Below are positions 1 to 64,000 of a stretch of DNA of 64,000 bases, one piece after another (position 1 is the stretch's first letter; each line of letters starts with the position of its first letter). Location: positions 1 to 64,000 of the forward strand of contig BJGQ01000007.1 of NCBI GenBank assembly GCA_014190575.1, written 5' to 3'. Below the pieces are notes generated by a model. It did no database searches and was not told where the DNA came from. It worked only from the letters and a program-made list of their open reading frames with translations. The stretch is from Bacteroidota bacterium (lineage in GTDB: Bacteria; Bacteroidota; Bacteroidia; Chitinophagales; UBA10324). Made by a program: the position numbers and the translations under genes.

Positions 1-137
1 TAAATTCAAAAGCAAGCGCAGAAATGTATGCTTTGGATATTCGCCGGGCATTGGATTACCTTGGCGAGATAACAGGTGAAATTACGAATGAAGATTTGCT
101 CGATAATATTTTCTCCCGGTTTTGTATTGGAAAGTAG
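1..137 (+). CDS. mnmE: tRNA uridine-5-carboxymethylaminomethyl(34) synthesis GTPase MnmE, C-terminal end only (5' truncated by window edge)
   Basis: Frame 3 reads ...[44 protein letters not shown]; the C-terminal IFSRFCIGK motif is characteristic of MnmE. Confidence 0.9.
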
Positions 138-159
138 TATTTTTAAAATACTTCTAACA

Positions 160-525
160 TTACTTTTTTGAATATGATAAATCAACTCCAGTAAAATCAG
201 CGCAGGTCAAATCGGTGCCGGATAAAATTGTAAATTTCAGAATTGCATTAACCAATACAGCACCCTCAATATCGGCATTTGTAAGATCGGCATTTGAAAG
301 ATTGGCACCCGTTAATTGTGTTCCTTTCAAATAAGCACCTCTAAGCTTGGCGTTTGAAAGATCAGCCCCGCATAAATTTGCATTTGAAAGATCAGCCCCG
401 TTTAAATTTGCTCCTTTTAAGTTTACATTATCAAGTTGCAAACCTTTTAAGTCGCACCAACTTAAATCAATTTCTCCAATAGAACCTAAGTTGATATATT
501 CCTTGATTTTTTCTAATGGAGTCAT
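160..525 (-). CDS. pentapeptide repeat protein
   Basis: 121 aa with tandem A(D/N)LXX repeats (ANLNGADLSNANLCGADLSNAKLRGAYLKG...). Confidence 0.9.
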   Translation of the reverse strand: MTPLEKIKEYINLGSIGEIDLSWCDLKGLQLDNVNLKGANLNGADLSNANLCGADLSNAKLRGAYLKGTQLTGANLSNADLTNADIEGAVLVNAILKFTILSGTDLTCADFTGVDLSYSKK

Positions 526-685
526 TTTATCTATCTAAGATGCCAAGTGATTATTAAATTTAGAAGTCAGATTATAATTGCTCAAATCGAAAATTAATTT
601 TATTAATATTGTTTACTGATAAGAAAATTAAAAATAATAATTGAACTCATAAATAATTTATAAATGATTTTTAAATCAGTTTAAA

Positions 686-1069
686 ATGTCAGTAATAAAA
701 AAATCAGAAGCAATATTTTTTTTAGCTACTTCAATGGGAAAGGCTGATGGTGAATTATCAATTGATGAAATTAAAAGTGCGTTCTCAATTCCAATATTTG
801 CGGCGATTTGCAATGATGTGGATGAAACTGAAATTTCTGTAAAAATAAAATCTGGTAAACTTAATATCGATTCAGCTATGGCAATTTTAAAACAATTATC
901 AAAAAACGATCGGCTTGAAGCAATGGTTGTTTGTTACAGTGTTGGCATTTCTGATAATGTTATAACTACAGGCGAAAAAGAGTTATTAGATAAACTATGT
1001 GTTGAATTTGGATTTGATAATCTGAATGAAGTTATTGATAGATATAAGGAGTTAAATAAAAAAAATTAA
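686..1069 (+). CDS. small TerB-like / hypothetical protein
   Basis: 127 aa helical protein (SMGKADGELSIDEIKSAF...ITTGEKELLDKLCVEFGF) resembling TerB-type domains; weak recognition. Confidence 0.55.
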   Translation: MSVIKKSEAIFFLATSMGKADGELSIDEIKSAFSIPIFAAICNDVDETEISVKIKSGKLNIDSAMAILKQLSKNDRLEAMVVCYSVGISDNVITTGEKELLDKLCVEFGFDNLNEVIDRYKELNKKN

Positions 1070-1110
1070 TTTTTAAAAAGGAGTCTTGGTTTTTTAGAAA
1101 TAAGTCTCGC

Positions 1111-2022
1111 TCAATCGTGCGGAGTGTTTTCCATCACCTTAAAAATATGTAGTAGGTAAGGAAACAATGCATCCATGCTTTCTTGTGCACCACGAGTAGA
1201 ACCTGGCAATGCAAGTATTAGTGAATTACCTTTTAATCCTGCGATGCTTCGCGATAACATAGCATAAGGCATTTGTTGTTGTCCATAATTTCTTGCGGCC
1301 TCTGCTATACCTGGAATTTCTCTGTCGAGCATTGGACGAATGGCTTCGGGAGTTACATCTCGCTTTGATAAACCCGTGCCACCAGTGAGTATAATTAAAT
1401 CAAGTTTGCTTTCGTAAAGTGATTGAACTTTTTCCTGGATAATTTTTACTTCATCAACAATTATAGAATAATCGTCAATGGATGTATTGAATTTTTTCAG
1501 TTTCTCAATTATTGCTTTACCTGCAAAGTCTTGTTTTTTTCCGGCTGAAATACTATCAGAACAAACCACTACTGCAGTTTTTATTGTTCTGCTGAGTGTA
1601 TCGTTGTACTGTGATTTACCTCCTTTTTTCTTCAGCAATTTTATACCAACGATTTCAATTTCTTTATCAATTGGTTTTAGCATATCGTAAATTGTTAAAG
1701 CCACCACTGAGGCACCGTGCATGGCTTCCACTTCCACTCCTGTTTTATAAATCGTGTGAACTTCTGTTTCAATAATTATTTCGAGCCCTTCAATTTTATG
1801 AGTGACTGCCGCAAACTCAACAGGCAGCGGATGACAATCCGGAATCATGTCACTCGTTTTTTTAATGGCGAACAAACCTGCTATACGACTTGCTTCCAAC
1901 ACATCACCTTTCGGAACAGTTTTATTTTTTACAGCATCAATAGTTTCCTGCTTGCTCACTTTTACAATTGCTTGTGCTATTGCGGTTCGATGAGTAAATA
2001 TTTTTTTTGTGATGTCAATCAT
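1111..2022 (-). CDS. moaCB: bifunctional molybdenum cofactor biosynthesis protein MoaC/MoaB
   Basis: MoaC half (SDMIPDCHPLPVEF, EVEAMHGASVVALTIYDMLKPIDK) fused to MoaB half (LILTGGTGLSKRDVTPEAIRPMLDREIPGIAEAAR). Confidence 0.9.
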   Translation of the reverse strand: MIDITKKIFTHRTAIAQAIVKVSKQETIDAVKNKTVPKGDVLEASRIAGLFAIKKTSDMIPDCHPLPVEFAAVTHKIEGLEIIIETEVHTIYKTGVEVEAMHGASVVALTIYDMLKPIDKEIEIVGIKLLKKKGGKSQYNDTLSRTIKTAVVVCSDSISAGKKQDFAGKAIIEKLKKFNTSIDDYSIIVDEVKIIQEKVQSLYESKLDLIILTGGTGLSKRDVTPEAIRPMLDREIPGIAEAARNYGQQQMPYAMLSRSIAGLKGNSLILALPGSTRGAQESMDALFPYLLHIFKVMENTPHD

Positions 2023-2246
2023 GCTTTAAAATGATTTATTGAACTTTTTAATAGGAATGCGAAGAAAGATATTCAGAATTAAATTCAACCGATATATTTA
2101 ACCACATTAAAAATATAACATGGCACACTGGACACTTGAAAACATTTCACCAGCAAAAATTTCTATCAGACCAGAAGAATGTGGAAATTATTTTGAGATA
2201 ACCTTCACATTGAAATACCACAATAATCCATTGGGAGTGGGGCAAT

Positions 2247-2300
2247 TTCTTGAGCAATCGCTGTCCGGTGAGTGAATACTTTATTGGTGATGTCGATCAT
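2247..2300 (-). pseudogene. moaC N-terminal relic (about 18 codons)
   Basis: Minus strand reads MIDITNKVFTHRTAIAQEIA, near-identical to the moaCB N-terminus MIDITKKIFTHRTAIAQAIV, then similarity stops abruptly. Confidence 0.8.
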
Positions 2301-2410
2301 AATTTATAAATGATTTTTGGAATTGATGTATTCAACTGCGAATAAAACTATTTTTAAATAATATATATTTTTTTAAATTTTGCTTGCTTAAAGCAAAAAC
2401 TCATTCAACA

Positions 2411-3307
2411 ATGAAACCATTAAAAATTAATAAAGACCTTTTAGATTATTATGGAGTAGATGGACCACCTCCAGAAACGCCAATACAAGATATGATTCAA
2501 GTAATTGCAATGCGAACCTCAATGGCCTTAGGAGGGGCAGTAGCTACAAAACCTAATCGTGCTAAGGATCAACATCTTAGTTCTTTATGGAAAATAGATC
2601 CAATCAGTCCTGCTCTTTCAGCAAAATATCTTGCCGATGCCTTTGACTATGGCACGCCAAAGGACGGGAGTGTTTTTTGGAGTAGTGTTGATAAAAACAA
2701 AGTAGTTACTGAAGTAAGAAAAATGAACAAGGCTGCCGGCAAGATAAAATTTGGTTCCCTTGAATCTACAACAGATGCACGCTTTGTTGATGGAGCATTT
2801 AAATACGAAGCTGGTGTAAACAAAGATTTCTGGAAACTTGCATCTGCAAAATATGGTGAGGGAGCTTTAGGTCATGTCACAGTATTTCAAGTATTTGGAC
2901 TAAAAGAAGATACTATTTTTTGGAAAGATGAATTTCCTGAGGTGTTGAATGGAATGAATAAGAAACTATCCGTAGGTGTGACTCCTGATGTTTGCGATAT
3001 AACAATTGCAGTTATTAATCCAGTAAATTGGCCTTCATTAAAAGTTAAATTGTATACTAATGCTGATATATGTAGGATACCAATTGTGGTATCAAAAAAT
3101 TTAGGAAAAGATAAAAATGGATGGGACATTCGTCCAACAAAAAGAGAGGAAGTCAAAATGACAAAAACTGTAGGGTCTGGGAAAATACCAATAACAGTTC
3201 GTAATTATTGGGAGCAAAAGGGAACTGTTTTACATAGTGCCGCCGCTCGTGAAGTTGAGTCGAATCCTAGATCTGTTGTGTATGATAGTTTTTTACCATT
3301 TATGTAA
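2411..3307 (+). CDS. hypothetical protein, possible orphan polymorphic-toxin-like domain
   Basis: Intact ORF; the ORF track starts at 2384 on a non-ATG codon, with the first ATG at 2411. Pattern VFWSS...KIKFGSLESTT...FWKLASAKYGEGALGHVTVFQVFGLKEDTIFWKDEFPEVL resembles C-terminal toxin domains by eye only. Confidence 0.5.
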   Translation: MKPLKINKDLLDYYGVDGPPPETPIQDMIQVIAMRTSMALGGAVATKPNRAKDQHLSSLWKIDPISPALSAKYLADAFDYGTPKDGSVFWSSVDKNKVVTEVRKMNKAAGKIKFGSLESTTDARFVDGAFKYEAGVNKDFWKLASAKYGEGALGHVTVFQVFGLKEDTIFWKDEFPEVLNGMNKKLSVGVTPDVCDITIAVINPVNWPSLKVKLYTNADICRIPIVVSKNLGKDKNGWDIRPTKREEVKMTKTVGSGKIPITVRNYWEQKGTVLHSAAAREVESNPRSVVYDSFLPFM

Positions 3308-3604
3308 GAAATCAGAATTTTCAGTTTTTATGGTTCCTTTTAAAAAAACATAAAAGTTGTAAAAAACGATTGAATAAACTATAGCTTATAAATTTAAGAA
3401 GTCACTGAATCAATAACCATATTGAGTTTTAATATTAATATTTTCTGTTGCTTCGTCGGACAAAATGGAAAATAAATCGACAATGTTAAATGAATAGTTT
3501 GATGATTACTATTAGTAAATTTTGGGAAATATAATCCTAAATGGGTTTTGTTATTTTAAACAATGCATTTTATTTTAAAATCGGAGACTTAAATCTGCGC
3601 CTTT

Positions 3605-3763
3605 GCATTTTTTTTTAAACTACCTAACTTTTGTGGATGTTTATATAACAACTTTTTACTCCGGTCACATAGCTTTAATGCCATGCAAGTCAGTGGTGGT
3701 ATTATTTAGTAGCATTTCAAAGAAATGGAATGTCGCACTGAGAATTCCTGGTTTTACTTCATC
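3605..3763 (-). pseudogene. decayed copy of formate dehydrogenase / molybdopterin oxidoreductase C-terminus
   Basis: Minus strand reads DEVKPGILSATFHFFEMLLNNTTTDLHGIKAM*PE*KVVI*, aligning to DEVKPGILSTTFHFPEVLLNIITSDEHDSEAMCPEYKVVAV of the 4037-4315 fragment, with three in-frame stops. Confidence 0.8.
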
Positions 3764-3777
3764 AAATATTATTGAAT

Positions 3778-3936
3778 TTATATTATAATAATTAACTGAA
3801 TTAATTCTTTGAATACATCGACTTTCGAAACTTTAATATTGATATGGATATCAATAATTTCCTTCTTGTTTATTTTAACAATTTGTGAATCTATTTCTGC
3901 TCGGTGAGTGAATTTTTTATTGGTGATGTCGATCAT
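3778..3936 (-). pseudogene. moaC N-terminal relic (about 50 codons, diverged)
   Basis: Minus strand reads MIDITNKKFTHRAEIDSQIVKINKKEIIDIHINIKVSKVDVFKELIQLI..., aligning with moaCB MIDITKKIFTHRTAIAQAIVKVSKQETIDAVKNKTVPKGDVLEASRIAGL; it lacks the catalytic region. Confidence 0.75.
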
Positions 3937-3961
3937 GATTGAATTTGATTAAAGAAAAGAA

Positions 3962-4030
3962 TGAGGTCATTCCGAAGAATGAGGAATCTGATATTAAAAA
4001 CAGAAATGCTTCCTTCGTCAGCTTGACAAT
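3962..4030. repeat. possible degraded dispersed intergenic repeat (gtcattccgaagaatgaggaatctgat...)
   Basis: Non-coding; resembles 'GTCATTCCGA..GAGGAATCT' intergenic repeats seen in Bacteroidota; only one copy noticed in this window. Confidence 0.3.
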
Positions 4031-4036
4031 GGATGC

Positions 4037-4315
4037 TTAAACTTTCACCGGTACATTTTGCTTTTTAAAACTTCCTTTGCTTTTACGGATGTTTACGGCC
4101 ACTACTTTGTATTCGGGGCACATAGCTTCACTATCGTGTTCATCGCTTGTAATAATGTTTAGCAACACCTCAGGAAAATGGAAAGTGGTGCTGAGAATTC
4201 CTGGTTTTACTTCATCAGTAATTCTCGCTTTGATATCCACTTTACCACGAGGTGATTCCACACAAACCATATCGCCTTCGTTGATTAAATTTTTATTCGC
4301 ATCAACGCACTTGCT
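4037..4315 (-). pseudogene. formate dehydrogenase alpha subunit / molybdopterin-dinucleotide-binding C-terminal fragment
   Basis: ...VDANKNLINEGDMVCVESPRGKVDIKARITDEVKPGILSTTFHFPEVLLNIITSDEHDSEAMCPEYKVVAVNIRKSKG matches the C-terminal domain of molybdopterin oxidoreductases; the N-terminal bulk of about 600 or more residues is absent. Confidence 0.85.
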
Positions 4316-4331
4316 TTTTTTCTCTTATCGG

Positions 4332-4718
4332 TTATTTTTTTCTTGATCCAAAAAATAAAAATATCCAACCAGCTATAAAACACAATCCGCCAATTGGAGT
4401 AATTGGACCAGCCCATTTATAATTTACCAGACCTGTAATTTCATGTGTGCTGATTAAATACAAAGAACCTGAGAAAAAGACTACCCCAATTGTAAAGCAT
4501 ATTCCTGCCCATTGAAAAAATTTATTCTGGGAGTCTTTAATCAATATGCCGACAATGAATAATCCTAGTGCATGATAAAACTGATATCGAACACCGGTTT
4601 CGAATGTGCTTAAAAGTTCAGGAGATAATTTCTCTTTTAAAATATGTGCACCGAAGGCACCGAGTATCACCGCAATTGCTGCAAGAATAGATGCAGTAGA
4701 GAAAAATGTTCGTTGCAT
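4332..4718 (-). CDS. DUF423 family small membrane protein
   Basis: 128 aa, four hydrophobic segments, LGAFGAHILKEKLSPELLSTFETGVRYQFYHALGLF typical of DUF423/YgdD. Confidence 0.88.
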   Translation of the reverse strand: MQRTFFSTASILAAIAVILGAFGAHILKEKLSPELLSTFETGVRYQFYHALGLFIVGILIKDSQNKFFQWAGICFTIGVVFFSGSLYLISTHEITGLVNYKWAGPITPIGGLCFIAGWIFLFFGSRKK

Positions 4719-4778
4719 ACCTAGTTGTTGATTATGAATTCAGAGTGAATTGTTGTTAGAATTAGTTTCGCCGAAAGT

Positions 4779-7430
4779 ATGGTAAATAAAAGAATGATTA
4801 AATGGGCTGCTGTTATTGCAGTGCTGATTACAGTTGTGGTTGGTTCAATAAAATTTTTTAATCAGTACCAGCCAACAGGGCGCAATAATTTATTGAAACG
4901 CGCTGTTCCAAAAGACGCGGCATTTTTTATTGAAATACAAAATCTTAAAAAATTATCTGATGAACTTGTAAAGAAAAATTACACACCAGATTTAACACGG
5001 TTGCCTTTAATTCAAAAACTAAATGAATACTGTTCTATACTGAACCCGCTGTGTCAGAAAAATGATGATTGGCAAAAATCATTGTATCAAAACACAATTG
5101 TTGCTTCCTATAATTTTGTTGGCGATAATAATTTCGATATGGTATTGTTACTTGATTTCAGCAACTATGGTGAACCTGATTTTCAAAATCAATTATCAGT
5201 AATAAAAGCGAATGGTGATGAACGGAGCTTCAAAGGGGAAAAAATTTATGAAGTCAGTTTTCAGAATGGAAAAAAATTGAATATCGCTTTTCTGAATAAG
5301 ATTTGCATTATCAGTGCAACTGCTTCACTCACTGAAGATGCCATGGCGCAAATGCTTGGCCGAAATAGTTTAATGGAAGACAAATCATTTGCAGATTTAA
5401 TGCAGCAGGTGCCCGATGAATTTGAGATGTCATTCTATTTTAATTACAGCAAACTGGCTGATTTTTTTGGCGGATATGCTATACCTGAATCACAGGATTA
5501 TCAAACTGCACTTGCAGCTTTTGCGGGATGGTCAGTTTTTGATTTGAAGTTTACTGAAAATGAAATTGCTGTACATGGTTTTTCAATGGCGAATGAAAAA
5601 ACAAATTGGCTTCAACAATTTGATGCAACTACATTGTTAAAAAATGAAACGGGTAATGTGATTCCTGATGTTGCTGCAATTGTGATGAGTGCATCGTTGG
5701 GAACCAATTCCGCTTTTGATAAAATAAATTCTTCATTGCAAGCCAATCCTGATTACCGGCGGTACATTAAAACATGGATTGGAAATGAAATTGATTTTGT
5801 GTTAATAGAACCGGTCAATTCTAATTTTTCACCACAATCATTTCTTGTTTTCAATGGAGTAAATACAAAGCAGGCAACTGAGGTGCTTGGTCAATTTGCA
5901 ACAATAAAATCAGGTGGCGACAGTGCAGTGTTTATTAAATATAAATCAGTTTCAATTTTTCAGTTAAAAGTTGGCGATGCGTTTAAAACATATTTTCCAA
6001 ATGCATTAATTTCTGTTACCAATCCATATTGCTGCGTTTATAATAATTCGGTAATTATGGGAAATTCACTCGGACAATTAAAAATGTATATTGATAAACT
6101 CAATGATAAAAATATTTTATCCAATGAATTGTTTCAAAATTCATCTTTCAAAAATTCTCAATACTCATTCTGGTTCAATCCGGCGCGCTTAAAAGATTTT
6201 GTATTGTCGCTTTCAACTGACGATTTCAAGCAAAACTTCCAGCAATATTTTGAATGGATTCGGAAATGTAATTCAATCATTCTTCCATTCACGCTGAAAG
6301 AAAATTATTTTGAAACAAATGGTTCCATTTCATTTTCTGAATTGAAAAAATCATCTGAAGGATATGCATGGAAAACCCCATTGGATACTACGGCTATTTC
6401 AACTCCTGAGGTAATGCACGATGCTGATGGAAATAAAATTATTTTTATTCAGGATGCATTTTATCAGTTGTACTGCATAAACAAAGGTGGTGATGTGGTT
6501 TGGAAACGAAAAATGGATTCTCCGGTTATGGGAACAATTTACCAGATAGATTTATACAGTAATGGCCAACAGCAATATGTTTTAAATACTAGTGGAGGAA
6601 TTTATCTGTTTGATATAAATGGTAAAGACATTAATAACTTCCCAATCCGATTAGCTGCTCCAGCCACTTCAGCTTTAAGTATGATTGATTTTGACGGTAG
6701 GCAGCAATTCAAATATTTTGTATCGTGCAGCAATGGTTGCATTTATGGTTTTGAGAAAAGCGGTAAGCCACTGGGGGGCTGGAATCCGAATGCTGGAAAT
6801 GGAATAATAAAAAATGAAATGCAATTTTTTAAAGCCGGCAAAAATGAATTTTTAACTGTGGTAGATGCAAATGGAAAACTTCTATTGTTTGACCGCAACG
6901 GAAGAAAATCAAGTAAGGAATATAAAACTACTCTCACTATTTCAACACCGTTGATGATTGGAAAACAAAACCAATTGGTTGCCATTGACAGCACCGGAAA
7001 AATTTATGAATTGGGATTGGATGGAAAATCAAAACTATATAATCTCATTCCAGAAGAATCGAATTATGCAGTAATGAATATGGGAAGAGATACAGGAATG
7101 GAAATAAATTTATTATTCAATCAGAAATTATTGCGTATCGGAATTGATACTGCTCAACTATTTACTTACAATTTTGAAAGCAGCAATCCAACTCAATTGA
7201 AATTACTGAAGTGGGAAAACAGCAATGATATTTTAGTGCTTGCGTGGGATAATGCGAATGAGCAATTGTACCTGATAAATTCTGAAGGAAAATTATTAAA
7301 TGGTTTCCCCAAAAAAGGAAATGCGTATTCAGCACTGACAGATTTATATGGAAATAACGAAGCAATATTTTTGACTATACAGAACGGAAATGAATTGATT
7401 GCCTATTCAATTGATATTCTTTCTCCTTAA
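4779..7430 (+). CDS. large membrane-anchored hypothetical protein with DUF3352-like N-terminal part and beta-propeller-like C-terminal part
   Basis: 883 aa, N-terminal TM anchor (WAAVIAVLITVVVGSIKFF); C-terminal repeats (IIFIQDAFYQLYCINKGGDVVWKRKMDSPVMG..., FDRNGRKSSKEYKTTLTISTPLM) like PQQ/WD propellers. Confidence 0.6.
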   Translation: MVNKRMIKWAAVIAVLITVVVGSIKFFNQYQPTGRNNLLKRAVPKDAAFFIEIQNLKKLSDELVKKNYTPDLTRLPLIQKLNEYCSILNPLCQKNDDWQKSLYQNTIVASYNFVGDNNFDMVLLLDFSNYGEPDFQNQLSVIKANGDERSFKGEKIYEVSFQNGKKLNIAFLNKICIISATASLTEDAMAQMLGRNSLMEDKSFADLMQQVPDEFEMSFYFNYSKLADFFGGYAIPESQDYQTALAAFAGWSVFDLKFTENEIAVHGFSMANEKTNWLQQFDATTLLKNETGNVIPDVAAIVMSASLGTNSAFDKINSSLQANPDYRRYIKTWIGNEIDFVLIEPVNSNFSPQSFLVFNGVNTKQATEVLGQFATIKSGGDSAVFIKYKSVSIFQLKVGDAFKTYFPNALISVTNPYCCVYNNSVIMGNSLGQLKMYIDKLNDKNILSNELFQNSSFKNSQYSFWFNPARLKDFVLSLSTDDFKQNFQQYFEWIRKCNSIILPFTLKENYFETNGSISFSELKKSSEGYAWKTPLDTTAISTPEVMHDADGNKIIFIQDAFYQLYCINKGGDVVWKRKMDSPVMGTIYQIDLYSNGQQQYVLNTSGGIYLFDINGKDINNFPIRLAAPATSALSMIDFDGRQQFKYFVSCSNGCIYGFEKSGKPLGGWNPNAGNGIIKNEMQFFKAGKNEFLTVVDANGKLLLFDRNGRKSSKEYKTTLTISTPLMIGKQNQLVAIDSTGKIYELGLDGKSKLYNLIPEESNYAVMNMGRDTGMEINLLFNQKLLRIGIDTAQLFTYNFESSNPTQLKLLKWENSNDILVLAWDNANEQLYLINSEGKLLNGFPKKGNAYSALTDLYGNNEAIFLTIQNGNELIAYSIDILSP

Positions 7431-7435
7431 ATAAA

Positions 7436-8134
7436 TCACCAAATAATTTCCTTCCTCATTTGTTGTTTTAACAATTCATTGGTTTTAGAAAAATGTTTGC
7501 AACCAAAAAAACCATTGTAAGCCGAGAAGGGAGATGGATGTGCCGCTTTCAAAATAAAATGTTTTGATTTATCTATGAGGGATTCTTTATCCTGTGCAAA
7601 GCGCCCCCATAACAAAAACACAACGCCCGATTTTTCTTTCGAAATGGTTTCAATCACTTTATCGGTAAACTGTTCCCAACCTTTTTTATGATGCGATGCC
7701 GGTTGATTTGCACGAACAGTCAACAGAGCATTCAACAACAATACTCCTTGTTTCGCCCATCGTTCTAAATTTCCTGATGCAGGAATTTCATTTCCTAAAT
7801 CAGAATTAATTTCTTTAAAAATATTTTGCAATGATGGCGGAGGCTTTACTCCATGAGGAACTGAAAAACACAAGCCATGTGCTTGCCCTGCTCCATGATA
7901 TGGGTCTTGACCAAGTATCACCACTTTCACTTCGTTGAACGGAGTGAGATTAAACGCATTGAATATTTGTGAACCTGCCGGATAAATAATTTGTCCATCT
8001 GCTTTTTCCTGCAATAGAAATTTTTTTAGTTCAATGAAGTAGGGCTTTGTGAATTCTTCCTTCATCACTTGCTTCCAGCTTTCTTCCAATACTGGATTGA
8101 TATTTACAGGTGTTAAATTTTCTGATTCAGTCAT
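7436..8134 (-). CDS. ung: uracil-DNA glycosylase
   Basis: VVILGQDPYHGAGQAHGLCFSVPHGVKPPPSLQNIFKEI, LLWGRFAQDKESLI, AAHPSPFSAYNGFFGCKHFSKTN; start placed at internal MTESENLTP. Confidence 0.95.
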   Translation of the reverse strand: MTESENLTPVNINPVLEESWKQVMKEEFTKPYFIELKKFLLQEKADGQIIYPAGSQIFNAFNLTPFNEVKVVILGQDPYHGAGQAHGLCFSVPHGVKPPPSLQNIFKEINSDLGNEIPASGNLERWAKQGVLLLNALLTVRANQPASHHKKGWEQFTDKVIETISKEKSGVVFLLWGRFAQDKESLIDKSKHFILKAAHPSPFSAYNGFFGCKHFSKTNELLKQQMRKEIIW

Positions 8135-8236
8135 ATTAAAATTGAATGAAAACAAACCTAAACGATTCTGAATTAATGAATGCAATCATTCTGAAACAAG
8201 GTTTTATTTTAGCGATAAAGCATTGACTTGCTTTAA

Positions 8237-8244
8237 TATATTTG
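8237..8244 (+). promoter_or_regulatory. possible -7 element of tRNA-Arg promoter (TATATTTG, matches TAnnTTTG)
   Basis: TATATTTG lies 17 bp upstream of the tRNA 5' end; no convincing TTG -33 box at the expected spacing. Confidence 0.35.
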
Positions 8245-8261
8245 CGGCGCTAAAAAATTCA

Positions 8262-8334
8262 GGTCCGGTAGCTCAGGGGATAGAGCAACAGCCTTCTAAG
8301 CTGTGGGTCATTGGTTCGATTCCAATCCGGATCA
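8262..8334 (+). tRNA. tRNA-Arg (anticodon TCT)
   Basis: Cloverleaf: acceptor GGTCCGG/CCGGATC, D-arm GCTCAGGGGATAGAGC, anticodon stem ACAGC-CTTCTAA-GCTGT, T-arm ATTGG-TTCGATT-CCAAT, discriminator A; 73 nt. Confidence 0.95.
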
Positions 8335-8375
8335 CATCCAGTAAAATTTATTTTCACAGTTAAATTACTTGCTAC

Positions 8376-8873
8376 TTGTTATTTGTTAAAAAAAGTCAGA
8401 TACCCGGCGCGGGCATGGGTTTGTACACTGATTCATTAATTAAAAAAGACGATAAGGTTTTAGAATACATTGGCGAAATTATTACTTGGGCCGAAGCAGA
8501 GAAGCGCGATGACGATGGCAAAGGCGGTTATGTTTTTTACATAACAAAATATAAGTGCATTGATGCATATGCCGAACCAAAAAATCTTGCGCGTTATGCA
8601 AATGATGCACGAGGGTTAACCCGTAAGGCAGGTTGCAAAAACAATAGTTACTATGCTGTTCGTAATCGCAGATCGTACATTATTGCAAGCAGACACATTA
8701 AGCCGGGAGAAGAAATTTTTGTATGGTATGGAACTGATTATTGGTTGCCGTGGATTGAAAGTATAAAGGCGCAAAAGAAAAAGAAGCGTGATGAAGCCAA
8801 AGCAAAAGCGGCGCATAAAAAGTTAAAAATAAAAGTTCAGCCACATCACCATCCGAAAAAATCATCGCGATAG
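8376..8873 (+). CDS. SET-domain protein (putative lysine methyltransferase) with basic C-terminal tail
   Basis: IPGAGMGLYTDSLIKKDDKVLEYIGEIIT...NLARYANDARG...KNNSYYAV...ASRHIKPGEEIFVWYG; C-terminal Lys/His-rich tail; TTG start. Confidence 0.85.
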   Translation: MLFVKKSQIPGAGMGLYTDSLIKKDDKVLEYIGEIITWAEAEKRDDDGKGGYVFYITKYKCIDAYAEPKNLARYANDARGLTRKAGCKNNSYYAVRNRRSYIIASRHIKPGEEIFVWYGTDYWLPWIESIKAQKKKKRDEAKAKAAHKKLKIKVQPHHHPKKSSR

Positions 8874-9830
8874 CATGTGTTCCAGCCGATTGGATATTGC
8901 TTTCCCAATTGCTGAATTTCCGAAATCTCTTTTTAGCAGATAAGCTTCTGTAACTTTCAGCTCATCCAACTCAAACATTTTTCGGTAGAGCATTGAAGCA
9001 ACTTCAGTTAAATTATTTTCTGAACCCAATGAAATGAGTTTCAGGTTCTCGTTCGATGAAAAATTTATTATGTTCTCTGCCAATCCGATGACTGCAATAT
9101 TTTTTTTTGAGGGAATTTCTTTTTCTGATTGTATTTGAAAAACAGGTGTTAGAGGCGAATAATGTTTGTACTTGCTTCCCGGTGTTGTTTGCTCAATGGA
9201 TAATGCATCAATCACTTTTATATTTTCATTTCGCAAACACCATTCAATGTCTTCCTTACCAATTAAACCCGGACGAAGAATTCTGATTTCATCCTTGCTT
9301 CTGCAATCAAGAATGGTTGATTCCAAACCAACGGAACTTGCACCTCCGTCTAAAACTCCGTCAATTTTTTTCCCTAAATCTGCTTCCACCATTTCTGCAG
9401 TAGTTGCGCTGTATTTTCCTGATGTGTTGGCGGAAGGTGCAGCTAATGGAAATGAAATTTTCTTCAGCAACTTCAATAATAATTCATGCATGGGTATGCG
9501 AATAATTACATGAGCCGAACCGCGAGTTGCTGCTTGCAATGCTGATGGTAATTTTAACGGAAGTAAAAAGCTTATAGGTCCAGGGGTAAATTGATTTACA
9601 ATTAACTCAACATATTTCGGATAAGAATTAAGAAATATTTTTGCCTGTTCGAATGAATAAAAATGACATATAAGCGGATTGTCTGAGGGGCGATTCTTTA
9701 TTTCGAAAATTCGTTCAATTGCTTTTTTATTTGTTGCATCTGCGGCTAAACCATAAACAGTTTCTGTTGGAATAGCAATAACACCACCTTTGTATAAAAT
9801 TTTAGTTGCCTCATCAATTGAAACTTTCAT
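8862..9830 (-). CDS. L-threonylcarbamoyladenylate synthase (Sua5/YrdC/YwlC)
   Basis: GGVIAIPTETVYGLAADATN, KNRPSDNPLICHF, FPLAAPSANTSGKYSATTAEMV plus C-terminal Sua5 domain TTPGSKYKHYSPLTPVF. Confidence 0.93.
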   Translation of the reverse strand: MKVSIDEATKILYKGGVIAIPTETVYGLAADATNKKAIERIFEIKNRPSDNPLICHFYSFEQAKIFLNSYPKYVELIVNQFTPGPISFLLPLKLPSALQAATRGSAHVIIRIPMHELLLKLLKKISFPLAAPSANTSGKYSATTAEMVEADLGKKIDGVLDGGASSVGLESTILDCRSKDEIRILRPGLIGKEDIEWCLRNENIKVIDALSIEQTTPGSKYKHYSPLTPVFQIQSEKEIPSKKNIAVIGLAENIINFSSNENLKLISLGSENNLTEVASMLYRKMFELDELKVTEAYLLKRDFGNSAIGKAISNRLEHMLSR

Positions 9831-9836
9831 CTCGAG

Positions 9837-11171
9837 TTAATTGGGAATGACAGATGAAATTTTATACCTGATAATTGATAAAAATCGTTTTAACTCTTCA
9901 GCATCTAAACCTGATTCTTTCAAAACCAACACCGCAATTTTTTCATTCCCGTTTTCAATTATAAATGCATTTCCATTCGCTGATCTCTCATTAAGGTCGT
10001 AAGTTTTAATATTTCTGTGTGTAGCAAATTCATTTTTTGCCCTCACTAATTGCAAATTTGGTGTAAGTTCATTCTTAGCAAATTCTTCCAATACTTTTTT
10101 ATTTATCGAAACAGATTTATCAAAATGTGCAACCACATAGTTATTGCTTTGCGTTGAAATCCAGTTTTGATAAATGATTTTTGAATTGGTTAAAGTGTCA
10201 GTTGTAAATTCCGGAATGCCTGGCATAGGAACAGCAATAACGCTGCATGGATAAACATATAACCAACCTTCGTCGCTTATATCGTTGTAATTGGCTTCAA
10301 CAGGTTCCACAGTAAATCCTTTTTTTCGTAACAACGAAATAACACCTGAATCACCCGTTAAATGTGCTGCGCCAAATGCGGCAAAAGTGCTTTGTGTTTT
10401 TATTAAACTTTCAATATTGTCGGCCATTCCTTTATTGCGTTTATATAAAATCTGATTTACAAAATCAGAAGGCCATAATTGATTATCCTTACTGTTAACT
10501 AAAATTTCTAATTCGCCATTTACATAGTGATTAATAAAAGTGTCAAGTACATAACTGTTATTTTCTTCGCGAACTGATTTCATAAGCATCACTACCTGTT
10601 GTGTAAGAGAAAGAAAATTGAAAACATCTAATTGGGTTTGGAGCATTTCAAGTGCATGAACTTTTTTTCCTGAATATTTTGCCATCTGTTCAAAATATTC
10701 ATCTAAAAAATATGAATTGGAATTTTTTATGGTTGTGTCTTTCAATAATTGACTTTGCGAAAGCATAGTTGCAATGTAAATCGGTTTCATCCGCTCAAAT
10801 AAACTCATAGGCAAACCGGTAACTATTTGAATTTTTTGTTGCAGTGAATCGTATTGATTTTTTGATAAATAGTTTTCGATGGTTTGTCCACTGTCCATCA
10901 TCATGTTGCTGATTGCATCTTCACGATTAAGCTCATCTAATTTTATTTCCATTGCAAATGCCTGGCATCGCATAAAACAATTTAATACTGAATCGCTAAA
11001 ATGAAATACGCGATTATCGCGTGTGTGCATGGTACCGTACAAGTAGGATGGTGAGTGTAATCCGTTGCCTGAAATTCTCCAAAGCAAGGTTCCACTTGTT
11101 GGAAGTGTTTGTGTTTCAGCACATACACTTCCGGAATAAAAAATGACAGCTAAAAAAAACAAGCACCTCAT
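9837..11171 (-). CDS. TraB/GumN family protein
   Basis: LLWRISGNGLHSPSYLYGTMHTRDNRVF...FAAFGAAHLTGDSGVISLLRKKGFTVEPV. Confidence 0.88.
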   Translation of the reverse strand: MRCLFFLAVIFYSGSVCAETQTLPTSGTLLWRISGNGLHSPSYLYGTMHTRDNRVFHFSDSVLNCFMRCQAFAMEIKLDELNREDAISNMMMDSGQTIENYLSKNQYDSLQQKIQIVTGLPMSLFERMKPIYIATMLSQSQLLKDTTIKNSNSYFLDEYFEQMAKYSGKKVHALEMLQTQLDVFNFLSLTQQVVMLMKSVREENNSYVLDTFINHYVNGELEILVNSKDNQLWPSDFVNQILYKRNKGMADNIESLIKTQSTFAAFGAAHLTGDSGVISLLRKKGFTVEPVEANYNDISDEGWLYVYPCSVIAVPMPGIPEFTTDTLTNSKIIYQNWISTQSNNYVVAHFDKSVSINKKVLEEFAKNELTPNLQLVRAKNEFATHRNIKTYDLNERSANGNAFIIENGNEKIAVLVLKESGLDAEELKRFLSIIRYKISSVIPN

Positions 11172-11935
11172 TTTTGTGTTTGAATTTCATCCATCAATTT
11201 TTTACATTGAACTAAATAATTCGCATCGTCTTCAAATCTTGGCTTTAATGCAAGCGCCTTTTTTAAAGTTTCAATTGCCTTTGAATCTGATTCAATGTTG
11301 TGATATGCAGTTGCTAAATCGAGATAATATAAAATATCATTTGGGTCAAGATTTATTGCTTTGTTATAACAATCAATGGATTTGTTTATATCACCATCAG
11401 GAATGCCACCGAATAAAGAATTTGCAATTGCACGCTCTGCAAAATTCAAGTTCGCAACCTCGTAATTCCATTTCCCCAATACATGCCAGGCACCAGCGTG
11501 ATTTGGATTGTATTTTATTGCTATATCAGCATAATTTTTTATATCACGGCTTGCCGCGACTTTATCTTTTGCTCCACTAATTAGAGCCATTCGTCCCATT
11601 GCAACTGCCATTGCAAAATTTGACTCAGCATCAGTTGGATTTAGTTTTAAAGATTTTACAGCATATTGTTTTGCAATAACAAAATATTCTTTCTTTTTGG
11701 TTTCATCTGCTTGTCGATTGCCGATTCTAGAACACATTAAACTTGCATTCCAAGCCGCTTCATAATTTAATGGATCGCTCTTTATTGCAGCTTTAAATTT
11801 TTCCAACGCATCTTCTTCCTTCATCTGAGTCAACAAATCTTTTCCTTGCTTAACTAAAAGCGGAGCATCAGATGATTGAGCAATTAAATATTGAAAAGAA
11901 AACAGAAGAAAAGCAGTTGAAATTATTTTTTTCAT
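11168..11935 (-). CDS. secreted tetratricopeptide repeat protein
   Basis: Signal peptide MKKIISTAFLLFSFQYLIAQ; TPR-type helices (INLDPNDILYYLDLATAYHNIESDSKAIETLKKALALKPRF). Confidence 0.85.
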   Translation of the reverse strand: MKKIISTAFLLFSFQYLIAQSSDAPLLVKQGKDLLTQMKEEDALEKFKAAIKSDPLNYEAAWNASLMCSRIGNRQADETKKKEYFVIAKQYAVKSLKLNPTDAESNFAMAVAMGRMALISGAKDKVAASRDIKNYADIAIKYNPNHAGAWHVLGKWNYEVANLNFAERAIANSLFGGIPDGDINKSIDCYNKAINLDPNDILYYLDLATAYHNIESDSKAIETLKKALALKPRFEDDANYLVQCKKLMDEIQTQK

Positions 11936-12004
11936 GAAGTTAAAATTAATTTATTCTGATTGGGAGAAATGATTGTTTTCAATGATAATAATGAAATACA
12001 TTTT

Positions 12005-13021
12005 TTAAGAAGAAATTTTTATTCGGTCAATTATTGGATTTATTTTTTTAAACCAAAGCGGTGGAATTAGCGCAGTATAAAAAGATCCAAAATAGCCGCT
12101 TGGTAATACGGGACTTTCATCATAAGATTTCAAAGTATGATAGGGCTTTGATGCATAGTAATGATGATCTGAGTGACGAGATAATTCTAACAATGAAAAC
12201 CTGCTTAGTAAAAAATCTGATTGCCAACTGTGAGTGGCATTCACCCGTTCGTTTTCATTTCGTTCTAGCCCATAATGTTCAATGTAATTGGTGTATTCCA
12301 AAAGAAATATTGCAATAAAACTTTGAAGAAGAAATGCAAGAAGAATTGTTTTTCCAAAAAAATAAAAGAGTAAAATACAAATGACAATCTCAATACTCGT
12401 TATCATCAAAACAAAATTTCGCATTGAGAAAGAAGATTTATTTTCTTTTTCCAACCGGGTTGATTCTATTTGAATAGAACTTAAAAATTGCTGAGGAACT
12501 GTTCTGAAAAAAAAGTGATAGACGGTTTCTCCATATAATGCTGTTGCAGGATCTTTTTTTGTTCCAACTAATTTATGATGACACTTAATGTGTTCGATAT
12601 AAAAATGCCCATAGTTTACCAATACTAAATTACAGATACCGAGCGCTCTTAAAACTTTTTCTTTCCGATGAATGAGTTCGTGTGCTGATGTAATACCAGC
12701 CATTCCGCTATTCAAACCTGTGGAAACTGTGGCTGTTAAAATCCATCCACCTGAAATAATTCCGGAATGAATTCCATAAATAAAACTGATTACACAAGCT
12801 GTTAAAGTTATCGGATGAAGAAATAAAATCAGATTAGATAAGAGGGGAGAAGCATGATTGTCATTTTTATTTTCAGGTAAAAAACCTTCAGAAAAGATCA
12901 TTATCACTAATCCGTAAAACGCATTCATCATAGTAAAAGCTCCACCTGATAAATTTCCGACAATAACCAATGGAACAGGTGAAAAACTTAATAAATAATT
13001 AAACGCTGATGACGATTTCAT
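12005..13021 (-). CDS. alkB: alkane 1-monooxygenase-like membrane di-iron hydroxylase
   Basis: Histidine boxes HELIH, EHIKCHHK, RHSDHHYYASKPYHTL plus NYIEHYGLER. Confidence 0.85.
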   Translation of the reverse strand: MKSSSAFNYLLSFSPVPLVIVGNLSGGAFTMMNAFYGLVIMIFSEGFLPENKNDNHASPLLSNLILFLHPITLTACVISFIYGIHSGIISGGWILTATVSTGLNSGMAGITSAHELIHRKEKVLRALGICNLVLVNYGHFYIEHIKCHHKLVGTKKDPATALYGETVYHFFFRTVPQQFLSSIQIESTRLEKENKSSFSMRNFVLMITSIEIVICILLFYFFGKTILLAFLLQSFIAIFLLEYTNYIEHYGLERNENERVNATHSWQSDFLLSRFSLLELSRHSDHHYYASKPYHTLKSYDESPVLPSGYFGSFYTALIPPLWFKKINPIIDRIKISS

Positions 13022-13151
13022 TTTTGTAAATGTAATTTCAAAGTTAAACTTTGAAAATATTCTTATCCAATTAAAATCAATTTAAAATTTTCCATTAAAA
13101 ATTAATGCTGTTACTAAAATATTATATACTTTTCGCAAAATCAATTGCCGA

Positions 13152-14939
13152 ATGAAACAAATTTTATCACTCCTATTTCTTTTGAATTTATTTTTTGTTT
13201 CTGAAAATTTTGCACAATGCCCGAATTGTGCAATCAATAATATTTATACTTCACCTGGTATTTATCCGAATCCGCTTCCCGATGGAACGCAAGGCCTAGC
13301 ATATGATCAGGATGTAACATTTGTAATGTTTACTGATACAATGGGATTTACAGTAAATTATTTCAAAATACTCGCTGTAAATAATTTGCCGTTTGGATTA
13401 AATTGGCAGTGCAATAATTCAGCGAACGGTTGTCAGTATAACCCACAAACAAGTATATATGGTTGTGTGAAAGTTTGCGGCACGCCATTACAAACCGGAA
13501 CATATACAATTGCAGTTGATGTGGTCGCTAATTTCCCTTTCCCTGTTGGTGATCAGTTTTCAACTATTGATATTGTTTTAACAATTCTTCCGGCTTCAGG
13601 AGGCAACAGTGGATTTACTTATACACCACTTGGTGGCTGTGATTCGGCAACTGTTGATTTTACTGCATTGATTACGAACCCGACAAATCCTGTTACTTAT
13701 AGTTGGGATTTTGGAAATGGAAATTTCGGTAATCAAATGAATGAAACTCAAGACTACACCTCACCAGGTGTTTATCAAGTGACATTACAAACTGATATTC
13801 TAGGTTTTGTTTTAACAGATGTTTCAGTGAATTCAGTAAACACAAATTGGTGTGGTGATATTGAAGAACCCAATATTCCTTTTGTAGGTTGTACCGGTGA
13901 TCCTGATCTGGTTTTTGTTATTACAGACGCTAATTCAAATACACTTTATACATCAATAGAAGTTTCAAATTCGCAGTCAGGATCTTGGAATGGATTAAGC
14001 ATCGTATTAAATAATCCACCATATACAATAACTATTTGGGACATTGATAATGTTTCAGTGAATGATAATCTGGGATCATTTTCTTTCAATGGAAATGCAG
14101 CAGGAAATTTCCCATTCAGCGGAGCTGGGGGAACCAGTGGTTCTTTAAACATTGGAACAACTGTACTTACTACTTTTAATGATACTTCATTTGTTAATAT
14201 TTATTCTTCTCCATTAAAACCAATTATTAATATTTCTCCAAATGATTCAATGTGTTTTGGAGATAGTGTAACTCTATCAATTTCAAATATTAATAACGAT
14301 GCAATTCAATGGTATCAAAACGGTTTACAAATTCCGAATTCAATAAGTAATCAAATAACTGTTACTGCAAACGGAACATTTGCAGTAACCGCCATTAATC
14401 AGAATGGCTGTTCATCTCTTTCAGATTCAGTTCTTGTTACTGAACTACCTGCATTACCAAATGTAAATTTTCAAATATCAGGAGATACCATGCATTGTTT
14501 TCTTACGCAATATAATTTGCAATGGTGTTTAAATGGCCTGCCAATTTCCGGGGCTACGAATCCCGTATATGTTATTTCAGAAACCGGAAATTATAACCTG
14601 ATTGCTTCTGATGTTTTAGATTGTGCAAGAAGTTCGGATACATTTCATCTGAATTTTAGTTTATCGCAAAATTTTAATGATGAAATTGGGGTAAATATTT
14701 TCCCGGTTCCTACACTAAATGTTTTGCATGTTGAATTGTTTGGGTGGAAATCAGCAACTGCATTTGTTTCCATTAACGATATATCAGGCAAAAATCTGAT
14801 TTCAAATGAATTTGAATTAGGAAATAATAGTTCAAAGAAGTTTTCAATTGATACTAAGGACATTTCTAATGGAATTTATTTGTTATTAATTCAATCGGAA
14901 AATAATCAGGTTATCAGAAAAATAATTGTTCAGAGGTAG
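13152..14939 (+). CDS. T9SS type A sorting domain-containing protein with PKD domain
   Basis: Signal peptide; PKD (TYSWDFGNGNFGNQMNETQDYTSPGVYQVTLQT); C-terminal VNIFPVPTLNVLHVELFGW...NGIYLLLIQSENNQVIRKIIVQR. Confidence 0.85.
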   Translation: MKQILSLLFLLNLFFVSENFAQCPNCAINNIYTSPGIYPNPLPDGTQGLAYDQDVTFVMFTDTMGFTVNYFKILAVNNLPFGLNWQCNNSANGCQYNPQTSIYGCVKVCGTPLQTGTYTIAVDVVANFPFPVGDQFSTIDIVLTILPASGGNSGFTYTPLGGCDSATVDFTALITNPTNPVTYSWDFGNGNFGNQMNETQDYTSPGVYQVTLQTDILGFVLTDVSVNSVNTNWCGDIEEPNIPFVGCTGDPDLVFVITDANSNTLYTSIEVSNSQSGSWNGLSIVLNNPPYTITIWDIDNVSVNDNLGSFSFNGNAAGNFPFSGAGGTSGSLNIGTTVLTTFNDTSFVNIYSSPLKPIINISPNDSMCFGDSVTLSISNINNDAIQWYQNGLQIPNSISNQITVTANGTFAVTAINQNGCSSLSDSVLVTELPALPNVNFQISGDTMHCFLTQYNLQWCLNGLPISGATNPVYVISETGNYNLIASDVLDCARSSDTFHLNFSLSQNFNDEIGVNIFPVPTLNVLHVELFGWKSATAFVSINDISGKNLISNEFELGNNSSKKFSIDTKDISNGIYLLLIQSENNQVIRKIIVQR

Positions 14940-15038
14940 TGCCTGTCTTGTTTTTCAGGAGAATTGTGTTAATTTTGGGGGAGCAATATTTTTATTTTTA
15001 AAATAATTGCTATTTTGCAAACGAAAATTGATTCATAG

Positions 15039-15818
15039 ATGAAACAAACTTTACTCGCGGTAATACTAATTTTTACGATCGGAATAAAAAGTTGGAGTCA
15101 ATGTACTCCTACATGGCCTACTGGAGGTGGTCATGGAATTACTCCTGATAGCGCAACAAATCTTACTCATGCTCTTGCAGGAGCTGCCTATAATTCAACA
15201 ATTCAATTTTTCACACCAAGTGATACTACCTATGCTGGTCCAATTGGACCTGTTCCGGCTGTTATTGATTTTATTACAATTACATCTGTAACCGGGTTAA
15301 CATCAATTCCTAATATATCTCCATTTACATATGTTCCAAATCCATCAAATGGAGTATTTCCTGGAGAAAGTTTAGGATGCATAAATATTACTGGAACACC
15401 TTCAATTGGTAGTGCAGGAACTTATAATTTAGTTGTTAATGTAACTGCAACTTTTCACTTGCCTCCTTCAACCCAACCATTAACACTGCCATATACAATT
15501 AACTATTATAAGATTGTTGTTGATGCAAATACTTCTGTTCCATCTATAAGCAACAGCAAATTTGATTTATCACAAAATTTTCCAAATCCTTTTAACTATA
15601 AAACAAATATTTCTTTCAATATGCCTACAAAGGGGTTTGCAACATTTAAAGTATTTGATTTGATTGGGAATGTTTTATATGAAAAATATATAGATGCTAA
15701 AATTGGAATCAATACCCTAAATTATGATGCTTCTGATTTAAACGAAGGTGTTTATTTTTATAGTATCAGCACAGCATCGGGATCATTAACCCGCAGATTA
15801 ATTATTGACAGAAAATAA
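15039..15818 (+). CDS. T9SS type A sorting domain-containing protein
   Basis: Signal peptide; C-terminal FDLSQNFPNPFNYKTNISFNMPTKGFATFKVFDLIGNVL...GVYFYSISTASGSLTRRLIIDRK. Confidence 0.85.
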   Translation: MKQTLLAVILIFTIGIKSWSQCTPTWPTGGGHGITPDSATNLTHALAGAAYNSTIQFFTPSDTTYAGPIGPVPAVIDFITITSVTGLTSIPNISPFTYVPNPSNGVFPGESLGCINITGTPSIGSAGTYNLVVNVTATFHLPPSTQPLTLPYTINYYKIVVDANTSVPSISNSKFDLSQNFPNPFNYKTNISFNMPTKGFATFKVFDLIGNVLYEKYIDAKIGINTLNYDASDLNEGVYFYSISTASGSLTRRLIIDRK

Positions 15819-15840
15819 TTTGTAAAAAAAAATGTTTTAA

Positions 15841-15874
15841 AAAAGTCCTCTCGAAATTTTGGAGGACTTTTTTT
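15841..15874. terminator. hairpin terminator between convergent genes
   Basis: aaaagtcctc-tcgaaattttg-gaggactttttttt: 10-bp stem followed by T-run. Confidence 0.85.
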
Positions 15875-15876
15875 AT

Positions 15877-17769
15877 TTATACAGATTGTTGTTCTTTTTC
15901 TGAAAGTTCCAACCAGCGATTTCCTTTTTCGTCAAGTAGTTCAATAACTTTTGTTAATCGAATTCCACTGTTCATTAACTCTTCATGGTTAGTGCCGCCG
16001 GTTTGTAGTTGTTCAGTGAGTTTGTTTTTTTCTGCTTCTAATTTTTCAATGTCTTTGTTCAGGTTTTCTAATTCGAGGCGCTCTTTATAGGTGAGTTTTA
16101 TTTTGATTTTATCGGCAGCGGTTTTACTTTCTTCAATTATTTTATTTTCTACAATTAATTTTTCAAAATCTTTTTTGTCTTCTGATAATCTGTATTCGGT
16201 GTAGTTGCCTGGAAACACCTGAATATCTCCATCACCATGAAAAATAAAAAGCTGGTCAACTAACTTATCCATAAAATAACGATCGTGAGTTACTATGATT
16301 AAACAGCCGGAATAATTTTCTAAAAACTCTTCCAACGCTTGCAAGGTTATTAAGTCCAAATCGTTGGTAGGTTCATCCAACACTAAAAAATTAGGATTCT
16401 TAACCAGTATCGTTAACAAATGAAGTCTTCTTTTTTCACCACCACTTAAACTGGATACAAAAGTGAAATGCTGACTGATTGGAAATCCAAACATTTGTAA
16501 AAATTGTGAAGCCATCACTTTGCTACCATCAGCAAGCGGAATAAATTCGGCAATGTCTTTTACAACTTCAATCACACGCTTGTCATTATCTAATTTAATT
16601 CCTTCCTGATTGAAGTATCCGTAAACTATTGTTTCGCCAACATTTATTTTTCCTGAATCGGCTTTGTCTTTATCTGTAATGAGATTCAAAAAGGTTGATT
16701 TGCCTGTTCCGTTTTTTCCAACAATACCAATTCGTTCTCCTTTTTTAAAAGTGTAATCAAATCCTTTTAATAAAACCTGCTCACCATATTTCTTATAAAC
16801 CTTTTTCAGTTCCAGTACTTTTCCTCCAATACGATTCATCTTTATTTCCAATCGCAATTCTTCTTCTTTTTTTCGGCTCTTAACTTTTTCTTCTATCATA
16901 TCAAAAGCCTCAACACGCGATTTTGATTTCACTGTTCTTGCCTTTGGTTGCTTGCGAACCCACTCTAATTCGCGGCGGTATCTGTTTTTTAATTTTTCGT
17001 GTTCGCTCTCTTCATTAAAAGTGCGATTTGCTTTTTGTTCTAAAAATTTTTCGTAATTGCCTTCATATCGATAAATTTTTCCGCCATCTAGTTCAATTAT
17101 TGTATCGCAAATATTTTCTAAAAAATATCTGTCGTGCGTTACTAATAGTAAAGTTATATTCTGTCTTGAAAGATAACTTTCTAACCATTCAATCATTGCA
17201 ATATCGAGGTGATTGGTAGGTTCATCCAAAATTAAAAATTGCGGATCTTCAATCAGCACTCGAGCTAAAGCAACTCTTCTCTTCTGACCACCGGAAAGTG
17301 TTTTCATGGATTGATCAAAATGATTGATTCCTAACTTTCCTAATACCTGTTTTACTCGTGATTCATAATCCCATGCTTTCAATTCTTCAATTCGTGCAAT
17401 TGCTTTTTGTAAAACCTGGTAATGCTCATCTGCATGATTGGTTTCATATAATTCATTTATTCGCTCATATTCTTTAATAGCCAATACTTCATGTGAAGCT
17501 GAAAGAAAAATATTATCAAGTACTGATAAATTTTCATTGAACTTTAAATCCTGCTCTAAAAATCCGAAACGAACATCTTTGTTTCGTGAAATTTTTCCTT
17601 CGTCGGCAACATCAGTTCCTTCAATAATTTTTAATAAGGTAGATTTCCCTGTACCATTTCTTGCGACTAAGGCAACTTTATCTCCCCAGTTTATTCCAAA
17701 ACTTACTTTTTCAAAAAGTTCTCTATCGGCAAAAGACTTCGACACATTTTCAACACTCAGTATATTCAT
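15877..17769 (-). CDS. ABC-F family ATP-binding protein
   Basis: Two ATPase domains (GKSTLLKIIEG, LSGGQKRRVALARVLIEDPQFLILDEPTNHLD; NGTGKSTFLNLI, LSGGEKRRLHLLTILVKNPNFLVLDEPTNDLD) plus C-terminal coiled coil. Confidence 0.93.
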   Translation of the reverse strand: MNILSVENVSKSFADRELFEKVSFGINWGDKVALVARNGTGKSTLLKIIEGTDVADEGKISRNKDVRFGFLEQDLKFNENLSVLDNIFLSASHEVLAIKEYERINELYETNHADEHYQVLQKAIARIEELKAWDYESRVKQVLGKLGINHFDQSMKTLSGGQKRRVALARVLIEDPQFLILDEPTNHLDIAMIEWLESYLSRQNITLLLVTHDRYFLENICDTIIELDGGKIYRYEGNYEKFLEQKANRTFNEESEHEKLKNRYRRELEWVRKQPKARTVKSKSRVEAFDMIEEKVKSRKKEEELRLEIKMNRIGGKVLELKKVYKKYGEQVLLKGFDYTFKKGERIGIVGKNGTGKSTFLNLITDKDKADSGKINVGETIVYGYFNQEGIKLDNDKRVIEVVKDIAEFIPLADGSKVMASQFLQMFGFPISQHFTFVSSLSGGEKRRLHLLTILVKNPNFLVLDEPTNDLDLITLQALEEFLENYSGCLIIVTHDRYFMDKLVDQLFIFHGDGDIQVFPGNYTEYRLSEDKKDFEKLIVENKIIEESKTAADKIKIKLTYKERLELENLNKDIEKLEAEKNKLTEQLQTGGTNHEELMNSGIRLTKVIELLDEKGNRWLELSEKEQQSV

Positions 17770-17890
17770 TTTCGTTTGTTACCCTTTATTGCTTGAACGG
17801 CGAAAATAGGTTCTTATTCAGAAGAAAAATTTTGAGTTGAGTAAACTATATCGCTATAATTGTGTTCGTCTTAATAAACAATCTAATAAC

Positions 17891-18430
17891 ATGAAAAATA
17901 CAGCTAACGAAACTTACACCGGGCGTGTAATTTTTTACAATAAGAACAAAGGATTTGGTGGAATCAGTCATGCTGAATTGGGCGATGTGTTTCTGCACCA
18001 AAGTAAAATGGGAGATATTTATAAAGTAGCTCACAAGAATGATTTAGTGAGTTTTGAAGCAATTCCATCCACCCGTAAACATGGAGTCTTTGAAGCGATC
18101 AATGTAAAATTTATTGAGAACGAAAACCTGAATATAATTATCAATGCTTTTGCGCAAAAAGAAAATATGAAAGGCAAGGTTTTAACTATGAATGCCGGTG
18201 GGTTATTATTGGATGTTTTAGGTATTGAAGTGTTTTTGCCAAAATCAGAGGTTGATGTTTATGAATTTAATTCGTATAGCATTTTTCTTGGAAAAGAATT
18301 GGAGTTCAAAATTATTGGCATTGATGAACGAAGCATTATTGCTTCAAGAAAGGTAGTGTTGGAAGAAGAAGAAAATGCAATAAAAAAATCCCATCAGGAA
18401 TCTGTTGGAATAAATAAGGTAGTATCATAA
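17891..18430 (+). CDS. small two-domain OB-fold protein: cold-shock-like N-terminal plus S1-like C-terminal domain
   Basis: GRVIFYNKNKGFGGISHAELGDVFLHQSKM... (CSD-like) then MKGKVLTMNAGGLLLDVLGIEVFLPKSEVDVYEFNSYSIFLGKELEFKIIGIDERSIIASRK (S1-like). Start at internal Met. Confidence 0.7.
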   Translation: MKNTANETYTGRVIFYNKNKGFGGISHAELGDVFLHQSKMGDIYKVAHKNDLVSFEAIPSTRKHGVFEAINVKFIENENLNIIINAFAQKENMKGKVLTMNAGGLLLDVLGIEVFLPKSEVDVYEFNSYSIFLGKELEFKIIGIDERSIIASRKVVLEEEENAIKKSHQESVGINKVVS

Positions 18431-18520
18431 TTACAAATTCCTGATCAGCAGGAAAGTTAAAATATTTTGTAACCCTGCAAATTTGAGATCGTTGAGAGAT
18501 TGGTAAATACCATAAACTCA

Positions 18521-20938
18521 ATGAAAAAGGTAATTTTAATGTTTTTGTTGGCGGTAATCTTTGCTGCTAAAATTTCAAATGCTCAGGTTGAAGTAAATCA
18601 ATCATATCTTTCAATCTGCGAAGGTTCGTCTGCAACAATTAATGCAATCGGTTCAGTAAGTTATTTTTGGAGCCCATCTGAAGGTTTAAATTCAACTATA
18701 GGAAATTCGGTTATTGCCTCACCTCCATTTTCTTTAACATATACAGTTACAGGATTCGATTCGAATGGAAATTCATCAGAAGCAATGGTTAGTGTTCAGG
18801 TGAATGTAAATCCGGTAATAAATCTGGGCTTTGTTCAACCTAGTTCGTGTAATTATGTTGAAGGATTATATGTGAATCCCATTTATCAGAATATAAAAAT
18901 TATGCAGGATTTGGTTTATGGACAGAATTATTTATTTAACAACCAATTACAAGATTTAAAACTTGATGTGTATTTGCCAAACCAATTAGTAAACTATAAA
19001 CGCGCGGCAATTATTATATTACATGGAGGTGGGTTTTTGTTTGGGGATAAATCTGATAGTACACCTGTTGCACTAAGTCAATATTTTTCGGAAAGAGGTT
19101 ATGTTGTATATGATGCAAACTATCGTATTGGAATGGGCCCACTAAATGAAGCAAATGCAGGCAAGGCATATTATCGTGCAATACAGGATGCAAAAGCATG
19201 TGTTCGTTATATTAAAAAAACAGGAACAGATTTAGGAGTTGATACCTCTCAAATATTTATGGCAGGAGTTTCAGCAGGTGCGGTAACTTCAATTGGTACA
19301 GCTTATCTTGATCAAAATGAAATTCCTTCATTCATTAATTATTCTGCTCTAGGATTATTAGATAATGAAGGAGGCAATACCGGATATTCATCAAAAGTAA
19401 ATGGAGTAATTAGTATTGCAGGAGGAGTATATGATACCACAACAATTTTTGATAATGAAACTGAACCACTTTATTCTTTTCATGGGACTTCTGATAATGT
19501 AATTCCGTACTATAGTGGTTTGTTAGGTGGTCTCGTATTAACATATGGAGGTTATTCAATTAATAAGGCTGCAAATGACGCTGGGTTAAATTCATCACTT
19601 CATACTTTTATTAATGGACCACATGTACCATCAATAAATTCCTTGGAAATGGATTCAATTTTTACTGAATCAAATTCATTTTTATATTCTTTAGTAAAAA
19701 ATAAACACGGCGAGAATTCATGTGCAATGATTTTAGCTACTGGTGGAACACAATTTAACTGGTCGCCGGCAACAAATATTTCTAACCCATATTCAAATCA
19801 ACTTATTGCCACACCTGAAAATTTAACAAACTACAATTTAACAGTAACAGATTCTTTTGGTTGCTACTCACACACTGATTTAGATATTAAAAGCGCTCAT
19901 CCACTTTATACAGAAATAAAAACTGATACAATAGGTAAGTATCTGAATTTGTTTACTGTGTCTGGCGGTGGTCAGGAAAGTTTAAATTTTATGTGGTCAA
20001 ATGGAACAACAGCAAGTACACTTAAGCATGTAGCTCCTGGCACTTATGCAATTTCTGTAACTTCGGGTAATTGCAATATGACTGATGAAAAAGAAATAAT
20101 TTATCCCTTAATCACAAAAGCCACAGACCTTAAAACTGAATTTATTACATCTTGTGGGGTAAAATTTAAATGGGAGCCAATGCCTCATGTTCTTTATCAA
20201 AAAGTGCTACTTACCAATATGGATGATTCAATTGCACAACATAGTTTCTTGATACATGGAGAAAATACTTTTGACTATTCTGATTTAATTCCTTCAACCA
20301 ATTATAAATTTGAAGTTACCGAATATACCTGGAACGATTCAACAGCAGGACCGGCCATCCTTTATTTTAAAAGTAAACAATGCGAAATGCCAATTCAACT
20401 TGTTAGTAATAATGTTGGATCAGACAATTGTACTATTCAATGGGAAGGAACTTGTAATCCTGAATCATATCGATTTAAGTATCGCGAATTAGGAACAACG
20501 CAATGGAATGTTTCATTAACTGGAACAGAAAGTATGCAGTTGAACAATCTTGCATCCGGAACATCATATGAATATTATGTGCGCTCAGTTTGTATTAATG
20601 GAAGTAGTTATTCAAAAAAATCAAACACGGAAATTTTTACAACTTTGGGTTTGAGAACTGAAAATATTAACCATAATATAAATTCAGAAATAACTGTTTA
20701 TCCAAATCCAAATAATGGATCATTTATAGTGCAAGCATCATTATCAGATAATATTGAAAACACTGAAATTCAAATAATAAATAGCCTGGGACAAATAGTT
20801 TATCGCCAACCCGTTCTTGTCGAAGATGGAACTGTTTATGAATCTATTACAATTAGAAATAAAATAGTAACAGGTATATATGAATTACGAATTAAAAATG
20901 GCAACGAATGTTTAAAAAGCAGAATTGCAATAAGGTAA
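18521..20938 (+). CDS. secreted alpha/beta-hydrolase (carboxylesterase-like) with FnIII-like region and T9SS C-terminal domain
   Basis: KLDVYLPNQLVNYKRAAIIILHGGGFLFGDKS...DTSQIFMAGVSAGAVTSI (HGGG oxyanion, GxSxG); FnIII-like repeats; CTD VYPNPNNGSFIVQ...GIYELRIKNGNECLKSRIAIR. Confidence 0.85.
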   Translation: MKKVILMFLLAVIFAAKISNAQVEVNQSYLSICEGSSATINAIGSVSYFWSPSEGLNSTIGNSVIASPPFSLTYTVTGFDSNGNSSEAMVSVQVNVNPVINLGFVQPSSCNYVEGLYVNPIYQNIKIMQDLVYGQNYLFNNQLQDLKLDVYLPNQLVNYKRAAIIILHGGGFLFGDKSDSTPVALSQYFSERGYVVYDANYRIGMGPLNEANAGKAYYRAIQDAKACVRYIKKTGTDLGVDTSQIFMAGVSAGAVTSIGTAYLDQNEIPSFINYSALGLLDNEGGNTGYSSKVNGVISIAGGVYDTTTIFDNETEPLYSFHGTSDNVIPYYSGLLGGLVLTYGGYSINKAANDAGLNSSLHTFINGPHVPSINSLEMDSIFTESNSFLYSLVKNKHGENSCAMILATGGTQFNWSPATNISNPYSNQLIATPENLTNYNLTVTDSFGCYSHTDLDIKSAHPLYTEIKTDTIGKYLNLFTVSGGGQESLNFMWSNGTTASTLKHVAPGTYAISVTSGNCNMTDEKEIIYPLITKATDLKTEFITSCGVKFKWEPMPHVLYQKVLLTNMDDSIAQHSFLIHGENTFDYSDLIPSTNYKFEVTEYTWNDSTAGPAILYFKSKQCEMPIQLVSNNVGSDNCTIQWEGTCNPESYRFKYRELGTTQWNVSLTGTESMQLNNLASGTSYEYYVRSVCINGSSYSKKSNTEIFTTLGLRTENINHNINSEITVYPNPNNGSFIVQASLSDNIENTEIQIINSLGQIVYRQPVLVEDGTVYESITIRNKIVTGIYELRIKNGNECLKSRIAIR

Positions 20939-20960
20939 ATTAGTAAAGAAAAAACGCATA

Positions 20961-20997
20961 AAAAAAGTCGTCCTCAAATTTGAGGACGACTTTTTTT
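20961..20997. terminator. strong hairpin terminator (bidirectional)
   Basis: aaaaaagtcgtcctcaaatttgaggacgactttttt: perfect palindrome with flanking A/T runs, downstream of 18521-20938. Confidence 0.93.
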
Positions 20998-21051
20998 GTT
21001 TGATCCAACTTCGTTTTAGAAATAAAATTGAAGAAAACAAATACAGAAAAA

Positions 21052-22356
21052 TTAATTCATATTCTTAATAATCTCTTCGCCGAACTCCGAACATTTTAAA
21101 AGAGTTGCTCCTGTCATTTGCCGTTCAAAATCATAAGTCACTCTTTTAAGCGCAATACTTTTTTCCAAACCTTTATAAATTAATTGCGATGCTTCAATCC
21201 AGCCAAGATGTTCAAACATCATGGCTCCGCTCAAAATAACCGAACCCGGATTTACTTTATCCAGATTCGCATACTTTGGTGCTGTGCCATGAGTGGCTTC
21301 GAAAATTGCATGACCTGTAACTCCGTTAATGTTTGCACCGGGTGCAATACCAATTCCACCAACCTGTGCCGCAAGTGCATCGCTTAAATAATCGCCATTA
21401 AGATTTAAAGTTGCTATCACATCAAAATCTTCAGGTCGGGTGAGTATCTGCTGAAGAGTTATATCGGCAATAGCATCTTTAATTATTATTCCAGCACCTG
21501 GTTTTCCGTCCGGAATTTTGCACCATGGTCCGCCATCAATTTCTACCGCACCAAAGAAATCTTTAGCAACTTTATAACTCCAGTCCCGGAAACCACCTTC
21601 AGTAAATTTCATGATATTTCCTTTGTGCACAATTGTTACACTTTTTTTATTGTGCTTGATTGCGTAACTGATAGAAGAATGCATTAATCGTTCGGTACCT
21701 AAGTAACTTACAGGTTTAATTCCGATTCCAACTTCAATATCCACTTCACGCTTTGGCGAACCAACAGCTTCCAATTGTTTTTGCCATTCAGTAGATTTTT
21801 CTTTTGTACCAAAACGAATTTTATCAAACATCTTCGGAAATTCCTGCTGAATAAAATCTAAAACTTTTTTTGCTTCTAGGGTTCCGGCTGCAAATTCAAT
21901 TCCTGCATAAATATCCTCAGTGTTCTCACGAAAAATAACCATGTCCACAGCGCCCGGATTTTTTACAGGCGAAGGAACACCCTCAAACCAGCGCACAGGG
22001 CGAAGGCACACATATAAATCAAGTATCTGACGAAGCGCAACATTAAGTGAGCGTATGCCACCACCAACAGGTGTAGTCAACGGTCCTTTAATTCCAACTA
22101 GGTATTCTTTAAACGCAGTTAGCGTTTCGTCGGGCAACCAGTTTCCTGTTTTGTTAAATGCTTTTTCGCCTGCAAGCACTTCCATCCAACTTATCTTTTT
22201 TGTCCCGCCATACGCTTTTTCTACTGCTGCATCCAGCACACGAACAGATGATTTCCATATATCGGAACCCGTTCCATCGCCTTCAATAAATGGGATTATT
22301 GGATTATTCGGTACAGTTAATCTGCCCTCATGCATTGTTATTTTTTCGCCCGTCAT
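21052..22356 (-). CDS. icd: isocitrate dehydrogenase (NADP+)
   Basis: [93 protein letters not shown]. Confidence 0.96.
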
Positions 22357-22505
22357 TTTATTTATTTGTTTTAAGAGGGCGCAAATATAAAAGTCTGCCC
22401 TTCACTTCGAAGTGATGAATATTTATTTTGATTAATGAAATATTTTTTTAAAATTCTTCATTGAAGAATAATAAACCAGATTTTTAAAAAGAACTAAGAA
22501 TTTTA

Positions 22506-22778
22506 CTATTCAACAGTTTCTCCCGACATGGCGGCTAACTCAACTTCTAATTCAGCCGAAAGCAATGAAATTTTCTCTTCCAACTGCATCATTTTTTCTG
22601 AATCAATAACCCGCAACATAGGAAAATGTTCCAATGCCAATTCTGTTAACGATTCAACTGCTTCGTGAATGAACAATGGTTCTTTAACTTCGGTTTTATT
22701 TCCTGTTAGCGCATTCAACGCTTCAAGGTCATGCTTGGTAATCATTTTGTTTTGATTTGGTGAAGGAAAATTACACAA
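22506..22778 (-). CDS. hypothetical small protein
   Basis: 90 aa ORF; likely start at MITKHDLEALNAL; no family recognised. Confidence 0.5.
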   Translation of the reverse strand: MCNFPSPNQNKMITKHDLEALNALTGNKTEVKEPLFIHEAVESLTELALEHFPMLRVIDSEKMMQLEEKISLLSAELEVELAAMSGETVE

Positions 22779-22892
22779 TAGTTTTTTTATTGCAACTATG
22801 ATTTTTAACAGATGTTCATTTCGTTATTTCTGAAAATTATATTGGCATCGCTTTAAGAATAAATTTACCATTCAAATACTGAAATTAAATAA

Positions 22893-24296
22893 ATGAAAAT
22901 TCAATTTTGTGGAGCAGCTCAAACAGTAACCGGAAGCTCGCATTTAATTATTCTTGATGATGGATATAAGATTTTATTAGACTGCGGTTTATTTCAGGGC
23001 CAAGATGCTTACAATGATGAAAACAACCTGAAATTTTTATTTCGCCCCGAAGAAATCAATTGCCTCGTGCTTTCACATGCGCACATTGATCATGCAGGGC
23101 GCATCCCTAAATTGGTTAAAGAAGGTTTCCATGGGAAAATTATATGCACTTCAGCCACTAAAGATTTATCTGAAATTATGTTGGCCGATAGTGCCCACAT
23201 TCAGGAAAAAGACACGCAGTACGAAAACAAAAAAAGAAAGAAACGCGGACTCGGATTAGTAAATCCGTTATATACAGTGGATGATGCACAACATGCGCTC
23301 AAACAATTCTTTTCCATTAAGTACGAAGAGTGGTATCCAGTTCGCGATGGTATTGAAGTACTCTTTCGCGATAATGGTCACATACTCGGCAGCGGGAGTG
23401 TATCTCTCAAAATCAAAGAGGGCGACCGTTTAATCAAAGTCGGATTTACAGGAGATATCGGAAGACCAAATCGTCCCATATTAAAAGATCCAAAACAAAT
23501 GGATGATGTGGATATACTCCTGTGCGAATCAACTTACGGAGGCAGAATTCACGAAGCATTTCCCGATGATCTCAATCATTTTTATGAGGTGATAAAAAGT
23601 ACTTGTCTCGATAGAAAAGGAAAAATTATCATCCCTGCATTCAGCATCGGCCGCACGCAGGAAATAGTTTACATGCTGGATAAACTGAATCACGAAAAAA
23701 ACTTAGACCGCATACCTGTGTATGTTGATAGTCCGCTCTCAACCAACGCAACAGAAATTTACCGCAATCACCCCGAATGTTTCGATGATGAAATTAGCGC
23801 ACATTTAAAAACTGATCCCAATCCTTTTGGATTTAATAATTTGCAGTACATTACTGATGTAGAAGAATCAAAACAATTAAACTTTCAGGAAGGACCAGCA
23901 ATAATAATTTCTGCTTCAGGTATGGCCGAGGCAGGAAGAATTGTACATCACATTTCTAACAACATTGAAAATGAAAAGAACACGATCTTAATGGTTGGTT
24001 ACTGTGCAAAGGGTACACTCGGTTCACGAATAAGAGAAGGAGAAAAAGAAATAAAATTATTTGGCGAAGTAAAACAGGTGAAAGCCCAGGTTGAACTTAT
24101 GGATTCTTTCAGTGCACACGGTGATCAAAAAGAAATGCTGGATTTTCTTGACAATCTAAACAGAAACGATTTAAAAAAAATATTTCTAGTGCATGGAGAT
24201 TATGAAGAAGGTCAGTTACCCTTTAAAAAATGTTTGGAAGAAAAGAGTTTCCAAAATGTTTTGATACCTGAAAAAGGAGATTCAGTGGAAATTTAA
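22893..24296 (+). CDS. MBL-fold metallo-hydrolase with beta-CASP domain (RNA exonuclease-like)
   Basis: LSHAHIDHAGRIPKLVKEGF, ESTYGGRIHE, PAFSIGRTQEIVYML, SASGMAEAGRIVHHI, FSAHGDQKEMLDFL, LVHGDYEEG. Confidence 0.93.
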   Translation: MKIQFCGAAQTVTGSSHLIILDDGYKILLDCGLFQGQDAYNDENNLKFLFRPEEINCLVLSHAHIDHAGRIPKLVKEGFHGKIICTSATKDLSEIMLADSAHIQEKDTQYENKKRKKRGLGLVNPLYTVDDAQHALKQFFSIKYEEWYPVRDGIEVLFRDNGHILGSGSVSLKIKEGDRLIKVGFTGDIGRPNRPILKDPKQMDDVDILLCESTYGGRIHEAFPDDLNHFYEVIKSTCLDRKGKIIIPAFSIGRTQEIVYMLDKLNHEKNLDRIPVYVDSPLSTNATEIYRNHPECFDDEISAHLKTDPNPFGFNNLQYITDVEESKQLNFQEGPAIIISASGMAEAGRIVHHISNNIENEKNTILMVGYCAKGTLGSRIREGEKEIKLFGEVKQVKAQVELMDSFSAHGDQKEMLDFLDNLNRNDLKKIFLVHGDYEEGQLPFKKCLEEKSFQNVLIPEKGDSVEI

Positions 24297-24424
24297 TTAA
24301 CGAAATATAAAATCTGGTCGTGTAATTTAAACAACTTACCGATGAAAAACAGCCAAATAACATATTAATTATTCAAACATTAAATGTTCAGATACTTTTG
24401 GCTTCACCTAAAAACAAGTAACCC

Positions 24425-26065
24425 ATGAAAAAAATTTACAAAAGTTTTCGACTCAGTGTAGCCTTAGTAATGTTAGCATCAGTTTTTTCTAACAATGCAC
24501 ATGCAAGTTATTCTTACAAGAGTATTAGAATTGCGTCTCAATCGTCAGATTCAACAGGAATATTTATAAGGATATCAGTTCCAAGCATTAAAAGATATAG
24601 CTGTGGAGCACCGGTTGTCATTTATTTGAATGGAGGCTGGGGATCATCAGGCATGTTAGGTAACATGTTTAACATGTCTAATTATGGATTTATTGTTGTA
24701 GAATTTAATTACCCGGGGGGTGGTTCAGGCACTCAGAAAAGTGGAGGAATTTATGATAGTCGGGGTATCAATTCAATGTTAGCTGCAAGGGATGTTATTA
24801 GATTCGCACTTGGCCAAACAACAGATAGATACAATAAATATTTAGGTTATTATACCGGAACTAAAAGCCCTTTATATAACAATGTTGGAATTATTGGAGG
24901 ATCAAATGGGGGTTGCAATTTGCTATCAGTTCTTGGTATGTACCCACAAGACTTAAATCAAGTTGCTTGGATTTCTTTTTTTGAATCACCAATTGGTGAT
25001 GGCATGTTAACTGCAGATCCAGGTAAACCATATGCATTAGGTCAACCAAGTGCAATACACAAAAATTTTGCTTACAATGATTCAACAGGAACTTATAATT
25101 GGGATTTGTTAAGTTATGCAAAAGATACTGTTGCTTATAAGGTAGGTGTAAATAGTTATAAAGGATTATTTTATTTTGATGTTAATCAGAATGGGATATT
25201 TAACAGGGGGGTTGATTATGATTTGATTGGCAGATTTGATGCTGTAACTTTAGGTGCCGCTAAAAAATATTATTATTCAATTGAAGTTATTCAAAGAGCC
25301 TATGAAAAAGCAATTTATCCTTTAGCTAATCCTTTAAGCTATCAACCAGACTTAGAACAAACAATTGCTTATTGGCATTTAAGAAGCACAGAAAATTATA
25401 TTGATTCTTTTATGATTCATATGCCCAATATAAAAGTATTGTTTATGGTTCGCGATTCTGACCACATCACTTCGGCACCTAATCACCCTGAAGTAATTAA
25501 TGCTTGGAATAAGTTTAGTGCAAATGGCTGCAATTGGTTCAGAGTAAATGCTGATAAATCTTACATTCAATATGTAACTGGGTTAACATTACCAACTGCA
25601 CCAGATAATGATGCGAATGTTTCACTTGATAATATAAATATCAGAAACATGATAATGCCCGGAAATATTTTTTCTGATCGTTATATGAATCATTATTCCT
25701 CTACCCTTGAAATGGCTGATCGGGTTATGAATAATGATTGGAGTTTAAACCTGAATGGAATTTTATCAAGTACATGTCCTACTACAAAAATTGAAGATGA
25801 AAATGAAGCATCAAATGAAACTTTATTATATCCGAATCCAGCTCAAAATGAAACTTACATTCAGATTAATGCAACTGAAATAGGATCATCAACTATTACA
25901 ATTTACAATTCAATAGGTCAACAAGTTTTACAAACACAAAAAGAGGTCGTTATGAAAGGATTTAACTTATTAATTCTTGATGTTAGCAATCTTAGTTCTG
26001 GAAATTATTTCGTGCGTGTTGATGCTCCGGGCGTTAACAGCACATTACAATTTACGAGGGAGTAA
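24425..26065 (+). CDS. secreted alpha/beta-hydrolase-like protein with T9SS C-terminal domain
   Basis: VVIYLNGGWGSSGMLGNMF...VGIIGGSNGGCNLLSVLGMYP; CTD LLYPNPAQNETYIQI...SSGNYFVRVDAPGVNSTLQFTRE. Confidence 0.75.
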   Translation: MKKIYKSFRLSVALVMLASVFSNNAHASYSYKSIRIASQSSDSTGIFIRISVPSIKRYSCGAPVVIYLNGGWGSSGMLGNMFNMSNYGFIVVEFNYPGGGSGTQKSGGIYDSRGINSMLAARDVIRFALGQTTDRYNKYLGYYTGTKSPLYNNVGIIGGSNGGCNLLSVLGMYPQDLNQVAWISFFESPIGDGMLTADPGKPYALGQPSAIHKNFAYNDSTGTYNWDLLSYAKDTVAYKVGVNSYKGLFYFDVNQNGIFNRGVDYDLIGRFDAVTLGAAKKYYYSIEVIQRAYEKAIYPLANPLSYQPDLEQTIAYWHLRSTENYIDSFMIHMPNIKVLFMVRDSDHITSAPNHPEVINAWNKFSANGCNWFRVNADKSYIQYVTGLTLPTAPDNDANVSLDNINIRNMIMPGNIFSDRYMNHYSSTLEMADRVMNNDWSLNLNGILSSTCPTTKIEDENEASNETLLYPNPAQNETYIQINATEIGSSTITIYNSIGQQVLQTQKEVVMKGFNLLILDVSNLSSGNYFVRVDAPGVNSTLQFTRE

Positions 26066-26086
26066 TTCCTTGTTTTTAGGTGGAAG

Positions 26087-26119
26087 AAGGGTGCCGGTTA
26101 ACCAGACCGCACCCTTTTT
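26087..26119 (+). terminator. hairpin terminator
   Basis: aagggtgc(c)ggt-taaccag-accgcaccctt followed by ttt; lies just after the 24425-26065 stop. Confidence 0.75.
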
Positions 26120-26179
26120 CATTTTATGAAAGTTATACTCTGAGTTGAATAATTATTTTTGACTCAAATATTTTTTCAG

Positions 26180-27850
26180 ATGTCAAACACTACCACTTTT
26201 AAAAGAAATTTAAAAGCTGCAACAGGAAATATTATTTCATGTAAAGGATGGGTGCAGGAAGCTGTATTAAGAATGTTGCATAACAATCTTGATCCTGAAG
26301 TTGCTGAGCGACCTGAAGATTTAATTGTGTATGGCGGAACAGGAAAAGCTGCGCGAAACTGGGAAGCATTTGATTTGATTGAAAAAGCATTGAAAGATTT
26401 GAATGAAGATGAAACTTTAATTGTGCAGAGCGGAAAACCGGTTGGCATTCTTCCAACACATAAAGATGCACCTCGTGTAATTATTGCAAATTCAAATTTG
26501 GTTGGTCATTGGGCAAACTGGAAATATTTCAGAGAACTGGAAGCAAAAGGATTAATCATGTACGGACAAATGACTGCCGGATCATGGATATATATTGGCT
26601 CGCAGGGAATTGTTCAAGGCACTTACGAAACCTATTTATCACTGGCAGCAAAACATTTTAATGGTTCATTAAAAGGAACACTGAATGTTACCGCCGGTCT
26701 TGGAGGAATGGGCGGAGCACAACCATTGGCAATTACAATGAATGAAGGAGTTTGTCTCGCAGCAGAAGTGGAGGAGTGGCGCGCGCTAAAAAGAATTGAA
26801 ACTAAGTACCTTGATAAACTCACACATAATATAGACGAAGCAATTGATTGGTCACTGAATGCAAAAGCAAAAGGAGAAGCAATTTCAATTGCAGTAATTT
26901 GTAATGCAGTTGAATTATTAAAGCGACTGATCGAACGAAATATTTCTATTGACACATTAACTGATCAAACATCAGCACACGATGAATTGGTTGGATATTT
27001 TCCAACGGGACTTTCAGTAGAACAAGCAAAAATTCTGCGTGAAAAAAATCCTGCTGATTATATTGAACGATCGCTCGATACTATGGCGGAACATGTTCGT
27101 TTGATGCTTGAATTACAAAAGCATGGGGCCATCACTTTTGATTATGGAAATAATATTCGGGGACAAGCATTATCTCGTGGAGTAAAAAATGCGTTTGACT
27201 TTCCTGGATTTGTGCCTGAATTCATTCGCCCACTTTTTTGCGAAGGTAAAGGACCATTTCGTTGGGTCGCACTCAGTGGTGATCCAGAAGATATTTATAC
27301 AACTGATGAAGCATTGAAAAAACTTTTTCCTGAAAACAAAGGATTAATTCGTTGGTTAAATCTGGCAAAAGATAAAATAGCTTTTCAAGGTTTGCCTGCG
27401 CGAATCTGTTGGTTAGGAATGGGTGAACGGGAAAAAGCCGGATTGTTATTTAATGAATTGGTGAGAACCGGGAAAGTGAAAGCTCCAATAGTAATTGGTC
27501 GCGATCATTTAGATACAGGTTCTGTTGCATCGCCGAATAGAGAAACAGAAGCAATGCTGGATGGTTCTGATGCCATTGCTGATTGGCCGATATTAAATTC
27601 ATTGATAAATACTGCAGGTGGCGCAAGTTGGGTTTCATTACATCATGGCGGTGGAGTTGGAATTGGATACTCCATTCATGCAGGCATGGTGATAGTTGCT
27701 GATGGAACTGAAGATGCTGCACGCAGATTGAAAAGGGTTTTGAATAACGATCCTGCAATGGGTGTCATTCGTCATGCTGATGCAGGTTATGATATTGCAA
27801 AAGACACAGCGAGAAAATTCAGATTGGATTTGAAATCCAGGCTTGGATAA
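26180..27850 (+). CDS. hutU: urocanate hydratase
   Basis: [19 protein letters not shown]-type start, [76 protein letters not shown]. Confidence 0.95.
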
Positions 27851-27868
27851 ATATTTTTATAATAAATA

Positions 27869-29542
27869 ATGCAAAATTCAATTCACTTCAAATCACACAA
27901 TCAATTTTTATTGGTGATTGCAATTGCTTTTTTGTTTTTGATTTTTTACAATGTGTTGCTTGTAAATTTTTACTTTGCTTTTAATATTGTTCCATCACCA
28001 GTAATTTTTTATAGTTCAGTGTTTCTTAGCATAGGGTGTTGCACACTGCTCGTTACAAAATATTTTTTCATCGATTGGAAATTTCTTCTTGCAGGAATTT
28101 TATCAGCAATTACAATTTTTTTGTTGGTAAAAAATATCAGTGAAAATTATTACGATGTTTCATGGGATGGTCAGGCGTATCAAATTGAAGCAGTCGTTAA
28201 AATGATTGAAGGATGGAACCCTTTGAAAGGTCAGCTTGACAATTCAGTAAAGTCTGAAAATATTTATATAAATCATTATCCACGGGGTGTCTGGTATAGT
28301 TCATTTTCAATTTATCTGGTTACTGATAATATTGAAAGTGGAAAGTTGTTTAATTATTTATGGTTTGTAATTTCATTGTGTTTAGCTTCTGTGGCGTTAA
28401 ACCAGTTTTTCAAAATAAATTTTTTCATTTCATTATTTATCGCATTCCTCGCATCTGCTAATCCTGTATTAATATATCAAAGTGCTAGCAACTATATTGA
28501 TGGTCAAATTGCTGCTGGAATTTTGTCATTTCTCATACTATCAATATTCATTTATTTCGAAGGAGGTTTTGGTTCAGTATTATTATTCATAATCACTATT
28601 TCACTTTTGGTAAATTATAAATTTTCAATGCCATTTTATTTAATTGTTTTATCTGCGGGAGTCATTCTTATTTTTTTGGTATATAAAAATAGAAATGCCG
28701 TTCGCAGGTATTTAATGGCTACCACCTTCGGATTTATTTTCGGGATTGGAGTTCTTGGGTATTCGCCTTACATAACTAATATCATACAATTTCAAAATCC
28801 AATTTATCCACTATCCGATAAAACCAAATCTGAAATAACTCAAGCAATAGAAGAAGCAATTCAACCATCATCATTTAAAAACATGAACCGGTTTGAAAGA
28901 ATGTTTCAATCAATATTTTCAAAAGCAAAATGGAGTCAATCACCTTTAAATAATGAATTAAAATTTCCGGGAACTTATAGTTATCAGGAAAAAACTAATT
29001 ATGAAATAGCTGATGGTGCAATGGCCGGATTTGGTCCATTCTTTTCCTTAACATTTTTAATTTGTTTACTTGTCTTTCCAATCACATATTTTTTTAATAA
29101 AAAAATATTTTTTCTTGCCTCTGCTTCGATTTTTCTAATTCTTCTATCAGTATTTATTTCACGCATCGGATGGTATGCACGCTATGCCCCTCAATTCTAT
29201 TTGATATGTATAATTATTTCCACTTCATTGTTCCTGATTAAAAAATGGTGGGTGTTTTTAATTGGTTGCTTTTGTTTATTCAGCTTGTTTAAAAATGACG
29301 ATATGATTTATCGAATCTATTATACTCATCAAAGAAAAATTACTCATCAAGTAAATTCAAAACTCAATGAGTTAGCGATGCGTAAAGATTTTGTAAAGGT
29401 TTATTTCGGTCCATTTAATTCTAACAGAGAAAGATTCAGGGAAGAGAAAATAAAATTTACAGAAGTAAAATCAATTAGCGAACTAATGATTGATAGCCCA
29501 AGATATATTCCATGGTTGTTTAATATCGCAGCTACAAATTAA
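27869..29542 (+). CDS. polytopic membrane protein, glycosyltransferase-39-like
   Basis: 557 aa, many TM segments, SWDGQAYQIEAVVKMIEGWNPLKG...INHYPRGVWYSSFSIYLVTDNIESGKLFNYLW. Confidence 0.55.
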   Translation: MQNSIHFKSHNQFLLVIAIAFLFLIFYNVLLVNFYFAFNIVPSPVIFYSSVFLSIGCCTLLVTKYFFIDWKFLLAGILSAITIFLLVKNISENYYDVSWDGQAYQIEAVVKMIEGWNPLKGQLDNSVKSENIYINHYPRGVWYSSFSIYLVTDNIESGKLFNYLWFVISLCLASVALNQFFKINFFISLFIAFLASANPVLIYQSASNYIDGQIAAGILSFLILSIFIYFEGGFGSVLLFIITISLLVNYKFSMPFYLIVLSAGVILIFLVYKNRNAVRRYLMATTFGFIFGIGVLGYSPYITNIIQFQNPIYPLSDKTKSEITQAIEEAIQPSSFKNMNRFERMFQSIFSKAKWSQSPLNNELKFPGTYSYQEKTNYEIADGAMAGFGPFFSLTFLICLLVFPITYFFNKKIFFLASASIFLILLSVFISRIGWYARYAPQFYLICIIISTSLFLIKKWWVFLIGCFCLFSLFKNDDMIYRIYYTHQRKITHQVNSKLNELAMRKDFVKVYFGPFNSNRERFREEKIKFTEVKSISELMIDSPRYIPWLFNIAATN

Positions 29543-29634
29543 AATGTAAAATTATTTCAAGTTGAATAGTGGTAAAAGTAAAAATAAAAAAAATGTTTGT
29601 TTTATATTTTTAAAGAGATTCAGCTTTCCTACCT

Positions 29635-31023
29635 ATGTTATTTAATTCTCTTCAATTTCTATTTTTTTTCGGATCGGTTTTCTGCCTTTATTATTTAATA
29701 CCACATCGTGCTCGTTGGGTTTTATTGCTTTTATCGAGTGTGTATTTTTACATGTGCTGGAACATCAATTACATTTTTGTCATTCTCACAATTGCTGTTA
29801 TTGATTTTAGTTGTGGTCTGGTAATTTCAAAAATTGAAAAAAAGAAATCAAAAAAAATTCTTCTCATCGTAAGTCTGAGCAGTAACCTGCTTATTTTATT
29901 TTTCTTTAAGTACTATCATTTTTTTCAGTGGCATTGGAACCAGGTTGCAACAATTTTATCTTTTCATGGGTTGCCGGTTTTAGATTTTATTTTGCCAATG
30001 GGAATTTCATTTCACACATTTCAATCTATGGGATATACCATTGATGTTTATCGAGGTAAAGTGAAATCAGAAAAAAATCCTTTCCGGTTTATTTTATATG
30101 TATTGTTTTTTCCGCAATTGGTTGCCGGTCCTATTGAGAGAGGAGGGAACCTGCTTCCGGAATTAAGAAAGCGGGTTTCATGGAGCTCAATCGAAATTGG
30201 AGTTGGATTGAGGTTGGCATTATGGGGATTATTAAAAAAAGTAGTTCTCGCCGATCGACTTACATTAATTGTTGATCCGGTTTACAATCATCCACTTAAT
30301 TATTCATCGTGGCAACTCATCATTGCCACTTATGCTTTTGCCCTTCAGATTTATTTCGACTTCAGCGGTTATACAGACATTGCAATTGGCATTGCGCGAA
30401 TGCTTGGAATAAAATTAAATCTGAATTTTAACTCGCCATATAAAGCAGATTCTTTGCAAAACTTCTGGCAACGATGGCACATCTCACTTTCAACATGGTT
30501 TCGCGATTATGTTTATTTTCCATTGGGAGGAAGTCGAAAAGGAGTAGCGAGGGAATTTGTTAACCTGTTTATTACATTTTTATTAAGTGGTTTCTGGCAT
30601 GGTGCAAGTTTAACTTTTATTATTTGGGGCGCTTGGCATGGTGCCGGGTTAATTATTGAGAAGAAAATAAAAAATAGTTTTGCAGTTTGTGTGCCTTCAC
30701 TTATAAAAAATATTCTTGTTTTTCATTTTGTTTTACTTGGTTGGGTTTGGTTCAGAGCTCAATCAATTCATGATGCGTTTTCTATTTTCAAAAATATATT
30801 TTCTCTAAAATTTTCAAGTAGAGGCTTTATCGGAATTGATTTTACAGAAATTTTATTTGCATTTTTTGTTTCAAGTATTATATTATTTATAGAATTTAGA
30901 AACTTAAAACCCGAAAATATTTATACTGCAAAAGCAAGATGGAGTTATTGTATATTACTAGTTGCCTGTATTTATCTGTTTGGAATTTTTCACAACAAAC
31001 AATTTCTATACTTCCAATTTTGA
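29635..31023 (+). CDS. MBOAT family O-acyltransferase (AlgI-like)
   Basis: RARWVLLLLSSVYFYMCWN, LPMGISFHTFQSMGYTIDVYRGK, FPQLVAGPIERGGNLLPEL, FWQRWHISLSTWFRDYVYFPLGGSRKG, LSGFWHGASLTFIIWGAWHG. Confidence 0.95.
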   Translation: MLFNSLQFLFFFGSVFCLYYLIPHRARWVLLLLSSVYFYMCWNINYIFVILTIAVIDFSCGLVISKIEKKKSKKILLIVSLSSNLLILFFFKYYHFFQWHWNQVATILSFHGLPVLDFILPMGISFHTFQSMGYTIDVYRGKVKSEKNPFRFILYVLFFPQLVAGPIERGGNLLPELRKRVSWSSIEIGVGLRLALWGLLKKVVLADRLTLIVDPVYNHPLNYSSWQLIIATYAFALQIYFDFSGYTDIAIGIARMLGIKLNLNFNSPYKADSLQNFWQRWHISLSTWFRDYVYFPLGGSRKGVAREFVNLFITFLLSGFWHGASLTFIIWGAWHGAGLIIEKKIKNSFAVCVPSLIKNILVFHFVLLGWVWFRAQSIHDAFSIFKNIFSLKFSSRGFIGIDFTEILFAFFVSSIILFIEFRNLKPENIYTAKARWSYCILLVACIYLFGIFHNKQFLYFQF

Positions 31024-31028
31024 ACCCA

Positions 31029-32069
31029 ATGAAAATGACCCGGATAATATTTCTTATACTAAGTTTTCTTTTTTTCACAAGTGTTTATTTCTGTACAGAA
31101 TCAACAGTTTTTAAAGAATGGTTTGGAAATATTAAGCCAGATGAAGGCTTATTTAGTACTGATAGGTATCGGTATGGTGATTTATTCGGGATGAGTTTTA
31201 TTTCAAAATTTAAGAACGATAATCAAAAAACAATTGCTGTTTATATAGGAGATACTTGCAAAAAGAAAAAAAATGTAGCGCTCTATATTCTTGGTGATAG
31301 TTATGTTTTTAAATTTATTTCTGAAAAACAATTTTGTGGAATAACAAAACTGGCTTTAGCAAATTGGGATTATAAAGGAGTTCCTATAAAAATTGATTCG
31401 TCGGCAAATTCAATTCTGATAATTGAAACTACGGAGCGCTATTTAAGAAACAGATTTACTTATGCGGATAATGCAAAAAATAAATTTCTTTTTAATTCAT
31501 CAATCCAGGATAATTTAAATGCTGATAATATTCAAGATTGCTGGCAAAATTATTTTTCTGACAACAATTTACATATCGAAGCTTTATTATTTGACTATCC
31601 CTTTTTTACGCCAATGAAACAATTGAAAGCCGATCTAAATTTTAAATGGCTTAGTCATTTATCGGATGAAGTTGTTTTATCTAAAAATGGTGACAGGTTG
31701 TTTCTTAGTGAAACTATAAATGATACATTATCAACAGGTTCATTTTCTAAATTAGATAAACAAGAAATTTCAAATTTGGTAAGTAATATGAATGGTATTC
31801 AGAAGTATTATTTTCAGTCAGGATTTAATAAAATTTATTTTTCATTTATTCCCAATCCGGTTTCAATGATAGAACTTGAAAGAGGGAATTACAATCATTT
31901 GATTGAGCGAATTCAAAACTCTCCGGATAAAAAATTTGAGTTGATAGATTGTTTTGAGTTAGCGAAAAGTAATCCTGAAAAATTTTATCAGAAATCAGAT
32001 TCACACTGGACAAACTGGGGTTGCAATCTTTGGTTGAATAAAGTGAATGAACTATTGAATGATGAATAA
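31029..32069 (+). CDS. putative AlgX/AlgJ-like SGNH-type accessory protein for O-acetylation
   Basis: Follows MBOAT by 5 bp; N-terminal TM; ILGDSYVFKF and C-terminal FYQKSDSHWTNWGCNLWLNKV resembling the SHWT/N motif of AlgX/AlgJ/DHHW proteins. Confidence 0.65.
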   Translation: MKMTRIIFLILSFLFFTSVYFCTESTVFKEWFGNIKPDEGLFSTDRYRYGDLFGMSFISKFKNDNQKTIAVYIGDTCKKKKNVALYILGDSYVFKFISEKQFCGITKLALANWDYKGVPIKIDSSANSILIIETTERYLRNRFTYADNAKNKFLFNSSIQDNLNADNIQDCWQNYFSDNNLHIEALLFDYPFFTPMKQLKADLNFKWLSHLSDEVVLSKNGDRLFLSETINDTLSTGSFSKLDKQEISNLVSNMNGIQKYYFQSGFNKIYFSFIPNPVSMIELERGNYNHLIERIQNSPDKKFELIDCFELAKSNPEKFYQKSDSHWTNWGCNLWLNKVNELLNDE

Positions 32070-32074
32070 TTAAT

Positions 32075-32617
32075 TCAGAATTTCCCGCTGAAATTTTTCG
32101 CCTGTTTTACATGCGATAAATGATGATTGCAATGCCAGGCATAAAGTGCAACTGTGCTTTCAAGTTTTAATTCGCGACCGTGTTCAGGATGAACAAAACA
32201 TTTTTTCCAATCATCATTACTCATATTCCGCATTAACAATACCCATCGTTTATGTAAACCAATTAGTATTTCAAATGACCATTCAACAGGTGCATTTGTT
32301 ACATCAGGTAACTGCGACCATAAATTTTCAAGGTATGGCTTTATAATGGGCTTTTCTTCAGTAAGCGCTAGCTTAAATCTAGCGAAAGCATTGGAATGGC
32401 TATCAGCGCAATGATGTACAACCTGTCGAATGTTCCAACCTTCAGGACGATAAATGAAAGCGAGTTCTTCATCGTTTAAATTTTCAACTTCTGATTTTAA
32501 CAGTGCAGGGAATTTTTCAATATCATTTATCCATTCTGTAATCAACTCTTTATTAATCTCTTTCGGCCAGTTGAATTTTCCTGTCGGATATTTTAATTCT
32601 TCTATTGCTATTTTCAT
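32075..32617 (-). CDS. DinB-superfamily YfiT-like metal-dependent hydrolase/transferase
   Basis: LKYPTGKFNWP...YRPEGWNIRQVVHHCADSHSNAFARFKLALTEEKPIIKPYLE...YAWHCNHHLSHVKQAK: His triad typical of YfiT. Confidence 0.88.
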   Translation of the reverse strand: MKIAIEELKYPTGKFNWPKEINKELITEWINDIEKFPALLKSEVENLNDEELAFIYRPEGWNIRQVVHHCADSHSNAFARFKLALTEEKPIIKPYLENLWSQLPDVTNAPVEWSFEILIGLHKRWVLLMRNMSNDDWKKCFVHPEHGRELKLESTVALYAWHCNHHLSHVKQAKNFSGKF

Positions 32618-32638
32618 TTTATTAATGATTTTTATTTT

Positions 32639-34564
32639 TCAATGAGCGCTTTTGTATTGATACAATCCATCCCGATAAATTACCGATAATCCTTCAAGAT
32701 ATTTTTTCAAAAACTCATGAGTTGTGCTTCGTTCTGAATCTGATGGCTCAAATTTTATGGCCGGATAAGAAAGGCTATCAAGGTAAAAATAACTGTCACC
32801 GCCATATTGTAAATCAGTAAAAAACACTTTGTTATCATAATGATACGCCAAAGCGGTTTCTGTATTTCGGCTGATGGCAAAAGGTTTAAAATCAGAACTG
32901 AATAAATTTTGTCCGATAAAATGGTAAGAACCATTGTATCCACTTTCATTAATAAGTGTTGAAGCAAAATCCATTTGCGAACAAACGGAATCATAAATTC
33001 CTGAAGCATGAGATGAGTTAAGCAGCAAAGCAGGAATGTGATATACTTTATAATTCTGATCTTTCAATTCATACACTTCACCATGATCGGCAAGAATTAA
33101 AAAAATTGTGTTGCTGAATTCTGCAGTAGTTGAACATTGGTCTAAAAATTTTCCAATGGCATAATCTTCATAATAAAAAGTTGATTGCTTATCGTTCAAG
33201 CTTTTTACTTCAGGGTTCGATTTTAAAAAATAGTCAGGAACATGATGAGGTGCATGATTACTCACAGTAAGAATGACAGAAAGTTGTAGTTGTGATTTTC
33301 CGTTAAAAATTTCTGTATATGCTTTATCAAACAAATCTTCATCGCATACTCCCATTGCATTTTTAAATCTGAAGTTTTTAAAATTTGTGATATCAAAAAT
33401 ATTTTCAAAACCTCCTTGTTGCATAAACAATTTCATGTCGTCAAAATTTGCATCACCTCCATAAAAGAATTTAGTGTCATAACCATAATCATGTAAAATA
33501 TTTCCAAGTGTATTAAACTCATTCAATCCTTTTTTACGAATCAAACTGCTGCCTATAATTGAAGGAAAGCCTGCCACAACCGATGTTAAGCCAAAATGTG
33601 TTCGAGGGCCATTACTATAACAATGAGTGAATAAAATTCCTTTACTGCTCCACTGGTCAAATCGTGGTGATAATTTTCTCCCACTTAAAATGCCAATTTG
33701 TGAAGCTGAAAAACTTTCACATATAATGATGACAATATTTTTTTTGTGTTGAATTGCTAGTGACTTAAATTTTCGTTGCGTTGGAAATTTATTTGAAAGT
33801 GAAATTTCATCATCGTGTAAAGAAATATTTTTTACAAAATTTATTGCTGTGCTGTCAGCTATTTCGGGAAATATGGTAAGTGTTTTTTTATAAATTGAAT
33901 TCTGAGCAATTGATTTTATAAAAGTATAGGCACCATTCGAACTCATTTGATTTAAAAGCGGTGAAGCACTGTAACTTGTCAGTTTCCAGAATGGACCATC
34001 ATAATAAAGAAAAGACAAAGCAAAAAATGAAAAAAATGAAATTGAAACCCATTTGAAAGATTTTAAGCTTTCATTGATTAAATGCTCACGAAAATTATTT
34101 CTGCATAAAATATAAAATAGGTATAGAAAAATACTGAATGCAAACACTATCCATATAACAGGATATTCATTATAAATCATTGGTAGAATAGTTTTTGGGC
34201 TTTGGTATTCCTGCAAGGCATATTGATTTAATCTGACACCAAACTGTCCGAAATAAAAAATATCAATAATGTTGATGAAAAAAATCAGGCTGATAATAAC
34301 GAATGAAAGCCGAAAAAATATTTGATAACTATTGTAAAATAATAGACCTATGAAAAAGGAAATAAGAAAACAACTTGAAATGCAAATGGTAACCACTGAT
34401 GAGTCAATTATAAATCCAATAACAAATGAAAATATCAAATCTTTAATTGCTGATTGACCTGCAATAGAAAAATAGGTAACCAGAAATAATATCCGCAATA
34501 CAAACAACACCAACATACTGAAAAAATAAAATCTCAACAGGTATTTATAAAACGCTTTGTTCAT
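32639..34564 (-). CDS. LTA synthase family / sulfatase-type membrane phosphoglycerol transferase
   Basis: Five N-terminal TMs; KNIVIIICESFSASQIGILSGRKLSPRFDQWSSKGILFTHCYSNGPRTHFGLTSVVAGFPS; TIFLILADHGE. Confidence 0.88.
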   Translation of the reverse strand: MNKAFYKYLLRFYFFSMLVLFVLRILFLVTYFSIAGQSAIKDLIFSFVIGFIIDSSVVTICISSCFLISFFIGLLFYNSYQIFFRLSFVIISLIFFINIIDIFYFGQFGVRLNQYALQEYQSPKTILPMIYNEYPVIWIVFAFSIFLYLFYILCRNNFREHLINESLKSFKWVSISFFSFFALSFLYYDGPFWKLTSYSASPLLNQMSSNGAYTFIKSIAQNSIYKKTLTIFPEIADSTAINFVKNISLHDDEISLSNKFPTQRKFKSLAIQHKKNIVIIICESFSASQIGILSGRKLSPRFDQWSSKGILFTHCYSNGPRTHFGLTSVVAGFPSIIGSSLIRKKGLNEFNTLGNILHDYGYDTKFFYGGDANFDDMKLFMQQGGFENIFDITNFKNFRFKNAMGVCDEDLFDKAYTEIFNGKSQLQLSVILTVSNHAPHHVPDYFLKSNPEVKSLNDKQSTFYYEDYAIGKFLDQCSTTAEFSNTIFLILADHGEVYELKDQNYKVYHIPALLLNSSHASGIYDSVCSQMDFASTLINESGYNGSYHFIGQNLFSSDFKPFAISRNTETALAYHYDNKVFFTDLQYGGDSYFYLDSLSYPAIKFEPSDSERSTTHEFLKKYLEGLSVIYRDGLYQYKSAH

Positions 34565-34587
34565 TTACAATAAAAGTGTTGGGCTGA

Positions 34588-36048
34588 TTAGGCCTTAATA
34601 GTTTCCAAATTCTTTTTCAGCCAGGGAACATATTTAATTACATCATTGTCCGCATCTTTATCTTTCTGAATAAATTCTTTCATCATTATAAGCAATTTCT
34701 CCCCTTGATTTTTTGAAACTGATTTTGAAAGCAACTCAATCATAGTCAACATGTTTTTCTCCCGCTGGTAATTGTCTTCCTTCAATAAATCTTTGAAATC
34801 ATTTTTTATCTGAACCAACCGATAAGTAATTGTATCTATTTCTTTTAACTCATGTCGAATCATTAGTTCGCAAACTGCAATTTTTAATTTTAATCCACTG
34901 TCAGCTTTCTTATAAGAATCAAGCAATCCCATTTTAATAATGTGTCGAATACTCTTGTCATAATTCTTCTTATCGAAATAAAATATGGCGAGATTGAGGT
35001 AAACAAAAATTTCATAAAACGGAATTGATTTTAATACCGGTCCTGCTTTTAATTCTTCCAGTAATTCAATTGCTTTATCAGGATTCACAACAGAATAATT
35101 TATTGTTAAAGCATTGTAATAAAACACCAGGTACTTGTTATAAAGCAAGCGATTATGTTCTTCCATTCCGGTGCGCAGTTTCTCACTCCACTCTAATGAT
35201 TCTTTGTATTTTTTGTTTTTGAAAAGCGTATTTACTATGAATGTGAGCATCTCTAATTTATTTTCATGAGTGCTCTTGTTGAACATTCTTTTTTTCTGAA
35301 AATTTTTATACGCAGTCAGTAAATATTTTTCAAGTGTTTTGTATTCGTGTTTTTGCAGTAGCGTGCGGCTTACTGCATTAATCATTCTGAACTGAAATTG
35401 AGCGCTCTTCGATAATTCTTTATCAGAAGAAAATTCTTTCAATGTTTTTTCCAATAACTTAATAAGAACTGTATCTGATGAAAAATTTTGTGAAAGTTTA
35501 ATACGATAGTTAATTGCTGCAAGCACCTGATCTATTTCACGAAGTTTGCTCAACTTCTCATAGTTTTTTTGTCGTTTCTCAATGTAATCTTCAGGATTAA
35601 TATTCACGAGTGTATTGGAAAGCCGGATGTATTCTGAATAAATGATATCAAGCATTTCAAAATATTCAATATCTATTGCTTTGCTTTCTGCTTTCTTTAA
35701 ATAGTATCGTGCAACACTGAAATTATTCTGATTGAACTGGTGCTTGTACAATCCGAACAACGCATGAATAAAAATCTCGTCCTGACTTTCTACATATTGA
35801 AGCAGTAAGGATTTATTAAGCACCTGCAAGAGACGGTGCTTGAGTCGGTAATACGCATTGCGGTTATAAGGCGGATAAAACTTTTTTATCGCCTCTGCTT
35901 CGGTGTAACTTTCACCCGCATCGCGAATGTGGTCGAAGAGCGAAATGTCCTTTCTGTCGTGGCTGTATTCCATTCGTGATGCATACAACTTGTAATGTCG
36001 AATGTCTTCTTTGTTCATCCGTGCGATTACCTGATTCAGAATATCCAT
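34588..36048 (-). CDS. hypothetical helical-repeat protein
   Basis: 486 aa, all-helical TPR-like pattern, no signal peptide; family not recognised with certainty. Confidence 0.6.
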   Translation of the reverse strand: MDILNQVIARMNKEDIRHYKLYASRMEYSHDRKDISLFDHIRDAGESYTEAEAIKKFYPPYNRNAYYRLKHRLLQVLNKSLLLQYVESQDEIFIHALFGLYKHQFNQNNFSVARYYLKKAESKAIDIEYFEMLDIIYSEYIRLSNTLVNINPEDYIEKRQKNYEKLSKLREIDQVLAAINYRIKLSQNFSSDTVLIKLLEKTLKEFSSDKELSKSAQFQFRMINAVSRTLLQKHEYKTLEKYLLTAYKNFQKKRMFNKSTHENKLEMLTFIVNTLFKNKKYKESLEWSEKLRTGMEEHNRLLYNKYLVFYYNALTINYSVVNPDKAIELLEELKAGPVLKSIPFYEIFVYLNLAIFYFDKKNYDKSIRHIIKMGLLDSYKKADSGLKLKIAVCELMIRHELKEIDTITYRLVQIKNDFKDLLKEDNYQREKNMLTMIELLSKSVSKNQGEKLLIMMKEFIQKDKDADNDVIKYVPWLKKNLETIKA

Positions 36049-36094
36049 TTTGTTAAATTTTTATGAAGGCGTAAGAAATATATATTTTCCGAAA

Positions 36095-36123
36095 TTGCAA
36101 AACCTTTTATACATTTAACTTTG
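36095..36123 (+). promoter_or_regulatory. Bacteroidota-type sigma promoter (TTG-N18-TAACTTTG)
   Basis: TTG at 36095-36097, 18-nt spacer, TAACTTTG at 36116-36123 matching TAnnTTTG; 17 bp upstream of the ATG at 36141. Confidence 0.65.
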
Positions 36124-36140
36124 AACAATAAATCAACACC

Positions 36141-36800
36141 ATGAAAAAAGTTCTACTTGTCCTTTTTGTTTTAAGTCTTTCGACTTCAGTTTTCGCACAG
36201 ACTGATATCAGCATTACAAATGTGAATCTTGTTGACACTGCGTATTTAAATGATAATCCGCAATTGTCACTTTCATTTACAAATAATGCAGCAGTAGATT
36301 TTACCGGCTCCATTGAGGCAAAGGCAACTGTGCAGGGTCATCCGATTCCGGATTTGATTACTGCTTCTTCATTGCCAATAGCTGCAGGTGTCTCTACGCA
36401 GTTTACAGGTATGTCATTATTAATAGCTGCTTCCAATTATTTTACCCTTGGAGATAATGTGGTGGTTATCTGGCCCGTTGCAATGACTACAATTGATACC
36501 ACAGTTGGTGATACAGTTCATCAGAATGTGCATGTTCTTTTCCCGAACGGAATCAATGATCCATCTCTCACTGGTAAAGTTTTAATTTTCTCAGTTGCAA
36601 AAAATCAATTCCATATTATCAACCAAACACAAAGTGTAATTGCTGAATCAAATATTTATGATTTGAGCGGAAGGAGAATTGAAAATTTAATCGGAGATAA
36701 CAATCAGGTTCAATTGGAAAATATTTCTTCAGGCATTTATTTACTTGAAGTGAAATTGTCTGATGGAAGAAAAGCCAATTTTAAAATCCTGGTTCAGTAA
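36141..36800 (+). CDS. T9SS type A sorting domain-containing protein
   Basis: Signal peptide MKKVLLVLFVLSLSTSVFAQ; C-terminal IYDLSGRRIENLIGDNNQVQLENISSGIYLLEVKLSDGRKANFKILVQ. Confidence 0.82.
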   Translation: MKKVLLVLFVLSLSTSVFAQTDISITNVNLVDTAYLNDNPQLSLSFTNNAAVDFTGSIEAKATVQGHPIPDLITASSLPIAAGVSTQFTGMSLLIAASNYFTLGDNVVVIWPVAMTTIDTTVGDTVHQNVHVLFPNGINDPSLTGKVLIFSVAKNQFHIINQTQSVIAESNIYDLSGRRIENLIGDNNQVQLENISSGIYLLEVKLSDGRKANFKILVQ

Positions 36801-36823
36801 AATTTAAAAGTCAAGCAGATTTT

Positions 36824-36860
36824 AAACAGACCTTTCATTTCGAAAGGTCTGTTTTGGTTT
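36824..36860 (+). terminator. hairpin terminator
   Basis: aaacagacctttc-atttc-gaaaggtctgttt: 13-bp perfect stem followed by T-rich sequence. Confidence 0.85.
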
Positions 36861-36947
36861 AAAGCCGTTAGTAGTAAATATTATTCTTTAAAATTGTAAA
36901 AAAATTCGAATAACTATTTTAGCATCCTTCAATAATCGAAGAACCGA

Positions 36948-37319
36948 ATGCAAATGCAAAAATCAATTCTTAAGATTTTTATTATCACAATTTCAATTGC
37001 CATGTATTGCTCCTGCACGCATGATTCGCTCGTTAAGCCGAAAGAGGTGAGTTTTAAAAACGATGTGCTATTAGTTATAGCAGGAAATTGTCAAACTTCA
37101 GGTTGTCATGGAGCGACTGGTTTTTCAAATTTTCCATTAGTTACTTATGAGGATGTGATTAATAATGGGGATGTTGAATCCGGTAAACCGAATAGCAGTA
37201 AAATTTATAAATCAATAAACGGACAAACCGGTGATCTGATGCCCCCATCCGGAGTTTTGTCTGCTGTCCAGATTCAGATTGTTCATGATTGGATAGAACA
37301 GGGCGCAAAAAATAATTAA
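36948..37319 (+). CDS. secreted lipoprotein-like c-type cytochrome domain protein with CX4CH motif
   Basis: Signal with Cys (MYCSCTHDS), NCQTSGCHGATGFSNFPLVTYEDVINNGDVESGKPNSSKIYKSINGQTGDLMPPSGVLSAVQIQIVHDWIEQGA. Confidence 0.75.
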   Translation: MQMQKSILKIFIITISIAMYCSCTHDSLVKPKEVSFKNDVLLVIAGNCQTSGCHGATGFSNFPLVTYEDVINNGDVESGKPNSSKIYKSINGQTGDLMPPSGVLSAVQIQIVHDWIEQGAKNN

Positions 37320-37690
37320 TGATGAAAAAATTTTCGAGCGCAATAACTATTCTTCTGCTGCTTATTTCAGGATGTTATTACGATAAGTACGATAAACTTT
37401 ATCCGCCGGCAACAAATGCAAACTGTGATTCGGTGAATGTTACATACGCTGTTACAGTCAGAGCAATTTTGGATAATTACTGCATGTCATGTCATGATGC
37501 GACCACTGCTTCAGGTGGAGCTGTGTTTGATTCACATTCCAATATTCTTCCGTGGGCACAGAGCGGACAGTTGATGGGAGATGTAAAACAACTGAGTGGA
37601 TTTGTGCAAATGCCACCTGGATCAAAATTGAGTGATTGTGATATTGCAAAATTGCAGAAGTGGGTGAACGATGGGGCACCCGATAACTAA
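37319..37690 (+). CDS. secreted c-type cytochrome domain lipoprotein (CX2CH)
   Basis: Lipobox-like LLISGCYYDK; ILDNYCMSCHDATTASGGAVFDSH...QMPPGSKLSDCDIAKLQKWVNDGAPDN; TAATG overlap with the previous gene. Confidence 0.8.
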   Translation: MMKKFSSAITILLLLISGCYYDKYDKLYPPATNANCDSVNVTYAVTVRAILDNYCMSCHDATTASGGAVFDSHSNILPWAQSGQLMGDVKQLSGFVQMPPGSKLSDCDIAKLQKWVNDGAPDN

Positions 37691-37700
37691 AATAAATTCT

Positions 37701-38579
37701 ATGAAAAAATTATTTGTGTTCATCCTGATGATGAGTGTTTTTCAATTGGCATCTGCTCAGGATTTAATGGATATGTTAAATGACTCGGCGGTTAAAACAA
37801 ACGAAATTGTTCATGCAACTTTTAAAGGGACACGCCTGATAAATTTTCACACAATAGAAACAGCCGGCAAACGCACATTGGAATTTCGTGTCGCACATCG
37901 CTTCGGTGATTTGAGTTCGGGTGGATATGGATTTTATGGATTGGATGGACCTGCAAGTTTGAATCTTTCTTTCAATTATAGTTTCGATGGAAGATTTGAA
38001 ATTGGAGTTAGTCGGACTTCAGTTGATAAATTGTATTCGGGTTATTTGAAATATAGGTTGATCAGACAAAAATCAAATGGCAAAATGCCCATCAGCATAA
38101 CACTATTGAGCGAAATGAATGTGGTTGGACTGAAAAGTTCAAATGCAACGAATCCGGAATATCATTATTTTGATGATCGTTTCAGTTATGTGCATCAGAT
38201 TATGGTTGCAAGTAAAATTTCTGAAGCGTTTTCTTTTCAAGTTTCACCCACAATGGTTCACTATAATTTGATGACCAACATTTCCGATCACAACGATATT
38301 TATTCTGTGGTTGGAATGGGGCGAATGAAAATTTCAAAACGAACCGCTTTGACTGCTGAGTATTGTTATCGCATTAATAAATATTCTCCTGAGTTTGCTA
38401 AAAATCACAATAGCGTAGCTGTAGGAATGGATCTAGAAACAGGCGGTCATGTGTTTCAATTTTTCTTCACTAATAGTTTTGGTATTAACGAAGCACAGGC
38501 AATTCCATATACAAAAGGTGATGTGCTTAAAGGAAATCTGAAGCTCGGATTTAATATTTCGAGAGTGTTTACTCTTTAA
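37701..38579 (+). CDS. DUF5777 family outer-membrane beta-barrel protein
   Basis: Signal peptide MKKLFVFILMMSVFQLASAQ; HATFKGTRLINFHTIETAGKRTLEFRVAHRFGDLSSGGYGFYGLDG. Confidence 0.85.
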   Translation: MKKLFVFILMMSVFQLASAQDLMDMLNDSAVKTNEIVHATFKGTRLINFHTIETAGKRTLEFRVAHRFGDLSSGGYGFYGLDGPASLNLSFNYSFDGRFEIGVSRTSVDKLYSGYLKYRLIRQKSNGKMPISITLLSEMNVVGLKSSNATNPEYHYFDDRFSYVHQIMVASKISEAFSFQVSPTMVHYNLMTNISDHNDIYSVVGMGRMKISKRTALTAEYCYRINKYSPEFAKNHNSVAVGMDLETGGHVFQFFFTNSFGINEAQAIPYTKGDVLKGNLKLGFNISRVFTL

Positions 38580-39058
38580 TTTATCGGAGTAGTTTGTTCC
38601 ACCCGTAATCCCATTGCCATAATTCCATCCAATGGATCTTGCCGCATAATCTGTTCGAACTCTAAAGAGTATTTTCCTTTTTGATTAAAGATGGCATTTT
38701 GTTGGGCGAGGTATTTTAAATCCCAAACATCACCCATTCCTTCACCGTGCCATGCACCTTCTTCATCAGCCAATGGAATTTCAACCCGTTGCTTTTGTGA
38801 ATTTCCACCAGGAGAAGTAGTGGTAACCATGACCCATAAATTACTGTATGGATAAATAGTTGAATGACGAACATTTATGTAAACATTATAAGTAGCTGAA
38901 GTATCTTGAATATCCACTTCTAATTTTATTTTATCAGAATTTTTCCATGAAGATTTTACTATGGAAATATTTTTTTCAAACACTCGATTCTTTTCACAAC
39001 TCTGAAGGCTGATAGTGGAAATAAAAATTGAAAAAAGCAGGATAGAATTTATTTTCAT
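38576..39058 (-). CDS. gldH: gliding motility lipoprotein GldH
   Basis: Lipoprotein signal (ISLQSCEK); ATYNVYINVRHSTIYPYSNLWVMV, WHGEGMGDVWDLKYLAQQNAIFNQKGKYSLEFEQIMRQDPLDGIMAMGLRVE. Confidence 0.9.
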   Translation of the reverse strand: MKINSILLFSIFISTISLQSCEKNRVFEKNISIVKSSWKNSDKIKLEVDIQDTSATYNVYINVRHSTIYPYSNLWVMVTTTSPGGNSQKQRVEIPLADEEGAWHGEGMGDVWDLKYLAQQNAIFNQKGKYSLEFEQIMRQDPLDGIMAMGLRVEQTTPIN

Positions 39059-39073
39059 TTTCTTAATAATAAA

Positions 39074-40504
39074 TTATCCAATGGACGGCCGAGTGGGACC
39101 ACTATCATCACGATTAGGTTTCGGGCGATTGGTATTTTGATTCGGGTTTTTATTTTGATTCGGATTTGGCCGCTGCTGATTCGGATTTTGTTTTTGCGGA
39201 GGTCGCTGATTTGGATTTTGTTTTTGTCGTTGCGGTTGTTGTTTCCGTTCGCCACCCTGCAAAGGTTTCGGTTGGTTCTGAGGTTTTGCAACTGACTGAT
39301 TTGGTTTTTCAGTAGCAGAACGATTTTGATTTCTGTCTCCACCTCTATCTTTTTCTCTGTCTCCTCTTCCTTTCGATTTCTTTTTCTTTTTAGAAGTTAA
39401 AGATTCCAATGTTGTTTGGCCAACCACATCAGCATATTTTAATTCTTCTTCTACATCCGTTTTTCTAGTTGGCGCTTTCACAGCAAATGAACCAAGGTCG
39501 GCAGGCTTCACACCATTCTTATTCATTTCAACTATTTCCTTCACCTTATCTACAGGCACCGGATGAAAAATATTTTTTTCCTTGTAAGCAAAAAACATCA
39601 ACCTTCTGAAAATATCTGTCTTCATCAGGTAAGCAGTTCCCCCCTCAGTTTCTAACTTTTCTACATTCTTCGGAAAATCAATCAATGCATCCAGGTAAGT
39701 ATCGAGTTCATAATTCAAACAACATTTTAATCTTCCACACTGACCTGAAAGTTTTGCCTGATTGATTGATAGATTCTGATAACGAGCAGCAGAAGTTGTA
39801 ACCGATTTAAATTCTGTTAACCAGGTACTGCAACACAATTCTCTTCCGCATGAACCTATGCCACCAATACGCGCAGCTTCCTGCCTTGCACCAATGTGAT
39901 TCATTTCAACTTTCACTTTAAACTCAGTAGCATACGCTTTTATCAACTCACGAAAATCAACACGGTCTTCGGCTATAAAATAGAAAGTTGCTTTTTTTCC
40001 ATCCCCTTGAAATTCCACATCACCAATTTTCATATCCAGATTCATTGAGCGCGCAATTGCTCTTGCACGCACCATTGTTTCTTTATCGCGTTTGCTTGCT
40101 TCTTCCCATTTGTTCTGGTCATTCTCACTTGCTTTGCGAAGCACACTTCGAATGTTTGCATTGTTCTCCTGAATTCTTTTCCGCTTCATCTGAAGTCGAA
40201 CCAATTCTCCGGTGAGTGATGCAATTCCAACATTATACCCACCCATTTCAACATCAACCACCACTACATCATGTGTGTCGATTAATAATTTATTGGTGTT
40301 GCGAAAAATTTCTTTGCGCGAACCATTCTTGAAACTCACTTCAACAAAACGCGTGATTTCATCATCATATCCAACCGCAATTCCTGAAAGCCAGTCGTAA
40401 GTATTTAAGCGATTGCAACCGCCACTCGAACACGAGCCGTTGCTTTTACATCCGGATGGTTTGCCATCCTTACCCGCACCTGAAGTACATCCGTTACAAC
40501 TCAT
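39074..40504 (-). CDS. ricT: PSP1 superfamily / RicT-like Fe-S complex subunit with low-complexity C-terminal tail
   Basis: GIGSCGRELCCSTWLTEFKSVTTSAARYQNLSINQAKLSGQCGRLKCCLNYELDTYLDALIDFP; Asn/Gln/Pro-rich tail (KQNPNQQRPNPNQNKNPNQNTNRP). Confidence 0.9.
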   Translation of the reverse strand: MSCNGCTSGAGKDGKPSGCKSNGSCSSGGCNRLNTYDWLSGIAVGYDDEITRFVEVSFKNGSRKEIFRNTNKLLIDTHDVVVVDVEMGGYNVGIASLTGELVRLQMKRKRIQENNANIRSVLRKASENDQNKWEEASKRDKETMVRARAIARSMNLDMKIGDVEFQGDGKKATFYFIAEDRVDFRELIKAYATEFKVKVEMNHIGARQEAARIGGIGSCGRELCCSTWLTEFKSVTTSAARYQNLSINQAKLSGQCGRLKCCLNYELDTYLDALIDFPKNVEKLETEGGTAYLMKTDIFRRLMFFAYKEKNIFHPVPVDKVKEIVEMNKNGVKPADLGSFAVKAPTRKTDVEEELKYADVVGQTTLESLTSKKKKKSKGRGDREKDRGGDRNQNRSATEKPNQSVAKPQNQPKPLQGGERKQQPQRQKQNPNQRPPQKQNPNQQRPNPNQNKNPNQNTNRPKPNRDDSGPTRPSIG

Positions 40505-40637
40505 AATTCAATTTTAAAGTGATGAAATTTATGAGTATTGAATTTTTACAAATTGATTTTTTCATTGTGGTTTTTTTGTTGAAGAAAAATGAAAGAATAA
40601 AATCACTCTTCACAAATTTTATTCAACGATAGTTGAT

Positions 40638-41813
40638 TCAGGTCAAAACTACTTCATTCCTTTTTAACAGGTGCGACAGGAATATGCCGAGATTCATGAA
40701 CAGAATTTTCGGATTGGCATTTCGCTCCAAGTGAAAACAAGATTCCTCGAGACGCTTGATTATTTCTTCCTTGCTCTGAAACGACAATCGTTGGTTCATG
40801 TATTGGGCAAGTTTCAATTCATTTTCAGTCAATCGCGCTTTTGCTTCACCAATGTGTTCAAGCACAAAAACTTCGCGCATCAAATCCAGTCCGTAGCGCA
40901 AAAGTCCTTTCATGTTTTCTCGTCCTAAATCAGTATTTACTTTCTCGCAAAAATCTATCAGCGTTTTTCCTTCGTGACTTCCCTTCAAACAGATTCTTAA
41001 AAAAAGTAAGTACAGTTTTTCATTATCATCTTCGCTGTTCTTAGCGAGTTTTAATGCTTCATTAAAATTTCCATCCACTTGTCGTGCAATCGCGTGTGCT
41101 TCTTTTACTGTTACACCTTGCTTGTTTTCTAATTGAAAAATAATTTCTTCATCTTTCAATCGCGGCACTTTAATTATTTGCACTCGAGATAAAATTGTAT
41201 TCAGAATTTGTTCTTCATTATTTGCAACAAGAATAAAAACTGTATTGTCCGGCGGTTCTTCCAATGATTTCAATAAAATATTTCCCTCTTTACCCAATAG
41301 TTCGGGCATCCAGATTATAACTACTTTATAAATGGATTCAAAAGTTTTGAAGTTGAGCATTCGAATTATTTCACGACACTCATCCGCGCTAATATTTCCC
41401 TGCTTATTATCAGACTCAATGGTCTCAATCCAATCTTGAACATTTTGATATGGATTATTTGCAAATTCTTTTCTCCATTCCTGAATAAAATCTGCACTCT
41501 TCGGTTTTTTAATTTTTGTTGAAGTCACCGGATAAACAAAATGAATATCGGGATGAATCAGCTTTTCTGATTTCACACACGACGAACATTCACCACAACT
41601 ATCTCCATCCATCCTGTCAACGCCGTTGTTGGTGTTTTCACCAACAACTCTGTTTTCACAATTCAGATATTGTGCGAATGCAACTGCGAGCGAAAGATGC
41701 CCGCTTCCTTCCTGACCCAACAACATAATTGCATGAGGCACACGCTTGTTCGCAACACTCTGAATGAGTTGCTGCTTCAAAGATTCCTGACCGATGATGG
41801 AAGAAAATTGCAT
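40638..41813 (-). CDS. holB: DNA polymerase III subunit delta'
   Basis: FSSIIGQESLKQQLIQSVANKRVPHAIMLLGQEGSGHLSLAVAFAQYLNC, CGECSSC, KVVIIWMPELLGKEGNILLKSLEEPPDNTVFILV. Confidence 0.88.
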   Translation of the reverse strand: MQFSSIIGQESLKQQLIQSVANKRVPHAIMLLGQEGSGHLSLAVAFAQYLNCENRVVGENTNNGVDRMDGDSCGECSSCVKSEKLIHPDIHFVYPVTSTKIKKPKSADFIQEWRKEFANNPYQNVQDWIETIESDNKQGNISADECREIIRMLNFKTFESIYKVVIIWMPELLGKEGNILLKSLEEPPDNTVFILVANNEEQILNTILSRVQIIKVPRLKDEEIIFQLENKQGVTVKEAHAIARQVDGNFNEALKLAKNSEDDNEKLYLLFLRICLKGSHEGKTLIDFCEKVNTDLGRENMKGLLRYGLDLMREVFVLEHIGEAKARLTENELKLAQYMNQRLSFQSKEEIIKRLEESCFHLERNANPKILFMNLGIFLSHLLKRNEVVLT

Positions 41814-42000
41814 CGCGGTAAAAATAGAAATACTGAATTGAAGATTTTAATTTCTAATTATTCATGAAAATATTTTTCATAACTGTATTCACCAGTTAAC
41901 TAATAAACCAATAAACAAACCACGGAATGAACAATTAACTTATTCAGCACTTGCACCACCAATATCAAAAGTTTAGGTTTGACACAATCCTATTCTACAC

Positions 42001-43692
42001 ATGAATTTAAAACCACTGTTCCGCAAAAAACCTGTTACACAATTACTCGAAGAAGTAAAACTCGGACAGCACGAATCAGAACACAATCCATCAATGGATA
42101 CAGGTGAAGTTGCGTTAAGCCGAACACTGCGGGTGCGAGATCTTACTGCTTTTGGAATTGCAGCAATCATTGGTGCAGGAAGTTTCAGTTCAATGGGTAT
42201 GGCATGTTACAGTGGCGGACCTGCGGTAATTTTTCTTTTCATTATCTGTGCGGTGGCGTGTGGTTTCACCGCTTTGTGTTATGCAGAATTTGCATCGCGT
42301 GTTCCAACTTCAGGTAGTGCTTATACTTATTCTTATGTTGCCTTCGGCGAAATGTTTGCGTGGATTATTGGTTGGGCTTTGCTGATGGAATATTCCATTG
42401 GAAATATTTATGTCGCGTTTGCATGGAGCGGATATTTTACAAATCTCATTGGAGCGATTGGTTTGCATATTCCTGAATGGCTTACAATAAATTATACCGC
42501 TGCGCATCAGGCAGCATTGAAAAATGTGGCGGGTGAAGGACTCACTGCTTGGAACATGGCACCAATGATTGGCAATCTGAAAATCATTTTTGATTTGCCT
42601 GCTGTGATTGTGAATGGATTGATTACATGGTTGGTTTATGTGGGAGTGAAAGAGTCACGCAATTTCAGTAACACGATGGTGGCGATTAAACTGATTGTAA
42701 TTGTACTGGTGATTGTGGTTGGATGTTTTTATGTGGATATTGATAACTGGACTCCGTTTATGCCCAATGGATTTGGTGGCGTGATGAGCGGAGTGGCGGC
42801 TGTATTTTTTGCGTACATCGGTTTCGATGCGGTGTCAACTCTTGCCGAAGAAAGTAAAAATCCGCAGCGCGATTTGCCACGCGGAATGATTTACTCATTG
42901 GTGATTTGCACAGTGCTCTACATTATTCTTTCGTTGGTGCTCACCGGAATGGTGAAATATAATTTGCTTGGAGTGAGTGACCCGCTCGCCGAAATTTTTA
43001 AAATCACTGGAGTAAAATGGATGCTATTTATTGTTTCGATTGCAGCAGTTGTGGCAATGACAAGTGTGCTTTTAGTTTTTCAAATGGGACAACCAAGAAT
43101 ATGGATGAGCATGAGCCGCGATGGATTATTGCCGAAAAGATTTTCAAACATTCATCCGAAATATAAAACTCCTGCATTCGCAACTGTCATAACAGGATTA
43201 GTAGTAGGTGTTCCGTTATTTTTTACCGACGAAAATTTTGTACTCGACTTCACCAGCATCGGAACTTTGTTTGCGTTTGTTTTGGTGTGTGGTGGTGTGC
43301 TGATGTTGCCGCGAAAAGAAAAGACTTCATCCAATTCATTTCAGCTTCCATATATCAATGGAAAATTTATTGTTCCTGTTTTAATTGTTGTTGCTTTTTC
43401 GTTTCTGTATTATCAGTTTCCTGAATACTTCAAAGATTTGTTGAATATCAATTCAGGAAATGCAGCGCAGAATATTCCAATGCTCGTGTTCATCGCGCTG
43501 TGCGGAGTGATGGCTGTTTTTTCTTTCGTCAAAAACTTTTCGCTCATTCCGGTGCTTGGAGTTTTATCGTGTTGCTACCTGCTTACTGGCATGGCGGTTT
43601 CCAACTGGTCGTGGTTCGCTATCTGGTTGGTTATCGGGTTGGTGGTTTACCTGCTTTATGGATACAAGCATAGTAAGTTGAATAAAGCTTAA
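42001..43692 (+). CDS. APC superfamily amino acid permease
   Basis: LRVRDLTAFGIAAIIGAGSFSSMGMACYSGGPAVIFLFIICAVACGFTALCYAEFASRVPTSGSAYTYSYVAFGE; multiple TMs. Confidence 0.93.
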   Translation: MNLKPLFRKKPVTQLLEEVKLGQHESEHNPSMDTGEVALSRTLRVRDLTAFGIAAIIGAGSFSSMGMACYSGGPAVIFLFIICAVACGFTALCYAEFASRVPTSGSAYTYSYVAFGEMFAWIIGWALLMEYSIGNIYVAFAWSGYFTNLIGAIGLHIPEWLTINYTAAHQAALKNVAGEGLTAWNMAPMIGNLKIIFDLPAVIVNGLITWLVYVGVKESRNFSNTMVAIKLIVIVLVIVVGCFYVDIDNWTPFMPNGFGGVMSGVAAVFFAYIGFDAVSTLAEESKNPQRDLPRGMIYSLVICTVLYIILSLVLTGMVKYNLLGVSDPLAEIFKITGVKWMLFIVSIAAVVAMTSVLLVFQMGQPRIWMSMSRDGLLPKRFSNIHPKYKTPAFATVITGLVVGVPLFFTDENFVLDFTSIGTLFAFVLVCGGVLMLPRKEKTSSNSFQLPYINGKFIVPVLIVVAFSFLYYQFPEYFKDLLNINSGNAAQNIPMLVFIALCGVMAVFSFVKNFSLIPVLGVLSCCYLLTGMAVSNWSWFAIWLVIGLVVYLLYGYKHSKLNKA

Positions 43693-43749
43693 ACCCTTAC
43701 ACTAAAATAATTCTTGCACAATTCAATTCACTGTGTTTCATTTGCACTA

Positions 43750-43765
43750 TTAACCATTTGGTTAA
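43750..43765. promoter_or_regulatory. candidate TetR operator: perfect inverted repeat TTAACCA-TT-TGGTTAA
   Basis: 7-bp arms with 2-bp spacer, ending 3 bp before the TetR start codon (43769). Confidence 0.75.
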
Positions 43766-43768
43766 ACA

Positions 43769-44422
43769 ATGCAGTTAAACAAGAAAGTTAATGGAACATC
43801 TTGGACCTCAAGTCGGGAAAAGGAGGAAGGAACAGAGCAAAAGATAATTGCGGCTGCACGGGGAATATTTCAGCGCAAAGGAATGGCAGGTGCCCGCATG
43901 GAAGAAATTGCAAAAGCGGCAGGAATCAATAAAGCATTGCTGCATTACTACTTCCGCTCCAAGGAGAAATTATTTGAAGTGATTATGAGTGAAGCAAAAA
44001 TGCAAATGCTCAGCCGTCTGCATCCGATTCTTGGTGGTGATGATTCGTTATTTATAAAGATTGAAAAATTTGTCGAGAGTTACATCAGTTTTGTAACTGA
44101 GAATCCATTGCTCCCCGGTTTTATTCTTCACGAAATCACCATGAACCCCGAAAAGATTTCAGAGCAATTAATAAAGAAAGGCGGGCGACCTAACCTCTCT
44201 AAATTTTTTCAGCAAGTGGAATCAGAAATAAAAAAGAAGAACATCATTGCTATTCAGCCCGAACAATTATTCATGAACATGCTTTCGATGTGCGTGTTTC
44301 CGTTTGTCGGACGACCAATGTTACAGACTGTATTAAATGTGAACGACAAAAAATTCAATCAACTTCTGGCTGACCGCAAAAAAGAAATCCCAAAATTTAT
44401 TATCAATGCAATCAAAAGATAA
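43769..44422 (+). CDS. TetR/AcrR family transcriptional regulator
   Basis: KIIAAARGIFQRKGMAGARMEEIAKAAGINKALLHYYFRSKEKLFEVIM (TetR HTH). Confidence 0.95.
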   Translation: MQLNKKVNGTSWTSSREKEEGTEQKIIAAARGIFQRKGMAGARMEEIAKAAGINKALLHYYFRSKEKLFEVIMSEAKMQMLSRLHPILGGDDSLFIKIEKFVESYISFVTENPLLPGFILHEITMNPEKISEQLIKKGGRPNLSKFFQQVESEIKKKNIIAIQPEQLFMNMLSMCVFPFVGRPMLQTVLNVNDKKFNQLLADRKKEIPKFIINAIKR

Positions 44423-44530
44423 AGCCCCACACCTAACCTCTCCCCCAAGGGGAGAGGAACAGTCGCGAAAAAATTGGAGGTGCTGTATTTTCACTCCCTT
44501 AAAGGGAGGGGGACCGATGTTGGTGGGGCT
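44423..44530. repeat. composite palindromic intergenic repeat (R1)
   Basis: Outer arms agccccac (44423-44430)/gtggggct (44523-44530); inner hairpins cctctccccc-aa-ggggagagg and ctccctt-aaagggag; contains aacagtcgcgaa shared with 50977-51021. Confidence 0.85.
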
Positions 44531-45761
44531 ACTTTTCACTTTTCACTTTTCGTTTGCACAAACCAATTCTCTTGAAGAGTGTTACACCGCAGCAGCCGAG
44601 CATTATCCCACTGCATCTCAAACAAACTTGTACCAGCAAATTGCTGATTTGCAATCGAAGAATCTGCAAACTGCTTTTCTCCCACAGGTGCAATTGAACG
44701 GACAGGCAGTGTATCAGTCACCCGTTGTAACGGTTCCGATAAAAATTCCCGGAGTAGATATTCCCACACCAAATCATGATCAATACAAAGTAACTGTTGA
44801 TGCAAGTCAGTTGATTTACGATGGCGGCTTAATAAAAAAGCAAAATGAAATTGCTCAACTCAACTCTCAGGTGCAGCAACAGCAAGTGCAGGTTGATTTA
44901 TACAAAGTGCGCGATATGGTACTGCAAGCATACTTCAATGTGTTGCTGTTGAATCAGCAGAAAGAAATTTTACTGTTGCAGAAAAGTACATTCGATAAAA
45001 AACTGCAGCAGGTAAATTCCGGAATCAAGTTCGGAACAGTGTTACAGTCGCAGGCGGATATTATCAGCGCACAAAAAATCAGCATTGACCAAAGCGTTGC
45101 CGAGATTGATGCAAACCGCGATGCTGCCATTCAGATTTTGAATTTGTTGACCGGAAAACAATTTAACAGCAACACCACTTTCAGTTTGCCATCTGCATTT
45201 ACCAATGATAGTGCAACACTTGGAGCGCGACCTGAACTAACACTTTTTTCTTTGCAACAAAAAAATTTATCGCTGCAATCTGATTTGAGTCACGATAAGC
45301 GATTGCCGAAACTTAGTGCATTCGGTCAGGGGGGTTACGGTCGCCCGGGTTATAATATTTTCGATAACACTTTTCAGCCATTCTTCACAGTTGGGTTAAA
45401 ACTGAACTGGAATATTTTAGGTTGGAATACTGCAAATCATGAATCGGAAATTTATTCGCTCAACACTCAAATTATTCAGAAGCAACAGGAAACTTTTGTG
45501 CTGAACACCGACATGCAATCCATTCAGCAGAATGCGGATATTAATAAGTACAATAAATTATTGGAGTACGATGCGCAGTTGGTGACACTGCGAAAATCAA
45601 TTGCTGCCACAATAGAAAATCAATTGGAAAACGGAACAGCAACTGCAACAGATTATGTGACCGAACAAAACAATGCAACGCAGGCAGAGTTGAATTTAAA
45701 AATTCATCAACTGCAATTGCTGCAAGCCGAAATGAAATTAAAAAACACAAGAGGATACTGA
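44517..45761 (+). CDS. TolC family outer membrane efflux protein
   Basis: Signal peptide MLVGLLFTFHFSFAQ; KVTVDASQLIYDGGLIKKQNEIAQLNSQVQQQQVQVDLYKVRDMVLQAYFNVLLLNQQKEIL; start codon lies inside the R1 repeat. Confidence 0.9.
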   Translation: MLVGLLFTFHFSFAQTNSLEECYTAAAEHYPTASQTNLYQQIADLQSKNLQTAFLPQVQLNGQAVYQSPVVTVPIKIPGVDIPTPNHDQYKVTVDASQLIYDGGLIKKQNEIAQLNSQVQQQQVQVDLYKVRDMVLQAYFNVLLLNQQKEILLLQKSTFDKKLQQVNSGIKFGTVLQSQADIISAQKISIDQSVAEIDANRDAAIQILNLLTGKQFNSNTTFSLPSAFTNDSATLGARPELTLFSLQQKNLSLQSDLSHDKRLPKLSAFGQGGYGRPGYNIFDNTFQPFFTVGLKLNWNILGWNTANHESEIYSLNTQIIQKQQETFVLNTDMQSIQQNADINKYNKLLEYDAQLVTLRKSIAATIENQLENGTATATDYVTEQNNATQAELNLKIHQLQLLQAEMKLKNTRGY

Positions 45762-45762
45762 T

Positions 45763-46659
45763 ATGAAATCAAAGCTCATGAAATACATTTTACTAATGCT
45801 CATCGTGTTATGGGCTTCGTGTAATAACGGAAACGGAAATTCCGATGCGTACGGAAATTTTGAAACCAACGAAGTGATGGTTTCATCGCAGGCAAGCGGG
45901 CAAATCATTCAACTGAATCTGCGTGAAGGATTGACTCTATCAGCGGGAGAAATTGTTGGTTGCATTGACACGAATGCATTGCATTTAAAGAAGCAACAAT
46001 TGTTTGCCATGATGCAGGGTTCGCAATCGCGCAATCCCAATATCGGTGCGCAGATTGAAGTGCTGAAGCAACAGAAGTCTGTTCAAGAAAAAGAAAAAAA
46101 TCGCATTGCAGGTTTAGTAAAAGAAGGAGCTGCCACACAAAAAAATTTAGATGATATCACCGGAGCAATTCAGGTAATTGATAAACAAATTGAAAGTTTG
46201 CAGACACAATTTGAACCTGTGAGCAGCGATTTGAAATCATTGAATGTGCAGGTTGACCAGGTGAATGACCAGATTCAGAAATCGTTGATTGCTTCGCCTA
46301 TCAACGGCGTAGTGCTTGATAAATATTCAGAGATGGGTGAAGTGACTGCACCCGGAAGACCGCTGTTTAAAATTGCTCCGCTTGACACGATGATTCTTCG
46401 TGTGTTTGTAAGCGGTGACCAGTTGCCAAAAGTTAAACTCGCACAAACTGTTACAGTGTTCGTTGACAAAAACGAAAAAGAAAATACAAAACTCAGCGGA
46501 ACTGTTTCGTGGATTTCTCCGACTGCTGAGTTCACACCAAAAATTATTCAAACCAAAGAAGAGCGTGTGAATCTGGTGTATGCAGTGAAAGTGTTAGTGG
46601 TGAATGATGGCTCACTGAAGATTGGAATGCCGGGTGAAATAAAATTTAGTGAGAAATAA
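45763..46659 (+). CDS. HlyD family secretion periplasmic adaptor (YbhG-like)
   Basis: Lipoprotein-like signal (LWASCNNGNG); VMVSSQASGQIIQLNLREGLTLSAGEIVGCID; IASPINGVVLDKYSEMGEVTAPGRPLFKIAPLDTMILRVFVSG. Confidence 0.92.
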   Translation: MKSKLMKYILLMLIVLWASCNNGNGNSDAYGNFETNEVMVSSQASGQIIQLNLREGLTLSAGEIVGCIDTNALHLKKQQLFAMMQGSQSRNPNIGAQIEVLKQQKSVQEKEKNRIAGLVKEGAATQKNLDDITGAIQVIDKQIESLQTQFEPVSSDLKSLNVQVDQVNDQIQKSLIASPINGVVLDKYSEMGEVTAPGRPLFKIAPLDTMILRVFVSGDQLPKVKLAQTVTVFVDKNEKENTKLSGTVSWISPTAEFTPKIIQTKEERVNLVYAVKVLVVNDGSLKIGMPGEIKFSEK

Positions 46660-46664
46660 AAAAC

Positions 46665-46736
46665 TTAACCGCAGAGGCGCGAAGTCGCAGAGAATACAGA
46701 GTTAATAAACTTTGCGACTCTGCGCCTCTACGGTAA
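46665..46736. repeat. palindromic intergenic repeat (R2), accgcagaggcgc type
   Basis: Left arm ttaaccgcagaggcgcgaagtcgcaga; right arm tttgcgactctgcgcctctacggtaa is its near-perfect reverse complement. Confidence 0.85.
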
Positions 46737-46745
46737 ATAATTACA

Positions 46746-47663
46746 ATGAACGAAAGAGTAATCGCCACCAACATCACCAAATCATTCCGCAGCACAAACG
46801 CTTTGGATGATGTTTCATTCACGGTGAATGAAGGTGAGTTGTTTGGATTTATTGGTCCCGATGGTGCAGGCAAGAGTACACTCTTTCGCATACTCACAAC
46901 AGTAATGAATGCTGATAGCGGTGATGCTTTGGTAGATGGTTTTCATCTGAAAGATGAAATTGCCATTCGTTCGAGAGTTGGATATATGCCCGGAAAATTT
47001 TCGTTGTATCCTGATTTATCTGTTCAGGAAAACCTGGAATTCTTTGCCAAAGTTTTCGGTACAACAGTGCAGGAAAATTATTCCATCATCAAAGAAATTT
47101 ATGTGCAGCTCGAACCATTCAAAGATCGCCGTGCCGGGAAACTGAGTGGAGGAATGAAACAGAAACTTGCTTTGTGTTGCGCACTCATTCACAAACCAAG
47201 AGTTTTATTTTTAGATGAACCAACCACGGGAGTTGATCCTGTTTCCAGAGTGGAATTCTGGGAAATGCTCGGCAGATTAAAGCAAAGCGGACTCACCATT
47301 TTGGTTTCCACTCCTTACATGGATGAAGCAAGTCGTTGCGACCGTGTGGCATTAATTCAGAAAGGAAAAATTCTGGATATTGATCCGCCGGGTGTGATTA
47401 CAAAAAAATTTCCATTGGATGTGATTGCTGTGAAATCAGACAACATGCAGAAATTGCGGAAGGATATTTTAAAAGTTGAAGATGCTGAAAGTGTTTATGG
47501 CTTCGGAGAATTTTTACACATCACGATGAAGAAAGAAAATTCATCAATAGAAAAAATTGAATCGCTTTTAAAACAACAAGGTCATCAGCACACAGAAGTG
47601 AAATTGATTGAAGCAGGAATTGAAGATTGTTTTATGCACCTGATGGAGCACAACAAAAACTGA
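46746..47663 (+). CDS. ABC transporter ATP-binding protein (first ATPase, YbhF N-half-like)
   Basis: GFIGPDGAGKSTLFRILTTVM; KLSGGMKQKLALCCALIHKPRVLFLDEPTTGVDPVSR. Confidence 0.93.
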   Translation: MNERVIATNITKSFRSTNALDDVSFTVNEGELFGFIGPDGAGKSTLFRILTTVMNADSGDALVDGFHLKDEIAIRSRVGYMPGKFSLYPDLSVQENLEFFAKVFGTTVQENYSIIKEIYVQLEPFKDRRAGKLSGGMKQKLALCCALIHKPRVLFLDEPTTGVDPVSRVEFWEMLGRLKQSGLTILVSTPYMDEASRCDRVALIQKGKILDIDPPGVITKKFPLDVIAVKSDNMQKLRKDILKVEDAESVYGFGEFLHITMKKENSSIEKIESLLKQQGHQHTEVKLIEAGIEDCFMHLMEHNKN

Positions 47664-47681
47664 AAATCTAAAATTGAATAA

Positions 47682-48431
47682 TTGAAACTCACCGGAGAAA
47701 ATATTATTGAAGTTGAAAACTTAGTGAAGCGATTCGGTTCGTTCACGGCGGTTGATAATATTTCTTTTCAGGTGAAGAAGGGAGAAGTGTTTGGGTTTCT
47801 TGGAGCGAATGGGGCGGGAAAAACGACTGCGATAAAAATGTTAATCGGTTTGTGGTCGCCGACTTCGGGCAAAGCAAATGTTGCCGGATTCAATTTGTTT
47901 ACTGAAGCAGAACAGATCAGAAAAAATATTGGCTACATGGCGCAGCGATTTTCGTTGTATGAAGATTTAACTGTGATTGAAAACATTCAGTTCTACGGGG
48001 GCATTTATGGTTTGCGGAAAAATATTTTAAAGGAAAGAGCTGAAGAATTGATTTCGGAATTGGGAATGGAAAGTTTCAGAAAGGAATTAATAAAAAATAT
48101 TCCGCTCGGGTGGAAACAGAAACTGGCTTTGTCGGTTGCAATGATTCACAAACCGAAAATTGTTTTTCTCGATGAACCAACAAGTGGAGTTGACCCGATT
48201 ACACGACGACAATTCTGGGATTTGATTTACAACGCTGCGGAAAAAGGCACCACTGTTTTTGTTACCACGCATTACATGGATGAATCAGAATACTGCGACC
48301 GCGTGAGCATAATGGTGGATGGAAGAATTGAAGCACTTGATACTCCAACGCAATTGAAAAAACAATTCAATGCTGAAAGTATGGATGAAGTTTTTCTAAA
48401 ATTGGCAAGACCAACTGGAATACAGATTTGA
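47682..48431 (+). CDS. ABC transporter ATP-binding protein (second ATPase, YbhF C-half-like)
   Basis: GFLGANGAGKTTAIKMLIGLWSPTSG; degenerate signature IPLGWKQKLALSVAMIHKPKIVFLDEPTSGVDPITRRQFWD; TTG start. Confidence 0.92.
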   Translation: MKLTGENIIEVENLVKRFGSFTAVDNISFQVKKGEVFGFLGANGAGKTTAIKMLIGLWSPTSGKANVAGFNLFTEAEQIRKNIGYMAQRFSLYEDLTVIENIQFYGGIYGLRKNILKERAEELISELGMESFRKELIKNIPLGWKQKLALSVAMIHKPKIVFLDEPTSGVDPITRRQFWDLIYNAAEKGTTVFVTTHYMDESEYCDRVSIMVDGRIEALDTPTQLKKQFNAESMDEVFLKLARPTGIQI

Positions 48432-48445
48432 TGATTTTAAAATGA

Positions 48446-48547
48446 TATACATGGGACACGGATTTAAACTGATGCAAGTGATGAACACAGATTTTTTAAT
48501 CTGTTCTAATCCGCATAATCTGTGTGCATCAGTGTCCCATTGTATTC
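48446..48547. repeat. palindromic intergenic repeat (R3), gggacacggattt type
   Basis: atgggacacggatttaaactgatgc... paired with ...gcatcagtgtcccat; shares gggacacggatttaaactgatg with 49695-49781. Confidence 0.8.
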
Positions 48548-48563
48548 TACTTCATAACAAAAA

Positions 48564-49676
48564 ATGAATCGCCGCCGCTTCTTCGGATTTTTACAAAAAG
48601 AATTTCGTCACATTTTCCGTGATAGAAGAACGATGCTTATTCTCTTCGGAATGCCTATTGTGCAGATTTTACTTTTTGGTTTTGCTATTACCAACGAAAT
48701 AAAAAATGTGAATGTGGCTGTGCTTGATATGGCACATGATGATGTTTCGCGTGATATCACCAACAGGATTCTCTCTTCTGAATATTTTCATCTTTATCAA
48801 AATCTGAATTCAGAAAAAGAAATTGAAACTGCTTTTAAAAGCGGGAAGGTGAAGGAGGTGATTGTGTTTGAAAATAATCTGGCGAAAAATATTTACGCAA
48901 AGAATCTCGGCAACATTCAACTCATTGGTGATGCAACTGATCCGAATACTGCCAATACAATTGTTGCATATACCCGCGCAATACTGCTGAACTACCAACA
49001 GGAATTAAACAAAGGTTCGAAACCACCGGCAATCATTCAAACAGAAGTGCGCATGTGGTTTAATGAAGAGTTGAAAGGCGTTTATCTTTTTGTTCCGGGA
49101 GTGATGACCATCATTATGATGCTCGTGAGCGCAATGATGACAAGCATTTCTCTTGCGCGCGAAAAAGAAACAGGCACACTAGAAGCACTCATGGTTTCTC
49201 CACTGAAATCGTGGCAGGTGATTTTAGGAAAAGTAATTCCGTACCTCGTGCTTTCATTCAGTATTACACTTGTTACACTTGCTCTTTCCATGTTTGTGTT
49301 TCATGTTCCCATTCGCGGAAATATTTTCCTGTTGCTCGGTGAAGTTTTGTTGTTTGTTATCACCGCGCTCTCATTCGGAATTTTAATTTCCTCAATTGCA
49401 CCGAATCAAATGGCAGCGATGTTGATTTCTATGATGGGATTAATGTTGCCGACCATAATTCTCAGCGGATACATTTTTCCGATTGATAATATGCCTGTAC
49501 CGTTACAGGTGATCAGTAATATTATTCCTGCGCGTTGGTTCATCAGCATGTTGCGTGATATTATGTTGAAAGGAGCAGGATGGAGTGTGGTTTGGAAAGA
49601 CACTTGTGTTCTTGCATTCATGGCTGTTGTGTTTTTGTTTCTCGCTTCACGCAGATTTAAAATGAAACTCAGATGA
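48564..49676 (+). CDS. ABC transporter permease (ABC-2 type, YbhS/YbhR-like)
   Basis: FLQKEFRHIFRDRRTMLILFGMPIVQILLFGFAITNEIKNVNVAVLD; TSISLAREKETGTLEALMVSPLKSWQVILGKVIPYLVL. Confidence 0.93.
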   Translation: MNRRRFFGFLQKEFRHIFRDRRTMLILFGMPIVQILLFGFAITNEIKNVNVAVLDMAHDDVSRDITNRILSSEYFHLYQNLNSEKEIETAFKSGKVKEVIVFENNLAKNIYAKNLGNIQLIGDATDPNTANTIVAYTRAILLNYQQELNKGSKPPAIIQTEVRMWFNEELKGVYLFVPGVMTIIMMLVSAMMTSISLAREKETGTLEALMVSPLKSWQVILGKVIPYLVLSFSITLVTLALSMFVFHVPIRGNIFLLLGEVLLFVITALSFGILISSIAPNQMAAMLISMMGLMLPTIILSGYIFPIDNMPVPLQVISNIIPARWFISMLRDIMLKGAGWSVVWKDTCVLAFMAVVFLFLASRRFKMKLR

Positions 49677-49694
49677 TTATTTTATATAGAGTTC

Positions 49695-49781
49695 GGGACA
49701 CGGATCAAAACGGATTAAACAGATTTTTACTGATAAATAAATCTGTGTTATTCCGTATCATCAGTTTAAATCCGTGTCCTA
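49695..49781. repeat. palindromic intergenic repeat (R4), same family as R3, opposite orientation
   Basis: gggacacggatcaaaacggattaaacagattttta ... aaatctgtgttattccgtatcatcagtttaaatccgtgtcct. Confidence 0.8.
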
Positions 49782-49809
49782 TGAAGTTAAACTTTGAAGT
49801 GCAAATCAG

Positions 49810-50931
49810 ATGAGAACAATAATTGTAATTATCCGAAAAGAATTTCTGCAAATATTTCGCAACCGTGCCATGTTGCCACAAATAATTATGATGCCACTGA
49901 TACAGTTGCTCATACTTTCCAATGCAGCAACATTTGAAATCCGTCACCTGAATATGCATGTGATTGATCAGGATCAAAGTCAGGCATCGCGACAACTGAT
50001 TGGAAAATTTAAAGCGAGTAATTATTTCGAACTATCTGATTTTTCATTTGATGAGAAACATGCAGATGAAGATATCATGCAGGGAAAAGACAGGTGCATC
50101 ATGATGATTCCAAAAGGATTCGAACATGATCTGATGAAGGAGCAACACACAAAATTATTGCTCAACATCAATGCGATTGATGGCGCCGCTGCAGCAGTTA
50201 TTAATACTTATGCGCTCAACATTATCCAAAGTTTCAATCAGCAGATTGATGCGCAGTGGATCAACCAACAACAATTTGACCAGCAGAAAATTTTAAATAC
50301 TCCTTATTCCTTCTGGTACAATCCGTACATGAATTATAAAACTTTCATGGTGCCGGGTTTGATTGTGATGTTGCTCACGATGGTCGGCATGTTCATGTCA
50401 GCACAAAACATTGTGCGCGAAAAAGAAATCGGAACCATTGAACAGATAAATGTTACACCCATAAAAAAGGCGCACTTCATCATTGGCAAGCAAGTTCCGT
50501 TTTTAATTATTGGTTTAGTGCAACTTACAATAGGATTATTAGTTGCACGATGGGTTTTCAGCATTCATATTCTTGGTTCCGTTCCCCTCATTTATTTATT
50601 CGCCACTGTTTATCTCATCACATTGCTTGGTTTCGGATTGCTGATTTCTACCATGGTGGATACACAACAGCAAGCCATGTTTCTGGCGTGGTTCTTCATG
50701 GTGATATTTATTTTAATGAGCGGATTATTTACTCCTATTGAAGCAATGCCACAGTGGGCGCAAGGCATCACGAAGTTTAACCCAATCGCCTACTTTGTTG
50801 CTGTAATGCGAATGGTAGTATTGAAAGGTTCATCACTGAAAGATATTCTTCCGCAACTCACCGCCATCAGCATTGGCGGATTGGTCATGTGTTCACTTGC
50901 AACTTTGCGTTATAGGAAAAGAGCAGGATAA
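49810..50931 (+). CDS. ABC transporter permease (ABC-2 type, YbhR-like)
   Basis: IIRKEFLQIFRNRAMLPQIIMMPLIQLLILSNAATFEIRHLNMHVID; MSAQNIVREKEIGTIEQINVTPIKKAHFIIGKQVPFLIIG. Confidence 0.93.
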   Translation: MRTIIVIIRKEFLQIFRNRAMLPQIIMMPLIQLLILSNAATFEIRHLNMHVIDQDQSQASRQLIGKFKASNYFELSDFSFDEKHADEDIMQGKDRCIMMIPKGFEHDLMKEQHTKLLLNINAIDGAAAAVINTYALNIIQSFNQQIDAQWINQQQFDQQKILNTPYSFWYNPYMNYKTFMVPGLIVMLLTMVGMFMSAQNIVREKEIGTIEQINVTPIKKAHFIIGKQVPFLIIGLVQLTIGLLVARWVFSIHILGSVPLIYLFATVYLITLLGFGLLISTMVDTQQQAMFLAWFFMVIFILMSGLFTPIEAMPQWAQGITKFNPIAYFVAVMRMVVLKGSSLKDILPQLTAISIGGLVMCSLATLRYRKRAG

Positions 50932-50976
50932 AATTTATTAAAAGACTTCTTCTAAAATTATCCTTCAAAATATCCT

Positions 50977-51021
50977 CACCCCTAACCCCTCTCCGAAAAG
51001 GAGAGGGGAACAGTCGCGAAG
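50977..51021. repeat. palindromic intergenic repeat (R5), same family as R1
   Basis: cctaacccctctcc-gaaaa-ggagaggggaacagtcgcgaa: 9-bp perfect stem plus the shared tail aacagtcgcgaa. Confidence 0.85.
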
Positions 51022-51128
51022 TTTTTATTCTCCATTACTTTTGAAGAAGATTATTCCTGAATTCATTTTGAATTTATGTTTTTCAAAAAAAGTATTTCTA
51101 AAATTTTTTTTCTGAAAAACAAAAACTA

Positions 51129-51159
51129 AAAAGCCGTCCCAATAATCGAAACGGCTTTT
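51129..51159 (-). terminator. hairpin terminator for the M13 peptidase gene
   Basis: Minus strand aaaagccgt-ttcgattattggg-acggctttttagttttt: 9-bp stem and T-rich tail. Confidence 0.75.
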
Positions 51160-51223
51160 GAAATTTTCAGTGTTATCTGTATTACCAATAACAAATAACC
51201 AATCAACTTATAACTTATAAGAA

Positions 51224-53278
51224 TTACCAAATCTTCGCCCGTAAACTATCAGCGAGATACATTTTATCACCGGGCTTAACATTGAATGCTTCGTAAAAAG
51301 CATCCACATCACTGAACGGTCCGTTCACACGAAGGAAGTTCGGTGAGTGCACATCAGTTTTGATTTGTTGCGCCAACGATTCGTCACGCGCGTGTCCCAT
51401 CCAGCTTAATGCATATCCAAGAAAATATCTTTGACTCGGAGTCATACCACTTATCATTTCATTTTTTTTGTACTCATCAGTTTTCTTAAAAGCATCGTAG
51501 CAAATTACAATGCCACCAAGGTCAGCAAGGTTTTCTCCAAGTGATGCTTCGCCATTTACATGCATACTGTCGAGCACGGTGTAACCACTGAACTGTGTTA
51601 CGAGTTTGTGTGCGCGTGCGGTAAATTCATTTTCATCTTCCTTGCTCCACCAGTTGCGCAGATTTCCTTTTTCATCAAACTGCCTTCCCTGATCATCAAA
51701 GCCGTGAGTGAGTTCGTGACCGATAGTGCTTGCTCCCGCGTATCCATAAACTATTGCATCATCAGCCAATGAATCAGGCAAACCCGGAATAATAAATATT
51801 GCTGCAGGCAAAACAATTTCGTTGTTCGATGGATTGTAATAGGCATTCCATGTTTGCGGAGTCATGTCCCACTCGGTGCGGTCAACGGGTTTGTATAATT
51901 TTGCAATTGCATAATTGTAGTTCCAGATATTTCCTGCAATCACATTTTCAACATAAGAAGTACGACCAATATTCATTGCTGAATAATCTTTCCACTTATC
52001 AGGATAGCCAACTTTTTTTGTAACAGTACTGAGTTTGTAAATCGCTTTTTGCTTGGTTGAATCACTCATCCAGGTCAGGTTTTGAAAGCGCTCCTTGTAA
52101 GCGGCAAAAACATCATCCACTAATTTTTCATAACGGTGCTTTGTTTTTTCTGAGAAATATTTCTGAACATATAACTGACCAAGTGCTTCACCCAATAATC
52201 CTTCTTCAGCATTCAACACGCGCTTCCAGCGTGGCCGTTGTTCTTTCACACCATTTAAAACCGTGCGATAAAAATGAAAATTTTCTTTATCGAAACTACT
52301 GCTGATGTATGGCGCGAAAGATGAAATTAAATTGTAACGCAAGTAAGTTTGCCAATCGTTCATCGAAACAGATTTTAAACTTGCTTCCACTTGCTTGTAA
52401 AATTCGGGCTGACCAACAATTACCGAATCAATGTTTTTAATATTCATTTTATCAAGCACCAGTTTCCAATTGAGCGATGGAGTTATTTTACTGAAAGCAT
52501 CTACACTCATTTTATTATAATTTTTATAAGGGTCGCGAAGGTCTTCCAATTTGCGCGATGCTTTTGCCAATGAAGTTTCCAACTTCATCATTGTAGTTGC
52601 ATTCTTCGCTGCGGTAACGGAATCTTCACCCATCAGTTGTAACATCTTTGCAACATGCAATAAATATTCAGCACGAATTTTTACAAAGCGCTCACCCATA
52701 TCAAAATAATAATCGCGGTTAGGTAAACCAATTCCACCTTGAGAAAAATGCAAAACTTCTTTATCACTTTTCATTTCATCCTGATACACATCGGCTTCAT
52801 ACAATGCGCCGGCACCAATCATTTGCAAGTGCGCCAGTTCATCAATCAACGATGGTTTGTCTTTTACGCCGGCAATTAAATCCAGTTCAGGTTGCAGTTT
52901 GCTTATGCCTTGTTGTTCAATTGAAGTTGAATCCATTCCGGTGAACCAGAAGTCGCCAATCTTTTGTGCGTTGCTTTCTTTGACTGCATCTTTTTGCGCG
53001 GCAGCTTCTTCATTAATTAATCGTAACCGGGTGAATGATTCTTCATTCACTAAACTCCATATTCCCCAACTGTTTTCAGCAGCAGGAATCGGATTGTTTT
53101 TCACCCAGGTTCCAACAGCATAATGAAAAAAATCATCACCGGGCTTAACTGTTGTATCGCGATAGCTCGCAATTAAGTCCGGAGTTTTTTCTGATGTTTG
53201 TGATGTGTTATTGCATGCTGTAAAATAAATTACAGTTAAAAAAGTAACAAGGAAGAGTGGGGCTGAAATTGTTTTCAT
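51224..53278 (-). CDS. M13 family metallopeptidase (PepO/neprilysin-like)
   Basis: AGASTIGHELTHGFDDQGRQFDEKGNLRNWWS; GEASLGENLADLGGI; NAYYNPSNNEIVLPAAIF; lipoprotein signal IYFTACNN. Confidence 0.95.
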   Translation of the reverse strand: MKTISAPLFLVTFLTVIYFTACNNTSQTSEKTPDLIASYRDTTVKPGDDFFHYAVGTWVKNNPIPAAENSWGIWSLVNEESFTRLRLINEEAAAQKDAVKESNAQKIGDFWFTGMDSTSIEQQGISKLQPELDLIAGVKDKPSLIDELAHLQMIGAGALYEADVYQDEMKSDKEVLHFSQGGIGLPNRDYYFDMGERFVKIRAEYLLHVAKMLQLMGEDSVTAAKNATTMMKLETSLAKASRKLEDLRDPYKNYNKMSVDAFSKITPSLNWKLVLDKMNIKNIDSVIVGQPEFYKQVEASLKSVSMNDWQTYLRYNLISSFAPYISSSFDKENFHFYRTVLNGVKEQRPRWKRVLNAEEGLLGEALGQLYVQKYFSEKTKHRYEKLVDDVFAAYKERFQNLTWMSDSTKQKAIYKLSTVTKKVGYPDKWKDYSAMNIGRTSYVENVIAGNIWNYNYAIAKLYKPVDRTEWDMTPQTWNAYYNPSNNEIVLPAAIFIIPGLPDSLADDAIVYGYAGASTIGHELTHGFDDQGRQFDEKGNLRNWWSKEDENEFTARAHKLVTQFSGYTVLDSMHVNGEASLGENLADLGGIVICYDAFKKTDEYKKNEMISGMTPSQRYFLGYALSWMGHARDESLAQQIKTDVHSPNFLRVNGPFSDVDAFYEAFNVKPGDKMYLADSLRAKIW

Positions 53279-53370
53279 TTTTTATTTTGATGCCACGAAT
53301 GTAGGAGGGAAAGGTGAAATTAAAAGAGAGAAAAATGAATGAAAATTTGAATAATAGAAAAATAAGGTTT

Positions 53371-54333
53371 CTAATTAAGATAACTAAACATATCGTTAAC
53401 AGTTTCCTGCAACGAATATTTTTGTTGCCAGCCAGTTTCCGTTTTCAGTTTTGTAGAGTCGCCAAAAATTATTGGTTCATCAGTGGGTCGCAAAAGTGAT
53501 TGGTCGGTTTCTAAAATGAATTTTTGTTCGCAAATTTTTTCTATCACTTCAATAACCTCCATCATTGAATAAACTTTTTCGCCGCTGATGTTGTATGCTT
53601 CGCCTGCTGTTCCTTTTTCAGCAAGCAACACAAGCGCACTCACAAGGTCGCGCACATCGGTAATAGCTCGTTGTGAGGTCAAATTTCCAACTCTGAATTT
53701 TTCAGTTTTTCCATTAATAATATTAAGAGCGCGTTGCACAAAATCACTTACTGCATCATTTGTTTTGCGCGGACCGGTGGTGTTAAATATCCGTGCACGA
53801 ATTCCTCTGATGTTGTGTCCTTTGAAATATTGATAGGCGAGCAAGTCTTGCGCAACCTTGCTTACACCATAAGGATGAAGCGGAAGTAACGCAGCATTTT
53901 CTTTTATCGGAACATTTTCAGGAGTGAGTGAGGCGCCATACTCGGCGCTGCTGCATGCAACAACAACTACCGGATTATATGCAGCATCCAATTTTCGAGC
54001 GGAGAGTATTGCTTCAAATAAATTAATGGTGCCGTTTGCATTAATATCCATTGTTTCAATTGGTCGAAGCCAACTGACAGTAGGAATGCTCTGTGCAGCG
54101 AGATGAAAAATTTTTCCCGGTTTAAATTCATGAATTACTTTTTCAACTGCGTGTGCATGTCGAACATCCAATTCAAGCGGAACGCACAAATCTAATATGT
54201 CGTTAAGATTTATTGTTGGATTAAAATAAGTACCGATTAGAAATTCTTTTTTCACCTTACCCGAATAATATTCGAGCAGGTGCGAACCAACCATTCCGGC
54301 TGTGCCTGTAATTAAAATATGTTCGTTACTCAT
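53371..54333 (-). CDS. NAD-dependent epimerase/dehydratase (GDP-mannose 4,6-dehydratase-like)
   Basis: ILITGTAGMVGSHLLEYYSG; HLAAQSIPTVSWLRPIETMDINANGTINLFEA; HPYGVSKVAQDLLAYQYF; RIFNTTGPRK. Confidence 0.9.
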   Translation of the reverse strand: MSNEHILITGTAGMVGSHLLEYYSGKVKKEFLIGTYFNPTINLNDILDLCVPLELDVRHAHAVEKVIHEFKPGKIFHLAAQSIPTVSWLRPIETMDINANGTINLFEAILSARKLDAAYNPVVVVACSSAEYGASLTPENVPIKENAALLPLHPYGVSKVAQDLLAYQYFKGHNIRGIRARIFNTTGPRKTNDAVSDFVQRALNIINGKTEKFRVGNLTSQRAITDVRDLVSALVLLAEKGTAGEAYNISGEKVYSMMEVIEVIEKICEQKFILETDQSLLRPTDEPIIFGDSTKLKTETGWQQKYSLQETVNDMFSYLN

Positions 54334-55501
54334 TGAGCGCTAAACTATAAATCGCTTTTACTTTTTCGCCAATCAATTTCCACGAGAATCGTTCGTCAGC
54401 AGTTTTTTTTGCTGCGCCTCTTAGTTTGTCCTGTAATGATTTATCAGCTAAAAGTTTTAACATTTTACTGGAAAGGTTTTCCGCATTTTCCGTTTGAAAT
54501 AATATTCCGTTTTCACCATCATTGATAATATCTTTAAATACATCCAGGTCACTTGCAACTATTGCAGCACCATAATCCAGTGAACGAATAAGCACACCAC
54601 TCGAATAAATTTTTCGATAGGGGAGAGCAACAATATCAGCAGATTTAAAATAAAATGGAATCAATTCGTTGGCTATGTATTCCAAACGCAAAATGCAATC
54701 GGCTTCCATTTTATTGTCACGAATGATATTCAGAAAATCTTCTTCTTCAACTTTATAAGTTGGCCCTGCAATTACCAATTGCACATTCTGATTTTGTTTT
54801 CGTATCAATGCAAATGCTTTCAGGAGCACATCTAATCCCTTCACTTTTTTTATTTGTCCGAAAAAAAGAATGAGTTGCTTGTTTGATGGCAAGTTTAATT
54901 TTTCTCTTGCTTCAACAATTGAGCAATTGGCAGAATACAAAAAATCAGAATCGCCGTGAGGCACTTTATGAATATGATTTGCCGGAAATTGTTTGAAATA
55001 TTTTCCCAAAGATTCTTTTGCGTAATCAGAATGCACAATGATACGGTCAATTCGTTTTTCGAATTTATTATACTTGGATGTGTTTATTTTATTTCCAAAT
55101 TTTCTAAAGTCTTCCACATCATGAACTGTAGCAACAACTTTAAATTTATTTCGGCGGAATAACCACAACAGAAAATATTCGCGCCACGAAAAATGATAAA
55201 AATGAAGATGAGCAAGATTTGATTTTTTCCTTTTTGAATCCGCAATCATTTTCATTGCGCCGCGGAAATATCGAAGCCCACGAATCAGAATAAAATCTTT
55301 TCCATAAATACTTTTAAAACACTTATTAGTTTGAAAATTAAAATTGAATTTAACATCAAGGTCTGTTTCATCGCAAGTGTAAAAAGTTAATTCAACACCT
55401 GAATCATTTAATGATTTACATAACCCAAAATCATAAAAATCATTTCCACGATGACCACCTATCGGTTCAACAAAAGAGCAATTAATATTTTCAAGTTTCA
55501 T
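54326..55501 (-). CDS. glycosyltransferase family 4 protein
   Basis: LPSNKQLILFFGQIKKVKGLDVLLKAFALIRKQNQNVQLVIAGP; ADIVALPYRKIYSSGVLIRSLDYGAAIVASDLDVFKDIINDGENGILF. Confidence 0.9.
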   Translation of the reverse strand: MKLENINCSFVEPIGGHRGNDFYDFGLCKSLNDSGVELTFYTCDETDLDVKFNFNFQTNKCFKSIYGKDFILIRGLRYFRGAMKMIADSKRKKSNLAHLHFYHFSWREYFLLWLFRRNKFKVVATVHDVEDFRKFGNKINTSKYNKFEKRIDRIIVHSDYAKESLGKYFKQFPANHIHKVPHGDSDFLYSANCSIVEAREKLNLPSNKQLILFFGQIKKVKGLDVLLKAFALIRKQNQNVQLVIAGPTYKVEEEDFLNIIRDNKMEADCILRLEYIANELIPFYFKSADIVALPYRKIYSSGVLIRSLDYGAAIVASDLDVFKDIINDGENGILFQTENAENLSSKMLKLLADKSLQDKLRGAAKKTADERFSWKLIGEKVKAIYSLALNE

Positions 55502-55553
55502 TTATATACTTCTTTTCAAATCATTTTCTTTTTAGAATCAGTTTGTTGATTCA

Positions 55554-56741
55554 TCAATCTGGAATTTCAAATTCTGAATCTGTTTTATTTTCTATGTAAT
55601 GGTAAAAAAATATGATGGCCATAAAAATAAAAGGCACACTTAAACCCGGTTCAAAATAGCTTCCACCAGTAGGCAAACTTCTAATCCAATAAAAGAGCAT
55701 GTAGTATCTGCAAGTTTGAAGGAATAAATTTTTCTTGTTAATTTTTATTTTTCTAAACCAAAGAATAGTTAGTATATATTCAAACTGAACCAAAATGATT
55801 CCTATTAAACCATAAACCAATAAAGCACCAATTATTCCAACATCAGAAGCATAAAACCGACCATAATTAAACTGAGGTGATGCATCCCAGTTATTATACC
55901 ATCGACCGTTTCCGAAAATTATTGAAGATGGATTTTTTGCTATGAATATCCCTACTGTAATAACTTGTTTTATTCGTGAGTCGGCAGAAGCTTCTCCGGA
56001 ACTATCTCCCCCTAAAACATCTATTACATTTCCATACATTTTTTCTACTTTACCAATAATATCAGGACGAATTAAATATATGCTTCCGAATAGAATTACA
56101 ATACTTCCGAAAATAATTGTTGAATAATATAGTTTTTTCTTTAAATCAGTATTAAACAGAAAATAAAGTCCGGCGGTAGCAACTAAACTGAGTGTTAATG
56201 CCCTCTTTTGATAAACTAGAAACAAGTAAGCAAAGAAGATAAGCGCATAGAGTGCATATTTCGTTTTGTTTGTTCTTAAAAAAGTAAAAAAATATAATAG
56301 GATGGCAAAACAAAAAAACATCATATCAAATAAAAATGTGCAACCTTTTGCCGGACTGCATGCGGCAAAAATTGTATCTGCATATGGTTTTGGGTCTAAA
56401 ACTAATTGTGTGATTAAGTAGAGCACTAATTGAATCCAAGCAATAGAAAGCATTACATCTCTTATATCTGACAATAAAATCTTTCTTGTTTTTAAAAGGT
56501 AAAAAATAACAAAAGATATAATGGTAAAGGTCCACGATTTTTGGGCTATAAATCCATACAAAGGTGGTTGTTTCCAATATATCGCTGAACAAATCATTGA
56601 TAATAACGGCACACCGAATAAAATTAGTAAAGAATAAGTTTCAAGAGAATTAAAAGGAAGTTTCTTATACAATTTATCTATCAGATAAAATCCAAGGAAA
56701 ACAATAAGACCGACATACACGAATGGTTCATAATAAATCAT
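55554..56741 (-). CDS. polytopic membrane protein, O-antigen polymerase/ligase-like
   Basis: 395 aa, about 10 TM segments; position in polysaccharide cluster; SRIKQVITVGIFIAKNPSSIIFGNGRWYNNW resembles Wzy/WaaL-type loops. Confidence 0.65.
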   Translation of the reverse strand: MIYYEPFVYVGLIVFLGFYLIDKLYKKLPFNSLETYSLLILFGVPLLSMICSAIYWKQPPLYGFIAQKSWTFTIISFVIFYLLKTRKILLSDIRDVMLSIAWIQLVLYLITQLVLDPKPYADTIFAACSPAKGCTFLFDMMFFCFAILLYFFTFLRTNKTKYALYALIFFAYLFLVYQKRALTLSLVATAGLYFLFNTDLKKKLYYSTIIFGSIVILFGSIYLIRPDIIGKVEKMYGNVIDVLGGDSSGEASADSRIKQVITVGIFIAKNPSSIIFGNGRWYNNWDASPQFNYGRFYASDVGIIGALLVYGLIGIILVQFEYILTILWFRKIKINKKNLFLQTCRYYMLFYWIRSLPTGGSYFEPGLSVPFIFMAIIFFYHYIENKTDSEFEIPD

Positions 56742-56928
56742 AAAGATTAATAATGGAGATCTTCCTAATGATTGAAAAATTATTACTAATAAAACGCCTA
56801 ATAGAAATTTTTTCAGAAGATATTATTTTGTGTTGATTTGAATTTTTTAAAAACCACTGTTATTTGAACAGTAGATTTATTCAGATTAAATTATTTCTTG
56901 CAAAGATATTCACGATAATATATTTCTC

Positions 56929-57963
56929 TCACCTTGTTTTATAGCGCAAACAATTTTTGAATCCAAACATAACACGGAGTGTAACAAAGGCTTCGCCATA
57001 ATTTTGTTTATAAATAGCTTTTATATAATTTAAAAACAATCGAGACCAGGCTATTGGCAACAACAAGGGATAATGTCTTTTGTAAAAGATTAATAGATTG
57101 CGGCAAAACAAGCAAGCAATAAATTCAGTGCGAGGAGTAAATAATTTTTTACCTGTGCTTTTCCCTTGTTTATGAAAAACTTTACTCTGAAAACAATATC
57201 CGGAATTGTATCCAATGCGATTCCCTTTTTTAATCCAATCCAATTCTTCGAAGTATAGAAAGTATTCTTCATTTATAGGACCAACCTTATCATAATATTC
57301 TGTTTTAATAAAGAGTGAAGCACCGTACGGATAGCTTATTGAAACACTTGAATTGTCAAATTGACCAGTGTCAATTTCATTATAACCGATGTGTACTTGC
57401 TTGGTTGTATACGGATTAAATAATCCGCCTATCGATTGTATTTTTTCAGGCTCATCATAAAATAAAACTTTACTTCCAACCACACCAATATTTTGATTTG
57501 AATCCTGAAAATATTTTACTAAAGAAGCAAGCGCGTTTGAGTCAATTATTACATCGTTGTTTAGCAACCAGATAAATTTTGAATCTAATTGTTTGGCTAA
57601 TTTCATTCCGATGTTATTGGCTGCCGCTAGGCCATTATTTTCATTATTGAATAGTATAGTTATCCGGCATTTGCTTATTTCTGAAATATTAAGATTATCA
57701 AAGTCGGAGACATTAAAATTTTTAATTTGATAAAAAATAATATCATTTAAATGGGCAAATTGATTATGGTGTGATATATCTGATTCCTTTTTAGAACCCC
57801 TTTGTGCAAAATCAATTAATATATTTTGGTTCACAATATCAGAATTGTTGTCAACGACAATTATATTGAAATCAATAAAATTATTATTTAGCAAACTGCT
57901 TATACACTCTAATGTATCAGAAGATGTATTGTAATTTACAAGTATAATGCTGACGGCTGCCAT
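56929..57963 (-). CDS. glycosyltransferase family 2 protein
   Basis: AAVSIILVNYNTSSDTLECISSLLNNNFIDFNIIVVDNNSD; NENNGLAAANNIGMKLAKQLDSKFIWLLNNDVIID. Confidence 0.92.
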   Translation of the reverse strand: MAAVSIILVNYNTSSDTLECISSLLNNNFIDFNIIVVDNNSDIVNQNILIDFAQRGSKKESDISHHNQFAHLNDIIFYQIKNFNVSDFDNLNISEISKCRITILFNNENNGLAAANNIGMKLAKQLDSKFIWLLNNDVIIDSNALASLVKYFQDSNQNIGVVGSKVLFYDEPEKIQSIGGLFNPYTTKQVHIGYNEIDTGQFDNSSVSISYPYGASLFIKTEYYDKVGPINEEYFLYFEELDWIKKGNRIGYNSGYCFQSKVFHKQGKSTGKKLFTPRTEFIACLFCRNLLIFYKRHYPLLLPIAWSRLFLNYIKAIYKQNYGEAFVTLRVMFGFKNCLRYKTR

Positions 57964-57965
57964 GT

Positions 57966-58919
57966 TTAATTACAAATCCAATCAGTAAAATCAAGATTTA
58001 CTAACTCAGCTAATCTTAAAACATCTTCATGATATAGTTTGTTTAAATAATCCCTTTCAACCTGCGACATTTTCGAAGTGTTTTTTTGAGTAAATAAAAT
58101 ATTCTTTGATTTTGATTTAAGACTTTCAGGCATTTTACTTTTAACGAAAGCTGCAATTCGTTTTTGTTTTCGAATCCATGCAACTAATCTGTTTCTTGGT
58201 ACTGTTGCCTGGTTGTATTTTAAATTTGTATTGAAAGAAAAATTTTCGTCAACAGTTAAAAAGGCGCAAATATTTTTAAGTTCATTTAATGGATTTCGAA
58301 TAAAATCATCATACTTAATTACCAATATTTGTTTTTCAGAAAAGCATGAAAAAAATCTTTTTACCTGTTCGAAATAAAGTCCAAGTTCATAATACAAATT
58401 TGAAATACCCCATCCTTTTTCCGATTTAGCTATATCATTTTCCATTGCTTCTGTAAAACCTTTTTTTTCTAACCCCATTCTATTATCCATAAGGTAATGG
58501 CTGTAAGCACGGTCAACTGGGTTTCTTAATACCATTATGATTTTAGCTGCTGGAAATTTTTTGAAAATATTTTCAGCTGCCACCTTGGAAAATAAATATG
58601 TATTGCTTAATTCTCCTATTGCTTTTTTGTTTTTAGCGGGTTCAAATATTTTAACATATTGATTCCACAATTGAATATAGCCATGGAAAACTTCATCCTT
58701 CATTCCCTTTTTAATGTATTCATCAAAATTAAAGTAAACAGATCTTGCATAATCAGGTCTGAAATTTTCAGGTTTAATATCAGTACAAAAATAATTGACT
58801 TCTTTTATTGATGGCAAAAAAATATCAGGATGTTGTCGAAGATAATTATATAATGAAGTAGTACCGGCTTTAGCAGCACCAACAATAAAAAAATTGGGTA
58901 GATTTTGACTTTGTTCCAA
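57966..58919 (-). CDS. sulfotransferase family protein
   Basis: NFFIVGAAKAGTTSLYNYLRQHPDIFLPSIKEVNYF; KIIMVLRNPVDRAYSHYLMD; ILVIKYDDFIRNPLNELKNICAFL. Confidence 0.93.
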   Translation of the reverse strand: MEQSQNLPNFFIVGAAKAGTTSLYNYLRQHPDIFLPSIKEVNYFCTDIKPENFRPDYARSVYFNFDEYIKKGMKDEVFHGYIQLWNQYVKIFEPAKNKKAIGELSNTYLFSKVAAENIFKKFPAAKIIMVLRNPVDRAYSHYLMDNRMGLEKKGFTEAMENDIAKSEKGWGISNLYYELGLYFEQVKRFFSCFSEKQILVIKYDDFIRNPLNELKNICAFLTVDENFSFNTNLKYNQATVPRNRLVAWIRKQKRIAAFVKSKMPESLKSKSKNILFTQKNTSKMSQVERDYLNKLYHEDVLRLAELVNLDFTDWICN

Positions 58920-58929
58920 AACTTATATT

Positions 58930-59844
58930 TTATAATTCTTTTTCTTTCCAAAGAGAAAAATCCATCGCGGTTAACTTTTCCAGATTATTTATACTATCAG
59001 CAAAATATTTTTTGTATAGATAATATCGAAGTTCATTATCAAGTGGAGTAATAACTATATCCTTTCGGTTCCAGTTAATAATTTTTTTCTTCAAATATCT
59101 TCGCCTGTCAGGATTTGATATAATTTTTTTTAAAACAGTTTTAATTGAATTTTTTTCTCTTATCAATTTCACCAGTAGTTCTGATTTTGGAATAGCGGCA
59201 CTATTTTCTTTTATGTTAAGTTCCAGATCAACATTTGAAATATCAAGAAACCGATAAATGTTTTTCAATGTTCCTGCTAAATCAGGTTTAAACTCAGTGT
59301 CGTAATTTATCAGTAAAAAATTATTTCTTGCAAACAGCTTGAAATATCTTTCAATTTGTTGATCGTATAATCCACGACTGATATAACTGAAATTACTTTG
59401 TTCAATGCTGTTTCCGGATTTTAGCCTTTCAAATTCCTTTTCAATTGCTTCTTTAAAGTTTAATTTTTCGAAGCCCATTCTTACACTCATGTGGTATTGT
59501 GAAAATGCGCGGTCAACAGGATTTCGGAGGATGATTATAAATTTCATATCATTACCTAAATCTTTATTAATCCTGTTGGCGATATATGGAAAGTATAAAT
59601 AGTCAGGATCAATTTCGCCAATTACTTTTTTAGGAGGTGCATATGAAAAAAATTCGGAGTAATATTTTAAGCCCCGTTTATATTCTGAATCTCGGTAAAA
59701 AAATTTGGTTTCCTTTCTTGGTTTACTTACGGTTATTTCATCGTGCTCTTTTAATATATGATAGAGAGTAGTTGTTCCTGTTTTTTGCGCGCCAATGCAA
59801 ATAAAATTTGGAAGCAATAAATTTTCTTTTTCCTTCATTTTCAC
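58930..59844 (-). CDS. sulfotransferase family protein
   Basis: NFICIGAQKTGTTTLYHILKEHDEITVSKPRKETKFF; KFIIILRNPVDRAFSQYHMSVRMGFE. Confidence 0.93.
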   Translation of the reverse strand: MKMKEKENLLLPNFICIGAQKTGTTTLYHILKEHDEITVSKPRKETKFFYRDSEYKRGLKYYSEFFSYAPPKKVIGEIDPDYLYFPYIANRINKDLGNDMKFIIILRNPVDRAFSQYHMSVRMGFEKLNFKEAIEKEFERLKSGNSIEQSNFSYISRGLYDQQIERYFKLFARNNFLLINYDTEFKPDLAGTLKNIYRFLDISNVDLELNIKENSAAIPKSELLVKLIREKNSIKTVLKKIISNPDRRRYLKKKIINWNRKDIVITPLDNELRYYLYKKYFADSINNLEKLTAMDFSLWKEKEL

Positions 59845-61208
59845 GATTGCTTTAAAAATCCTTTCTTTTTAAAAGAGAAAATATGTTTTGCATCAAAAGT
59901 ATAAAAGCCAAAGTAACGCTTTACAAGAAAGTATGGTATTACATTAAATAATATAGTACCTATAACATTAACTATTGCTGCTCCAATTATGCCATAAATC
60001 GGGATTAAAACAGCATTGAGAATAACTGTGATGACTGTAGTAGCTATTACAATGTTTCTGTTTACATCTTGTTTGCCGGTCATCATTAATAAATTACCTA
60101 CGGGTCCTGTTGCCGCATTTATAAATTGCCCGAATGATAAAATTATTAAAGCTACTTCCCCTACAAGAAACTCATTTCCAAATAAACCCATGAAAAAATA
60201 TGGGAAAAGTATAAATAAAATGAGTACAGGAGCTGAAGTCCAGAAAATAAGTTTGGTTGTATTTTGAACAACAGCAGCCAGTCTTTTTAATTCGCCTTTT
60301 GCATGAAGTTCAGCAATCTTTGGTGCAACTGTAAGTAAGAAAGCTGTAAGCGTTAAAGAAGTAATTGTGGAAATTCGAAAAGCTACTTTATAAATTCCCA
60401 CATCGGCTTCTGTTCCATATCTGCCTAAAAATATGGTGTCCGTCCATCCTCGAATTACCTGCAGCAGGGCAGTAATAAAGAAACTGAAAGCAATTTTTGA
60501 TTTGTCACTGAATATAATTTTATCGCCAAAACCTCCGGAGTTTATTGGTGACTTTTTCCACCAAAACCAGAATGAAATAATTGAAGAAATAGTAATTGAA
60601 ATTACAAAAACAGTTACAGGTACTCTTCGGTCATGAATAATAAAATATGAAGCACACAAAAGAATTCCAGCTATGGCAATAGCAATTAAATTTTGGAAGA
60701 ATGAATAATAAAATATTTTCTTCATTCCCCTGAAACAATCGGCATGAACAGAATGCAGCACAAATGGTAGAATGCCTAAGGCACTAATTTGAAAATAAGT
60801 ACTTAGCCCTGGTTTAAGAAAAAGTTTTGTGGCTATCCAATCAGCACTAAAATATAAAATGAACGAGCAAACAATAGAAGCAATAATATTTACTCTTATA
60901 ACTTTGAAATATAATTCTTTGATTGAGCCCCATTGATTTTTAGCATTGTATTGTGCGATTTCGCGTACCATTAAAATATCGTAACCCAGTTTACCAAAGT
61001 TGGCAAAAAACTGAAATACAGTTTGAAAAATTGAATAAATTCCGCTGCCTCTTGCCCCGTACAATCGTGCTAATACAAAAACAAAAACATAATTGAAACC
61101 AATTCCTCCAATTTTCATGACAAAAGCCAATGCTCCGCCCTTAACAAGTTCTTTGTTATCCCGGCCTTTTATTTTTTCTGAAAATAATTTACGAAATTTT
61201 TCTATCAA
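59841..61208 (-). CDS. polysaccharide flippase (Wzx/MOP superfamily)
   Basis: ELVKGGALAFVMKIGGIGFNYVFVFVLARLYGARGSGIYSIFQTV; about 12-14 TM; QDVNRNIVIATTVITVILNAVLIPIYGIIGAAIVNVIG. Confidence 0.9.
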   Translation of the reverse strand: MIEKFRKLFSEKIKGRDNKELVKGGALAFVMKIGGIGFNYVFVFVLARLYGARGSGIYSIFQTVFQFFANFGKLGYDILMVREIAQYNAKNQWGSIKELYFKVIRVNIIASIVCSFILYFSADWIATKLFLKPGLSTYFQISALGILPFVLHSVHADCFRGMKKIFYYSFFQNLIAIAIAGILLCASYFIIHDRRVPVTVFVISITISSIISFWFWWKKSPINSGGFGDKIIFSDKSKIAFSFFITALLQVIRGWTDTIFLGRYGTEADVGIYKVAFRISTITSLTLTAFLLTVAPKIAELHAKGELKRLAAVVQNTTKLIFWTSAPVLILFILFPYFFMGLFGNEFLVGEVALIILSFGQFINAATGPVGNLLMMTGKQDVNRNIVIATTVITVILNAVLIPIYGIIGAAIVNVIGTILFNVIPYFLVKRYFGFYTFDAKHIFSFKKKGFLKQS

Positions 61209-61223
61209 AATACGAATAACTAT

Positions 61224-62231
61224 TTATGGTTTGACCAACAAAACATCTTTTAGTTTTTGTGCCAGTATGGATGAAAAATAAATGGAACCTGTTTTATTCA
61301 TATGATTGTCGGCAAAGTATTCTATGTTGTTGAAACGATCATCATTGGTAAAGTCGAAGTAGGAAATATGGTGCCTGAGTACGATTGAATCTATTAATTC
61401 ATAAACCGGATCATCGCTGTAACGCTTTAATACCGGTGACATGACCAGAACCACTTTTACATTTTTTTGTTCACATAGATTAATAATTCCGATCAATGAT
61501 GCCAATTTATTAGGATCAATGTGGCGGATGCGTTCGCGTGTTTTTAGCAACTCAAATTCATTAATGTATTTCTGTTTTTCATTTTCAGTAATCGTATTAT
61601 TCAATGGAAAATAACCGCTTTCAGTTTTTTGTTTTTTAAATATTCCCTTCAGCAAATCGAACCACATTGAATTATATCGATATGATTGAGATAGCAATTT
61701 TATTTTTTCAATATTGAATGGAAATAATTTGCAAAAAACTGATGTGGTATCTTCATTTCTTGTGCCACGCCAATCGGCTATTTTCCGTATTTGCGGATAA
61801 TCGGTGTAATAGGGTAGAAGAACATTTAGCCTGTCATAATGCATTTCTTTATAATACAATTCCTCAGGAAACATTTCAACCACAATCATTTTCGGCAGGT
61901 GATGCGATAATATCATAATAGTAGTTGCATAACTAAAAAACAGCGACTGACCATCTTGCCCCGAATTGTAACATGATTTATGCAATGAATCTGAAATTAG
62001 CGGCGTATTATAATTGTGTCGCGCTTTTGATGAACCTGTAATAATTACATCAGCATCTGTCTTGGTAAATGAATAAATGATCTCTGATTCGGGGCCTGAT
62101 GTGGCGCTGAAATATAATTTATGCATTAACATACCTATCACCTGATCAAACACAATTAAAAGTGCAAGAAGAATTAATCCCCTTTTGAAAAACTTTATTT
62201 TAGAATTGGAAATAAATGAATTGGCTGCCAT
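61224..62231 (-). CDS. membrane-anchored hypothetical protein, SGNH/DUF1574-like partner of MBOAT
   Basis: N-terminal TM; DADVIITGSSKARHNYNTPLISDSLHKSCYNSGQDGQS; IEYFADNHMNKTGSIYFSSILAQKL; overlaps the MBOAT gene by 32 bp. Confidence 0.75.
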   Translation of the reverse strand: MAANSFISNSKIKFFKRGLILLALLIVFDQVIGMLMHKLYFSATSGPESEIIYSFTKTDADVIITGSSKARHNYNTPLISDSLHKSCYNSGQDGQSLFFSYATTIMILSHHLPKMIVVEMFPEELYYKEMHYDRLNVLLPYYTDYPQIRKIADWRGTRNEDTTSVFCKLFPFNIEKIKLLSQSYRYNSMWFDLLKGIFKKQKTESGYFPLNNTITENEKQKYINEFELLKTRERIRHIDPNKLASLIGIINLCEQKNVKVVLVMSPVLKRYSDDPVYELIDSIVLRHHISYFDFTNDDRFNNIEYFADNHMNKTGSIYFSSILAQKLKDVLLVKP

Positions 62232-63639
62232 CGAAAACTCCGGTTAGTAAAATGTAAACTATCACTGAACTGTAAAAAACATATTTCAATCCCGTTGACT
62301 TTGGTTCAGGAAACATTTCACCCTTACTATAATGTTCCTGATAAATTTCAACTATATAAAGAATCACCACACCTATCAACGAATAAACAAAGGTGCTGGC
62401 ATTCCCGATAGCTAATGCACCGGTTCCGAAATTAAATAGTGATTTCAAAATAAACCATGCATCTGGTAAACTGTGCGCACGGAAAAACAAGAACGGAATA
62501 ACAACAACAATAAACGATGTTGTTGTATTTAGTATAATATTCCAGCGTTTATTCTGTTTCGATTCAAATCGTTTGTAAAGCCAGTTAATTTGATTTTTAA
62601 AATACAACCTGAAAATTAACTGCCCCCCTAATAAAAGAAAGCAAACAACAAAAGTCCAGGCGGCACCATGCCATAAACCAGAAAGAAAAAAAACAATTAG
62701 CAAATTAATGGCACCACGGTTTTTTCCTTTCCTGTAGCCACCAAGTGGACGAAACACATAATCCATAAACCACGATGTGAGCGAGATGTGCCAACGCTGC
62801 CACATTTCACCAATAGATTTCGCTAGATAAGGGCGATTAAAGTTGGTCATCAGTTTAATGCCCATCACCTGCGCTGCACCAATAGCCATATCACTATATC
62901 CCGAAAAATCACAATATATTTGCCATGCAAAAAAGAAAAGTCCGCACCAAAAGGTGAGCGTTTCACCTTCATGCTGATATGGGTAATCAAACACATTACT
63001 CACATATGTGGCGCAACGGTCAGCTATCACCACTTTTTTAAATAATCCCCACAACATCAATTTCAACCCGGCCACAATTCGGGTGTAATCAAACGAGTGA
63101 TCCTCTTTAAACTGATGCAATAAATTTTGTGGCCGTTCAATTGGACCTGCCACCAATTGCGGATAAAACATCACATACAATGCATAAATCAAAATGTTTT
63201 TTTCCGATTTCTGATTACCACGATAAACTTCAATGGTGTAACTCATTGCCTGATAAGTGTGAAAGCTTAATCCAATGGGTAGCACCATGTTTAGCAACGG
63301 AATATTTGGGTGCCAGCCCATTAAACCTGCAAGCCCTTCAATGTTACCGACAAAAAAATTGTAGTATTTAAAAATCGCCAGCACTCCTATGTTGGCAATA
63401 ATGCTCATTACCAGAAACAGTTTTCGCTGCCGCCCCTTTGCATTTTCTATCCACAGCCCTGCGAAATAATCTATTACAATCGTAAACAGTAAAATAAGAA
63501 TGTACGATGGAATAAAAAACATATAAAACACGCAGCTCGCCGCCAGCAACATGTTCCATCGCATATTTTTTGGCAGCAGGAAGTATAAAAAAGTTACAAC
63601 CGGAAAAAAAATAAGAAAGGCGAACGAGTTAAACAGCAT
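62200..63639 (-). CDS. MBOAT family O-acyltransferase (AlgI-like)
   Basis: LPIGLSFHTYQAMSYTIEVYRGNQKSEKN; FYPQLVAGPIERPQNLL; MWQRWHISLTSWFMDYVFRPLGGYRKGKNRG; LSGLWHGAAWTF. Confidence 0.95.
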   Translation of the reverse strand: MLFNSFAFLIFFPVVTFLYFLLPKNMRWNMLLAASCVFYMFFIPSYILILLFTIVIDYFAGLWIENAKGRQRKLFLVMSIIANIGVLAIFKYYNFFVGNIEGLAGLMGWHPNIPLLNMVLPIGLSFHTYQAMSYTIEVYRGNQKSEKNILIYALYVMFYPQLVAGPIERPQNLLHQFKEDHSFDYTRIVAGLKLMLWGLFKKVVIADRCATYVSNVFDYPYQHEGETLTFWCGLFFFAWQIYCDFSGYSDMAIGAAQVMGIKLMTNFNRPYLAKSIGEMWQRWHISLTSWFMDYVFRPLGGYRKGKNRGAINLLIVFFLSGLWHGAAWTFVVCFLLLGGQLIFRLYFKNQINWLYKRFESKQNKRWNIILNTTTSFIVVVIPFLFFRAHSLPDAWFILKSLFNFGTGALAIGNASTFVYSLIGVVILYIVEIYQEHYSKGEMFPEPKSTGLKYVFYSSVIVYILLTGVFDGSQFIYFQF

Positions 63640-63799
63640 ACCGGGTGGTTACAGACTTTGCGTTGGTGTTTTGCGGTGGCGAAAATAGTTTTTCGTTTTT
63701 CGATATTCGTTTTTACCGCCGTCTATTTCATTATTTTAATGCAATTTATTTTCTACATCCGCTGTCATGCATACTTAGGAAGCAGCTATCGATTATTTT

Positions 63800-63816
63800 G
63801 GGGGGGGGGGGGGGGG
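63800..63816. repeat. poly-G homopolymer tract (G17)
   Basis: 17 consecutive G residues after tttt, about 160 bp upstream of the MBOAT start (minus strand). Confidence 0.9.
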
Positions 63817-64000
63817 AATACAGACTTCGCTGGTTTGTCAGCGGTGGTTAGTTAGAACGCGGGTTTGTCTTTGCTGCATCTGCCTTACGGCATTTGGATT
63901 TGCATTATTAAGTTTAAAAAAATCTTATTACTCCTAACCGAAACTTTCGGCGCATAATGACAATCAACGAGGCGGAAAAACCCACAGACCTACAGTGGTG

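What the first reader, a model, noticed from the sequence alone, without database searches (positions are those of the whole stretch)
2240..4320. Tandemly duplicated, decaying fdhA-3'/moaC-5' fragments beside an intact moaCB
On the minus strand, two copies of a molybdopterin-oxidoreductase C-terminus (4315-4037, nearly intact; 3763-3605, with three in-frame stops) and two copies of the MoaC N-terminus (3936-3778, diverged; 2300-2247, about 18 codons) alternate upstream of the intact moaCB (2022-1111). The order fdhA' - moaC' - fdhA' - [ORF] - moaC' - moaCB implies repeated tandem duplication of the fdhA/moaC junction, followed by deletion of the molybdoenzyme. It may record loss of a formate dehydrogenase while the cofactor gene was kept. 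None of the relics is labelled by the ORF track.
Basis: partly seen in the sequence, partly recalled or inferred. Interest (0 to 1): 0.72.

Follow-up and report, generated by a model that had tools for sequence, protein, structure and literature searches.

The report
Gene scraps where an operon split
The decaying gene scraps next to moaCB are real leftovers of duplications at the point where a formate-dehydrogenase operon was split by a chromosome rearrangement, but the enzyme was not lost: its gene sits elsewhere in the same genome.

Summary
In detail: two fdhA 3' tails and two moaC 5' heads alternate upstream of an intact moaCB, far above chance. The tandem duplication is supported. A moaC'|fdhA' fusion with an identical filler of about 39 bp recurs on another contig of the same genome (C33), after a near-complete fdhA.

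The inferred loss of formate dehydrogenase is wrong. C9 carries moaA-moeA-mobA-moaD-moaE-fhs-fdhD-fdhB, and C33 carries fdhA.

The cause is a rearrangement. Relative G011 keeps MFS-mnmE-moaCB-fdhA-fdhB together and, separately, DUF423 beside a PorE-like OmpA gene, an adjacency also found in three other genera. Here those two adjacencies are exchanged: mnmE...moaCB now runs into DUF423 and fdhA runs into the PorE-like gene. Duplicated fdhA-tail/moaC-head pieces lie at both new joints. This resembles DNA duplication associated with inversion; the inversion itself could not be shown on draft contigs.

Opposite-strand genes of unknown function sit between tail and head (ORF298 in the window, ORF242 on C33, ORF238 in G015), so the junction may be a recurrent insertion slot. 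This is an ordinary mechanism with well-preserved detail; interest is modest.

The parts
3..137 (+). 3' end of mnmE; the window's contig C7 overlaps the end of contig C6 by exactly 127 bp here. Ancestral neighbour of moaCB (as in G011).
   Evidence: G011 order
160..525 (-). pentapeptide-repeat gene, inserted between mnmE and moaCB relative to G011
   Evidence: Pfam; G011 has mnmE directly beside moaCB
686..1069 (+). TerB-like gene (match below the Pfam cut-off), also extra relative to G011
   Evidence: E=1.3e-4, 22.7 bits vs cut-off 24.4
1111..2022 (-). intact moaCB (MoaC + MoaB-like domain); the only MoaC match in this genome
2120..2257 (+). fragment: N-terminal 46 codons of an ORF242-like gene, opposite strand to moaCB; its joint with moaCB is homologous to the ORF242/moaC' joint on C33
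   Evidence: (78% over 364 bp)
2247..2300 (-). relic moaC2', about 18 codons of the MoaC N-terminus; upstream DNA also homologous
2411..3307 (+). ORF298 (307 aa if started at TTG 2384): orphan protein on the opposite strand between fdhA2' and moaC2'; coding-like; no relative found in 399 genomes of the order; weak ADP-ribosyl-cyclase match (E=0.044, below cut-off)
3605..3768 (-). relic fdhA2', about the last 60 codons of fdhA, with stops
3769..3807 (-). filler of about 39 bp at the moaC1'|fdhA2' fusion, identical to the filler at the corresponding joint on C33
3808..3936 (-). relic moaC1', first ~43 codons of moaC
3937..4036 (-). fdhA-moaC intergenic, colinear with that of G013 (part of a 490-bp ungapped match at 85.7%)
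4037..4315 (-). relic fdhA1', last ~90 codons of fdhA, cut at its 5' side
4316..4331 (.). rearrangement joint: remnant after the DUF423 stop codon; the terminator-like repeat and the PorE-like gene that follow in G011/G012/G014 are missing
4332..4718 (-). DUF423 gene; normally next to the PorE/OmpA-like gene, which here lies on C33 after a second fdhA tail

Best explanation
The relics are the scar of a genome rearrangement that cut a formate-dehydrogenase/molybdenum-cofactor operon between its last two genes, fdhA and moaCB. Inferred history: (1) the ancestor had ...fdhB-fdhA-moaCB followed by mnmE, as G011 does; (2) opposite-strand genes entered the fdhA/moaCB gap; (3) a tandem duplication running from the last ~65 codons of fdhA to the first ~43 codons of moaC made an array that kept a whole fdhA at one end and a whole moaCB at the other, with useless moaC'|fdhA' fusions inside that decayed; (4) an exchange of ends, most simply an inversion, between this array and the gap between DUF423 and the PorE-like gene put moaCB (with three unit remnants) next to DUF423 and fdhA (with one and a half units) next to the PorE-like gene. 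Formate dehydrogenase was not lost. Shown: both joints, the shared fusion joint, retained fdhA, the ancestral adjacencies in relatives. Inferred: the order of steps, inversion rather than another exchange, fdhB-fdhA adjacency across the C9/C33 gap.
For: C33 reads fdhA > ORF242 < moaC'|fdhA' | PorE-like. The moaC'|fdhA' fusion matches between C33 and the window over 332 bp at 81%, with an identical filler. The moaC relics form one clade, support 97/96. G011 holds MFS-mnmE-moaCB-fdhA-fdhB-fdhD-fhs-moaE-mobA intact, and DUF423 beside the PorE-like gene. That adjacency is also in G012, G014 and in G003, G004, G005, G007, G010 from three other genera. C6 and C7 overlap by 127 bp in mnmE, so MFS-mnmE-moaCB is contiguous here. 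C9 carries moaA, moeA, TSUP, mobA, moaD, moaE, fhs, fdhD and fdhB up to its end. On G011 coordinates C9's end and C33's start lie 559 bp apart in the same orientation. DnaG on C33 is single-copy, so C33 is not an obvious contaminant.
Against: The C9-C33 join is not assembled, and C33 has a 568-bp N run inside fdhA plus a missing start, so an intact fdhA is not fully seen. fdhA1' is closer to G014's fdhA (93.3% nt) than to the fdhA on C33 (88.6%), which a purely internal duplication does not predict without gene conversion or import from relatives; the fdhA-tail tree is too short to decide. Contigs do not show whether the exchanged segment is inverted. No reads were available.
Confidence: 0.75

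Rival explanations
1. Loss of formate dehydrogenase with retention of the cofactor gene: fdhA was deleted and only its tails remain.
For: The window itself has only fdhA tails upstream of moaCB.
Against: fdhA on C33 with no stops in the visible part and 99% aa identity to G011 over residues 29-647; fdhB, fdhD, fhs and the other cofactor genes on C9.
Confidence: 0.04
2. Exchange slot: the fdhA/moaC gap is a site where relatives keep different opposite-strand genes; DNA fragments fdhA'-cargo-moaC' from sister species recombine through their shared flanks, and failed replacements leave arrays of partial flanks. The rearrangement came later.
For: Three unrelated cargo proteins at this junction: ORF298, ORF242, and ORF238 in G015. 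Flanks have mixed affinities: fdhA1' to G014, its intergenic to G013. fdh genes are 82-95% identical between species while several other genes are 70-86%.
Against: moaC relics form one clade (97/96) and share one fusion joint, which points to internal copying. G015's insertion has no flank duplication. Four of five same-genus relatives have no cargo there.
Confidence: 0.2
3. Two strains co-assembled: C33 is a variant allele of the locus from another strain in the metagenome bin, so the genome never had two arrays.
For: The contigs break within mnmE, fdhB and fdhA, as strain variation would cause; contamination estimate 2.04%.
Against: DnaG on C33 is single-copy; C33's PorE-like gene and the window's DUF423 each occur once in this genome; DUF423's ancestral neighbour is present only on C33.
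Confidence: 0.1

Closest known systems
[quoted passage not shown] Furuta et al. 2011 PNAS, pmcid PMC3029772, known here through PMC8963470, PMC3120642, PMC4671568)
   Same: Breakpoint pieces (fdhA tail to moaC head) are present at both new joints of an exchange between two distant loci, leaving broken gene parts.
   Different: Inverted orientation not shown on contigs; extra tandem moaC'|fdhA' fusions and inserted opposite-strand genes are present, which the plain mechanism does not need. The original paper was not read.
Plain tandem duplication by illegitimate recombination followed by pseudogene decay (general knowledge)
   Same: One fusion joint (gene B start | gene A end) with whole genes kept at both outer ends.
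   Different: The array was also split between two loci by a rearrangement.
Formate dehydrogenase (FdhA/FdhB with FdhD) plus molybdenum-cofactor operon with formate-tetrahydrofolate ligase
   Same: Gene content of C9/C33 and of G011, G012, G014.
   Different: moaCB separated from fdhA here; fdhA-moaCB separated from fdhB in G013 and G015.

Membership tests
Duplication associated with inversion (DDAI) | Two ancestral adjacencies exchanged partners | tested here: met
   mnmE-moaCB|fdhA and DUF423|PorE-like in G011; exchanged in G000
Duplication associated with inversion (DDAI) | The same segment present at both new joints | tested here: met
   fdhA tail...moaC head on both C7 and C33
Duplication associated with inversion (DDAI) | Segment between the joints is inverted | not testable with these tools
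   Draft assembly of 91 contigs
Tandem duplication array | Repeated B'|A' fusion joint | tested here: met
   moaC'|fdhA' joint on C7 and C33 with the same ~39-bp filler
Tandem duplication array | Copies inside one genome are each other's closest relatives | tested here: inconclusive
   moaC relics: clade 97/96; fdhA tails unresolved, AU p=0.246 for one clade
Loss of formate dehydrogenase | No fdhA elsewhere in the genome | tested here: not met
   fdhA on C33
Pseudogenes | Neutral substitution pattern and stops | tested here: met
   moaC1' vs moaCB 9/14/17, C33 moaC' vs moaC1' 6/6/6; stops in fdhA2'

The most novel reading that the evidence does not exclude
The fdhA/moaCB gap is a cargo slot in this genus: unrelated opposite-strand genes are swapped in through the conserved fdhA tail and moaC head, and the window records accumulated, partly failed swaps (ORF242-like, ORF298, none) beside an independent occupied slot in G015 (ORF238).
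Probability: 0.2. Interest if true: 0.45.

Novelty: new member of a known kind. Interest (0 to 1): 0.3.

Why it matters
It corrects a tempting reading: gene tails beside a cofactor gene do not mean the pathway is gone. It also gives a base-level record of how an operon is cut in two while every gene stays whole, because the duplication kept one intact gene at each end before the split. If the cargo-slot reading holds, it would be a small example of gene capture at an operon junction.

Tried and rejected
Loss of formate dehydrogenase: rejected by C33 and C9. A simple insertion of an fdhA-moaCB island between DUF423 and the PorE-like gene: disfavoured, because moaCB keeps its G011-like neighbours mnmE and MFS. 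Contamination by C33: not supported. Identity of the cargo proteins: Pfam, NCBIfam, PHROGs and PADLOC gave nothing above cut-off. ORF298 had no relatives in plasmids, phages, viral contigs, genome contigs or 399 genomes of the order. ORF242 had none in genome contigs and only weak partial plasmid matches. A single-sequence structure model of ORF298 was useless (pLDDT 31), so no fold search was run. PDB matches of ORF298 to fused RecA constructs are artefacts of summing repeats. A -7-like promoter scan upstream of moaCB found nothing.

Full report
Observation. The minus strand of the window carries, in sense order, DUF423 (4718-4332), an fdhA tail (4315-4037), a moaC head (3936-~3808), a second fdhA tail (~3768-3605), an opposite-strand ORF (2411-3307), a short moaC head (2300-2247), a fragment of another opposite-strand gene (2120-2257), and intact moaCB (2022-1111). 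Self-comparison gives E-values of 6e-24 for the two fdhA tails, 9e-20 for moaC1' against moaCB and 5e-16 for moaC2' against moaCB. Pfam finds the molybdopterin dinucleotide binding domain in the first tail at 6.7e-15. Shuffled controls are far below. The relics decay neutrally.

Is formate dehydrogenase lost? No. The genome (G000, 91 contigs) has one molybdopterin oxidoreductase match, on contig C33, which starts inside fdhA at about residue 29 and is open apart from a 568-bp run of N. Contig C9 carries moaA, moeA, a TSUP-type transporter gene, mobA, moaD, moaE, fhs, fdhD and fdhB, and ends inside fdhB (names for the orthologous genes of G011; the TSUP name is a reading of the sequence and was not tested). 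On the coordinates of the relative G011, the end of C9 and the start of C33 are 559 bp apart in the same direction, so fdhB-fdhA are probably still adjacent; this join is inferred.

What relatives look like. Five other species of the genus are held. G011, G012 and G014 have the whole operon ending ...fdhB-fdhA-moaCB, with fdhA and moaCB 15-100 bp apart. G013 and G015 keep fdhA-moaCB as a pair away from fdhB; G015 has an opposite-strand ORF (ORF238) between them. In G011 moaCB is next to mnmE and an MFS gene (both names are readings of the sequence). In the window's genome the same neighbours remain: contig C6 ends MFS-mnmE and overlaps the start of C7 by exactly 127 bp.

The rearrangement. In G011, G012 and G014 the DUF423 gene lies directly beside a PorE/OmpA-like gene, and the same adjacency is present in G003, G004, G005, G007 and G010 from three other genera of the family. 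It is therefore ancestral. In G000 it is broken: DUF423 abuts fdhA1' on C7, and the PorE-like gene abuts another fdhA tail on C33. C33 reads fdhA > ORF242 < moaC'|fdhA' | PorE-like. Two old adjacencies, moaCB-fdhA and DUF423-PorE-like, have thus exchanged partners. On one circular chromosome that is most simply an inversion, which contigs cannot show. The DUF423-PorE-like gap is also broken in G013 and G015 with other partners, so it may break often.

The duplication. The moaC'|fdhA' fusion on C33 and the one in the window match over 332 bp at 81% and share an identical filler of about 39 bp; they are copies of one event. The moaC relics form a clade apart from working moaC genes (97/96), so the fused piece had decayed for some time before it was copied. 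A tandem duplication from the fdhA tail to the moaC head leaves whole genes at both ends, so it costs nothing and can decay freely. The ORF242-like fragment beside moaCB and ORF242 beside moaC' on C33 share their joint with moaC (78% over 364 bp), so an ORF242-type gene was already between fdhA and moaCB before copying. The first unit in the window instead has the cargo-free G013-type intergenic. fdhA1' is closest to G014 (93.3% nt) and not to the C33 fdhA (88.6%); the fdhA-tail tree cannot decide between internal copying and import.

The opposite-strand genes. ORF298 (window), ORF242 (C33) and ORF238 (G015) have coding-like codon use in the expected frame and are unrelated to each other. None has a family above cut-off. 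ORF242 has a 37% relative in G011 on contig C199. ORF298 has no relative in 399 genomes of the order and only a weak, below-cut-off match to ADP-ribosyl cyclase. Their function is open.

Comparison. Exchange of adjacencies with duplicated breakpoint DNA is the pattern called DNA duplication associated with inversion, reported for Helicobacter pylori by Furuta et al. (2011), cited in PMC8963470, PMC3120642 and PMC4671568. Two defining features were tested and met; inversion could not be tested. The finding is a new, detailed case of a known kind of event, not a new system.

Limits. The assembly is a draft with a 2.04% contamination estimate, no reads were available, and contig breaks in mnmE, fdhB and fdhA hint at strain variation. 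A single-copy DnaG on C33 argues against contamination.

Noticed in passing
window 160-1069: A pentapeptide-repeat gene and a TerB-like gene sit between mnmE and moaCB; G011 has mnmE directly beside moaCB.
   Followed up: partly
window 2411-3307: Orphan ORF298 with a weak ADP-ribosyl-cyclase match (E=0.044), opposite strand, no relatives found.
   Followed up: yes
L010:7726-8442: In G015 an unrelated opposite-strand ORF238 lies between fdhA and moaCB, without flank duplication.
   Followed up: partly
L010:8566-11376 and L014:2913-5729: G015 and G013 FdhA carry an extra N-terminal ~24 residues (MAD...TNGAAPK..VVTTAFIN) and are detached from fdhB.
   Followed up: no
L108 (G014:C1:326000-331558) and L011: In G014 moaA-moeA and an ORF164 lie beside mnmE while TSUP...moaCB is on another contig (C13), so the operon has moved as a block in that lineage.
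   Followed up: partly
L078:3706-5272: Two extra ORFs (135 and 385 aa) are inserted between fhs and fdhD in the G015 operon.
   Followed up: no
L016:1859-2426: A 568-base run of N inside fdhA on C33, of the length expected from relatives; origin unknown (scaffold gap or masked).
   Followed up: no
L016, L080, L017: The fdh/cofactor operon genes are 82-95% identical in DNA across most of these species, while DUF423, ORF883 and the PorE-like gene are 70-84%; may reflect constraint or exchange between species.
   Followed up: partly
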